A stretch of 64,000 nucleotides of DNA from Sipunculus nudus (lineage: Eukaryota; Annelida; Sipuncula; Golfingiida; Sipunculidae), in NCBI GenBank assembly GCA_026874595.1, contig CM049310.1, forward strand, positions 30,009,558 to 30,073,557, read 5' to 3'. The first letter of the stretch is position 1. Every line of letters starts with the position of its first letter. The position numbers were made by a program, and so were the translations under genes. Shown piece by piece: positions 1 to 64,000 of the stretch. The notes beneath the pieces were generated by a model that worked only from the letters and a program-made list of their open reading frames with translations, did no database searches and had not been told where the DNA came from.

Positions 1-133
1 ACCTTGGTGACCCACATCTTGAGGATTTACATGAAACTCATTATATGTATTTACCAATAGAGTTTCTCACCTGAATTACATTCTCACCATCATTCACGCA
101 TATTTAATGAGGTCAGAGGTCACCAGATACACA
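1..133 (-). repeat. partial copy of the CCCGTCAT element unit
   Basis: The reverse complement matches 54372-54503 along its length (shared ctcattatatgtattt-like, gagtt-ctcacctgaatta and ggtcagaggtcaccagatac blocks). The copy starts before the window. Confidence 0.7.
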
Positions 134-2684
134 AAGGGTTATTATGCAGTTTGCGGTGCTCTGGTTGACTTAGGTTTATAAAAGGGTCAAGAGTTTATCT
201 TTTTTTTAAAAGTCATCAAATATCGGAATCAGCCCCTTCAACAGAGTAATAAATAAAAAAAAATATTACATGATTAGGAAGTTCACCATCTACTAATAAT
301 GTCTGTTTCCATTTAAAGAAGACCAGCACATATTGTTCTGCAGTTGTACAATTGGCTGCTTCTTGGTGATGTGTTCCTAATGATGAAATTACCTAATTTT
401 ACAGAATTGGTTGATTTATTATCTAGTCTAAGTATACAAATTTAACAGATGATAATCATAGAGTTATCAAAATCACTTAACAGGTGTTTCCTTTCTGTCT
501 CAGTGTTTGTGACAAGCCCTGAATACCATTTACCATCAGTTTGCTGTTTTGTATATTTAGATCTTTTTGAAGTATAAAAAAGCCACACTCATGCTCCAGA
601 CAGGATACACACATTTATAGTAGTTCTGATTACATCAATTATGTACTATATGAGTGGTCATATATTAATTCATACATCCATATGAGGAGAGAAACTTGTA
701 CTCATGCCAGGAGTCAGTGTTTGTGGTTGAACATGAATAAGTGTGTGAATGTTAGTCCAAAATGTGACTCATACTTTTCAAGATCATCACCCACTTTCAT
801 ACTTTTTTTTCCATATATATCTTTAGCATGACCCATTGGTCACAGTAAAGACACTTGTCATTTTAATCAGTCATATAGGATAACTCTCAGAGGTGACACA
901 ATATGTCATTTCAAACAAGCACAAAAATTTAACACTTATAAAGCAGATTCTCATTGTTTAAATCACTGTTAAATGTGGTTGATGAAGCCATCAAACATCA
1001 AGTGACGTATCATGGTTAATATCTTTGAAAACTAAAGGGCCATTGTCTCCATTATTATATAATGGCTAGAGGCATAGTGTGAGCGGAAATAATAAGCCTG
1101 TTTTAAAATCAGGAAATTGCTCAGTTTATTTAATTATGCTGTTATTCATGGCATAATCAGTGGTACCAGTAGATTAAGAAAGGGAAAGATAAATACAAGT
1201 CTTATTAAAAGAATGGTTTAAGAAATCTTGTCATCTTATACAAGAGATCAGTTCTAATGCTCAACATTTCCTCTCTAAATTAGACAAGGAAAATAAGACT
1301 GAGCCCAGCTGAGCAGACTGGTATGCCGTGTAACAAATCAAGCACACCAAGTTTACCAAAAAGTACTGATAAGCACCCTTACTTTTGCTTTGAATGAAGG
1401 TGGATTAATTTGTAATATTTTCGCAAATGTTCTGTTTTAGCACTCGTGAGTAATCCAGTTTATGGCAGGCAAAGGGATATCTAATGAGATTTTTTTTTAG
1501 TATTTGCAAAATACACTTTTTGGGTTAATCAACTTCCCCCTCCTCACCAATATTGATTTTGTAAAACTGACCTTAAACATAGTGATGTTGAGATGATGCA
1601 TCAACAAAAATGGTCTTTTTTTACGAGATGCATAAAAAGACCAAAATTCATTTATAAAATGATCACAAAAAGATTGGCTAAGTCTTCCGTGCCCAGCAAG
1701 TTGCTGAGCAACCACCATATTTGTATAAGACAGGGCATGTATGTATTTTGCTGATCTATATTTCACATTTCTTACCCTGCATAAAAAGCCCCCTTGGTCA
1801 GCCTGATACATTACAGGCCGTGGTTATGTAATCGAGTATGATGTATGACACCATGTGTAGAGAAACAGACCATACATGTATTGAAACATGACAGAAACTG
1901 GTTGTTTTGTACAATATGAAAGTGACAGGGCCGTCCTGTATAAGGAAGTATGACAGGAGTAGACAGTACATTTGTGTTAAGCATGAGTTACCACATGTTG
2001 ATAGCTCTCTGGAGACTCAATGTGTTGACTGAGTGATTCATCCAGTCAAGCAAACAATTTCATTCGCCCATTATTTTACTCATAATTGTGAGAATATTTA
2101 TTACTTTAGATTACACATCAAACAATCTTATTTCCCAGTTAAAGGTATATGCTCAGCATATGTGACAAACAGATGTTAGAAAAATTGTTTTCCAGTCTAC
2201 CAGTGATAGCTAATCTGTGTAAAATCTTATAGAGAATTCTAAGACCTTTTCTTATCACCATCATTTTCTGTGTTATTAATAGGAGAATGATCTGTGGCCA
2301 GATTTTATTTACAGTCCATTATGTAACACTTGATGCACAGCCCCAATCACAGCATACCAAGCTTATCTTTTGTGCATGACTTGAAGTAGGCCCTATCAAG
2401 AAACATTTTGCTCCAATAAAGACAGTAGCTAGTGAACCACACAATGTTACTTATAAGATAGTGATGCAGTTAAATAGATAAATGTACAGATTTCCATGAC
2501 ATTGAAATATCAGTATTTTATTGAATATTAAATATAGAACCTGGCTTGATTAAAGATAGGGACATTGCTTTCAATAGCCAGTATTAGTTAATTATAATAC
2601 TGTTATCATGGGCATGGTTTATCAGCTTTGAAAGTATGATGAAAATTTATACACATATTATTTTCTTTTTTTTTTCATTTTCAG
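1..2684. other. upstream DENND1 intron
   Basis: AT-rich, no exon with a family match. The first 133 bases are a diverged inverted copy of 54372-54503. A 104-codon - strand reading frame at 1811-1497 resembles nothing I recognise and is likely chance. Confidence 0.6.
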
Positions 2685-2728
2685 ATCCCTTTGTTCTTCA
2701 GAAGTTTCCAGAGACGTATGATGATGAG
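2685..2728 (+). CDS. DENND1: DENND1 exon, uDENN start
   Basis: A pyrimidine tract and tcag precede it; donor gtgaat follows. It starts with two bases completing a codon and reads (D)PFVLQKFPETYDDE, aligning with the DPEVQRQFPEDY region near the N-terminus of human DENND1A. Roughly 30 N-terminal residues are therefore encoded upstream of the window. Confidence 0.88.
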
Positions 2729-5700
2729 GTGAATTTACTGTTAAATATCTTTTTTAAGAAATGGCCCTTATTTATTATATGGTTTCTGTAACTTTCATTA
2801 TAAGTAGTTATCTGTAAGTATTTTTCCTATGCTGATGAATCACATGTATAGGTTTACTGGACAGAATTTCCATTGATAAAATACCAGAGTATATAACACC
2901 ACAGAAAAAGCTACAGAACATAACTTTCATAAATATCACAATACATGTGCCCTCAGGAATATTAAGGCAACATCATGTCCCCAGACAAATCCCCTGGACA
3001 TAAAGTTCACAGGCAAAATGCCCAGGACATCTGTTCAAGGACAAAATTCGTAGGGCTTAAAGTCCACAGGATAAATACCCGAGGAAATATGTTAACAGAC
3101 AAAAGAATCATGACACAGTTACCACAGATGAAATGACAAAGACATAATGTGCACAGAAAGAATACCACTAAGTTGCAGTACAACTAGAAACAAAGAATAT
3201 TTGAGGGATATAAGGTTTTTGTTTTCAAATGGTCAACTTGTTGAACAGAACCAGTGTTACTGGTAGATCAGGGGACACTCTATAGTAACCAAACATACTT
3301 CACTGATGTAGAAGGGACCATTTAATAGAACTAAACAAAACATAATATTAGCAAAAAATCTGTCTTCATTTTGGATTTTAACTGCTGATACATTTATTGC
3401 CATTGGGTCTTCCAGTTCATTGAAGTTACATTTTGTTGCTATAGTTTTATCCCTAAATTGGTTTGCAATGATATTTTAGAGGCAGAGGTGCAATCCACAG
3501 GGAGATAATTACACCATACCCTGTAAAAACAAATATATCAAGGATACCATACTGATCAAGCAGATGAGTTAAAAAATGTGATGACAGTGTTATTGTTAAA
3601 CAAGCAAACCCTGGGGACAATATAACCTCCAAAACTTATTTTACAACAAATATTTTTAATGTAGGTAACAATATACAGCCAGTTTTCAATCCTCAGCAGA
3701 GTTTTCTGACTTAGGTTTTTTATTCAATGATTTATTGAATGAAAATTTTATATGTTAGTTTAAGGGTAGATAGAATCATGATAGAGGAAAAAAAAACACT
3801 TTTTAATATTGCCATATAGTTTATTATTAGTTTATTAAAAAAAGGATTAATAATACTAGGGGCTTAAAATAGTATACCTTTAAACAAATTTTTTTTCAAG
3901 TTTTACAAAATCATGTGAACATGAATAAAAAGTTAAAAAATATGTTTACTTTCAAAAAGATCACAGTACCAGGTTTAAAATAATGTATACTTTATGGGTT
4001 CTGTTATGAATATAAAGCACATTTGGATTGAATTAAGATCTAGGGCTTTCAAAGAGTGATACATCTTGAGCAGAGAATGTTGTATTCAGAATATTTTATT
4101 TGTTTACATGTTTTTGTATTTTCTTCAGGAGGTTCTCAAGAGCATACCCAAGTTTGCTTTTCCTTGCATATATGAAGGGTTGGTCATTTTGTATACCTAT
4201 AATCTTATCTTAAGGAATTGTGTTATCTCTGGACCTGTTTCTGTAAATAAGACACTTTGGACTCATATCAGCTCCAGCAGAATGTTTCACTCTTCTAGAT
4301 TGCATGTACATCAAGTATATAATACACACGATGTGGTATATGGTTGAAGCTGTTTCACTTGTTTTAACAGTTTGTAAGTATAAAATGTCCTGCATTAAAT
4401 GTATAGGCAAACAGTAGTGGTAATCTGATATCTGCAAATAAACGGTCACACATATTGAATATGGTGCTGTGACATTTGGCATTGTATGACATCACAAATA
4501 ACTTTGTAACAGCAGATCGCTGCTTAAAATTATTGGTAACTAATAGAATTAATCATTATCTGAAACCACACCTGAAAAATCAATTGATAGTCTTGGAATA
4601 TCAACTTAATAATTTGTCCTCTGATATTTCAGGTGATACATAAGTCTTTTTATGTTAAGTTGACGCACTGATATTAATATGCTATAAATAGACCGTTGCT
4701 AATGTAGAAGTGTAATTAATATTTTACAGATCAGCAGTCGACCACTTCACCTTTGTATTAACAGATATTGAAGGGAAACACAAATTTGGGTTTTGTCGTC
4801 ACGCGACAGGGGCACAGACATGTCTGTGTATTATCAGGTATGTATACTTGATTTTTATGGTTGCTCTCTCAGACTCTTACTCTATGTTTCATTGTATATA
4901 AATTGCTACCACTTATTGTATTGATCTTTTGTGACATATCTGAGTACTTTCTTGTAATTATTGTTAGCTCTGCATATAACATTTTTATGTAGTCCTTGTT
5001 TTAAATATCTGTATTCTGTTGCACATGTAATCATTGGTTTTAATTTTAAGAATGTACTGTGATCTTTTTAATCCATCTGTTTGCCAGGTACAGTATTTTA
5101 ACAATGTCTTGTGATCTGTTTAATCCAGCTGTTTGATGTGGTACAGTATTTTAATGTCTTGTGATCTTTTTAATTGCAGCTGTTTGCCATGGTACAGTAT
5201 TTTCTACAAGTACTTGAACATGCTGGCTGAGATCATCAACCGCAGTGACACGACCAACCTGCTGCCGATGTTACGAGGCCTTCACAGGGAGAAGCTACCT
5301 GCCCCAGGTTACGAAATTGTTGTCATCTCACCAGACTTTAATGAGGTCAGTATAAACTAGTGATTCAGTTTGTTCTTGTGTGATACATATTTAATAGAGT
5401 TCTTGGGACAGGAGGTTTTCTGTGATGGTGACCCCAAAATTTAGGCCACTAATTTAAAACAGGCATGCCTTTTTCCTTTGATCTGAACAGTATGTTTGGT
5501 CATTTAACAAGAGGCTGTTGAATAATGGTGGAAGTTTTTAACACAGGCCACATGTCTTAAATAAACTGACCAAATTATGGAAAGAAGCACTGCATAATTT
5601 TATTTTATAAAAACACTTAAGATGCCACAATTAGATGTAGTAGTTTTCTTTCAAGGCGTTGGAAGGGGAGTATTTTTGTTGAAAACAAAACCTTTATATA

Positions 5701-8700
5701 TATTAGGAAAGGCCAGATGAAAAATTAACCTAAATTTTACATATCTTAGCCTCAATGAATCAGAATAAATCAATAGGATCTGCAAAGTTCTCAAATTCTC
5801 TGTCTGTAGGGAAGTTTGCTTTTAGAATTTACATTGTTTGGTATATGATATATACTTCTTCTACTTTAGAAATTTTCCGCTGTTGTGCCAGACCCAGAGA
5901 AGCTACCAAGCATTCCAGAAAATGTGAGTACATAATGATTAGATATGATATTTAACATGGTTCTACAGTCTGACAGATAATGATGAAATCAGGAAAGAGC
6001 CCTGGTGACTGCCCAAGGACATACAGATTATCTGCAGCGTGAAATTCAGGGGGATAAATGATACTTCATTATTATGTATAAGTCTTCAAAGTTCTGTTTT
6101 TAAATTTTAATCTTTTGTAATAGAAGGTCCTGTCATTATATTGTGGTCCTCTTCTAGATTAGAAAGTCCTGTCATAATAATGTGGTCCTCTTCTGGAATA
6201 GAAAGTCCTGTCATGATAATTTGATCCTTCTGGGATAGAAAGTGATTTATGTAAAACTGCATTAGCCTTCAGTAGGTATTGTAGTTGTTTTAGGATGATT
6301 TCTGATCAGGTTGGTTACCTTTTTTATCAGAATTTTTTTAACACTAGAGAATATAGTATTTCTTAATAATAGCTTTTATATTTTGCATAGCTGTGTGTGT
6401 CATTGCAAATTAGATCATTTGCTACAGGGAATTTTGTCTACTTCAGGTGATCTTTTGCTTCATTGGGTGTTTATATAAGCAACTAAATGTTTTAATTCAA
6501 AACTTCTTGTCTTTAACTTATGCTTTATAAGATGTTTTAAAAAAGCTCTCTTTTATTTACAGAGAAACTTGACAGAATATTACAATGCTGTTGATGCAAA
6601 TAATATGATGACAATATTTGCCAGGTAAGTTAAGATGTCTGGAAATCCTACCAGTAGCTGTATTAAAATGGGGAAACGGAATTCATGTTTTTAAAATAAA
6701 CTTAAAAGCTGAAATAACATTATTTGGAGTAGCTGATAGGAAACAGTGAGATCGTCACAAGTTTTGTGCACTAGTTTCTTAATAACACAAGTGCTCCTTA
6801 GAGCTGTAAATATCACGTGCAGAAACAGTAAAGTAAAGAGACTTCTTAATATGAAGTAGGAAAAATACAATAAAGTTATATCAACATTTTTAAGCCATTG
6901 ATTGCTCTGACACAAAATAACACCAGCAAGTCAGGCTCAGTTTCCATAGACTGACAGCACAGATTTGACCTGCAAAGCTATTAACTAATTTTACACTTAA
7001 AAAAAATTGAAACAGTGACTAAAACAAATATTGCTCATTCTTCTATTTCAGAAGTCAGGAACGTTTCATAGTAATTGACCTGTTAATTGAAGTATAGTGT
7101 GAACTTTTCTCCAAAGGTCCTGCCAAAAAAATGATAGGAACTTTAGATGGGACTGCAAATTGTTTTTCACCTTACTTGACTACTGACAGAAGGATTTTTG
7201 TAATTTTTTTAATTGAGCTACATAATGCAATAAGTAGTCATTCAACAAAGTTTCATTAAACTTATCGTTGTTCATTAGGCAAACATATATGAAAATAAAG
7301 CACCTTTTTTGCAGAAGTAGAAAATCCACATTATATCACTCTAATAAAGAATTTTTCCCTATAACACACTCATTCATTTAATTTTGCAAATTACTTGGTG
7401 TATATAACTGGATGTCCTGTATTTTTACAGTATGTTACATGAGCGCAGGATACTGATCACCAGTCGTAAACTCAGCCGGCTGACAGCCTGTGCCCATGCT
7501 GCAGCAGAACTCATCTATCCTATGTACTGGTACGTAACTGTTACTTACATAACTTCAGTGCTGACAGTTTAATGTTACCTAAACAACTGCAGTGCTGAAC
7601 TGTTAGTTCACATGTTAAATGCTGCATTCAAGGTGAACTCTCATCATTATGATTTCCATAAGCTTTCTTGTTATGATGGTCATCAGTTTATATTCACTGG
7701 GGTATAGCTAGTTGTTTAAGCAGCATTATAATCTTTCATCTTTTAAATCATGGGGGGCATATCTGCACGTTCATCCTTTTAATCTCTGGCAACCTTGATT
7801 TCATGATTTTTTACCTTTAACTTTTCAGGCAACATCTGTTCATTCCTGTTCTTCCAACACATCTCGTTGATTACTGCAGGTAAGTGCGATCCTGGTATAT
7901 GTTGTTCTCATATGGAACTGTTATCAAGACATAGTAGAATAAATAAACACACACAGTCACTGCATCCTTGCACACATCAAACAGCACTAGATTAACGCTC
8001 ATCAAGCAATTCCCTACATGGCACTTTCTTCCCTTCACCTAATTCCCAAAAATTCTCTCATGTATAGAGGACACACATGGTCATACATGGGATATTGATC
8101 TGAATGGATGTGTATAATAGATGGCTGTAATGTCAGCAGATCTCTGGTATGAAACTGCATGTAAACAACTTAAGGGTAGTCATTAATGTAGGTTTTTATA
8201 ATGTGGGAAAAAGTTCAGGCCCAGTACATCTTTGAATACAAGTGTAAACTGTAGTTGGCTTCATATTCGTAAGGCTTAAATTTCATGATCTCTTCATTTT
8301 GAACTTTTCATGAGGGTTTCAATTTCATGATCACACCAGTAAAAAAAATAAAATCTAAGAACACCAGTGTTTGTATTCATAATATGATAAGAAAAAATCC
8401 CACACTATCACATTTATTTCTGTTACAGTCGTCATATTATTATAATTATTAACTACTTTGCATGGACAGGTTCCAATACCATGCACAGATTAGGTTGCCG
8501 ATTGACAAACCAGGTTTCAGAGGGTGATTATTAGTCTGTTTGTGCAGATGCATCGTCTCCTCTTGTTTATTTAAGTTTATGAGGTATCTTTTTCCCCGAG
8601 GGTTATATAGTCACGATTATTTCCCTTTCACAAATATCTCAAAATTAAAACTCTCGCAAACAAAAAGGCAACTACAGTATTTTGAGAGATATTTATCTTT

Positions 8701-11700
8701 ATTTATTAGTATAACAGTAAATGGTTATAAATTTGAGCTATTTTACTGAATATCCTCCAATACTGATGAGGTATGACTCCTTGGAAACATTCTGTTTCCT
8801 GGTAACCAGACTCTGTATAAAAACCATGAAATCATTAGTCCAAAGGAATGCATTTGGAGGCAAAACCAAACAGCATGGTAAGAGATTTTCTGTCACAAGG
8901 GAAACTTAATCATAAAGAAGACCTTGATACATTTATTTTGCATGTTGTATAAAATTATTGTACTTCTACACAATTGACATTTCTTTCTTTGTTTCAGTGC
9001 CCCAATGCCATATATTATAGGAATTCACGTCAGCATCATGCAGGTAATTTTTGGTAACTTTATGATAAAAATTGATCATTTAGTCATTCCTACCATCTCC
9101 TATCATCTCTTATAAACAAGGTACTTTCACTAAAAACAGATATGTATCCTACCAATCAGTGAAAAATTAACAGTCAGCAGTGCAGTAATGTACACACCTC
9201 TTTCTTTTAAAAGTAGCAGTTAATGGAATAATGCAATTCATTATTTAATACTTTTTCTGCCAACATATTTAAAGGAAGGTAAAACAGTATTTAAGGTCAC
9301 AGCTGTTAAAGTTCAATAATTTTGACACTACTAGGTCAAAACCACCCTTCAGTAGCAGGGAAAGGCCTGGTCTTTTGCTTGGGAAAAGAACCTGTCCTTT
9401 CTAACAATTGTTAAAAAAATGCAAGAAGGCAAATGTTAGAAGGACAAAACATGATACCTTACCACCTGACAGAAGTATAAATTTTGACCTCTATTCTTTG
9501 CTAGAAAATCAAGCGTACTGAGCTGGGAGATGCTGTAATACTTGATGCCGATGACAACAAAATCTCTACGCCTTACAACGATGTAGAAAACATTCCATCT
9601 GACGTGGTGAGGATTTCATTGATAATACAATCATTGATGGTCCTTTTAGCAATAAAACGTGAATAATCATTTTATTTTTTACAGGACTCAACCAGTCTCA
9701 TAGTTAATCTAGAAGGTCCATAACTTTGTTCGTGAATACCAGGTTGAGGTGCTCAGTTACCTTTCTGCTACCTCTGTAAGAATTGAATATTGTGTTATAC
9801 TGTCCTTACGGGTAAATGATCTTAGTAGACATTATTAACTTCAATACATAGCAGACATTATTAAGGGAAAAAAACCATAGCAGACATTAATAACTTCAAA
9901 TACCATAGCAGACATTAACATCAAATATCATAGCAGACATTAACATCAAGTATCTTAGCAGACATTGTTATCATAAAAATGTCATGGCAGACATTATTAA
10001 CTTTAGACATGGTGTCTGATTACATATCACAGATGTCTACCCTAAAAAGGCGGTTACGTGGCCACCAGACGGAACGAATCCGTAGTAATCTGATGGGAGA
10101 AGGAGTCTCAAAGGCCTTCCTTACCGCTATCTGCCATTTAATAGGTTTGTACATCATTTTCAGTCATTAACATCATTTTTGTGTCTAAACAGTATGTCGA
10201 TTCATTTAATTAATGCTGTTATGGTTTCAATCCCTGAAATTGGTGGAGAGAATTATCCTAGAATTTTTCATAATAAATTAAGAAAAAATCAGGGAATTTC
10301 AATTCTTTTTCATGAAATGCATGCTACCCAGTATAACTATGTTTTATCTAATCTTTTAAACACATTTTATTGTCACCATTTTCAGGTGTCTACATTTGAT
10401 GGTGGTTCCCATTACATTAATAATGTGAACTTGAGATTTGCATAGCCAGCTGACTTTGTTTTTGTGTTGTGCTTTGATAAATGAATTCTTGCTGAGAGTT
10501 TTCAATTCAGAGACCAATTGTTAAAATGTAAATAGCTGAGGGACCAAGCAAACCTAAAGGTTTACAAACAGCAGATAGAGTAACACTGTATAGTTATCTG
10601 ACATATAGTTTCCTGATTTTGTCATCTTAGCTATAGTGATACCTCCAGGAGACCTTCAAAGTTGAAATATCTAAGAAACCTTAAATAAGGTCTCTCTTAC
10701 CCATACACTCCAAGCTAAGCTTCACTTTAATGGGGTTACCACCTACAAAATTTGGCATTCAGATGATAAAATTCATTTTGTGAATGTCTTCTTAGTCAGC
10801 CAAGCACCATGACCCATGGGTCACTTCTTTAAATGTAAGCACTGAACTTTGAAGGTGCTCCATCTTGGATTTGATTGTTTTTAGGTTATTACCGAGAAGG
10901 TTTAAAACTGCGAGAGGGAGAGAAGATGGTGTTTGATCGAGACCAGTTCATCCAGTCACGTCCAGCACACATACAGCCATTCTTGGAAGAAATGGTCCAG
11001 TTACAAATCTTTGAACAGTTTGTCAATGACCGCCTTGAAAAATTAAACTCAGGCACATGGCCAAATGATGAGTTTGAAAAAGAAGTTTTGCTGGTGCAAG
11101 AAAAATCTGGGCCAAGCTCGGAATGGATGTACCATATGAAGGTCAGTAGTCAGACTAGTGTTTATAATTGGCCCAAACTTGTAACTTGAACTGACCTATT
11201 TGTAACTTAATATGCATAATTGTTTCATGAATAATCATGAATATTCCTCATGGTCCTTCATCAGGTAACATTTGTCAATAGAAACAGTAAATTACCTGAT
11301 ATTCACCATAATTTTGGTGGTATAGCTTTCCAGTGAAACATTGTGGAAGCAATGTTATTAGATATTAACAAAAACTATTGATCTCCAAAATATGGACTAG
11401 AAATGCTGCTACCACCAAACATGAATGTGACCTTGTGTGATACTGATTACTATTCTTAAGGTCAAGGGGCAGGTACTGTTGGCTGTGGGGATGTGGTCAG
11501 TATGGGTTGATTAGAAAGCATGAAAAACAATAAGATTTCAAAGCGAGGGACAAATATGCTTGTTATTATTGTATCCGCCAAAACAAATGTTTTTGACTGG
11601 GTTCCGCCGCCGCTGCCGCCGCCACGGCGTTTGTTTCAGGAGAACTCCTCTGATACTACTGGACAGATTTTTCCGAAACTTACACAAATTATCGGGTCAC

Positions 11701-14700
11701 ATGTGAACTGGTGCCTAACCAAGTGACCTTGACCTCTGACCTTTCCTCTCTGCCTAGCGTCCGTTTGTGCGTCTGTTTCCACACATAAACCCACATCTCG
11801 GGAACCGTTTGACTGATCAGGAAAAAATTTTTACACAAATGTAGCCCTGGGATAGCTTTATAACATACACTAAAAAAGGTGGCGCCACCTGCAACCATGT
11901 TTGCACAGTGTCCATCTGTTCATCTGCCTTGGGTTAAAATCACTCATATGTCTGCAGTGGTTTGACTAATTCACCTAAAATTTGGCATGCATATACATCC
12001 TAGATAGCTTTCTTGATTTTATGACAGGTGGCGCCACCTACATTCACGTTAATGCTGCAGACATCCAAGCTCATATCTTGGGAACCGTTTGACCAATCAG
12101 GAAAAAAATTTTACACAAATGTAGCCCTTGGATAGCTTTATAACATACACAAAAATGGTGGCGCCACCTGCAGCCATTTTACACAATACCTCATATCTCT
12201 GCAGTGGTTCGACCAAATTACCTGTAATTCGGGATGCTTATACATCCTGGATAGCTTTCTTGATTTTATGACAGGTGGTGCCACCTACATTCACGTTCAC
12301 GCTGCAGACATTAATGCTTATATCTCCGGAACCGTTTGACCAATCAGGAAAAAATTTTACACAAATGTAGCCCTTGGATAGCTTTATAACATACACAAAA
12401 ATGGTGGCGCCACCTGCAGCCATTTTTGCACAGCGTCCATCTGTTTGTCTGCTGTGGGATAAAATCACTCATATCACTGCAGTGGTTTGACTTTTCCACA
12501 TGAAATTTTGCATGTGTATTCATCTTGGATAGTTTCTCATTCAAATAACAGGTGGCACCACCTACAATCATGTTTATGTGGTGGAGATCCATTCTAATAT
12601 GTAACACATGTAACTCTTTATCCTCTTGCCACTCAATCCATGCCTCACTTCACCCGTCCTTCTTTGATTTTGGCGGATACACATAGTCGCTTGTCGACTA
12701 CCCGTATTCTAGTTATAATATGTCAAATTCAACTGAGTGTCACAACGCATGGGTCACTTGTTCTTTTTAATACCAAACTATGTGGACATTTTGATATTTC
12801 ATATCATTAGATTGGTTGTTTAAGCCCTTTTATGCTCATGGTAATCTACACTGGTCAGTAATATTCATGTAGTGTCCATTCAGGGAGACTGTTTGGATGT
12901 GAATAGAGGAAGAGGGGTGGTCAGTTGATTTGTATGAAGAAATTACGAGATCATGAATAGCAACACTGGGTAGAGTCCTGACATTAATGTGGAATGAGTG
13001 ATTGAAAATAATTAGTCATTTGATTATTCCTGTCAGATAGGTGATAGGTTGGTTGTTCAGTGGGTGTTATGAATTGTTCAGTAGGCTAGATAATACATAA
13101 GGAAGAATAGTGAGTACAGGCAGTGGGATTTGTTTAATAATCTCGGAAATTGAGTCGGAGTAGTATGATTATGGTAGTCATGATTGATGAGTAATTAATG
13201 GTATTCATTAATTAGGTATACATTAATTAGGTATTTGTGTGTGAACAATAGTAATAGGTTAGATTAAAACTTGAGAAAGAAAAAAGTGAGTAGTGAGTAG
13301 CAAGTAGCATGAGCAGAAGAGTAGATGAGGAATTTTATAGAATGAGTAGTGTTGGCATATAATTATGAGAAACGGGTAATTGATAAAGGATTTAGATTCC
13401 ATACAGCTCCATGGTATGAATTGTGTGGGCCAAGTTAATCAGTAAGCAAGAAAATATGGGAGTAGTTTGAAAAGTTTAGTGATGTGAGACTTTGTGAGTA
13501 GTTTGGTTGTACATGAATTGGCTAATGAGTGATATATCTGTGATGCTTTTTGAACATGAAGGAAGTGGTACAATATGAAACCCCACAGTATATAGGGTTG
13601 TGCCCAGGAATAGACCACTTTGCCTGTGTTTTGTTTGTATGTTTAGAGAGAGTTTATCATCGCACTCTTGTAGTGACCATTTGCTGTTACAACTTAAAGG
13701 CCTGTCTGTTATAGCATCAGTTAAGTGACAGCAAGAAAAGTCAGATGAATTCCTTTATTAAGGTAACCAAATCCAATCAACACCAGTGTACTTTGGTTTG
13801 TCAATTAACAATGAGAGATATAGATATTCAGTTTCTATTTACTTATTACAGAAACAAACAAGAAATCTAAAGAAGGTTGGGAGGGAAGGCAGAGATCGTC
13901 TGGCTGAGCTGACAAGCAAGGTGAGAGGCTTTACTGTGGTATCACAATTGTTTACAATTACAGAATGATTTATATAACTGTAATGAGTTTCCCGCATAAA
14001 TATATATATAAATGGTTTGTGATTGTTCATGTTAGTGTCAGTAATATCAGGAAGCTTAAAATAATGGATTTTCTTTAACATAACAAACAGCCCTGTACCC
14101 TTTTGATGTAAAACACATCGAAAATATGTATGTGACTTTTGCCAGGGGTATTTCCTTAAGGTTTCAGCTTTGATGACAAGCTGGCAGTCCTTGAGTGGCT
14201 GGACTGTGGTGACAAGCCTGCCACAATGCAGATGTTAAAAAAATAGACAGAACATTCTTATAAAATGAAGTCAGGAAGTTAAATATGCAAAATAGGCTAG
14301 GATATTCAATAAGTTTAAACTTACATTAGATCTGAAAATGATAAATTATTCATTTTAATTAGTAGAATCTTTCATTGTTCAAAAACTGTTAATTCCCTTG
14401 TGTTGTGTGTACGGCACTGGTGCAGCCTGTAGGCTGTTAAAGAAAGTAACCGAGCTTCACCAACGGCGATGTCATTTGACCTTTCCCTCCAGTGAATTTG
14501 TTGAAAAAAGGGAATGCACATATCCTAAAAACAGGTTAGAATGATCTTTACTAATCAAGCTGTGCAATAAATCCAGAATTTTTAGCTCAGCTGACTATAA
14601 GTCATCTGAGCTATAGTCGTGGTCCATTGTCCGTCGTCCTTCCGTCTGTCCGTCCGTCCGTCCGTCCATAGATGTGGCACGTTTTGAAACCGTAAGACCT

Positions 14701-17700
14701 AGGAATCCAAAATTCAGCATAATGTTAGATGTTTCCAAGATCTCCTACCAAGCCGAAAACTGGGTCTTTGCAACTTCATTCCTTTGAGAAATTAAGGAAA
14801 AACCTCAATTTTTTATTAAAAACCTATTTTCACACTTCAGGACTGCCTAATATCAAAACCACTCATCTGTTTTTCCTCATATTTCCTATAAATAATCCTC
14901 TATATAATTCCTATGTACATGCCAGAAATTAGGTCTGTATTATATAATTTAAAAAAGTTATTGGCCCAAACATAATGCATTTTGTAAATAATCAGGAAAA
15001 AAATTTTATCACTTAACACAAAACTTGTTAAAGCTAAGCACTTTTTTTCAAGTAATATTACTTTTATTAATCAAAATTAAATTGTATACCCAAAATAAGA
15101 TCAAAATCTTTTAAATTTTTTAAAATATCATCAAAAATAAAAAATTGGTACCTTAAATTTTGCCCAACTTTGACCATGGCACGTTTTTTTGCTGTAACTG
15201 CTGTGGATTTAATTTTCACAGCATGTTTTTGTTAGCATTTCAACTGTTAACACCAAAAATTTGAAACCAATTGATCAAAAACTGTAGATTTTATTCAAGT
15301 TTTCAAGCACCATGTCACATATTGCTAGTGTTATGCAGTTTGCAAGAGCTCAGCTCCCGAGCTTCAGCTCTAAGTTCCTTAAATTTGGCATACAGTTGGA
15401 TTTCTCCAAAATCCCCTACCATGCCAAGAATTTGGTCACTAGGACTTAATTCCTTCGAGATATCAATGAAAAACTTCATTTTTCCATTAAAAACCCATTG
15501 TTACACTTTAAGACTGCCTCATATCAAAACCACTGATCTGACTTTGATCATATATGATATACATATTTTTCTATACATTCGCTATGCACATGCCAGAAAT
15601 GATGTCAGTATTGTGTATTTTTTTTAAGTTATGGGCCCAAACATAATGCACTTTTTAAAAAATCAAGCAATATATTTACTCACCTTAGATGAGAATTGCT
15701 GAAGCTTGAGACTTTTTGTCAGGAATATAACTTTATTTAATCAAGATTCGATTGTTTACCCAAAATTATATCTGAATTTTGCAAATTTTTCAAGTTATTA
15801 GCTTAAATAAAAAATCAATACCCTTAATTTTGTCCAACTTTGGCAATGGCATGTTTTTTTTCTGTAAGCACTGTTGATTTAATTTTCACAGCATATATAC
15901 ATAAGGATTTAATCTTTTAAAATCTGAAATTTCAAAGGAATTGATTGAGAAGAGTAGCTTTTATTCAAGTTTTCATACACCATGTCAAGTGTTGTTTACA
16001 TCTAGTCCACCTAGTAGTAAAGCCTTCACTTGCATTATGTAACCCACCCCAGGCAGCTTGTCTTGGCTCTGCTGGGCCACTACTAGCAGGCTTCTTCTCT
16101 GCCCTGCACACCCTCCCCCCCCCCCCTAGATGATGCATTAACTAGATGAATGTTATAATTTTCTGTATTTCATTTTATTCTTGGCTATGCTACATTTTAG
16201 ATTTTGTATTTACCACCAGGGTTACAATGATTAAAGTTCACATTTAATTGTGTCCACAAAGTGGTGTATTGCTATGAAAGTGTGGATGTTCATCAGATAA
16301 GTAATTCCTTCCTTGAGAAGAGTAAAAACTTCACAAGGTGTGGAATTGACTTTTAATTCCAGGAATAAATAAAAGCTTAGATTGTAATTAGCATAATGAT
16401 ATTGTTTGTCCCTCATTCAACCAACAGTGTGTATACTTTATTTGAAAAGATGTTTTTATTTTACCAAATTTACAGAATCTTATTTTATTTTGGTGAATAA
16501 GATTAAGCATGCACTGAAAACTCCAATGTGCAAAACTTTTTAATAGTGATTCAAGGAATAATCTTGCAGATGCCATGTTGTGGCATTATTTTCTTTTAAA
16601 TTCAGTTTAAAAATTTGTGATTTAAAAATAATAAAAATATATGTGTATGCATAATATGACCCAATACGAGCTACACTCTGGATGTATAATGATTGCAACT
16701 AAGAATTCTAATATTTTAACTTATATTTTCAGTGTTTTTTTTAATACAAATTTATAAAACTTGTAAATAAAAAAAATTAATCAGATAAAAACTATTTTAA
16801 TGGAAAAAGTGGATATGCTTAAATAATATATAAACTTAAATGTATTATTCCCTTGAATGTGAAATAAAGGTATTAGTCCAGACCTAGGAATCCAAAATTC
16901 CGCATAATGTTAGATGTCCCCAAGATCTCCTACCAAGCCGAAAACTGGGTCTTTGCAACTTCGTTCCTTTGAGAAATTAAGGAAAAACCTCAATTTTTTA
17001 TTTAAAACCTATTTTCACACTTCAGGACTGCCTAATATCAAAACCACTTATCTGTTTTTCCTCATATTTACCATAAATATTCCTCTTTATAGTTCCTATA
17101 TACATGCCAGAAATTATGTCTGTATTATTTAATTTAAAAAAGTTATGGGCCCAAACATGATGCATTTTGTAAAAAATCAGGAAAGATATTTGATCACTTA
17201 ACACAAAAAACGTTAAAGCTATGGACCTTTTTTCCAGTAATATAACTTTAATTAATCAAAATTAAATTGTATACCCAAAATTAGATTAAAATCTTATAAA
17301 TTTTTTAAAATATCAATAAAAATAAAAAATTGGTACCTTAAATTTTGCCCAACTTTGACCATGGCACGTTTTTTTTTACTGTAAGTACTGTGGATTTAAT
17401 TTTCACAGCATGTTTTTGTTAGCATTTCAACTGTTAACACCAAAAATTTGAAACCAGTTGATCAAAAACTGTAAATTTTAATCAAGTTTTCAAGCACCAT
17501 GTAACATATTGTTTACATCAAGCTAGTGTTATGCAGTTTGCAAGAGCTCAGCTCCCCAGCTTCAGCTCTAAGTTCCTTAAATTCGGCCTACAGTTAGATG
17601 TCTCCAAAATCCCCTACCATGCCAAGAATTTGGTCACTAGGACTTAATACCTTCGGTCTATTAATGAGAAACTTCATTTTTCCATTAAAAACCCATTGTT

Positions 17701-19531
17701 ACACTTCAAGACTGCCTAATATCAAAACCACTGATCTGACTTTAATCATAAATAATATACATATTTTTCATTCTCTATGCACATGCCAGAATGATGTCAG
17801 TATTGCGTAATTGTTTTAAGTTTTGGGCCCAAACATAATGCACTTTGTAAAAAATCGAGAAATATATTTACTCCCTTAACAAGGGCATTGCTGAAGCTAG
17901 AGATTTTTTTGTCAAGGATGTAACATTATTTAATCAAGATTCAATTGAATACCCAAAATTAGTTCTGAATTTTTCAAATTTTATAAGTTATTAGCATAAA
18001 TATAAAATTAGTACCTTAAATTTTGCCCAACTGTGACCATGGCACGTTTGTTTCCCATGAGCACTGTTGATATAATTTTCATATCATGCACATATAAGGA
18101 TTTCAGCTTTTTAATTTAGAAAGCTGAAAGGAATTGGCCAAATATTGTAGCTTTTATTAATGTTTTTTATGAGACCCTGTCAGACTTTTGCTCTCTCCAG
18201 CCCCTCTTGAGTCACCACTTTGTTGACCTTGTTGACCTTTCATCAAATTATGCACGCTTGAGGCGAGAATCCAGGCAGCTTATGGCCAGCCACAGTTGAT
18301 CCAGGTGTCCAACCCAACTCATCTAGTAGTTTTAACCAACAACCTATCAATGAACAATAAATTAATAAATTTTTATTGGTTTTTAATAACAAATTAAAGA
18401 AAAATAGAAAAGGAATTTGTTAGTTTATAATAACAGGAAATTAACTTGCAGTTACTGATGATATAAGAATCTTGTATCGATGGGTAGAATGTCACATATT
18501 CCAAATAACACTGCAGTCACCTATGGCATTTTTCAGTTCAATTTTAATGATAAAGAAGTAAATCATATTATTCATTACTAATCATTAGGGATCATATGAA
18601 GGAAATTAATGATAGACAAAGATGCAGTTGATAATATTAATCTAGATTCCTACTGTGTCTAGTGTGTACATTGATGTGAAATTAGTCCAAAATGAATTTT
18701 TTACAGTTATTTTTTAATATAAATAAAGGCCATAAAACCAGGTACTTATGATCATTATTTAAATGTGTGAATTTTGTATATTCTGGATTCTCAACATCTT
18801 TGGTGAAAACTGAATAAATACCAGACATGGTGCGAATACTTTGTAATTGTATTTAAATACGAATATGATTATGTACTCCATTATAAAATTTCTTGCATAA
18901 AGAATGGGAATTCAGGTAAAAATGAAAGTATATGAATACTCGTGCAAATACTTTCAAAATGTATTCATGAATGCATTCATGAATATATTCTTTAATATTA
19001 TTTTAATAATCATATCAGTTATATTTCATTTTGAAAAATCATATGATTCTCTTATTATTTTTAATAAAAATTATATTTGGGACAATATTTGTAATTTTTT
19101 TAATAAACAGTTAAACTCTTATATTATATGTTCTGCTTATAAGTTATATGGCCAAGTCAAAATCTGTGTGACAGTAGTACTCCATTAGTTAATAAAATAA
19201 ATGAAATCAATCCTCTTCCCTGTCTCCAAAGGTACTATCAAAATCATACATAAGCTAAACAACAACAACTCATAATACAGCTTATATTTATTACCACACA
19301 AAACCAGCATGTCCCTCATTTCTAAATAATATTTTTTTATCATATATAACAGCTGAGCGTCGTGACCCATAGGTCCCTTGTTATATGTCCCAATCATCTA
19401 TAATGTAGATAGAAAAGAAAAACGGTGTTTCCTCTGTTAAATACAGTTAAACTAATCATTAACTGTCATACAAACTTGCCAATAGAACCCTGACAGATTT
19501 TCCCAAAAAATTGTTTTTCCAAGAAGAAAGC

Positions 19532-19597
<66 letters not shown>

Positions 19598-22500
19598 TTC
19601 TACTAAGACAAGTTGATTGGAGGTCTATCATAAAATCAATATTAAAGACATTATTTAATTAAACAGTAGACAATCATTTTAAGAGGGGTGTCATGTATGT
19701 CAGGGCCCTTTAAACTGGTTGATGGAGGAGACTCAGCCTCGGCCTTGGCCTCATATGGTAGTGACTTGGATTTGGCCTTAGCCTCGGATGCTGGTGACTG
19801 TGCATCAGCCTTGGTCTCAGATGGTAGTGACTCATTCTCAGCCTTGGCCTTGGATGGTGATGACTTGCTTCAGCCTTGGCCATGGATGGTGGTGACTCAG
19901 CCTTGGCCATAGATGGTGGTGACTCAGCCTTGGCCTTGGATGATGATGACTTGCTTCAGCCTTGGCCATGGATGGTGGTGACTCAGCCTTGGCCATAGAT
20001 GGTGGTGACTCGGCCTTGGCCTTGGACGGGGGTCATCCGGCCTCAGCCTTGGCCTTAGGACGGTGGTGATTCAGCCTCACCCTTGGCCTCAGACGGTGCT
20101 GACTCGGCTTCAGCCTTGGCTTTGGATGTTGGTGACTTGGCCTAAGCCTTGTCCTTGGATGATTCTGACTCGGCTTCAGCCTTGGCCTTGGACGTAGGTG
20201 ACTCGGCCCTGCCATGGCCTTGGATGATGGCGACTCGGCTTCAGCCTTGGTCTCAGATGGTAGTGACTCAGCCTTGGCCTCGGACAATGGTGACCCCGCC
20301 TCACCCTTGGCCTGGCATGGTGATGACTCAGTCTCAGCCTTGGCCTCAGAGGTTGGTGACTCAACTACAACACTGATATTAACCTCTGAGACAGATGAAC
20401 GTCAGCTGTATGCCTTGCCATTTAAGTTTATTCTTCCTTTAGCCATCTGTCATCATAAAGGATCAGTATTTTGTATTACAAAGATTACCTTTTTGTTTTT
20501 GCCTTCCTCAGGTTAAAGACAGAAGCAAGAAGGTGGCCAGAGAATTTAAATCCAAAATAGATGACTCCTTTAAAAAGGTGAGAAAAAAGTGGAATAACAG
20601 CAGAACAAGAGATAAACAAAACATGAAACATGACACAAGAAGGATGAACTAGAAAGATGAACTATTTAATAACACAGAAATGTGTAGTAAACTGTAAAAT
20701 AACATTGAAAGACAGTGACAAACTGTACTGACTTTTAATATTATGAAAGTTTGATGAAGTGATGTTTGTGGTAATTAAATAAGGTATCCAGGTTTACTGT
20801 AATGACACACCTTGACTACTGAACTTGCCTTATCCTCGGCTGGGACATAGTCATTGAGTAAAACTCAGAACAAAATCAGGGAACTTTGTTTTCATGAAAC
20901 GATGTGAAGTTTCAGACCCTGATAATTTCTGTTGACCATGGTTTTAACTTGTGAATTATTTCTCTGAACAGGAAGAAGAAGAAGAGGAGGCTTCTGGGAA
21001 AAAGACAAACTTAGAACATCGAAAAACCATCACCTCAGCTGCCGTCAAATCACAGCGGGTAGGTCCTGTCTGTTCACTACTCAGGCCTGGCTGGCAAGTC
21101 ATGCTCATGCTGTTATGGTTAATGAGTGCTGCTTCAGGGATTATTGTAGGGATAATGTTTGTGCCATTTATTGTGAATGAGCTCTGCTTGCGGAATAACT
21201 TCAGGGATTTTAGGGATTATGTACTACCATTGTGAATGAGCTGAGCTTCAGGGATAATAAGCTCAGACAGAATGTATATATAATGCTGACTGTGTAAAGG
21301 TATGGCCTGTGTTAACCATAAAAGGTTTGTGTTTTATATATTTGTGTTTTATATATATATAAACCTTATCGTTAATTCAGTCAGTTCTAGTCATATGATA
21401 AATAGTGTCCACTGTGTTTTGGAGGTCACTGGCTAGAAAAGGTGACCTTGTAATAATTAACCCAGAGCTTTCTAGGATAGCATTTGTCACAGCCACTGGA
21501 AGATATTATTTTCAGACAGTTCCCATTAATTGCTCTTTGTTGTACAACCCCTCATTCAGTTTGTATATAGAGATTAATGTTTCAGCATTTGTCACCATTT
21601 TGTAAATTATATTTATCCCTTTGCCCTATATAATATAAAACCTCTTGTGTTTTAAAGAAAATGATTCTGTATCTTTATTTGTTCAGAAGAAAAAGAAGCC
21701 ACGACGACGCACACCTTTAAGCCACACTCGTGTGAGCATTTTACTAATGAGCAGCATTTTGAGTTCCTGATGAGTACCAGAAACTCCTGACTTCCCCCTT
21801 CTCTCTCCGTGTCCTCCATGCAAGCAATACTCCTTTCTCTCTCTTTCTCTCTGTATGAGTAGATAAGGGTTATTTACAGACACAAGTGTGTTAGTTCTGG
21901 CATGCTTGTAGGGTTTGTACAGCCTGGAAAGTCTTTAAATGTCATGAAGATGACAATAGTTCTAAAACAGAAATTTGAAAATGGCCAGATATTCAACCAA
22001 AGTCATGAAATTTAATTTTCTGACTGTTTCAAAATTCTATCATCAAATTTCCATTCATCTTAAAATCAGTCGAAAGTTGACAGTTGTGAAAATACAAAAC
22101 ATAATACATAATACAGAAATATGTGCTATTTTAATAAAAAAAGGCTTCTGTTTTCTTGTGTACAAGTGTATAGGTGATCATGAAAGGCTCCATTCAGTTA
22201 TTACTTGATCTAAGTTGAACCTAAACAAACCAAGAAGAGCCATAATTTTATGTCATTGAAAATCATAAAAAGTCCATGGCACTTTATCAGTTAGAAGTGT
22301 ATTGACTCTTGTTTTAATGGTCCACCGTACAGACTCCTCACTTAGGAAGGAGATTTACACAAATTAGTACAGATTGACACAAAATGTCACAATTAGATGA
22401 AAATTACACCTAAGTGATCCAAGGTCTTTGTTCACATTAAATGAATTTCTGATGCTAGGTTTGACATGAACCACAGCCAACCTCTGCATTCAGAATACCA

Positions 22501-25500
22501 GTTGTATTTTTCCTAACTGTTGTATTGGTTTTGGGACAGATGAATAACTTTATTTGTAGTTGCAGTACTCGTATGGGCCCTAGTGGAGCCATTGTAGAGC
22601 TTGCACACTTACAGGATTTCGCAGATGCTCTCCTTTCAGGCATGAATAACCCAGTTATACCTGGCTGCTCTGACATGCCAGTTATCTGCTGCCTTCTAGT
22701 GACAACTAGCAGTACTAATATATCTCATGCATGTGGGTTAATTCTCTCTGTGGCATTGAAAAACAATATATGCCTTAAATTGTCTTCACTTAAACTACGA
22801 TCAGTATTGATTTACCGAAGCAACATGGAGATGTTATTTTCGTTAATGAGGTCACATATGGATCAATTTTATGTATATTTTGATCACATATGGATCAGTT
22901 ATGAGTATACTTGTAAATTTCATATATGTAAATAATAAGTATTCCTGGAACATATTCAGTCAGTGTTGACGTGGGATTAAACCCCAATATTGTAAATGAA
23001 AAAGAGGCCAGCATTCAAACTTCTGATTCACCCTAGGTTTAACATTAACAGGTATTTGGTAACATATAGGGTTAGTGTGTAGATACATTTTGATCAGTCA
23101 GGTTCTATTGCAGTATTGTTAGTTGTCAGTGTATAAGTCCCTTGATCATGTTTGGGGCTTCCCCCAATTTTGCAGGATTGTCTTTTTCAGATTAGTGAGT
23201 GTATTTCTTTATTGATATTTTGGTGTATATACTTTGTTTTTTAATTCAGGGGAAGGGGCTATCATGGGCCTCAGAGTATAAAACCATTTAGAAGAATTTT
23301 GTTTTCTTCTTTTTTTTTTTTTTTTATTACAAAGAAAACATACATACATATATACACAATAACATACAAAAACAGACAATATAAAACAAGGTGACATGAA
23401 CATAAACAAACATGAAGAATTTCTTTCATCACCATGCAAATAATTTTTAACATACTTATAATATAATGAAAAATGCATGATATTAAGTATATTGCATAAA
23501 AAATGTGTCAGTAGGTATGTAGCATATGGCAGACATCAATAAAATAAACTAACTCTGACCACAATGGTCAGTTGGCATGCAAAATTCAAAGTATTATTAA
23601 TTTTTAATTTAATTTTCTGAACCCACAATCATTTTTAGTCTGGTCCAGATGGTTTCATGTTTTAAAAGTTTTCCTTTAGATATTGCCACCTGTTTTTCGA
23701 CAGAGTAATAATTCTTAATCAGTTTAACTGCACTGTTAATACACAACGATTCTTCTTTGTTTTCTTCTTTTTTATATCTTTTTTTTTTTTTTCTTCTTCT
23801 TCTTCCCATGTGTTCACTGGATCTCCAGTACTGCTGATTTTCAAAATTTAACTTGGTCAGAGTGATACCTACATCACCATTACCTTGCTCCTGATATCTA
23901 TATCCTACCTTGACCTAAAGGTCGTATGATATGTAAACATATGTAAGCCTATTTAATATCATTGCTCTATTATGGATGATGGGGGAAGCTCCCTGTGATT
24001 GCTCATAGATTGTATTTGTGAATCATATAAATCAGCATAAGGTTAAAACACCTATTACTGACCTTTTTTATGTGTACTTAGAGCTAGTTTGGCTTAGTAC
24101 ACCAGATGTTTTTAAATGTACTTCTATCTTAATTAACCTAAAACATGTTAAACCATATGATAGGTAAGGGTCTGAACAGAGTGTACTTAGGTCTTATTAT
24201 CCTCTCTCAACAAAGTTGCAGGATGGGATATAGTAACGCCTTTGTCCGTCATTCCGTCCGTCAGTCCAGGATTGCATTGTGGCTCAATTTTAAGCCAAAA
24301 CATTTATACTGAACCTTTCTTCTTTCACATATGGCTCACCCACACATGGATGGAAAACCCTATTGATTTTGAGGTCACAGGGTTCAAGGCCACAGTTCAG
24401 GTTCAAGGTCAAAGTTCAAGGCCACAGGACCCACTTTTCGAAAAAGCTTGAAGATCAATTTAAAGCCAAACAGTTCACCTAAACCTATTTTCTTTCATAT
24501 ATGGCTTAACCACACTTAGATGAAGAACCCTATCAATTTTGAGGTCACAGGGTCAAAGGTCAAGGTCACAGGACCCACTTTTTTAAAAAAAGCTTGTGGA
24601 TCAATTTTAAGCCAAACCCTTTCACCCAAACCTTTCATCTTTCACATTTGGCCCCCCCCCCCCCCCACACATGGAAGAAGAACCCTATCAATTAAAACAT
24701 AAGGGCAGAGGGTCTACGGTCAAGTAGCTGCCCTCATGATTTTTACACTTGTGTAATACACCCCATAGGATTATGCTTCCGTGTAAGGGAAAACTCCGCC
24801 TTGTGGTGGCCTTGTTCTGACTTGTATCTGTTGCAAACTGATTATTAATGTACTTGTAATTTTCCATGGATCAGGACATACACTCAGATCTGTTAATGAC
24901 CTGTGTCTGCTCAGGGTACTAAGATAGAATGTCATATTGTACACAAGGGTACTAAAATATCACGCGGGTCCACATTTCATCCAGTTGTGTATCATATGGG
25001 TGAGAGGTAGATATGTTATTATTATAATTATAATATTGGGAATGTGTTCCTTTCTCATATTAAAATGCATTTACCTTACTAAATGTATTTGAGTGCTGCA
25101 TGGTTTCATGCTGGTTGTACTAAAGTTTCATATGGATTGGTGTATTTATGGTTAATGTTTCAGTTGTTACTTGTGTTAAGCTTGTAGAGATCAAGCTGTT
25201 ATCATTTTATTCTGTAAATATATATTATTCATATTTAATATTACATGTAAAGTTGCCTGGTGATTATTTTATACAGGACACCACTGACGGTGCAGAACAA
25301 GTATGTTCTAAAATTGTAACTAACAAATTGTCCTCATCTGTATCACAGATCCACGGCCCAGACGACCTCTCATGTTAAAATTAAAATATATTTTAACTGT
25401 TTGTCATAGCATTGAAAGCTATCAAAAGTTCTCATTTCAAAATATAAAGCTTATATTCTAAATGACAATAGTTTGATGCATTTCAGTTGTTTCAGAAGCT

Positions 25501-28500
25501 GTAACAGTTGCCACTTCAGTAACAGCTGCAATACAATCCCTTTAAGTAATGTTTTTGTAGATAGTTCACTGTTTTGCTTTTAATGTAATGTTGGTCAGTA
25601 TTTAAATTTACCCATTTATTCAGGAGGCAAATATTTACAAATATTAAGTGTACATTTTCACAAAATTCATACCCGATAACTGAAAAGATGTCACAGATAA
25701 CAGGTGAGGAATCCATAATTTAGGATAAGGAGAGTCTAACCTAAGAGGACTCATGACAAAGCCTATTAAAGTCCCCATACTGGTCCAGAAAAAGGGGGTC
25801 CAGGCCGCAAAACTGCTCTGAAACTCTGAAAAGGTTGCGGTGGCTGAAAAAGGGAGGGGGGGGGGGGTCGGTAAATATATACTATTTTTTGGATGTAACC
25901 CACTATTTTAGGCAGTTTACTAAAACCTAATTACCCAGCTGAAACCATTTCAGATCGTGATGTCTCCTCAATGGTAAAAATTAAAACATACCTCAGTTAG
26001 TCTCTCTAATACTGATATGACTAAGTTAACTTTTTTTTTTGAGTATCTGAGTATTCATACAGCAGTGCATACAATAAACCTGAGATCAAAAACTAAGGAA
26101 ATAATATGTTAATCATGGCCAAAATATTTTTGTTACAGATTGATACTAAGGACCCCTTGAAATGTTTATTTAACAAACATTGAAATGTCTGTAACAGTAC
26201 ATAATTTATAAAAAAAGATATGTGATCACAATTATTTACACCAAGTAAGTTGAATCAAGAGTTCCAGAATTTTCATAAAACATCAAATTTTTGTTTAAAC
26301 AAATCACATTACAGACAAGACCACCATTGGTAAAATGAAATTATGAGAGGTCAGAGGTCATGGATCTGGGAACAGATAAAGCTGTGATAATGGCACATAT
26401 AAAGTGACTGTGGTGATGGAGAAACTTCAGCATCCCCCAGCTTCTTATTCTGTATATACGCCTCCGCATCCTGCTTCATTATGTGAATATTACCTTGGTT
26501 ACAGGTTGGGTGACTGTATTGTGCACCTGTGTGTACTGTGTGGGCTATTGTATATTTTCTCACATTAAACCTAAATTGAAATATCAGGTCTCCTAGTATA
26601 CACAGCATACTTTAATTATATAGGTTTCAGACTTATAATAACAATGTCTATTATATTTATAGAAGAAAATGTTGTATAAATATTCTTGTTAGAGCAAAAA
26701 CTAATACTTTTACTAATTATAGTCTTTCAAATTTATTATAAAAAAATTCCTCACATACAAATAATATCAGTAGAAGAACAAAAGCTTGCTTGCACTGGTA
26801 ACTTCTTAAAGCCTTAATAATTATAATAATATATATAAAACAGCTTGTACATATGTGCTATTATATTCTGTCATACTTAATAATAATAAAAAATTTATCA
26901 CATTTCTAAGACAAAAGTGTCAGCACAACTTGTGATCAAAAGTAAATGAAATTTCTTTACTGATGCATTTTCCATAAAAGACAGATTAATAATAAGAAAC
27001 ATGTTTTTTTTTATATCAGGATATCAGTTTACTTATATCAACATTTTAAATAAAATACAGTGTACATTACTTTTACATATTAAATAGTTTGAGTACATGT
27101 TGTATATATGTCTTTCAGTAATTCATAAAAACATTATTGAAAAAACAGTCAATGTTTTTTTTTTTAATTTCACCAGATTTTTGTTCATGGCGCAAATATC
27201 AAAACAAGAAATGTATTATTCCAAGTGCCACATTGGAAAAACCTGAGTTATGGATATGTTTGTCAAAAAAAATGTTCTCTTATATATTGCTGTTTGTATC
27301 ATCCATTCACCAGAGTGACTTGATTATTAAATGTAAACACTGATTCTGTGGGGATCTCAGATAGTCCAAATAGTGTAATTTGTGGGCAGCAGTCCTGTTC
27401 TAAAAGTGCTTTGGTAGTCAGCCAATAGTTTCACCGTTCTTTGGATCAGCTGGTTTTTCTTTACTGTCACTCGTACACCTTTCATACTGATACCGTAATC
27501 TAGATGACGGGGAGTATACTGATTATATAAATTGTGTGATCTGAATACCTGATGGTGTGGTAGACTGTAAGCTCCTGGCACATTAATTATTAATAATCAC
27601 ATTATTAAACACAGTGATTCTGACTCTGTGATCTCTGAACAAAACAATCTGTTTTGGATTGATTATCACTGTATAATACATCTTGTAATCATTAAAGACA
27701 TGATATTCACCTTTGCTTAATAGTTTGGATATATACACTTGTATATAAACCTCTAGCACCAGGACAGCTTTGTATATTCTTCATTCAGAGCGCCCATTCT
27801 CCCCCTCTAGCAGCCAGGGGTTTGCTTTCAAGACAACATCACAATTTACCTTATACAGAATGTACTGTAGTTGTTTTAGTCATCTTAATAAATGTCTTTA
27901 TTCAAACACTAAATGCTTAATAATAGGACACTATAAGATACAACATATTCTTGGTAGTTTTACTTAGATTGGTTGTCAGCATCATCTGGTGGTCATGCTG
28001 AAAACTAATTTTTTTTTATTTTACCTCTTAACATTAACTTGATCTTAGACAGTTGGTTGTAGAAAGCTAGTGTAATATTTAACATCCATTATCTTAAGAA
28101 ATGCAGAAGAGTATGCCAGCTTAAAGTCTTGGACACCGAAGGAATATCGATTTCAGGCACAAATACCAAAAGATGCTGAAGAAGCAGCAGGTCTGATATA
28201 TTAAAAATAAATACAGTGGTTCAATTATACCCTTTTATAACAGGTTAAGTTATATTTGTAGTAATGGCAGGATAATTTAACTGTTTCCAAATGTTATAAC
28301 TTTAAACAATTTTTTTTGTCATATGTAATGTACCTTTCATAAATCTATCATATATACATATACTTGTAAAAAAATAAAATCAGCTTTTTGTTGACTTCCG
28401 ATTTTCCATAATTCAGTATACCTGTATAATTGTTGGTAAGAGTACATTACAGTCATTATATATGACAATGTGTATTTTTTGTTGTTCCTTACTTTTAAAT

Positions 28501-31500
28501 ATGTATACATATATATGTGTGAATGTAATGTAGGTCTATTTGTTTCTTACCTGCACTTCCAGAATACAAAACGACATAGTGATACATATTTATCATTAAG
28601 TCTGTGTCTTCTTTCAGCCTCCACGCCCACCACCACCCAACAGGAGGTCCGGGGGACAGAGAACTTCATATGACAGGTGGGCAGTCTTGGTTACCAAATT
28701 CATCCTTATTGTGTAACTTGGGGGGATTTCAGCCATTCTTAATCTTAGCTGAAGTCACTGATCCTCTGAGCCTGTCATAGAAACAACCATATAGCATTTA
28801 TATTCTTCAGTCCAGAAGTCAGGCATTTCAACCAAGAAAATTGGGCCACCCTATGCTCATTTAAATGAGCATCTAGATTTAATACAAAAAATTATATAAA
28901 GTTTAACAGAAAAGACAAATTTGATTTTTATGTCAGGTATAAAAAGTGGACTTAGAAATTAATATTAAGAGATCTATTCTTAATATAAATCCAGGTATCT
29001 TTGAAAACTGGGATCATATATTTTGGACAAGGGGGTGGATCTGCTTCAGTAGCATTGGGAATTAAAAACTGTCTAAGGGACAGGTGACTTTTCTTTGAGT
29101 TTGTGCTTTGTTATGCATTGTTTATTTGAATGTTAGCATAAACAGTATTATCAGGCAAGTAGATATGAGAGCTTGAGGCGGTAGTTACAGACGGGTTTTG
29201 ATTAGGGCTTCTTTCATGGCCTCCAGTAGTTGCCATCAGGGCTTACCTGTCTGACTTACCTGTTATGATGTCACAGTCAGTCAAACTAATAGCAGGCTTG
29301 GTTTAAGGTGGTCAGCGCAGAAATATGGTAGGGGTAGTGTTCTCAATCTCATGCCACTTATTTTGAATGAAATAAACTTCCATAAAATTATTCCTATAAC
29401 ATTATGTATTACCACAGATTCTTTTTGGGATCAGACAAAATGAGACAATGACAAGAAGCAGTAAACACATAATCTCAGTGTTTGACCAGGCAATGCTCTA
29501 AAAGTCAGATCTACTTAAGAATTCATTTAAAGCGAAGGTGCATATTTTTGTACTCCAACTATGTGGTGATAAGCGCCTTGTTATGATGACATGTTCCTAG
29601 TTGTCATAGTGATGGTTATAATTGAGGTGCCTAGGAGCATTTTATTAATTTTTATATTATTTTCTTTTTAATTCTCATTTAACTTCATTAATCTTAACAA
29701 AATTAGCAGATCAGCCTTTTTCAGTTAACTTATATTCATTTCAGAGAAGTGCATCAAAATAAGTTGACTGCAGTTTTCAAGTTGACAGCAGTTGAGTTGT
29801 GTTGACATCATTGTTAAATTAACAATAGATAAGCTGGCATCTCTGTTAAAATATAATACCAGTTTTGTCAACCTTAGTATTGTCAAAAGCTGGTTTATTT
29901 CATGTCAAATTTATTTAAATCTTTAATTTAAAAATTTAGTTTTTAATGATGTCACTCTTCATACATTTTGTCACTGAATTATTAGCTAAAAGTCATAAGG
30001 ATGTGAATCACAAGTCAGCAATTAATAAAGTCAGTGTCAGTGAGAGCATGTCCAGGAAATAGCTAAAAAATCTGAGCACTTCAAAGTGTGTATGTTCAAG
30101 AGACTGGTGAGCCCATGACTCTTACAAAACTGATAACTAAAAGGCCCATGTTTCTACTGATTTGGCTGGTTCATTCAGAAAGCAAGGTAGTCGATAAACA
30201 AAAGTCAGAAGTTTAGGTTCAAATGATTATTTACAAATAAGGATTAACAAGTAAGAGTTACAATTTACACCAAAAACACTGATAAATCCCCTGCCAGACC
30301 CACAATAATGTATCACTTAATCAGTCCAGGGCTACCTGTAGGGCAGTTCACCGTGTTCATAATCAGAACAGGTCAACTTGTATATCGAGGTCCATGAGGA
30401 GGTTCCTCTTGATGTCATGGTCTGTCCACTCTCACTGTACAACAAAGCCAACTAGGCCACCACATGCTTTCTCTCTGTCTTCCCCACTCTTATACTCCCC
30501 CCCCCCCCCCTCCCGATCTTTACCACTATCACATGCATGCCTGGATCACTTCAATATCCCAGCCAAGTCATCTGTGACTGAACAGACCCGTAAACATACA
30601 AAACATCACCTCAAACTGTTTGTACAAAAGTTACACTTCACATTTCAAATGTGTCTTCTCATGTCTTATGAACTATTAGAGGTATCCAAAATATAACAAA
30701 CAATTTTATTGCAGTTTTGATAAATAGTTAAATAGACTCTCCTGCCAGATGGTTTGTAGCATCACTTATAATGTTACTTTTCAGTGCAATCACACAAAAT
30801 GATAGTCTTTCCGATGGTTTGTTCACTTTCCTGTAATGTTACATTTCAGGGCGATCATGAACAGTAATTTATTAGACAGTCCTTCCAGATGGTTTGTGCC
30901 GAGGTAGATATAAATGGCGTCTGGGCCACAGCTTCATAACAGTTGATCTGATGCTGAAGGCCCAGGGATCTGCTTTATAACATTTATAGCATTAACTATG
31001 GCATATTGTGTGTCTCTGGTCATGCTATAAAAATATATTAGAAAATAAGCTTAAATGACCCATGTCTTTGTGTATGCACTGATAATGGAGAACCATTTTA
31101 ATTTTTTTGAAACTGATAGATTTAAAACTGATAGCAAAGATATTGTTAAACTTGTGTCCACATTTTTATATGCTGTGGTATTTACATGAAATAAGATGCA
31201 TAATATGCAAAATATTTTCATTATTATTCTTGACTTTTTAGCGAACCTGTGAGCTTATGCGATAGTGCGTCGTTGTCCGCCGTGCGTTGTCTGTTGTGCG
31301 TCGTCTGTACGTTAACCATAGCTATCTCAAAAACGGCAGGAACTAGCATCACCCAATTTTTTGCAAATAATCAGTCATCCAAAAAACTTTATCGGATTTT
31401 GTTTATTTTTTTTTCTAACTGCATTTTCTTAGATTTTATAGGGAAAAAGCTAAAAAAGCTTTAAAAATCTTCTTCTCTTCTGAAACTGTCCAGCCAAATT

Positions 31501-34500
31501 GTCCAATATTTCACAGAAATGATCCCTGGAACAATCTTTCTCAAGTTTGTTCGAATGGTTTTAGTTGGGAGATTTTTGGCCGAGATACAGGAGGTTGAAC
31601 TTTGTTAACTGTGCAAAAAAGCATATTAAAATTTAAATCTCAGAAACGGCTGTAGCTATCATCACCAAATTTTATGCCAATATAGGTCACATAGGTTATA
31701 TCTGAAATCGAGGTATTGGTGGCGCCACCTGCATCGGCCTTTTTTGTACAGGGTCATCAGTGCCTGTATCACATTGAGGGCTACAAAAAACTTCTTCTCT
31801 GAAACCATTTGGCCAAAATGTTTACTATCGCACAGATATGATCCTAGGGTAGTGCTTTCTGAAGTTTGTTCAAATGGTCTCTTTTCAGTGACTTTTGGCT
31901 AAATTATGGGAAGCTGAATTTAGTCATATGCGATAACAGCCCATTTTAGCTCAGTGGCTACAAAGATCTTCTTCTCAAAAACCACTGGGCCAAATTCTTA
32001 AATCTCACACATTAATTATCCTCAGATGTTGATAATTCAAGTTTGTTCAAATGGTTTTGGTTCAGTGCTTTTTGGCTGAGTTACAGAAAGCTGAACTTAG
32101 CCAGTTTGCTGTATCATCCTTTATGAGTTATAAACCTGCGAAATGTTTTTGACTGATGCCATTGAAGCCAGTTTGTTAAATATTTTACAAGAATTATTCC
32201 TACAATAATTCTTAATAATAATTGTCATTAATGGTTCCACATGAATGATTTTTGGCTGAATTATGGAGATTGAATTGAGTCATTTTACCATATATGTTAG
32301 CTGTGTGATGCTGTTACATCTAGCCAGGCACCAGTTTATCAGCATCTATTACATCATGCCACAAGACATTTAGATTATAGGTTATCTTTGGTTGATATTG
32401 ACAAGAAAGTTTTTTTAAGAGCTTTTAAAAAATTTAGATTTAAGATTTAAGTTATTCATCATACCAGGCAATGTTACAGTCATTGATATTCAGCTCTCTG
32501 TGGCTATATAAAGACAACTGTACATGGATTTTAAATTATTGGTATCCCTACTCAACTTAATTCAAGAATTTGCCATAAATGAGATGTATCTGTATTTTAA
32601 TTTTGCACACAGTATGCATCCTAATAATTTTACATATATTCCTGATTTCTTTTTTATAAAAAGTCAGCTGAAAAGCATTTTGTATTGGGAAAATAAATTT
32701 CAAAGTAATTTCAAGTAGGGACCACTTTTGTGTTCAGATGGCAGCAGTTGGTTTACCATTTGCAGATTGCCAGTGCCTTGATGTTGGCCATTAGCCAAGA
32801 TGATGTCAGCTCTATAAATAGTTTTGGCACAGTGCCAGGATTGGAAGAAGTGCAGCCAGGTATAGGTCAAGAGTTCACTCAGTGCAGTAGCTGCATTCTA
32901 TTTATAGCTTTGGCAGACTGCTCACTGCATCATATTTGGCACCAAAGTTCAGCCTGAATCTATTTATAGCTTTGGCAGACTGCCAACTGTGTCAGATTAT
33001 GCAACAGGTCAAGAGTTCACTCAGTGCAGCCAGGTACAGGTCAAAAGTTCACTCAGTCTGGCCAGGTGCAGGTCAAGAGTTCACTCAGTGCAGTAGCTTG
33101 AGGCAGCAATTTGTCACAGGTCACTCGGGGGCAACTGCCTTACTCACCTAAGCCTTGTCAGCCCAGTGCATCAAACTTTTGGGAAGTTTGATGTATTGGA
33201 CTGATATTTTGACCTGTCTATGCGTCTTTGATTGTATTCTCATTTACAAGACAGGTGGTGCCACGTACATTGACTTTTGCACAGTGTATGTGCCTGCTTA
33301 TTTCTACAGAGGAATTTGATATATCAGCCTGAAATTGGGCATATTTATACATATCGAATAGCTTTGTCGTATACAAGAATGGTGGTGCCACCTACAATAA
33401 TTTTTGCACAATGTGTGTCCCTGCTTATTTCTCAAGAGGGGTTTGATATTGGCATGTGTATATCTCTGATAGCTTCATTGTATACAAGACTGGTGGTGCC
33501 AGCTACAATCGTTTTTGTGTTGTGTGCACCCATGCCAGAATTTCAGCAGTGATGTTTGTGCAATTGTTTCTTATTCAAAATGTGTAGTACTTGCATTGTT
33601 CATATACATGAAAAGTAATGGTCCAGTATTGAAGCATTATACCTGGTGTAGTTCCCAATGCATAGGTTCGCATTAGGCCTGTAGGCCTTGTTATAATTTT
33701 CATATACTTTTTCAGGTATTATTCCCATTAGTAAGAAAGTCATAAAAGGCAGCAAATAATAAATGATACCTAGAGTGTTGCAAGAATGATATTACATACA
33801 TTCAAACATACAACATTTGTGAGAATTTTTAGCTCAGCTGACTGAAAGTCATCTGAGCTATAGCGATCACTCTTTGTCCGTCATCCGTCTGTCCGTCTGT
33901 CCGTCCGTTAACCAGGCACAAATCGTAACCGCTGGACCTAGAACCTTGTAACTTGGGATTCTGAGAGGTCCATGAAAAATCTCCTTGGAAACCAGAAATT
34001 AGGTCTCTGTTACCCATATCCTTCGAGCTATGGGGCCCCAAAGTACCCCCCAGAATAGTAAAAAATTTCATACAAAAACTTCAATATTTCAATAACTACT
34101 TGACTGATGGTCATGATTTTTGGCATACATATTGATCATGAGATGTTCGATCAGTTCCTGCAGACTGGTGGCGCCACCTGTACTGTTTAATTTTTTTCGA
34201 TTTTTTTCTCTATTTTTGAGACCTTTGAGGATGCTGTCATCTGTTAGCGTGGCACAAATCGTAACGACTGGACCTAGAATCTTCATTTTCGACACACTGA
34301 GAGACCTATGAAAAGTCTCCATGGAAACCAGAAATTAGGTCTCTGTTACCCATATCCTTCGAGCTATGGGGCCCAAAATTACCCCCCAGAATAGTCAAAA
34401 ATTTCATACAAAAACTTCAATATCTCATCAACTACATCACTGATGGTCATGATTTTCGACATACATATTGATCATGAGATGTTTCATCAGTTTGTGCAGA

Positions 34501-37500
34501 CTGGTGGCGCCACCTGTATTTTTCAATGTTCACGAATTGTTTTCTCCATTTTTGAGACCTTTAAGGATGTAGTTATCTGTCAACAGGGTACAAATCGTAA
34601 CGACTGGACCTAGAATCTTCGTTCTTGACACACAGGGAGACCCATGATAAGTCTCCATGGAAACCTGAAATTTGGTCTCTGTTACCCATATCCTTTGAGC
34701 TATGGCACTCCAAAGTACAGCTCAGAATAATGGAAAATTTGATACAAAAGCTAAAGTATCTGAACAACTAATGCAGAGATAACCATAATTGTTTGCATGG
34801 ATATTGATCATGGAGTGTTTCATAAGTTTCTGCAGACTGGTGGCACCACCTGTATTTGTTCGGTTTTTTTTACGAAATTTTTCTGTATTTTTGAGACCTT
34901 TAAAGATATGAACATCTGTTAACAGGGCACAAATCATAAAAACTGGACCAAGAATCTTCATTCTTGACACACAGGGAGACCCATGAAAAGTCTCCATGGA
35001 AACTTGAAATTAGGTCTCTGTTACCCATATTCTTTAAGCTGTATGGGTCCAAAATACCCCCCCCCCCCCAGAATAATGGAAAATTTGATACAAAAACTGC
35101 AGTATTTCAATAACTACAACAATGATGGTCATGATTTTCGGCATACATATTGATCAGCTGTTCCATCAGTTTCTGCAGACTGGGTGTGCCACCTCTATTT
35201 TTTTTCAAATTTTTACGAATTTTTTTCTTTTTTTTTTGAGACCTTTAAAGATGTGGTTATCTGTCAACAGGGTACAAATCGCAACAACTGGACCTAGAAT
35301 CTTCATTCTTGTCATGCAAGGAGGCCCATGAAAGGTGCCTGTGGAAACTTGAAATTAGGTCTCTGTTACCCATATCCTTCAAGCTATAGGACTCCGAAGT
35401 ATCCCTCAGAATAATGGACAATTTGATACAAAAACTGAAGTATCTGAACAACTAATGCAGAGATCACCATGATTTTTTGCATGGATATTGACCATTAAGT
35501 GTTTTTATTAGTTTCTGCAGACTGGTGGAGCCACCTGTATTTTTGTATCCGCCAAAACGAAGTTTTGCGGATACTATGTTTTTGACCGAGTTCCTCCGCC
35601 GCGGCGGCGTTCGTTTCCAGAGAGCTCCTCGGAGACTAATGGACCGATTTTTCCCAAACTTACACCTATTATCGGGTCACATGTGAACTGGTGCCTAACC
35701 AATTTGCGTTGACCTCTGACCTTTCCTCTCTATCCAGTGTCCATTTGTGGGTCTGTTTCCACTCATAAACCCTCATATCTCGGGAACCGTTTGACCGATC
35801 AGGAAATAAAATTGATACAAATGTAGCCCTTGGATTGCTTTATAACATACACAAAAATGGTGGCGCCACCTGTAACCATGTTTGCACAGTGTCCATCTGT
35901 TCATCTGCCTTGGGTTAAAATCACTCATATCTCTGCAGTGAATTGACTAATTCACCTGAAATTCGTCATGCGTATACATCCAGGATAGCTTTCTTGATTT
36001 TATGACAGGTGGCGCCACCTACGTTCACGTTCACGCTGATGACATCCAAGCTTATATCTTGGGAACCGTTTGACCGATCAGGAAATAAAATTTATACAAA
36101 TGTAGCCCTTTGATAGCTCTGTAACATACACAAAAAATGGTGGCGCCACCTGTAACAATGTTTGCACAGCGTCTGTCTGTTAGTCTGCCGTGGCCTAAAA
36201 TCACTCATTTCTCTGTAGTGGTTCGACATAACTGCCTAAAATTTTGCAGGTTTATACATCGTGGACAGCTTTCTTGATTTTATGACAGGTGGCGCCACCT
36301 ACATTCTAGTTAACGCTGCACACATCCAAGCTCATATCTCAGGAACCATTTGACCGATTGGGCCAAAATTGTGCATGTGTTTAGATCTCACATAGGTCTT
36401 TATCATACACAAAACTGGAGGGGTTACCTGCAAAGATTTTTGCACAGTGTTTGTCTGTTTGTCTGCCATGGGCAAAAATCGCTCATATACATGTAGTGGT
36501 TTGACTTTTCTGCCTAAAATTTTGCAGGTGTATACAACTTGGACAGCTTTCTGGATTTGTGGTAGGTGGCACAACCTACATACACATTTAGGCTGCAGAC
36601 ATCCATGCTAATATGCAACATACCTCACTCTATTTCCCCTTGCCACTCAATCCATGCCTCACTATCCGATTTTGGCAGATACATGTAGTCACTTGTCGGT
36701 TACCTGTATTCTAGTTTTAAAAGTTTACACATTTTTCTCTATTTTTGAGGTATATAAATACAGACTAAATCTTGGCCTGTTGGTTAATCTGTTTGATGCT
36801 TCAGTTGAATGGGTATATACTACCATTCTAATGATAAAATTTCCTTTTGCGAATCTCTTCCCAGTCAGCTGAGCGTCATGACCCATGGGTCATGGAGTTT
36901 TTGGAGTTTGATTGAAAATGGAAAGACCTACAAAGAGAAAAAATTCAGTGATTCTGTGTTTATCAAGCAAAATTATATACCAGTAATATCTAGGTAAAGA
37001 GGCTGTAGTCCTAAACCTTTGAAAGTTTCTAAAACTTAAAAAAGTTTCAAGGTGCTTCATGAAATAATGAAAAAGAAAGTAATACATAAAAATGGCCACA
37101 GAAGAATTGATGAATTAGTCTGTTATAATGATTTTAAGAATAGATATAATTGGAAATTTAACTTGTGTTGATTTAGTATATTTTTATTTGGTTGATATTA
37201 AAAAGAAATTGTACAGTTTTGTAGAAGTGATAATGTTGATTGCTGGCCAGGGAATAAGCATATATATGCCATAGAATAGAGGGTGTGTGCCTCTTAAACA
37301 AATGTAGACTCCAGATCTAATACAAAACTCAATTTCAGGTGTGAACTCTTTGAATAGCTTAGATAATCTTCATTAAATGTTACTCCATGCTGCTTGTATC
37401 TTTTTTACCAAGTATAAATGTATTTCCACAATCTAGAAGATATTAAATTCACATCAGCCCATAAGGACATTCTTGGGCATTGCACTCTTCTTTTAATGAT

Positions 37501-38508
37501 GTTATGTTTAATTCTTGGTACAGTACATGAAATTTCTTCAAAGGTTACCACTTCTAATGTAAAATATCAACAGAATCAATCACTGTGTTGGTTAAACTTT
37601 AAAACATAAACCCGAATCTAGGCAAAATAACCATTATGGATGTGGTAACAAGGCTAAAAACCTTTTAATGTTACCATGTACATTCAATTCAAAGAGTATG
37701 AAAACTAAACACAAGCAGATGCACCAGACCTTGCACTTGAGTGACCTTTGGTGGAGCTATTTGCATACAGGATGACATGGACACTGTGTATATATAACAT
37801 GACGTGTGTGTGTGTTCATGCTTATGTTTGTCATGTTGAATGCATGTTTTACTTTAAAACTCCAGTTTCTCCTTCACATGATTCAGTAGATGACTCTATA
37901 GATGCAACCACAGTATATCCACTGGGCATTATTATTAGGTACCGGTACCAGTAACATACACATGCAAAGTATCGTTATGTATTATTTAAGTGTTGTCATA
38001 TCTCTTCCTAAGAAGGGATTGGGGATTACCAGGAGAGATTTTGTAGCACAGCTGCAGTGTTAGCAGGGACCACAACAACAGTAAAAACTCACTAAATAAT
38101 AACTTTGGTGTGTTTGTACGTTGTAATTATTAATCTTTATTAGCTTTTAACATGGGGTGCTTTTGGGTGTATTTCCACTAAACTTTTCATGCAAGCATCT
38201 GCTTACGATAACGAGATTACCACCTTTCTACCAGATTCAACTTCTGTTGATCAGCCATTTAAACAGGATACTAACATTCATTTATTAACATTACACCATT
38301 TTTATTTGTTTATTTCTCCATAGTTCACATGTATGCATGTCAGTATTTCTCATCTTTTTCTGTGTGCATATTTTATTAAATTAATGGTTTTAAAGGACAT
38401 AATGGACATGAAAAATTTGAATAACAAATTTCAGAAGTACTGTACTTTAGTACTTAAGAAATGTCCATTATTATTATCATTATTGTTATTATTATTATTA
38501 TTGTTGTT

Positions 38509-38539
<31 letters not shown>

Positions 38540-41419
38540 TATTATTATTATTATTTGAATATTATTGATAATTGCCTGGTAATAAAAATTAGATAAATAA
38601 GCATTATTGAATATACATTTATATCAAGGATCTGCATCATTTAAGTTACAGGCCCACTTCTTACACTGGAAAGTCATCAATTTCACACCTGCAATCCCAC
38701 ATATTACACCTGTTTGTCATAGGAATATAATCAAATAACTCTATATGCTTCACTTCCGATTCATCAAGGCATCAGCATTGTACATGGACTCCACCCAGTG
38801 AAATTAGGGTTTTCTGTATGGAATTAAATGCCACTTCCACAAATAAGTTAGTTGCAGTCCCACTTCTGACACCAAGTTATTTATTCATTTATTTTTGCTG
38901 TGCTTTAAAATCATTTTTTGTCAACTCTGTCATGTTAATTTTTATCCTGCAACAGACTACATTACTGACTTCCAATACCAAACTATCATAACTGGTCTGT
39001 TCACATACTTTTACCATAGCCTGATATATTACAATCCTACTTCTAACACCAATTTATCATCACATTTTATTTTCATCCTTTGTTATTCACCACTTTATAT
39101 GTGATATATTAGGAAGGTTGATGTGCAAGTAAGAGATGAATCGTCACTTTAGATATATTCTAGCTTTATGTTATTATTTGTGCTTCAGGACTTTACAGTA
39201 TCAGGTCTTGGATGTGGATACCATGGTTGAAACAGATTCAGCACCAAGGACAACAGATGACATAAAATTTCCCCGGGTGAGCCTGGATCTTATGAATGAT
39301 CCAGACATCAGGAACATCTACCAGCAATCATACAGCATGGAGGATCTAACAGCGCTAGACGAAAAGGAGGACACTGATGAGGCATTGGTAACTGGCAGAG
39401 TTATTTGTTTCATAAGGTTCAACCAAACCAGCTTTAAAGGGAATTTCATATCCTTTTGCACATCTGTAAACCATCCCACTCTGTCAGTCAAATACTCTGT
39501 TATTCATAACCAATTAAAATGACTATTTTATAGGTTCCAACTTCAGTCTCACTGTTTGTTTTTATGCTCACTTATTTTCGCTCACTTGACACGGAATTGA
39601 AACAACATAATGCAAATAAATGTTAAATACCATCTCTTTCACAGTATCTGATGCAAAAATTCAAAAGTCATATCACTGGTTCGTATACAATACATACGAA
39701 ATGTTTGTAAACGTAGCAGTCAGAGCGATCATGAGGAGGTTAACACAGTTTATACCATACACGTTTTCTCTTTCGTACTTTTTGTGCAATTTCTCAGCGG
39801 TGTATTAGAAAGATTTTTCCCATATAAAAACTATCACTAAATTAGTACACCTTACAGCCAAAAGAGGGCAGCACCGGGTTGGAATAGCCTTGTTATGTGA
39901 CTGCACCTATTACATTCTATGTAGGGTGATGCATCTATTTCCGTGATAAGGTTGAGGCCAGCTAGTAAAACACAAAGACCATGACCACAGAAACGAGACT
40001 GAGATTACGACAAAGACCATGGGATCCAAGACCGAGGGATGTGAGACAGAGACATTGAGACGACATATTTACCAACCTGTCACATACACCTATATCTTCC
40101 ATGCTGTATGGTGTTAGAAGTTAGCAGCCTGCATATCTGACAGCACAGTATGTTTGTATGTTTTCACCAAGTGCACTGAGGCAGAATGTTGATTAATGCT
40201 GTTTTGTCTTGTTTTTCAGATATCTACAACTTCAAGTGGGTCTAGTCTGACGGGGAGTGCAGATCTTATAAGCATAGACCAATCTTTTGTGGCTGGAAAA
40301 CCATCTGTATCAGGGGCATTAGACACCACCGCCCCCACACCACCACCAAGGCTGAAGAAATTAAGCGCAAATATACCACACTCTCTCTCTGAGCAGTCTC
40401 TGCAGAGTTCCTCATCAGCGTCAGGTTCTGAAGACCCAGCCGCCGTACCCCAGATAATCAACCAATCATTTCTAGTTGGGGCCAGTGACAGTGCAGCGAC
40501 CAAACCATCAAATTCACAAGCAGTAAGGCCCTCCCCTACCCCACGGACTAGTCTCAACAAACCAGATCTGTTAATTAACCTTGGGGCTGCCACCAACCCT
40601 GATGATGTCATATTTGACCCCTTATTGGCAGGGAGTGGAGCTATAGGTGATACTAGCTATGGATCCAATTCTGGTGCCTCAGACTTGCAGTCTCCAAAAT
40701 CACGACAGCCTGTGATGCGTAAGCCAGCAGTTCGTAACGGTGCAAACAGACCTAGTGTAGCTCAGCGTAACTCACAGATAATAGCCACTGATGCTCAGTC
40801 AATCAGGGATGCTAGATCAAATTTTATCTCAACTGGTGGTGCTCGACCCCCTGTACTAGATCCATTTGATCCGTTGGTATCAGTGGAGGCACAGGTGAAC
40901 CAGATGACACCATCCCCCACCAAGGAACAGATAGCAGTGTCCTCTGCTGGTGATGAAGACAACTTGTTGAAGGAGTGGAACTTAAACTTTGAAAAGTTGA
41001 AAGTTGATCCTGGTTCACCGCGACCGTTTAGTGTTCCACAAGGGACTTTACCTAATGGTACTAGGAACTCAGGGTACCCAATGGGATCCCCCATGCACAG
41101 ACCTGTATCTCGTGCTGCAGCCCATCAGATGTCTTCACCTTATGCATATCAGCCTCGTTTTCAGTCACCACTAGCCAATCAGCATGCAGCAGGTCTTCCT
41201 GCCACTAGTGCAATGACTCCTCAAAGGTCCCCTACTAACCAAGCCCCATCCATTCAAGTTAACCTTACTATACCTTCAAAGCCAATCAACAGAGTTGGTT
41301 CAGCACCAGCTTTTATCTCCAGTCACCAGGGAGCCAGCAAAAACACATCTAATATAGATCTGTTAAGCGAGTTGGACCCATTAGCCAACAAGAACAAGCA
41401 GTCTTTTGGGAAAAGCTGA
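2685..41419 (+). CDS. DENND1: DENND1 (connecdenn) family Rab35 exchange factor, 3' part of a spliced gene
   Basis: Nineteen exons join with consistent phase: 2685-2728, 4129-4178, 4730-4837, 5180-5345, 5870-5923, 6563-6624, 7431-7529, 7829-7879, 8998-9043, 9505-9606, 10033-10144, 10885-11141, 13852-13920, 20512-20577, 20972-21058, 21687-21731, 28618-28676, 39189-39387, 40220-41419. They give 957 residues and a TGA stop. The order matches vertebrate DENND1: a uDENN part (FTFVLTD, LPWYSIFYK), cDENN (LPSIPENRNLTEYY, ERRILITSRKLS, PMPYIIGIH), dDENN (about 10033-11141), a basic/acidic linker, then a long disordered tail with SH3-ligand and DPF/DPL motifs. Known family role: DENN module as GEF for Rab35, tail binding AP-2, clathrin and SH3 proteins at coated pits. 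The start codon and first exon or exons lie left of the window. Whether it is the sole invertebrate DENND1 or a 1A/1B/1C-like paralogue cannot be decided here. Confidence 0.93.
2950..3170. repeat. decayed short-period repeat in DENND1 intron
   Basis: A loosely repeated phrase of roughly 28 bases (gacaaaat-cc-aggacataaagtccacagg) recurs about six times with strong divergence. The rest of 2729-4128 shows nothing I can name. Confidence 0.35.
4129..4178 (+). CDS. DENND1: DENND1 exon, uDENN
   Basis: Acceptor ttcttcag, donor gttggt. It reads EVLKSIPKFAFPCIYE plus two bases, matching the family segment EVLxxLxKFCFPFY. Phase 0 in, phase 2 out, agreeing with the exon at 4730. Confidence 0.88.
4730..4837 (+). 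CDS. DENND1: DENND1 exon, uDENN core
   Basis: Acceptor ttttacag, donor gtatgt. It encodes SAVDHFTFVLTDIEGKHKFG and continues with a segment ending CLCII. The FTFVLTDI..K..FGFCR core is diagnostic for DENND1. Confidence 0.93.
5053..5203 (+). repeat. 51-52 bp tandem triplication across a splice acceptor
   Basis: Three copies of atgt-ctgtgatcttttta followed by ctgtttg...gtacagtatttt, with ctgtttg starting at 5077, 5129 and 5180. The last copy contains the real acceptor and exon start. Copy 2 has cag before ctgtttg, copy 1 has cat. Confidence 0.85.
5180..5345 (+). CDS. DENND1: DENND1 exon, uDENN end
   Basis: Acceptor taattgcag, donor gtcagt. It reads CLPWYSIFYKYLNMLAEI and on to SPDFNE. The first bases of this exon and its acceptor form the last copy of a tandem triplication beginning near 5053. 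The second copy also carries an AG, 51 bases upstream and in frame, so an alternative start of this exon at 5129 is possible. Confidence 0.93.
5870..5923 (+). CDS. DENND1: DENND1 exon, uDENN-cDENN linker
   Basis: Acceptor ctactttag, donor gtgagt. It encodes exactly 18 codons, KFSAVVPDPEKLPSIPEN. LPSIPEN is identical to the vertebrate protein. Confidence 0.93.
6121..6243. repeat. 39-bp tandem repeat in DENND1 intron
   Basis: Three copies of tagaaagtcctgtcat-ataatgtggtcctcttctgg start at 6121, 6160 and 6199; a fourth partial copy starts at 6236. Confidence 0.75.
6563..6624 (+). CDS. DENND1: DENND1 exon, cDENN start
   Basis: Acceptor tttatttacag, donor gtaagt. It reads RNLTEYYNAVDANNMMTIFA; RNLTEY..AVD.NNM is conserved with human DENND1A. 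Confidence 0.94.
7431..7529 (+). CDS. DENND1: DENND1 exon, cDENN core
   Basis: Acceptor atttttacag, donor gtacgt. It encodes SMLHERRILITSRKLSRLTA and then AELIYPMYW, the best conserved DENN-domain segment (ERRILI..SKLS.LTAC). It ends after TG of the TGG codon; the next exon supplies G. Confidence 0.95.
7829..7879 (+). CDS. DENND1: DENND1 exon, cDENN
   Basis: Acceptor cttttcag, donor gtaagt. It reads QHLFIPVLPTHLVDYC, almost identical to human QHVYIPVLPPHLLDYC. Confidence 0.95.
8998..9043 (+). CDS. DENND1: DENND1 exon, cDENN
   Basis: Acceptor gtttcag, donor gtaatt. It reads SAPMPYIIGIHVSIMQ, matching human CAPMPYLIGIHLSLME. Confidence 0.95.
9505..9606 (+). CDS. DENND1: DENND1 exon, end of cDENN
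   Basis: Acceptor tttgctag, donor gtgagg. It has 34 codons beginning KIKRTELGDAVILDADDN and ending ENIPSDV, matching the VVILNVDTN...LPNDV segment of human DENND1A. Phase 0 at both ends. Confidence 0.93.
9822..10003. repeat. minisatellite just upstream of the dDENN exon
   Basis: About seven copies of agcagacatta(acatcaaatatcat) spaced 24-32 bases, ending about 30 bases before the exon at 10033. The branch-point region of this intron lies beside or inside the array. Confidence 0.8.
10033..10144 (+). CDS. DENND1: DENND1 exon, dDENN start
   Basis: The acceptor atatcacag was preferred over ctttag at 10006 because only it keeps phase 0. It yields MSTLKRRLRGHQTERIRS and then GEGVSKAFLTAICHLIG, aligning with human ISSLKNRLKK...GDGVARAFLKAQAAFFG. 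Donor gtttgt. Confidence 0.9.
10681..10826 (+). mobile_element. degenerate 3' end of a family-2 HINE-like element
   Basis: aggtctctcttacccata-actccaagct matches the aggtctctgttacccatatccttcgagct phrase of the 33826-36896 element. The end cagccaagcaccATGACCCATGGGTCAc matches that element's right end and hairpin. It lies within the intron 10145-10884. Confidence 0.6.
10885..11141 (+). CDS. DENND1: DENND1 exon, dDENN
   Basis: Acceptor tgtttttag, donor gtcagt. It encodes GYYREGLKLREGEKMVFD and continues through PFLEEMVQLQIFEQFVNDRL, LNSG and YHMK. The human counterparts are SYRNALKI, QFLQNATQLQLFKQFIDGRL and LNSG. Confidence 0.94.
11571..12713. mobile_element. HINE-like element, family 1 copy 1
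   Basis: Left end GTATCCGCCAAAA (11571-11583) recurs inverted as TTTTGGCGGATAC at 12668-12680, inside the right end. It is followed by hairpin TAGTCGCTTGTCGACTA (12684-12700) and the terminus CCCGTATTCTAGT. The core is an array of roughly 120-150-bp units with GGTGGCGCCACC palindromes. No protein is encoded. The layout is that of Helentron-associated non-autonomous elements. Confidence 0.8.
12731..12772 (+). mobile_element. relic of a family-2 right end
   Basis: aactgagtgtcacaacgcat followed by gggtcacttg resembles the family-2 terminus (cagctgagcgtcatgaccca then tgggtcacttg). It abuts the family-1 element, which may have inserted into an older family-2 element. The remaining 12773-13851 is intron with nothing I can name. 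Confidence 0.45.
13852..13920 (+). CDS. DENND1: DENND1 linker exon, basic helix
   Basis: Acceptor acttattacag, donor gtgaga, 23 codons, phase 0 at both ends. KQTRNLKKVGREGRDRLAEL is a basic amphipathic-looking stretch at the place of the VRKGSGAILNTVKTK region of human DENND1A. It could be skipped without changing the frame. Confidence 0.85.
14579..19382 (+). mobile_element. HINE-like element, family 2 copy A (long, decayed)
   Basis: The left end is TTTTT then AGCTCAGCTGACT with its hairpin partner GTCATCTGAGCTA (14601-14613), followed by (CCGT)n. The right end has cAGCTGAGCgtcgtgacccat and aggtcccttgttata (19350-19384). The core has alternating A and B units of about 680-690 bp at 14690, 15370, 16875 and 17570, interrupted by 16135-16875. 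It fills most of the intron 13921-20511. No transposase frame is seen. Confidence 0.6.
16135..16875. other. AT-rich insert between A/B repeat units
   Basis: Sequence between the two A-B pairs that matches neither unit type. It follows a C-run (about 16112-16126). I see no coding signal; it may be a separate insertion or non-repeated element core. Confidence 0.4.
19532..19589. repeat. (TG)n(TA)n microsatellite
   Basis: A run of TG passing directly into a run of about 20 TA dinucleotides. Confidence 0.97.
19722..20372. repeat. minisatellite with 3-based period, open in several frames
   Basis: A repeated phrase gactcggcttcagccttggc-ttggatggtggt with period close to 33 and related variants. Because the period is a multiple of three it is open in frames on both strands (DSASALALDDG-type on +, KAEAES-type on -). 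It ends about 140 bases before the exon at 20512. I see no splice sites that would make it coding, so I treat it as a repeat. Confidence 0.8.
20512..20577 (+). CDS. DENND1: DENND1 linker exon, basic helix
   Basis: Acceptor gccttcctcag, donor gtgaga, 22 codons, phase 0 at both ends. It reads VKDRSKKVAREFKSKIDD and ends SFKK, resembling the lysine-rich KFAKDHAKMGIKEVKNRLK segment of vertebrate DENND1A. Confidence 0.85.
20972..21058 (+). CDS. DENND1: DENND1 linker exon, acidic then basic
   Basis: Acceptor tctgaacag, donor gtaggt, 29 codons, phase 0 at both ends. It opens with six glutamates (EEEEEEASGKKTNLEHRK) and ends KTITSAAVKSQR, in the position of RRPITVHFGQ of human DENND1A. Confidence 0.83.
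21687..21731 (+). CDS. DENND1: DENND1 small cassette-like exon
   Basis: Acceptor tttgttcag, donor gtgagc, 15 codons KKKKPRRRTPLSHTR, phase 0 at both ends. The strongly basic peptide has no clear counterpart in the human protein, so it may be an optional exon. Confidence 0.68.
21732..24180. other. DENND1 intron, no named element
   Basis: AT-rich intron with a T-run at 23309-23327. The overlapping frames at 22455-22935 have no recognisable homology. Nothing else supported. Confidence 0.4.
24187..24828 (+). mobile_element. unclassified element with tandem core
   Basis: It opens with cctctctcaacaaagttgca and a (cCGTC)n stretch. It contains three units of about 145-160 bp starting near 24285, 24452 and 24599 (tcaattttaagccaaa...cacacatgga). 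It closes with ccgccttgtggtggccttgt. The overall build resembles the HINE-like elements, but I could not identify a matching inverted end pair. Confidence 0.5.
24829..28617. other. DENND1 intron, mostly featureless
   Basis: AT-rich; a G-run at about 25856-25867 and a possible microexon at 25277-25300. A short coding-like frame at 28100-28200 does not fit any splice phase. Nothing else supported. Confidence 0.4.
25277..25300 (+). CDS. DENND1: possible DENND1 24-nt microexon
   Basis: Acceptor attttatacag and donor gtatgt enclose 24 bases encoding DTTDGAEQ, phase 0 at both ends and so compatible with the flanking exons. The support is splice-site quality and phase only; a chance match in an intron of almost 7 kb is quite possible. 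Confidence 0.3.
28618..28676 (+). CDS. DENND1: DENND1 exon, proline/arginine-rich
   Basis: Acceptor tctttcag, donor gtgggc. It reads PPRPPPPNRRSGGQRTSYD plus two bases, matching the PPRPHVVKRP segment of human DENND1A. PPRPPPP is a potential SH3 ligand. Confidence 0.87.
28677..31235. other. first part of the largest DENND1 intron
   Basis: AT-rich, with a C-run at about 30498-30510. No exon, RNA gene or named repeat seen. Confidence 0.4.
31236..33695 (+). mobile_element. HINE-like element, family 3
   Basis: Left end TTTTTA then GCGAACCTGTG (31241-31251). Near the right end lies the inverted CATAGGTTCGC (33661-33671, 10 of 11), then AGGCCTGTAGGCCT (33675-33688) as hairpin, then TTGTTATA. The core carries GGTGGCGCCACC at about 31718 and three related units with GGTGGTGCCA at 33254, 33381 and 33492. 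The same right end occurs inverted at 60177-60211. No coding capacity is seen. Confidence 0.72.
32855..33092. repeat. minisatellite inside the family-3 element
   Basis: The phrase ggtcaagagttcactcagtg occurs three times exactly, with a further near copy, at variable spacing, along with two copies of tctatttatagctttggcag. Confidence 0.75.
33826..36896 (+). mobile_element. HINE-like element, family 2 copy B, with nested insertion
   Basis: Left end TTTTT then AGCTCAGCTGACTG (33831-33844); 33830-33842 can pair with GTCATCTGAGCTA (33848-33860). The right end has the perfect inverted copy CAGTCAGCTGAGC (36862-36874), then the 16-base palindrome ATGACCCATGGGTCAT (36878-36893). The core is five tandem units of 336-345 bp (phrase ggcacaaatcgtaacgactg at 33915, 34251, 34587, 34926, 35271). 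The fifth is split by the family-1 element at 35545-36715. Confidence 0.8.
35545..36715. mobile_element. HINE-like element, family 1 copy 2, nested
   Basis: GTATCCGCCAAAAC at 35545 is followed almost at once by GTTTTGCGGATAC, forming a 5' terminal hairpin. The right end has ttttggcagatac, a wobble-paired version of the family hairpin, and TATTCTAGT. The core has units with GGTGGCGCCACC at about 35860, 36008, 36141 and 36289. It interrupts a family-2 repeat unit between runs of T, which defines its ends. Confidence 0.85.
36897..39188. other. last part of the largest DENND1 intron
   Basis: AT-rich with an ATT microsatellite (38467-38556). A short acidic frame near 37868-37910 looks exon-like but its splice phase does not fit. 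Nothing else supported. Confidence 0.4.
38467..38556. repeat. (ATT)n microsatellite
   Basis: About 28 ATT trinucleotides with a few interruptions. Confidence 0.97.
39189..39387 (+). CDS. DENND1: DENND1 exon, tail
   Basis: Acceptor gtgcttcag, donor gtaact. The first base completes the codon left by the exon at 28618, choosing this AG over two nearby ones. It reads TLQYQVLDVDTMVETD and later YSMEDLTALDEKED, similar to the KSLEDLRAPKD segment of vertebrate DENND1A. It ends in phase 0. Confidence 0.88.
39388..40219 (+). other. last DENND1 intron
   Basis: No repeat or additional exon recognised between the last two coding exons. Confidence 0.5.
40220..41419 (+). CDS. DENND1: DENND1 terminal coding exon, disordered endocytic tail
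   Basis: After acceptor gtttttcag the frame stays open for 399 codons to TGA at 41417-41419. The sequence is rich in Ser, Pro, Asn and Gln and predicted disordered. It holds an SH3-type ligand (TPPPRLKK), AP-2/clathrin adaptor-type motifs (FDPLL, LDPFDPL, LLSELDPL) and the segment LLKEWNLNFEKL, which resembles the LRKQWETFE end of human DENND1A. Two short related segments, DQSFVAGK and NQSFLVGA, lie about 60 residues apart. These fit a coated-pit adaptor-binding tail; binding is inferred from motif type only. Confidence 0.93.
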   Translation: MSTTSSGSSLTGSADLISIDQSFVAGKPSVSGALDTTAPTPPPRLKKLSANIPHSLSEQSLQSSSSASGSEDPAAVPQIINQSFLVGASDSAATKPSNSQAVRPSPTPRTSLNKPDLLINLGAATNPDDVIFDPLLAGSGAIGDTSYGSNSGASDLQSPKSRQPVMRKPAVRNGANRPSVAQRNSQIIATDAQSIRDARSNFISTGGARPPVLDPFDPLVSVEAQVNQMTPSPTKEQIAVSSAGDEDNLLKEWNLNFEKLKVDPGSPRPFSVPQGTLPNGTRNSGYPMGSPMHRPVSRAAAHQMSSPYAYQPRFQSPLANQHAAGLPATSAMTPQRSPTNQAPSIQVNLTIPSKPINRVGSAPAFISSHQGASKNTSNIDLLSELDPLANKNKQSFGKS

Positions 41420-43226
41420 AAATCTGATCACATCATTGTTATCATTATAATTATTAGTCATGTTAGGCATTTATTAGGAAGGTGCAGGCCTAGTATAATC
41501 ATGTGCCAAATATATATAATTCGCTGCCTGATCATGTAGCAGCAGTGGTACAAGTTGTATTTGGGATAATAAATGAACTTATGTTTCTTCCATTATGGCA
41601 ATCATTTTCATATGAGACATACATGTATACAAAACCTGTGCATGGCATCACTTTATTTTAGGCTGACTTGCCCTCATTTCTGCACTAAAATTTTGTACCC
41701 CCTTCCAGTGAGAAGAATGACAGAAAAACATTATTTCAGCTACAAGATGCTATCCAGGGCTGTCACTTCATTAACCACAGTCAAAAAAGCTGGAACATAT
41801 TTTATAACCAAATTGTCAACACTGTTCTTTCATTGCAATTTATTTAACAGAAATATGTTTGTTATTTATTTATCACCAAGGGACACATCTTTGTGGAACA
41901 GAGTATTGTAATAATTTTCATGTAAAGGAACGGTAGAAATTGTTCTTTCATAAGCATGCTTTTACCTGATCACTGACCTCTCTTGATTGATTTGATAGAA
42001 ACAACACTTATAGGTAGGCGACATGCACTGTAGCTTGTTTATTGTGCACTGAACCTTTTTCATTTTATCTGACAAAATTGAACCTAAAATATAGTTTTAC
42101 TATATGTAAGAAAGTGGAAAAACAACTGTCACATTGATAAAATTAAAATTACATGAGAATTGCCCTGTGTATAATGCAATTACAGCTTTCAATTTCTCTT
42201 TAGCAAATTACTTTTAGTTCTTTAGTGTTTACCAAGGAAATATTTCAGTCACAGTTTCAGATGCATATGATAAGCAGTGGTCGTGGCTCAAATAATTATC
42301 CCCTACACTGCACCAAGGATAGGAGATATAGTGGTCAGGTCTGTGTGACTTTTCATGAATATGATTAGTGTCATTTCGTAATATGGCTATTTGTAATTGC
42401 ATGTATGAAATTATTGGAATTTGTTTTACCTGATAGAAATAATAGTAATAAAATTGCAGAATTCAGATACTAAGAGGCTTTGAAAGAAGTAAATAAGGGA
42501 CAAGTAAATCTATTTTATCAAGTTACTTATGAGAGGCACCAGATACTTCTTGTATGGATGTTACCCCCAGAGAAGTCTTTATGGTTAAAATAAGGCTGTA
42601 CTTCCATTACCATCCAGATTTGTTCTATTTTAGGAATTATTACCATTTGTGAAATGGTAACACAAATTGTATCATTTTAAGTTCTGTGAATGACTGACAT
42701 TGCATGTTGCCATGACAATCTCATATTTTTGCATGTTGCCATGACAGACGTGAATAAAATTCATATTCATGCTGCCATAACTACCATGAAGAAAAGCATG
42801 TTTGAGTGGTAGCCATAAATGGGGCATGTTGCTTGAGCCACAATTCAGTGAGACATGTTGCTATAGCTACCATTTAGAGAGACATATAACCATAGCAACA
42901 GTGGACAGCATTAGTGAGATATGTGCTTCTTACCAAATAAAATAGTATGTTGCCTTGACAGTTACAAAGATAGGATTTTAGGATGGTTACTAGATCTTCC
43001 AGTATGTTGCCAGGTAGTTATAAATATATGCAGTGTGATTGGTAATCTCCAGCCAAGCAGAATATTTTAGATGCAGCAAAGTTGATATGCAGTTTATTAT
43101 TATTATTAAAAAGCTTGAACCAGGGTAATAGATTTTATGTGCCATATCAGTGAGCTGAGATATACTGATCATTTTCTATCTGTAGTTCTTTGAACAGGGC
43201 AGAGTTAGCAATAGTTTTTCACTGTA
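41420..43226. other. DENND1 3' UTR and downstream sequence
   Basis: Probable 3' UTR start. 42690-42960 contains about seven diverged copies of a phrase like catgttgccatgacaa-c, a decayed minisatellite. No further gene seen. Confidence 0.45.
41568..41573 (+). promoter_or_regulatory. candidate poly(A) signal of DENND1
   Basis: AATAAA about 150 bases after the stop codon. Other AATAAA motifs occur at 45570 and at 46701, the latter in aataaaagttcaat, so longer 3' UTRs are equally possible. Confidence 0.35.
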
Positions 43227-44640
43227 CCGTAAAATCTCCACTTAAAACCGCACTTCCGATTAAGACCGCACCAAGACTTCGCCGAAATTCCAGGCGAGAC
43301 ACTGCGAGGGGCTCAAATACTAAGAACCCCCCTTTAAAACCGCACCAACTTTCGCTACGGAATGATTTGACAAAAGACACAATCAAGCTATCATCTAGAA
43401 ATGAACACGCGAAGGTTGCGACTTGGCCATTCTTGTCCACTTTAAAATTCCTTTGGCATTTTATTTAAACACATCATAACACTTTTTTGCAGGGTCACTC
43501 AAGCATGAAGTTTGTGAAGACGTAAGGGCCGGTGAACCACTGCCTGTTTATAAAATTTTATATTCCGTGCCATATTCTTGTTTGCTACTGATTTGTCATT
43601 ATATTTTGGAAAAAAATATTCTGCTGATCCATTTCAAGTCACTGTATATTTTAATTCTAAAAGTAATTAAAAAGTAAAATCTTAATTTTTGATGAAAATT
43701 CCATTTTCTGGAATTACTCAGAAGATTCAAATCATTTCCATACCGGTTACTTCGGTATTATCATAGTCACATCGTACGTTGACATCGCTCCATGTCACAT
43801 TTTGCTGCTGCGTTTGAAAACATCGCTGGGCAACTTAACTAAATATCAAAGTAACTGAAGTTACCTTGTCGAGATACGCACGTATATGAAACATGACGCT
43901 TGAAAACGAGTGATTTTAAGGTAAAATTAAATCGGCCAGTCGGGGTAAGCAAGTTTTTTTCCTGAAGAAAGTTGCCGTGTGGGGAGCCATTTTGTCAAGG
44001 CAGTGTTCGCGCAAGGCACGCTGGGACGAAATAGGTGGCTGTTCTGTTTACCACCCCACGCGTACAGCCGTACAAATATTCTTAGCAGAATACCGGGACG
44101 TTTCAGCACATGGAGGCACTCAAACTTGATTTTAAAACGATCGTCTGCCATTGTGCGACTCTTTACAATGTCAGCTTTATATTCATTTTACGTTTTAAAC
44201 AAATAATCATTGCTAAATAATGCCGCAAATGGGTTTAAAGTAGGCTTTTATTTCAATTTAGCTTGATCATGCCCAACGAAGTGGGCCGCTGTGTGTAACA
44301 GCAGGATTGTTGTAAACGTATTATTTGGTGACAATTACCAAGATTTTATAAAAAGTTATATATCACACGAAAACTAATCAGCAATATTTAATTTATAAAT
44401 AACAAGTAATCGTAAAAAATACATTTACACACGGCTCCCATGCATGCGAGACTGCTGCTAAGAACGGCCTTCGAAAGTTGCAATATTATCGCTCACTCGC
44501 CGGCCCAAACACGATGTCTGTCAGGAAGATATTCAGGAAACACTTCTAGTATAAACCGCACAGTGCTTTCAGGAAATCAACCTGATTTCAAGATTTTGAA
44601 TTTCTTGATTAAACCGCGGTTTTAAGTGGAGATTTTACGG
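43227..44640. mobile_element. 1.4-kb TIR DNA transposon, TA target site (pogo/Tigger-like ends)
   Basis: Perfect 25-bp terminal inverted repeats, 43227-43251 (CCGTAAAATCTCCACTTAAA and on) and 44616-44640, flanked by TA on both sides (43225-43226, 44641-44642). Terminal phrases such as CTCCACTTAAAACCGC and GATTAAGACCGC resemble Tc1/mariner-superfamily pogo/Tigger ends. The interior is richer in GC and CpG than its surroundings and has no transposase frame, so it is non-autonomous. Family assignment is inference; the TIRs are directly visible. Confidence 0.82.
44042..44151 (-). other. short coding-like first-exon candidate inside the transposon
   Basis: On the - strand an ATG at 44151 opens MADDRFKIKFECLHVLKR and continues PGILLRIFVRLYAWGG, followed by ggtaaac, a usable splice donor. 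It sits in a CpG-rich stretch that looks like a promoter/5' exon. I do not recognise the protein. It may be a captured host-gene fragment or chance. Confidence 0.25.
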
Positions 44641-44642
44641 TA

Positions 44643-47600
44643 ATACCTTTCAGCTGATAGCAGTTTGACCTTGCCTCTCAAGCTTAACCTTAATTTTCAA
44701 CATGAGAATTCCACCCTGTGTCATGTGATCACTGCTGCTCAATCACTGCACACAAACCAAGATGAATGTCCAGTAGTAACCTCTCTTATTACATTTGGTG
44801 TTCATGGTGTAAGTTTAAGAACTGATAAGATGTCAGATATGTATGTAAGATTTGGTATGTATTTATATAAGAATTCTTCAAGCAACAGCTTGTGTAACAA
44901 TAAGAAGGGCATTGCAGTCTGTCTACCTGGTGTTCAGCTGAGCTGCGTGACAGCCTGGTACCGTAGTTACAGTTGGATAGTGTTTGTTATTCTGGTGACA
45001 AGAACATTTTTTATCACAGACAAGTTCAGGTACTTCGGAGTAACCATATATTGTATTGTTATGTGGTTAGATTTGATAATAATTCCTTGTAAATAAGAAA
45101 ATAATGTTTACTTTTAACTTGGTGATCAAAGTTTTAATTAAGGTGATTTTCCACAGTTGTATGATCACATTCCATGCTGGCCCATGGGAAATGCATTCAT
45201 CTTGTGTACTTGGTTTTCATCATTTAGCTCCTGTTGTATCTGTCTATATGAACAAGATGACGACATTTAATCATGTCCAGCTGTGTACTGAATACATTGA
45301 TAAACTGATTGAGTAATGGAAGCAGTAAGATTGAACATTGGTCTGGTTTTAGGTGAGCATTTTATACTTTAGAACACTGATTCACAAGGATGACACTTCA
45401 TCAAAGAGATGTCATATTTTCATCAGTTTCAGACAAAGTACAACAGTCTCATGTAAATGAAATGCATCCATTTTTAAATAAATAATTTAAAAATGAATAA
45501 TTCAATATGTATATTGTATTAATGTGATAGCTAAGTTGTTGTTTTACATTGCTTTAATAATTTTCATATAATAAAGAAATGGTAAATTATTAATTTATAT
45601 AATATAAATAACAACTGGCATATCACAATTTTACAATATTCATATGAAATGCATTAAAACACAAAAATAAGAAAGTATGTACAAAAAAACACTTCACCTT
45701 CCTCTAAATTCAAGAAAACTATTTTGTGAATTATAAAGGAAATTTTCTTCAGATGCCAATAATGAGCTTTCCATTGTTGAGTTACAAAGACACCAACATG
45801 ATAATTTCTTTGGTACATTCTCCTGTGATAAAATATATTATCCTTCAAGCAAATGTATGTATAATGTCAGCCCTTTCATTTCTCTTAAAAAAAATCAAAT
45901 TTCCCCCTAATATTTCACTAACAATACCTAATCATACATTAAATTTAAACTTTAATTACATCATATTTTGTATGTGTAGCATTCCTATCTCAAATGTGAT
46001 CAAATGTTCATATTTCAAGTCATCTAAAATTGACATTTTCCGCACATAGGTAATCTATATACACTTCATTGTTCACAAAACTTTAGTAAAAGCTTTGCTT
46101 AAATCCTTCCATAAACAGTATTGTTCATTACAATGGATAATGTTAAGTAACATTATTGGTTTCAAGTATGTGTTCCAAATTTGCATATACGTTATTGTAT
46201 TGAAGTGATTGTACTTTGTGATATCTGATACTTATTTTCAGACTTGTTACTTTTGCATTCCTATGGTGACAGTATTATCTCCTTAGTCACTAAGCTGGAC
46301 ATATAATCGCCATATTTATGATATAAAGAACTCACCTGTCAGACTGACAGATGTGCTGTGTGCAAGAGACATAAAGATCATGATTGATCTGTAATCTCAG
46401 GTCTTTTGAGATTTCTTGGTTTCCTTAATCCATAGACCACTGAACCTGGACAGTTTACTGAATTGGTTTCCAAAATATTCATATTGAAATGCTATTTTCT
46501 GAATTCAAAGTGTACAAGAATGTACTTGACTTAATTTTATTATTAATCCTTTTGTTAGGGACAGTGTCAAATTCTTGCTTCCAGCAATGTCAGAGCCACC
46601 TCATGAGTTGTTTCCACCTAAACATACACCAGGGTTGCTTTGAGGTGTATTGAAATGTTTGTTATCTATTAAATCTTGTAAGATTGTAGTGCAAAAATCA
46701 AATAAAAGTTCAATCAAAACAACACTTAGTGAGGAATTTATTATTAGAACAAGCAGTCAGTCTTATAAATCTAGTTCTTCACTGGTCAGATCAACACTGT
46801 AAAACCATGAAAGATATTTTGTAATTACAGCCTCCCAATAAATTGCCATATGAATGACCTTGGCTTTTTCAATAAATCTTTGTATGTACATGAGCAACCT
46901 TGACCACAAGCTTAAGGTCATTGAATGACCTTTTGTTTCAGTTTTATCATTTTGTTTTGCCTAGATAACCAGTATGATATATGCACAGTAATAATTATAA
47001 ATGCTAACTATAACCTCCAGGGGCATGCTTGCTTGTAATATTTTGGTCTGAAAATGTGGGCTTAGATTTCTTGACAGGTTTGCCTAAAAAAGTGTGGTTA
47101 CATTTAAATTTTCGAGTGAATGATCTTTCTTGCAAGTTTTATCAGACTGCCTATATATTTGCGTGATGGTTTTCATCGGTTTTATTGTTTTACACGGCAA
47201 GTTCATTGTGATTATATTTTTAAATGCTACTTACTGTTGCTCTATATATTAATTTGGACTGCTTTTAATTTAGTGGTATATGGTCTTAGGGAAAGTACAA
47301 ATGACACCAGTCATATTAACAGAACGGAAGAGTTTATTTTCAACTCTAATAATTTATTTTGATCACATAGATATTTGCTTTCTCATAATGAGCCTCGCTA
47401 CTTATTACAAAAAATGCACAAACTTCCAAAGCGATACAAAAGCCTAAGAAAATATAATATTTGTGCACTGACACTGGCATGTTAAGTATATATAAACAAT
47501 TTGTAGCAAGATATTTATTAGGAATATGTATTAACCTGCAAAACCACAATATACCAATTAGTGAGCCCCGATTCTGACTTATTTTTTTTCTTCTAAATAA

Positions 47601-49100
47601 TGCATTTCTGCATAATGAGCTAGAATGACCTATCAGCATGAGGTATGGAAAAGTGCTGAAACAAAATAGCTCGCTTTTGCCAGTCACAGGGTAAGATCAT
47701 GATTGTGTGGGGTACCAGTCTAGTAATCAGTATGGTGTGGGGTACCAGTCTAGTTCTCAGCAGGTCTTCAGACCTGGGCCTGCTGGAGCAAGTGCACAGA
47801 TATTATTCTCAAGCTTTATAAAATATATTATGTAAGGAAATATACTTACAGGCATTTTAATTTTGGAATGAGATCTTAAGTTTAATTACACACTGTCCCA
47901 CTCTGCAAAGTGGTTTAATTTAGATCTGTAGTTTGACACACAGTGTAACAATCATGTGAATATGTGATGTCTCATTGGTCTGAACATGGAACAACAGGTT
48001 TCTATGTTTTCATTCTCTCTGAAGGTATCCTGTGTATCTGAAGTAAGATACAACTGATTATAGATAAGGTCATGTACAGGACTTCAGTGACCAAATTATT
48101 GTGATCAAAACAAAATTTTATAGAGTAAAGTTTAGTTGTAAATGTGGGTATAACTTAAGTAATGTGTCGCTGTTTAAACTGTTATCAGGTCTTTGGATAT
48201 ATAAAACATTATTAACGTTTTATGCACCATATTTTCCTTAAACTTTCTCACTCATCTCAGTGACATTTAGGCTATAAATCTTTCTATAGCTTTAACATAA
48301 TTGTATGAACTGTTCATTGTCAGAGCTGAACATGAATTATATTGCATTTTAATTATCAGTGCACTTGCCAATCCACCAACAGCAGGCACAGTTTGTGTCA
48401 TGTGACATTATGCAAATTAACTAAAGGACCATTTTGTTTGCAAGGGGTATATTGTTGATATCATTCTTGTTAATCACAACTCATATAACCTTATAGGACA
48501 GTTGCTATTATATTTGCTATTATATATAACAGAGAAATTGATAAAACCCTGGGTTGTATATTGGTTCATGGCCCAAAACTGGACACTTGTTCAGCTATTT
48601 TATTGTGACATATTTTCAATAAATTTATTGCCTGCAGTGTCCCATTTATTTTCTGTTCATTGAAGAAAAAATGATAGCTGTCTGGAGTATGTGGCTGTAT
48701 GTGAAAATTGCAGTAGTTGTTTTATTGACTTTGTAATAGTGTCAGAGTGTAGCCGTTAATATCAAATATGATAGCTGCCTGGAGTATGTTGCTGAATGTC
48801 AGGGTGGCATTAGATATAGTTTCATTATTACTAAGTTTGAAATCATGTCAGTGGCAATGAACAATGTTTCAAAACAACATAACTGTTAGACTTGTCCCTC
48901 ATATATGGCTCGGCTGACAAAATTGCATATGAGCAGAATGAAAGACCCTCTGTCCAGCCGGATGTCCATTGACAATCCAAAGAATCCAAATGCAACAAGG
49001 ACTCCTACATCTGGTCTCCCTGGGATACATTCATTTACATAAAACTGAAATTGATCCTTACAGTTTGCTTTTCATCAGGTTATCTCTGCTTGAGAATAAA
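44643..49100. other. intergenic AT-rich sequence
   Basis: No gene supported. A 143-codon + frame at 44665-45096 lacks recognisable domains and has AT-rich, non-coding-like composition. An AATAAA at 46701 followed by an A-rich stretch could end a long DENND1 transcript. Confidence 0.4.
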
Positions 49101-50430
49101 CGGTTGTTCATTATACAGCCTACAGTTTACAGCTCTTTTGACCATAATAACGCCTACAGCTTACAGTTCTGTTGACCATGATACAGCCTGCAGTTTACAG
49201 CTCTATTGACAATGATACAGCCTACAGTTCACAGCTCTGTTAAACATATAACAGCCTACAGCTTACAGCTCTGTTGACATTGATATCGCCTACAGTTTCC
49301 AGCTCAGTTGACCTTGATACAGCCTTTATTTAACAGCTCTGTTGGCCAACAGTTGTTCTGCTGACCATATTACGGATTACTGTTTACAGCTCTATTGACC
49401 ATGATGCGGCCTCATTTTTACATCTCTATTGACCATGATACAGCCTCATTTACAGCTCTTATGACCATGATTAAGGCCTACAGCTGACAGCTGATCATGA
49501 TACGGCCTACAGCTCTGTTGACCATGATACAGCCTATATTTTACAGATTTGTTGACTGTGATAGGGCCTACAGTTTAGTTCTGCTGACCATGATACAGAT
49601 TACAGTTGGTTTGACCATGATATTGGCCTACAGTTTACAGCTGTTGACCATGATATGGCCTTAAGTTTTCAGCCGTGTTACCATGAAACAGCCTACAGCT
49701 CTGCTAATACAGCCGTCAGCTAACAGCTCTGTCAACCATGCTAGGCCCTATATTTTACAGATCTGTTGACCGTGATAGGACTACAGTTTAGTTCTGCTGA
49801 CCATGATACAGCCTACAGTTTACAGCTTTGTTGACCATGACAGGCCTACAGTTTTACAACTCTGTTGACCATGATATGACCTAGTTTCCAGCACTGTTGA
49901 CCATGATATACCTATAGTTTAAAGCTGTTGACCATGATAATGGCCTACAGTTTAGTTCTGCTGACAATGATATGGATTATAGTTTACAGCTCTGTTTACA
50001 ATGATACAGCCTACAGCTATGTTGACCATGATATGGCCTACAGCTTGCAGCTCTGTTGAACATGAAAAGGCCAAACAATGTGGAGCATTGTGGTGTGTAA
50101 TGGCAAAGGTGCCGGACTTGTGATTCAGTATCACGGGTTCACTTCTGCACAAAGAACCTAAAGCAAGGTGTCAGTACTGTGCTTATGTCCACCCAGCATT
50201 ACAAACGGGCACTGGATTCAGTACCATCTGCGTATGACAGACCTTAGCAAACCTTAAAGCCATGTGTGGGCTGTGCAAGGTCCCCAGGGAGCTAACACTG
50301 AGAAGTTAATTGTACAGTCTTCTGAGCCAGAAACTGGTAAGGGGACTTACAACCTGCAACTTGTAATTTTAACTTTAACAACTCTGTTGACCATGACAAT
50401 GCCTACAGTTAACAGCTCTGTTTAAAATGG
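49100..50430. repeat. minisatellite, about 35-bp unit, interrupted by a SINE
   Basis: Dozens of diverged copies of cagctctgttgaccatgata followed by cagcctacagttta, with unit length varying from about 25 to 45 bases. The array is broken at about 50075-50380 by a tRNA-like SINE and resumes for one to two units afterwards. Confidence 0.88.
50075..50380 (+). mobile_element. tRNA-derived SINE
   Basis: It contains an A-box-like TGGCAAAGGTGCCGG (50101-50115) and a B-box-like GGTTCACTTCT (50136-50146) at tRNA-like spacing. A non-tRNA body follows (cccagcattacaaacgggca; gggctgtgcaaggtcccc) and it ends taattttaac. It sits cleanly inside a minisatellite. This is a polymerase III promoter-type retroposon rather than a functional tRNA gene; clear target duplications were not established. 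Confidence 0.55.
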
Positions 50431-53400
50431 TCTTGCAAATGAAAATATAACACCTGAACCTGGATTCATATATTTATTAACATTTTCATGATGCAGTAAT
50501 AAAAATAAAGACCAAGTACAGGTATACACAATGGCAGACAGAGGCCAAGAGTTCACATTAATCTATTAAATGTGGGTGTAATAGCGTACAGAGAGATGAA
50601 TACACTGATACAGGCAGCCTGTGTGTATGAAAGAAGGAAAGACAATATTACAAATGACATAAGAATCTTCAACATTCATTGCCCTCCACTGTAGGTAACA
50701 CTAACCATTTCCCAAACTTACTTAGTTTAAACTATCCTCATAATTTGTATATGAGCATTATGAGGATAGTCTAAACTGGCTGAGGTTCTATAATTTGTGT
50801 GCAAATTCTAGTTCCTGGTCTTCTGTTACATTCAATAAAAGTAATTAACATGACATCATGTTACTCAGTTTTGAGTTAATGCACAGTTCCTGTGCTTGGG
50901 TCAGGAAAATCACTCCTGATCCACTGTTCTCTAAAACCTTCTTAAAAAGAGACATTTACTATTCATACTTGATTCCCTGTTTGCCAAACATTTCTGAATG
51001 GCAAATTGGTTATCTATTTTAAATCAAATATTTAATGTCTATAACTGTTCCTCTACTTTATACTGAGTTATCTTGGTATATTTAATTGCCAACTAAAATT
51101 AAATTGTCTGTATCAGTCTATATGTGGGTCGGTATCTTTCTGATGAACAGACAAAGACACACAACTCACTTATCTGAATAATACTGTTAGCGAGATGAAA
51201 CTCGGCTCAAACCAGGCTCTTTTAATATTCATGCCAAAACCAGACATTTTTATAACACAGGGGATGCACCCAGTAACCTGCCTTTCACTGTATCCCTGTT
51301 TTTTTTTTTTTTACACTGGTACATTAAGTTCTTGGGTACACAATATGTTATAATGTTACCTATACTACTTTTATCTTAACAATAAGTTTTAAAATAACAC
51401 TATTATTCTGATGCTGCTTTCTCTGTATTTTGTGGACCACTTGAACTGAAGATGTACAGAGAATATGAAACAAATAAGCACTGAGGATGGACGATGCATC
51501 CTGTAATATTGTAGAGATTAAATATTTCATTCAACAGTCACCTCTCTGCCCCCTTAAAAGCCATCAACTATTTCCACTTTTTAAAATTTTATGAGAACAA
51601 GGCAATCTAAACATACCTGGTACCTGTATTTTCACACACAAATCATACGGGAATGAACTTTCAAAAACCTGTTTCCATGTAGTAAATCAATTTCATGCAC
51701 AAGCATATTCACTTTTAAAATATTTTATATTCATTAGTTTTCAAATTAATTTCAATTTAATGCATTTGTAAACATTTATACCAAAGAAACAAGGCTTTGG
51801 ATGGAGGAATAAAGCTTGTAAGGTGACTTTCTTGTGCTACATGTCCTGAGCCCTGAGCCGGTCCCTGTGGCTTGGAGAAGATTGGTTATATATTCCTTCA
51901 TGCTGCCTAACATGGTCTATCAACTCTTTCAACTGCGGCAACCACATGTCGATCTACAAAACTCCTGCTTTGCTGGAGTTACAACATCTGCCTACAGTAC
52001 ATATGGAAAGGGGAAAACGTTAATGGACTGATGTTCCCCACTAAGAAGACACATTGTATGCATAGGCACTCTTACTCTCCAGAAGGCTTGCTATTTACAT
52101 CCTCCAAAACAGATGCTCAATCACACTGTGTGATGCCAGAAAGAAAAAAAATATGCTAGGGCTGAAGACATTTAATTAACATTTTAAATTGTGAAAAAAA
52201 TTTTACATAATGTGATTTGTAGTTAATGTACTAAATAATAGTTGGCTAGAATAATGTCTTCCCAAGGTGTAATGATAAGTCAGGGCCTGATACACATTGC
52301 AATTAGCTGCTACTGATTTATACACAATAAATTATATATAAGGCAGTTTAGCTTCTGAGACAATGTTATTTCTGGTTAACTGAAACAATGTTCGCTCGTA
52401 AAACTTTATATCCTAAGTATGATTAAAATTGAATGTTCATCCTGTTGGTACCTGTACGCATAAGGGATGGCTGATAATTCACCTGAAAATACCAATTAAA
52501 TGATTTATTTTTTTAATAAAGATACTATTCAACTTGTTCCAGGTTTCACTTTACCTGCTTAAACGGTGCTATGAGAATTGTTACATGTCTGATGTCAATA
52601 CAAACCGGATTAAATAGCATCGTCAACATATCCATACGGGGACATTTACAATACTGTTATGGTTTTTGACTTTGTATCATTGCTAGTAAGTGATTTTATA
52701 CAGTATGTACGCCAGTACAGACAAAAACAATACAGGTGCATGGAATGTAGCAAAAGGGGTAAGAGGTGACCAGCAAGTTGTATTGACCATGATGTAAGCA
52801 GATTTATCCAGAGATGTAATATTTGTACTGGGAAATCATTTACAGGGTAGTGAACACATTACATGGGATACAGTTTTATATTTACAAAATATTGTTATTA
52901 ACACACAGTCTGACAAGCAGGTAAAAACATAATCCATCTGCACATTTTGGACTCTAGCACTGTTGGCTTTATATGGCAGTACATCTACCACCTTAGCTAC
53001 CTCTACATGGACATAATCCAAGCTGGATTTGTACAAAAATATCCTTCAAACTCCTGCTGTTCCTCTCTGCCATGTACCACTTAATACTTTACTGGGCATG
53101 CATACATCCGTATTTGGAGTGCCATGCAAAAGTAACTAAAATGGCACAGAAACTGAACCATTTGACTCTACAACTCTTATCAGCATTGACCATATACTGG
53201 AGATTACAAACTTAATATTTCAATGGCCAGCATTGTGAACTATTTACTGTTGTACATATTAAAATCCTGGCACTCTATTTTACATTACTCTTACACAACT
53301 GATGACTTCATTTCTGCTTACTGGATATAAACAGAGGAACTATGTTGGCAATCCTCATAGATCTGTACACTGGAGGTCTCTTAGGCTTTATACCCAGCTT

Positions 53401-53621
53401 ACTTTTTCATAACCTGTGAAAAAGCAACTTTACCAACTGAGTTGGATGATATTTCTATATATTATATTATATATTTTATACAGTCATTTTGTATTCTGTA
53501 AAATACTTTTTTTTAGAAAACACTGAGTCACTCTTTCCTCCTGGCACAACAAATGTACAAGACTAATATTAAAACTCATGATCCCATGGTGAATATGACC
53601 TTGACCTTTTGGAGGTCGTCT
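50431..53621 (-). other. probable SRRT 3' UTR and flank
   Basis: No coding sequence found. AT-rich with a T-run at about 51299-51312. Part of it may be the SRRT 3' UTR. Confidence 0.35.
50473..50478 (-). promoter_or_regulatory. candidate poly(A) signal of SRRT
   Basis: TTTATT on the + strand (AATAAA on -), just before the minisatellite region when read along SRRT. It would imply a 3' UTR of about 3.1 kb. TTTATT at 52504 is a nearer alternative. Confidence 0.25.
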
Positions 53622-53694
53622 TTAAAATATGTCAAGGTCATCAGGTGCATCAAGATCCCTGTATTCTATGATGCTGCGAGGGTCCGCTCTTCCT
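53622..53694 (-). CDS. SRRT: SRRT terminal coding exon
   Basis: Acceptor gttttgacag; it encodes [20 protein letters not shown] and DIF, then TAA at 53624-53622. The human C-terminus is [21 protein letters not shown], so the cap-binding-complex-contacting tail is intact. Confidence 0.96.
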
Positions 53695-56600
53695 CTGTCA
53701 AAACAAAAACACGATAGTGGGATAATGGGGACTTACTCTGCATGTCATTAAAATTATACATTTGTAATACTAACTTCAGAATTTCTCTTACAATTTTGAG
53801 CAATGCATATTTTTATCTATAGATTGCTCAATATACAGTCTTATGAACGACATAACAGTACACAATAAGTTGTTTGCAAAACAGACATCTGGTTAAGCAT
53901 CTTGTTAAAGTCTGAGGTTAAAGTGGAGTGGAAGAAGAAATGGTTTGTTTTAAAAGAAAGTAGGCTTCATCACCATGTTCTCCACACCAGGTCAGTTTAC
54001 ACATATTACTTTTGTTCAAGTATTCATAAATAATACATCTGGCATACTCATTCCCTTATGGTGATAAATTATTACTAATTACAGATGCTGAAGTCTTAGA
54101 TTTATGCTTGCTAGACTGTGTTTGAAATTTCTTAAAAGTCATCACAGGAACTTCCGCCTTTTACTTTAACAACTGTTTAAACAGTTTTATGTCAATGTTA
54201 TGTACATGCAACTACCCTTCACTATGTGCTAAAACAATACATATTGTGTGCTTAAAACACTTTTATATATGAAAGACATCAGAAAATAATATTCACAGGT
54301 GCAGCATTCAATGAAGAATAGCTGAATATTAACAAGTGCACCGCAAATGTACATGATACGCCCGTCATGTATCTGGTGACCTCTGACCTCATTAAATATG
54401 CGTGAATTTTGATGAGAAGGTAATTCAGGTGAGAACTCTATTGATAAATATGTATAATGAGTTTCATGAAAATCCACAGGAATTTAGGTCAGTCACCAAG
54501 GTGCCTCCAAAGTGCGGTGACTTGTGGCCTCATTAAATGTGCAAGGATTTTGCTGGAAATTAAACTTAGACAAGATATTTTATTAACAATTCTGATGAGT
54601 TTTATCAAAATCCTTCATATTCTTCATAAGTTATTGCGGGGACACCACTAAGTAGCCTAGTGACCCGTGACCTTATTAAATATGTGTGGATGTTGCCCAT
54701 AATTGAACTCATGCGAGATAATCTGTTGATAAGTAGTTATGGTGGGTTTCGTGAAAATCCATGAAAGCTCCATTAAGTTATCACTGCAAAACTAAAAGTA
54801 AACAGACATATGGACAGACAAACAGTGGGTATATACCATAATACTCCCGTCATATGACGGGCATATAATAAAGTTGAATGAAAGTGTTTAATCCAGTCAT
54901 TATAATATTTCATGTGCCTGTGATGTCATTCTGGTCCTTTAATCAAGTGATCTTTCACCTGTGAGCAGATGTTATCGTTATTAAAATGATCACAAAAACA
55001 ACAACTGGTTCATATATTCACCTGTCTCTCCTTGGTAAAAAGTTTTCTCGGTGGTTTCTGTTGTCACGGCGAAACATGTCCGGGCCTCCGTGCCCTTGGT
55101 AACGGGGAGATGTATGGAACCCACCACCTGAAACAACATTCCTGGTATCAGTGTTTGCTATTTCCTTAACAGCACTATGCATACAGGCAAATATCTTAAT
55201 TTCAATGGAGCTTCAAAAATTGTCTCTGATGATCAAACACTAAAATATGATTTTGGATTAAAAAAAGCAGTCACACTGAATTGAACATTATCAGACCACT
55301 GATAAACAGTATCGGAACATCATTCATCATATATCTAAATTTGAGAACTGAAATCAAAACTTTATAGTAGAAACTGTCATAAAAAGAAAATCACCAGATG
55401 TTATGAAGACTGATTTATGTTCCTGAGTATAATAAGTTACACCATTTAATTATAACATTGGCAAACTAGGGATGGATATTGTGAAGCAGAATACACAGTA
55501 TGTTTATTAAGCAGCTACAAGTGTTTGCCACATCCTCTCTAGCACGTAAACTGCAAATGTTTGATGAGCCTATGCCTGTTGAAGGCATTTCTTACTTGAA
55601 TGTTCATCTGAAGTCAACAATTTCACGCAAGATGTTTGTCCAACGAACGCTTTGTAATTTACCAGCACCTGATCCTGAGCAGACTAATGCCACAGACTTT
55701 TTTAATGTTTATCATCATACAGGATCTTGGCTGACAAGGTTATCAATACATCAATCAATGCAAAAGGACTGATGATCATCAGTGGCTCCGACAAGAATCA
55801 AAACAATTACTGATGAATTAATGTTAATGAAGAATTGATATGATTATCAATGGCTCTGACACAAGAATTGAAATGATTATCAATGGCTCTGACAAAGGTT
55901 GATGAAACAATGATACACTATACAGAGGTACAATGAACAAAACATATTTTTTTAATTTTCTTAATTTGTATCATACAGGAAACACTGCAATAAAGATTGT
56001 GAATTTTAAGTGCTATGTAGGCCTATTTGTCGGCTTCATTAGTATATTGATCTCTCATCCATATGGCTGTCAGATACTTTCATGTGGGTACATTTTACAG
56101 ACTCATATCATATGAACATATCAATATTTTTTTCAATAACACATTATCAATGTTCACACTTCTGCTGACAGAAAGGCCTATATTATGATTTAGCCATACA
56201 ACACAAACTGCTGATAAACAAGGGTGCTACACATACAACACAAACTACTGTTTCACAAGGGCGAAACACATACAACACAACAAGCCACCCTTCTGAATAC
56301 ACACCTCTATTACGACGGTTATCTTCAAGTAGAGGCGTCATGTGATCAACAAGCAGGATATGAAAATAAAAGACAGATCTCATCAGAATAACTAAATTTT
56401 TGTGGGGAAATAAGACTGATCTTGTCAGCGCAGCTCTCACTAGCTGAGATAATAAAAAACAACTCAACAACCCTTCTCATCAGCGCAGATCTCAATTCAT
56501 TAAGAGACCCCATACTGCAGGGTTTGTAATGGTGCATTTCAAGTATGTGTTTTTCTTTTTGAGATACAAAGCTTTATTATCAAATGTTCAAATGCATGGA

Positions 56601-59600
56601 AAAATATTGTCAGGTTTTAGGTAGCACTTCTTTATCCCATCATGCTATTCTCTATCTCTGCTTCGTGTTTCATTGGGTCCTCTATTTAACTTTTTTAACT
56701 GGTGGTTGTTTAAAAAAATATATATTTTTATGCAATGATCTTAATTCTGAACATATTAGAAAGGCTTCTGTTATGCAGCAGTTCAAAGGTAAAGGCTTTA
56801 ATTTAGTCTCATTGTAGTAAAATACAAAAAGACAGAAAAGTATCTGGGAGGACACTTTAAAAAGCTAGACTATATCATATAGAATCCAACAGACCAATTT
56901 CAATTTAAGGTTACCATCCTTTTTAGCAATGTCATATCTTTTTCCTGGGGGGAGGGGGGGAAGGGTACCTATCAAATGGATTTTTTTCATTAAGCCTGGC
57001 TAACATATAAAAAATATCACAAAAATTTTATTCTCCTTCCAATTCATAGGCAATTATAACAATTTGCATAAATCAGCATAAATCCTTTAACTTCACCTAA
57101 AATTTACCTGTTGCTAAGGCCCCATGCTGGCCAACATGGGTACAAATTAAGTCTTCACTTAATGGGGTATTTTTTGAGTATTCCACTGGCTCTTGATTGG
57201 AAAGCTAAGAATGCAGAAATAAATTATGAGATCTACAATACCTTATGTAATGAACCTTGGTCTATGCACTGCAAGTAACAGGCTGGTTTTCAATCGTCAT
57301 AAGGTGTAAGCCTACTAATTACATACAACACGAGTTACTGTAGCTTTCTGTGGTTTTCATTCCTTACTCACCTGGATACATACTATGTGGACTTTGATGT
57401 TGATTGTAGCCCCCTCCTCCCATCATGCCTTGCTGCGGGGGACCCTGGTAGCTGCCACCCCCACCCCCCTGACGGTAATTGTCTCGTTGCCCGCCCCCTG
57501 CATGACCACCACCAGCTTGTTGTCGGTTGCCGGGATGGTCAGGAAGCTGAGGACGTTTCGGGTCCATCAAGTAGTGGTTGAAAAAAGAAACCTGAAACAA
57601 TCCTGTATGTATTGAGCAGCAGTATTAACTATAATAAACAAAGACCATGACATCATGAGTACGCTGGTCTTTACCTGTAACCCTATCCATGTAACCCTAT
57701 CCATCTGGTCAATCATTCTGTCTACAGAAAGTACATTGTACATTCAATCTTTCTAAATAGTGCATTTCTCTTAAGTTAATTTGTTAATTTAATCAAATAT
57801 GTTACTTAGTCTATCAAGTTATCCTTTTGTCCATTTGTTTGTTCTGTGCAGGCCTAACACAGTAACATTTCTTACAAAATTTCACATCATTGAAATTAAC
57901 AATGCCAAATTACATGTACCAGGCAGGTCTAGCAAATCACAGCAAATAGCTTAGGAAAATTATAAAACTAGTCCTGTACATGGAAGGATATTAAAGTGTG
58001 GGATGACTGGTCAGAGAAAATCAAGACTTGTAAACAAAAGAAAGACAGTAACAGTAAGACATTTTGGTGTACTGATTCTACGCTTGGATATTTTAAAATT
58101 TCCTGCATTTATTGACAACAGTCTCAGCTAATTGTAGAACATATCAGCAAACCACAGTGTATGAAAGCTTGGAGAATTGTTCAATAAACGGTATCGTGTA
58201 TGGTTTGTAAGTGAACAAGTAAATACTTTATGACATAGCTGTATAAACAGATTCTGATCTTTTAAATGGCTGTGACTTTACCCTGATAAAGCTTTCAACT
58301 GACCTCTTGTTTGACTTCTTCTATTTTTTCTCCATGTTTGTTGAATATGTGCTTCCTGACAAACTCGGGTCCCTTGAACTTTTTCCCACTGAGAGGACAT
58401 AACCATTTATCTTTGGCAAGCTCCTGTGTGTTGGCCGTGATAAATTTTTCGACCTCTGTGATAGAAGGTCAAGGACAATTAATCAGATGTCTCTAGGGAA
58501 ATCACTCAACTCCGAAAACTTAAATAAAGAAACAGTTCTATTTCAGGGATTTAGAACTACAAGGCTTGAAATGGACAAAGTCAGAAAATATATTAAAATT
58601 AAAAAAAAAAAAAAAGAATCATGGTAATTGCACTTGTTCTTACAATTCACTGATCACTGAAAAAGATCTGAACAAATAATGTAATTTATAGCTGACCAAT
58701 TAATATAAATGTCAATGACTTTTCTGAGACTGTATAAATATGAATGCCATTGACTGAGGTAAGAATCAGAAACAGTATTGGTGGATGGTACCCATATTTA
58801 AATGACCATGTGGCAAATGATATTATTTCTATCATTCACTCATCAAAATGTCACTTCCTAATCTGATCAAGTGGACAAAGAGAATATTCAGATTACCTGT
58901 ATCTTTCTGATACTGATAACATTGACAGCTGCTGTCCATGGCCATCACTACAATATCTGCTGTCTTTATTAATACAAATCTACACTCTATAAAATAAATG
59001 CTTATGTTTCTATAGTAAAGGATATGCCTCTGGATCTTTCTTCCCAAGTCGCTGGACTTCTTGGTCGTCAAGTTTCAACTTAAGTTCTATGACTGGTTTT
59101 ACCTTGTTCTCAAAACTGGAGATCCATTCGTTAACTGCAAGCACAAAATAAACAAGTTTTTCCCTGCTATGGTGGAACCATCACAAGTGCATGTATGTAT
59201 ACTATTTGGAGTACAAACAATGAACAAAGGAGGCAGTCTGTAACACATATAAAGTTGTCTAGAATGATAGCTGTGCATCAGAATGAAGAATGTTGAAAAA
59301 TTCAGCAGCTGGACATGTGAAAATAGCACATACACTGGGTGTGAACAGGGCAGCATAATCTGAAATAATTGTTTCCAAGCTCTCCTTGATGTCTCTTGTC
59401 TGAATTTCATTGCAATAGTCAAAATTACTCAAATTTAGCCAATATTACATTGAAATATCTAAGAAGCTTCATTTACTATCTTGTGTGCTCAACTTATTCA
59501 GTGTTTTACCCTCTTTTTATAAATGTGTCAATTATAGAAGTTTGCTTTAGGTGTTAGTTAATATTAGAATAGCAGATTGTGTTGTTTGCACATTTGACAT

Positions 59601-60101
59601 GTCACATTTGTTAGCTCTTGTATTATGTTATAAAGGTGTTACGACGGCAAATGTGAACTGCACCATGATTAACAAACCAAAGCTCCTACCTGGTTGGTAG
59701 CCAGCTATGTGACTCACCGCATGGCCTGAATTTGTTCATGACAGAAAATAATGACTATTAATCTAAGCTGAGGGCATGCCACCTTGGATCTCCATGTCTA
59801 AAATGGTTCTTGCCATTTGTTGGCTCATCTAGGCCGTCAGATCAGACTTTCAACAATTCCATTTGGATACTAAAAAATACTTGTGTAACTGCAGATACAA
59901 TGTATTTGAATTAATGTTACTGGTAAATTCAAAAGCCTCTGACTCACCATCATTCTGCGTGACTTTTCCACCGGGTGAGGGCCCTCTTGCGTGCATGATT
60001 CCACAGCGGTGAGGCATCTCATCCTCGTTTGGGTACTCTACAGCACTGTAGTAGTCGTAGGAATGGACTATACGCAGGTACAGAATCATACGGTCCAACA
60101 C
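53622..60101 (-). CDS. SRRT: SRRT/ARS2 nuclear RNA effector, 3' part of a spliced gene
   Basis: Six - strand exons join in frame: 60101-59948, 59134-59026, 58457-58304, 57591-57372, 55127-55022, 53694-53622. They encode about 270 C-terminal residues of serrate/ARS2. Recognisable in order: [20 protein letters not shown] with DEMPHRCGI, then [14 protein letters not shown], the zinc-finger segment [18 protein letters not shown] followed by [19 protein letters not shown], a Gly/Gln/Pro-rich stretch, and the end [14 protein letters not shown]. Known family role: bridge between the nuclear cap-binding complex and RNA fate factors (miRNA processing, snRNA and histone 3' ends, exosome targeting). The acidic C-terminal tail contacts the cap-binding complex. 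Upstream exons are right of the window. The gene converges with DENND1. Confidence 0.95.
54340..54868 (+). mobile_element. small HINE-like element with CCCGTCAT ends
   Basis: Near the left end GATACGCCCGTCATG (54356-54370). At the right end the perfect 16-base palindrome CCCGTCATATGACGGG (54846-54861), containing the left phrase inverted. The core has three diverged units of about 140-160 bp (ctgacctcattaaatatg-gtg...tgaaaatcca) at about 54380, 54525 and 54660. It lies in the SRRT intron 55021-53695; part of a unit is repeated, inverted, at 1-133. Confidence 0.65.
55022..55127 (-). CDS. SRRT: SRRT exon, Arg/Gly-rich
   Basis: Acceptor ttgtttcag, donor gtgaat. It reads [19 protein letters not shown] and then [16 protein letters not shown]. 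Length and phase (2 bases in, 2 out) connect its neighbours. Confidence 0.88.
55128..57371 (-). other. SRRT intron with short tandem repeats
   Basis: It holds a three-copy repeat at 55775-55905 (gattatcaatggctctgaca) and a two-to-three-copy repeat at 56197-56281 (acatacaacacaaact). A 90-codon + frame at 55500-55772 is unusually protein-like but unidentified. A G-run lies near 56947-56960. Confidence 0.5.
57372..57591 (-). CDS. SRRT: SRRT exon, Gly/Gln-rich linker
   Basis: Acceptor ttgtttcag, then [19 protein letters not shown], matching human VAFFNNFLTDAKRPALPE. The rest ([20 protein letters not shown] and onward) is low-complexity Gly/Gln/Pro, where vertebrates have a Pro/Gly-rich stretch. 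Donor gtgagt. Confidence 0.93.
58304..58457 (-). CDS. SRRT: SRRT exon, zinc-finger segment
   Basis: It reads (A)[18 protein letters not shown], then [14 protein letters not shown] and [19 protein letters not shown], nearly identical to vertebrate SRRT. The cysteine and the paired histidines of the family's zinc-finger segment are present. Donor gtcagt, phase 0. Confidence 0.96.
58458..59025 (-). other. SRRT: U12-type (AT-AC) intron of SRRT
   Basis: Read on the - strand, this 568-base intron begins ATATCCTTT and ends in TATCAC. TCCTTGAC lies 11 bases before the end, a close match to the minor-spliceosome branch-point consensus TTCCTTRAY. Joining GC to AGAGGTC restores the frame with a single residue replacing human Gln. 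A GC-AG alternative (gcatat ... cacagag) would also stay in frame but deletes two conserved positions. Confidence 0.85.
59026..59134 (-). CDS. SRRT: SRRT exon before a U12-type intron
   Basis: Acceptor gtgcttgcag; it reads (V)[18 protein letters not shown] and ends QRLGKKDPE plus GC. No GT lies at the end of the conserved segment; the exon is followed directly by ATATCCTTT, the U12 AT-AC donor consensus. Human SRRT continues KDPEQEVEKF, and the AT-AC junction here gives KDPEAEVEKF. Confidence 0.9.
59948..60101 (-). CDS. SRRT: SRRT exon, ARS2 core domain
   Basis: On the - strand, acceptor gatgtgtag precedes [18 protein letters not shown] and the exon continues [20 protein letters not shown]. 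Human SRRT has [18 protein letters not shown] and [20 protein letters not shown]. Donor gtgagt; ends with one base of a codon. Confidence 0.95.
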
Positions 60102-60176
60102 CTACACATCAAATTATAAAGAATTGATCAAACTGATAAGCAAAATATAAATAAGGCTCAATCTTTAAATTACATA

Positions 60177-60215
60177 TAACAAGGCCTCCAGGCCTAATGC
60201 GAACCTGTGCAAAGT
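60177..60215 (-). mobile_element. right end of a second family-3 HINE-like element
   Basis: tataacaaggcctccaggcc followed by taatgcgaacctgtgc is the reverse complement of the family-3 terminus at 33661-33696. The body would extend to the right and be interrupted by the family-1 element starting at 60351. Confidence 0.65.
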
Positions 60216-60350
60216 TTAGAAGTATGAATGGAGGTTTATTTTTTAAATTTAATATTGGTCCTCCTAAGTCCTGCATATCTACCTTAGTCATTATGATTTC
60301 AGCAAAGTGGACGTTTCTGACCTGCAAGTTTCGGACTAGGACATTTTAAA

Positions 60351-63300
60351 ACCAGAATATGGGTAGTCGACAAGCCACTATGTGTATCCGCAGAAATCTG
60401 AGTGGGACGGGTGAAGTGAGGCATGGATTAAGTGGCAAGGGGAATACAGCGTGGTGTGTTGGATATTAGCATGGATGTCTGCAGCTAAAACGTGAATGTA
60501 GGTGGTGCCACCTGTCATAAAATCGAGAAAATTGTCCAGGATGTATAAACCTGCAAAATTTCAGGTGGATAAGTCAAACCACTGTCGAGATATGAGTGAT
60601 TTTATCCCAAGGCAGATCAACAGATGGATGCTGTGCACAAGTGGTTGCAGGTGGCGCCAAGAGCTATGTGAGATCTATACACATGATAAATTTTGGCCTA
60701 ATCAGTCAAACGGTTCCCGAGATATGAGCTTGGATGCCTGCAGAGTAAATGTGAATGTAGGTGGCGACACCTGTCATAAAATCGAGAAAGCTGTCAAGGA
60801 TGTAAAATACCTGCAAAATTTCAGGTGGATAAGTCAAACCACTGCTGAGATATGAGTGATTTTAACCTAAGGCAGATGAACAGATGGATGTTGTGCATAA
60901 ATGGTTGCAGGTGGCACAACCAGTTTTGGGTATGATGAAGAGCTATGTGAGATCTTCACACATGCAAAATTTTGGCCTAATCAGTCAAACAGTTCCCGAG
61001 ATATGAGCTTGGATGTCTGCAGAGTAAATGTGAATGTAGGTGGCGCCACCTGTCATAAAATCGAGAAACCTGTCCATGATGTATAAACCTGCAAAATTTC
61101 AGGTGGATAAGTCAAACCACTGCTGAGATATGAGCGATTTTATCCAAAGGCAGATGAACAGATGGATGCTGTGCATAAGTGGTTGCAGGTGGCGCCACCA
61201 GTTTTGCCTATGATGAAGACCTATGTGAGATCTATACACAAGCAAAATTTTGGCCCAATCGGTCAAACTGTTCCCAAGATATGAGCTTGAATGTCTGCAC
61301 AGTAAATGTGAATGTAGGTGGCGCCACCTGTCATAAAATCGAGATAGCTGTGCAGGATGTATAAACCTGCAAAATTTCAGGTGGATAAGTCATAACCACT
61401 GCTGAGATATGAGTAATATTATCCCAAGGCAGATGAACAGATGGACACTGGGCATAAATGGTTGCAGGTGGCACCACCAGTTTTGCCTATGATGAAGAGC
61501 TATGTGAGATCTATACACAAGCAATATTTTGGCCTAATCGGTCAAACGGTTCCCGAGATATTTGCTTGAATGTCTTCATAGTAAATGTAAATGTAGGTGG
61601 CGACACCTGTCATAAAATCGAGAAAGCTGTCAAGGATGTATAAACCTGCAAAATTTCAGGTGGATAAGTCAAACCACTGCTGAGATATGAGTGATTTTAA
61701 ACTAAGGCAGATGAACAGATGGACGCTGTGCATAAATAGTTGCAGGTGGCACCACCAGTTTTGCCTATGATGAAGAGCTATGTGAGATCTAGACACATGC
61801 AAAATTTTTGCCTAATCTGTCAAACGGTTCCCGAGATATGAGCTTGAATGTCTGCAGAGTAAATGTGAATGTAGGTGGCGACACCTGTCATAAAATCAAG
61901 AAACCTGTCCAGGATGTATAAAACTGCAAAAATTCAGGTGGATAAGTCAAACCACTGCTGGGATATGAGTGATTTTATCATAAGGCAGATGAACAGATGG
62001 ACGCTGTGCATAAGTGGTTGCAGGTGGCCCCACCAGTTTTGCCTATGATGAAGAGCTATGTGAGATCTATACACGTGCAAAGTTTTTGCCCAATCAGTCA
62101 AATGGTTCCAGAGATATGAGCTTGGATGTCTGCAGTGTAAATGTGAATGTAGGTGGCGCCACCTGTCATAAATCGAGAAAGCTGTCCAGGATGTAAAATA
62201 CCTGCAAAATTTCAGGTGGATAAGTCAAACCACTGTTGAGATATGAGTGATATTATCCAAAGGCAGATGAACAGATGGATGCTGTGCATAAGTGGTTGCA
62301 GGTGGCGCCACCAGTTTTGCCTATGATGAAGAGCTATGTGAGATCTATACGCAAGCAAAATTTTGGCCCAATCGGTCAAACTGTTCCCAAGATATGAGCT
62401 TGAATGTCTGCATAGTAAATGTGAATGTAGGTGGTGCCACCTGTCATAAAATCGAGATAGCTGTGCAGGATGTATAAACCTGCAAAATTTCAGGTGGATA
62501 AGTCATAACCACTGCTGAGATATGAATAATATTATCCCAAGGCAGATCAACAGATGGACACTGGGCATACATGGTTGCAGGTGGCACCACCAGTTTTGCC
62601 TATGATGAAGAGCTATGTGAGATCTATACACAAGCAATATTTTGGCCCAATCGGTCAAACGGTTCCGGAGATATTTGCTTGAATGTCTGCATAGTAAATG
62701 TAAATGTAGGTGGCGACACCTGTCATAAAATCGAGAAAGCTGTCAAGGATGTATAAACCTGCAAAATTTCAGGTGGATAAGTCAAACCACTGCTGAGATA
62801 TGAGTGATTTTAACCTAAGGCAGATGAACAGATGGACGCTGTGCATAAATAGTTGCAGGTGGCACCACCAGTTTTGCCTATGATGAAGAGCTATGTGAGA
62901 TCTAGACACATGCAAAATTTTGGCCTAATCTGTCAAACGGTTCCCGAGATATGAGCTTGAATGTCTGCAGAGTAAATGTGAATGTAGGTGGCGACACCTG
63001 TCATAAAATCAAGAAACCTGTCCAGGATGTATAAAACTGCAAAAATTCAGGTGGATAAGTCAAACCACTGCTGAGATACGAGTGATTTTATCCAAAGGCA
63101 GATGAACAGATGGACGCTGTGCATAAGTGGTTGCAGGTGGCACCACCAGTTTTGCCTAATATGAAGAGCTATGTAAGATCTCTACACATGCAAAATTTTG
63201 GCCCTATCGGTCAAACAGTTCCCGAGATATGAGCTTGGATGGCTGCAGAGTAAATGTGAATGTAGGTGGTGCCACCTGTCATAAAATCGAGAAAGCTGTG

Positions 63301-63620
63301 CAGAATGTGTAAACCTAAAAAATTTCAGGTGGATAAGCCAAACCACTGCTGAGATATGAGTAATATTATCCCAAGGCAGATGAACAGATGGACGCTGTGC
63401 ATAAATGGTTGCAGGAGGCACCACCAGTTTTGCCTATGATGAAGAGCTATGTGAGGGCTACATTTGTGCAAAATTTTTAGCCTGATCGGTCAAACGGTTC
63501 CTGAGATATGTGGGTTTATGTGAGGAAACAGACGCACAAATGGACACTGGGCAGCAAGGAAAGGTCAGATGTCAACCAAAAATGAAGGCGCAGCAGTTCA
63601 CATGTGACCTGATGATAAAC
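60351..63620 (-). mobile_element. HINE-like element, family 1 copy 3, expanded core, left end missing
   Basis: Reverse orientation. Its right end is at 60351 (ATTCTGG in place of ATTCTAG) with the hairpin TAGTGGCTTGTCGACTA and gcggatac at about 60393-60400. Homology to copies 1 and 2 continues to the gggtcacatgtgaactg region (about 63595-63620), then stops, so about 130 bases of the GTATCCGCC end are absent. The core has about 11 dimer units, compared with about four in the other copies. Confidence 0.82.
60480..63470. repeat. 278-bp dimeric satellite array with 1113-bp higher-order period
   Basis: Units start near 60640, 60903, 61181, 61460, 61738, 62016, 62294, 62573, 62851, 63129 and 63408. 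Each consists of two related halves of about 139 bp (caaaattttggcctaatcgg-tcaaacggttcccgagatat versus caaaatttcaggtggataag-tcaaaccactgctgagatat), each half with a GGTGG-G-CACC palindrome. Variants recur four units apart. Short open frames across it are by-products of the repeat. Confidence 0.92.
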
Positions 63621-64000
63621 CCGATTTGCTTAAAATGCAACCCAAGTTTTTTCAAACAGTTGAAAGATATAGTTCCAATAATCTGGGAATTCTGCATCTT
63701 AACATTGTATCCAGACTTTTGGATGCTGTGTCTAGACATCTAGACACATTGTCTAGACAACCCCCCCAGAGCCAGGTCAGTTGCCATGGTGATGTCTGGA
63801 CCCCACCTGTTTGTACTGAGTGACCTCTTGACTTGGCTGCATGAAGTCAAATCTGTTTTCAATTACAGAAAGCCTTTTTCAATTGGCTACAATGCTTTTT
63901 TAATACTGTATTTACCCAATCTTTTCTTATAAAACTGGCAGAACCCTACCATAGAATAATTCTTGTAAAGTTTAAACCAATCAGCTGAACAGTTTCATCA
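63621..64000. other. right window edge, SRRT intron
   Basis: No SRRT exon recognised on the - strand. Contains a short repeat of tctagaca around 63729-63757 only. Confidence 0.4.

Follow-up and report, generated by a model that had tools for sequence, protein, structure and literature searches.

Minor Introns in Genes of the Cap-Binding Complex

Minor introns, removed by the minor spliceosome, are a rare class, of which vertebrates have hundreds. About 26% of those in human are of the AT-AC subtype, and enrichment of minor introns has been reported for Mollusca (PMC10639083). Cases close to the one presented here are found in genes for the cap-binding complex. The RNA-sorting protein ARS2 works with this complex and contacts the snRNA export adaptor PHAX (PMC12350170). 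Intron 4 of plant CBP20 is a U12 intron of the AT-AC subtype, and moving or replacing it disturbs expression; the CBP20 genes of human, chicken and sea anemone have U12 introns as well (PMC5932401). Mouse Ncbp1 and Ncbp2 were both named as minor-intron genes (PMC8034651), and a nested U2/U12 arrangement is known from vertebrate NCBP2 (PMC8329584; PMC3564746). For ARS2 itself, human intron 18 has a TG acceptor (PMC2374985). The paper texts found in our search do not name SRRT as a minor-intron gene; supplementary gene lists, where human SRRT may be included, were outside this search.

The SRRT/ARS2 Gene of Sipunculus nudus

The 64-kb stretch of S. nudus DNA analyzed here (the window) encodes the 3' part of an SRRT (ARS2) gene on the minus strand. 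Its exons at 59948-60101, 59026-59134, 58304-58457, 57372-57591 and 55022-55127, and the last coding exon at 53622-53694, join to an ARS2 reading frame that is open through to the stop codon. The gene identity given in the original prediction was confirmed, as the product matches Pfam ARS2 (PF04959, E 2e-56) and human ARS2 in the PDB (8pmp/6f7j, E about 1e-72). A genome search placed same-strand exons for SERRATE_Ars2_N upstream of the window; they form the 5' part of the gene, and the N-terminal domain, the ARS2 domain and the C-terminus are thus all found in one gene. SRRT has a single matching locus in the genome, and scanning viral contigs yielded no relatives.

Four of the introns within the window (59947-59135, 58303-57592, 57371-55128 and 55021-53695) are of the GT-AG type, with the donors GTGAGT, GTCAGT, GTGAGT and GTGAAT. 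The remaining one, at 58458-59025, separates the exon that ends in KKDPE plus the bases GC from the exon that encodes EVEKF and the zinc-finger region. Upstream of the exon that starts at 60101, the SRRT intron holds a tandem repeat of 278 bp (60659-63510, about 10 copies, 90% alike). A similar array of 280-bp repeats is located at 35775-36614, and arrays of 33-34-bp repeats (TACAGCTCTGTTGACCATGATA...) at 49109-50072. An Rfam search of the window gave no match.

Sequence Elements of the AT-AC Intron

The intron at 58458-59025 (minus strand) is 568 nt long and in phase 2, between codon bases 2 and 3. Read from 59025 to 58458, with slashes for splice junctions, its context is GAGGC/ATATCCTTT...TCCTTGAC-CTTCTATCAC/AGAGG; a longer read of the same borders gives GAGGC/ATATCCTTTACT...TTAATTGTCCTTGACCTTCTATCAC/AGAGGTCG. 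The 5' splice site ATATCCTTT (59017-59025) agrees at 9 of 9 positions with the U12 consensus /ATATCCTT(T), and the branch-point sequence TCCTTGAC (58468-58475) agrees at 8 of 8 with TCCTTRAC. The branch A is at 58469 and is followed by 11 intron nucleotides, with 10 after the motif, and the intron ends in CAC/ (58458-58460), that is, with an AC terminus. The span, donor start, branch motif and terminus that had been predicted are thus exact on the minus strand. Two features speak against a U12 reading. Firstly, the branch motif is preceded by G, where T is the commonest base. Secondly, an AG directly follows the AC terminus (CACAG/AGG) and offers a nearby AG acceptor; with this donor it shifts the frame.

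By itself, neither motif stands out in a 64-kb sequence: RTATCCTTT was seen three times (2.0 expected) and TCCTTRAC six times (4.0 expected). The presence of both at one junction is not chance. Under a first-order Markov model the probability of ATATCCTTT at a fixed junction is 9.8e-6 and that of TCCTTRAC at any of nine positions 2.8e-4, which together give 2.7e-9 (about 3e-9). A scan of 90 kb of the gene strand, made with approximate donor and branch matrices built from the consensus, ranked the SRRT branch site second and the donor fourth. The same scan, with this limit of its matrices, revealed no other convincing donor-branch pair that would make a second U12 intron in SRRT.

Choice of Splice Junction and Class

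Within -90 to +60 nt for the donor and ±60 nt for the acceptor, 55 in-frame pairs of known or near-known classes were enumerated, and the AT-AC pair at 59025 and 58458 is the only one that preserves the length of the protein. It yields KDPEAEVEKF, which aligns without gaps to KDPEQEVEKF of human ARS2 (PDB), as predicted. The predicted lack of a GT donor at the exon border also held, since no enumerated GT-AG pair preserves the protein. Sliding the join by one base in either direction produces the identical mRNA from CA-CA or TA-CA termini, neither of which is a known class.

The nearest alternative pair would be a U2-type GC-AG intron with its donor two bases earlier and its acceptor four bases later (GAG/GCATAT...CACAGAG/GTC). 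This pair is in frame and belongs to a known rare class, but the resulting KDPE-VEKF loses two residues that are present in human ARS2. GC donors usually need a strong U1 match, and GAG/GCATAT is a poor U1 site. As it would also leave two exact U12 motifs unexplained (3e-9), we consider a GC-AG intron very unlikely. An assembly or sequencing error that masks an ordinary GT donor, or a pseudogene copy, seems extremely improbable: SRRT has one locus, its other borders are GT-AG, the frame is intact to the stop, and an error would not produce two matching U12 motifs.

The two spliceosomes could also compete at this site in a twintron-like manner, with, for example, the exonic donor AAG/GTAAAA, 77 nt upstream, joined to CACAGAG/GTC beside normal U12-type splicing. 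This GT pair is in frame, and a nested arrangement is known for vertebrate NCBP2 (PMC8329584; PMC3564746). Its use would delete part of the domain. Among 55 enumerated pairs, however, chance alone should yield in-frame joins of this kind, and we consider such competition quite unlikely. Based on the exact donor and branch motifs, their right spacing and the only junction of a known class that keeps both frame and length, the SRRT intron is almost certainly a genuine minor-class AT-AC intron in a single SRRT gene.

Components of the Minor Spliceosome

The genome contains minor snRNA loci for U12 (two), U11, U4atac and U6atac (two), all above the Rfam cut-offs, and a homolog of RNPC3 (U11/U12-65K, E 6e-33). 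These matches indicate that a minor spliceosome is present in the organism. A candidate for U11-48K was rejected because its PF05253 zinc-finger match looks like GTSF1 instead. The RNPC3 match (G000:C3:9351584-9351841, minus strand) is the sole one in the genome and lies in a single open frame of 511 codons, so that RNPC3 may be intronless here. The two U12 snRNA genes are located about 36 Mb apart on contig G000:C9; they are slightly diverged, look intact and have an upstream CACACCACA motif in common.

The snRNAs of this genome are complementary to both sites of the SRRT intron. AAAGGGT of U11 pairs with ATCCTTT of the donor (7 bp including a G-U pair) and AAAGGA of U6atac with TCCTTT (6 bp), while TAAGGA of U12 pairs with TCCTTG, where the next base is the branch A outside the helix. 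Together with the two matching motifs and the kept frame, this complementarity upholds the U12-type AT-AC class of the original prediction. It also bears on removal by the major (U2) spliceosome, which cuts out a known divergent subclass of AT-AC introns that is without U12 donor and branch motifs. U2-spliced AT-AC introns do exist (Wu and Krainer 1997, as cited in PMC2374985), but here both U12 motifs show a full match and are complementary to U11, U6atac and U12, and we regard a U2-spliced intron as highly improbable. Removal by the minor spliceosome is what the sequence suggests for SRRT.

Partner Genes and Other Genes Examined

The conserved U12 intron of plant CBP20 (PMC5932401) prompted a look at the partners of ARS2. 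NCBP2 (CBP20; locus G000:C9:34375779-34377434, minus strand) has a GT-AG intron of putative U12 type with the donor GTATCCTTT and the branch site TTCTTTAAC; the intron is about 1.4 kb, and the join GTAGA/GTATCCTTTATC...TTCTTTAACATGGAAATAG/ATATTACC gives FCFVEYYQREEAENCMRY. NCBP1 (CBP80) has a putative U12-type GT-AG intron of 2026 nt (G000:C8:67501681-67503706, plus strand) with the same donor GTATCCTTT and the branch site ACCTTGAC, and the join CAAGTT/GTATCCTTTCTG...ACCTTGACCAGAACATCAG/CTTGCC gives GSMPQVLAQATEMLYERLDTM. Each branch site is one base off TCCTTRAC, and both introns are U12-type by motif. As NCBP1 and NCBP2 are already known as minor-intron genes, they serve as positive controls and suggest that such introns are retained in this genome. 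One exon of PHAX was matched in the genome, and no U12 intron was seen there.

Intron 2 of sodium-channel genes is AT-AC in vertebrates. It was tried as a further positive control and rejected, as it ends in TTTCAG, TGCAG or CACAG in three paralogues of this genome and is U2-like. The three genes are voltage-gated sodium-channel-like, and U2-type CAG sites end the intron that precedes their TFVV/TFIV exon.

Judged by motifs, the genes for all subunits of the cap-binding-ARS2 complex (CBP20, CBP80 and ARS2) contain a U12-type intron here. Minor introns are said to be overrepresented in genes for RNA processing. For a naive estimate we assumed intron counts of 3, 22 and 19. With these guessed counts and about 0.3% minor introns (PMC10639083), the probability of minor introns in all three genes is about 3e-5, a value weakened by the prior knowledge on CBP20, by the many complexes that could have been chosen and by the corresponding choice of partners. 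Because of this pre-selection, the enrichment among RNA-processing genes and the many complexes available, the trio is not taken as proof of coordinated regulation.

Possible Consequences for ARS2 Expression

During splicing, U11 would bind the 5' splice site of the SRRT intron while U12 binds the branch site, and U6atac would then take the place of U11 at the 5' splice site. Cuts at /AT and AC/ would restore GC/A, an Ala codon between KDPE and EVEKF. If the intron is retained, the frame continues through AYPLL to a stop codon ahead of the zinc finger, the C-terminus and three further introns. A stop ahead of later exon junctions generally leads to transcript decay by the nonsense-mediated pathway. 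With three exon junctions after the read-through stop, decay is expected for SRRT, and transcripts left unspliced, or spliced slowly, would be unproductive. According to an earlier proposal, expression is limited by the slow removal of U12-type introns (PMC3584512). A dependence of ARS2 expression on minor-spliceosome activity through this intron is plausible. The intron adds ARS2 to the cap-binding-complex genes with a minor intron, and in this lineage minor-spliceosome activity would bear on the complex as a whole.

The contacts between ARS2, the cap-binding complex and PHAX raise a feedback loop between minor splicing and the ARS2 complex as a possibility only. If CBP20, CBP80 and ARS2 all depend on the minor spliceosome, minor splicing could control a complex with a part in the sorting and processing of snRNAs, among them U11, U12 and U4atac, and of other capped transcripts; we consider a loop of this kind unlikely. 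With the SRRT intron, feedback between minor splicing and the sorting of capped RNAs becomes open to test.

Comparison with Known Systems

The SRRT intron has the ATATCCTTT donor, the TCCTTRAC motif 10-15 nt from the end and the AC terminus of the U12-type AT-AC introns of animals, and like these it is one among ordinary GT-AG introns of its gene. Its anatomy differs in nothing from this class, of which it is an ordinary member. The minor introns of NCBP1 and NCBP2 lie in genes of the same cap-binding-ARS2 complex, but in this genome their subtype is GT-AG and that of the SRRT intron AT-AC. U12 intron 4 of plant CBP20 (PMC5932401) is likewise AT-AC and located in a cap-binding-complex gene; the gene and the position differ. 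As the intron class is already known, the sequence makes a solid case for classifying the SRRT intron of S. nudus as a further example of U12-type AT-AC introns that involves no new mechanism.
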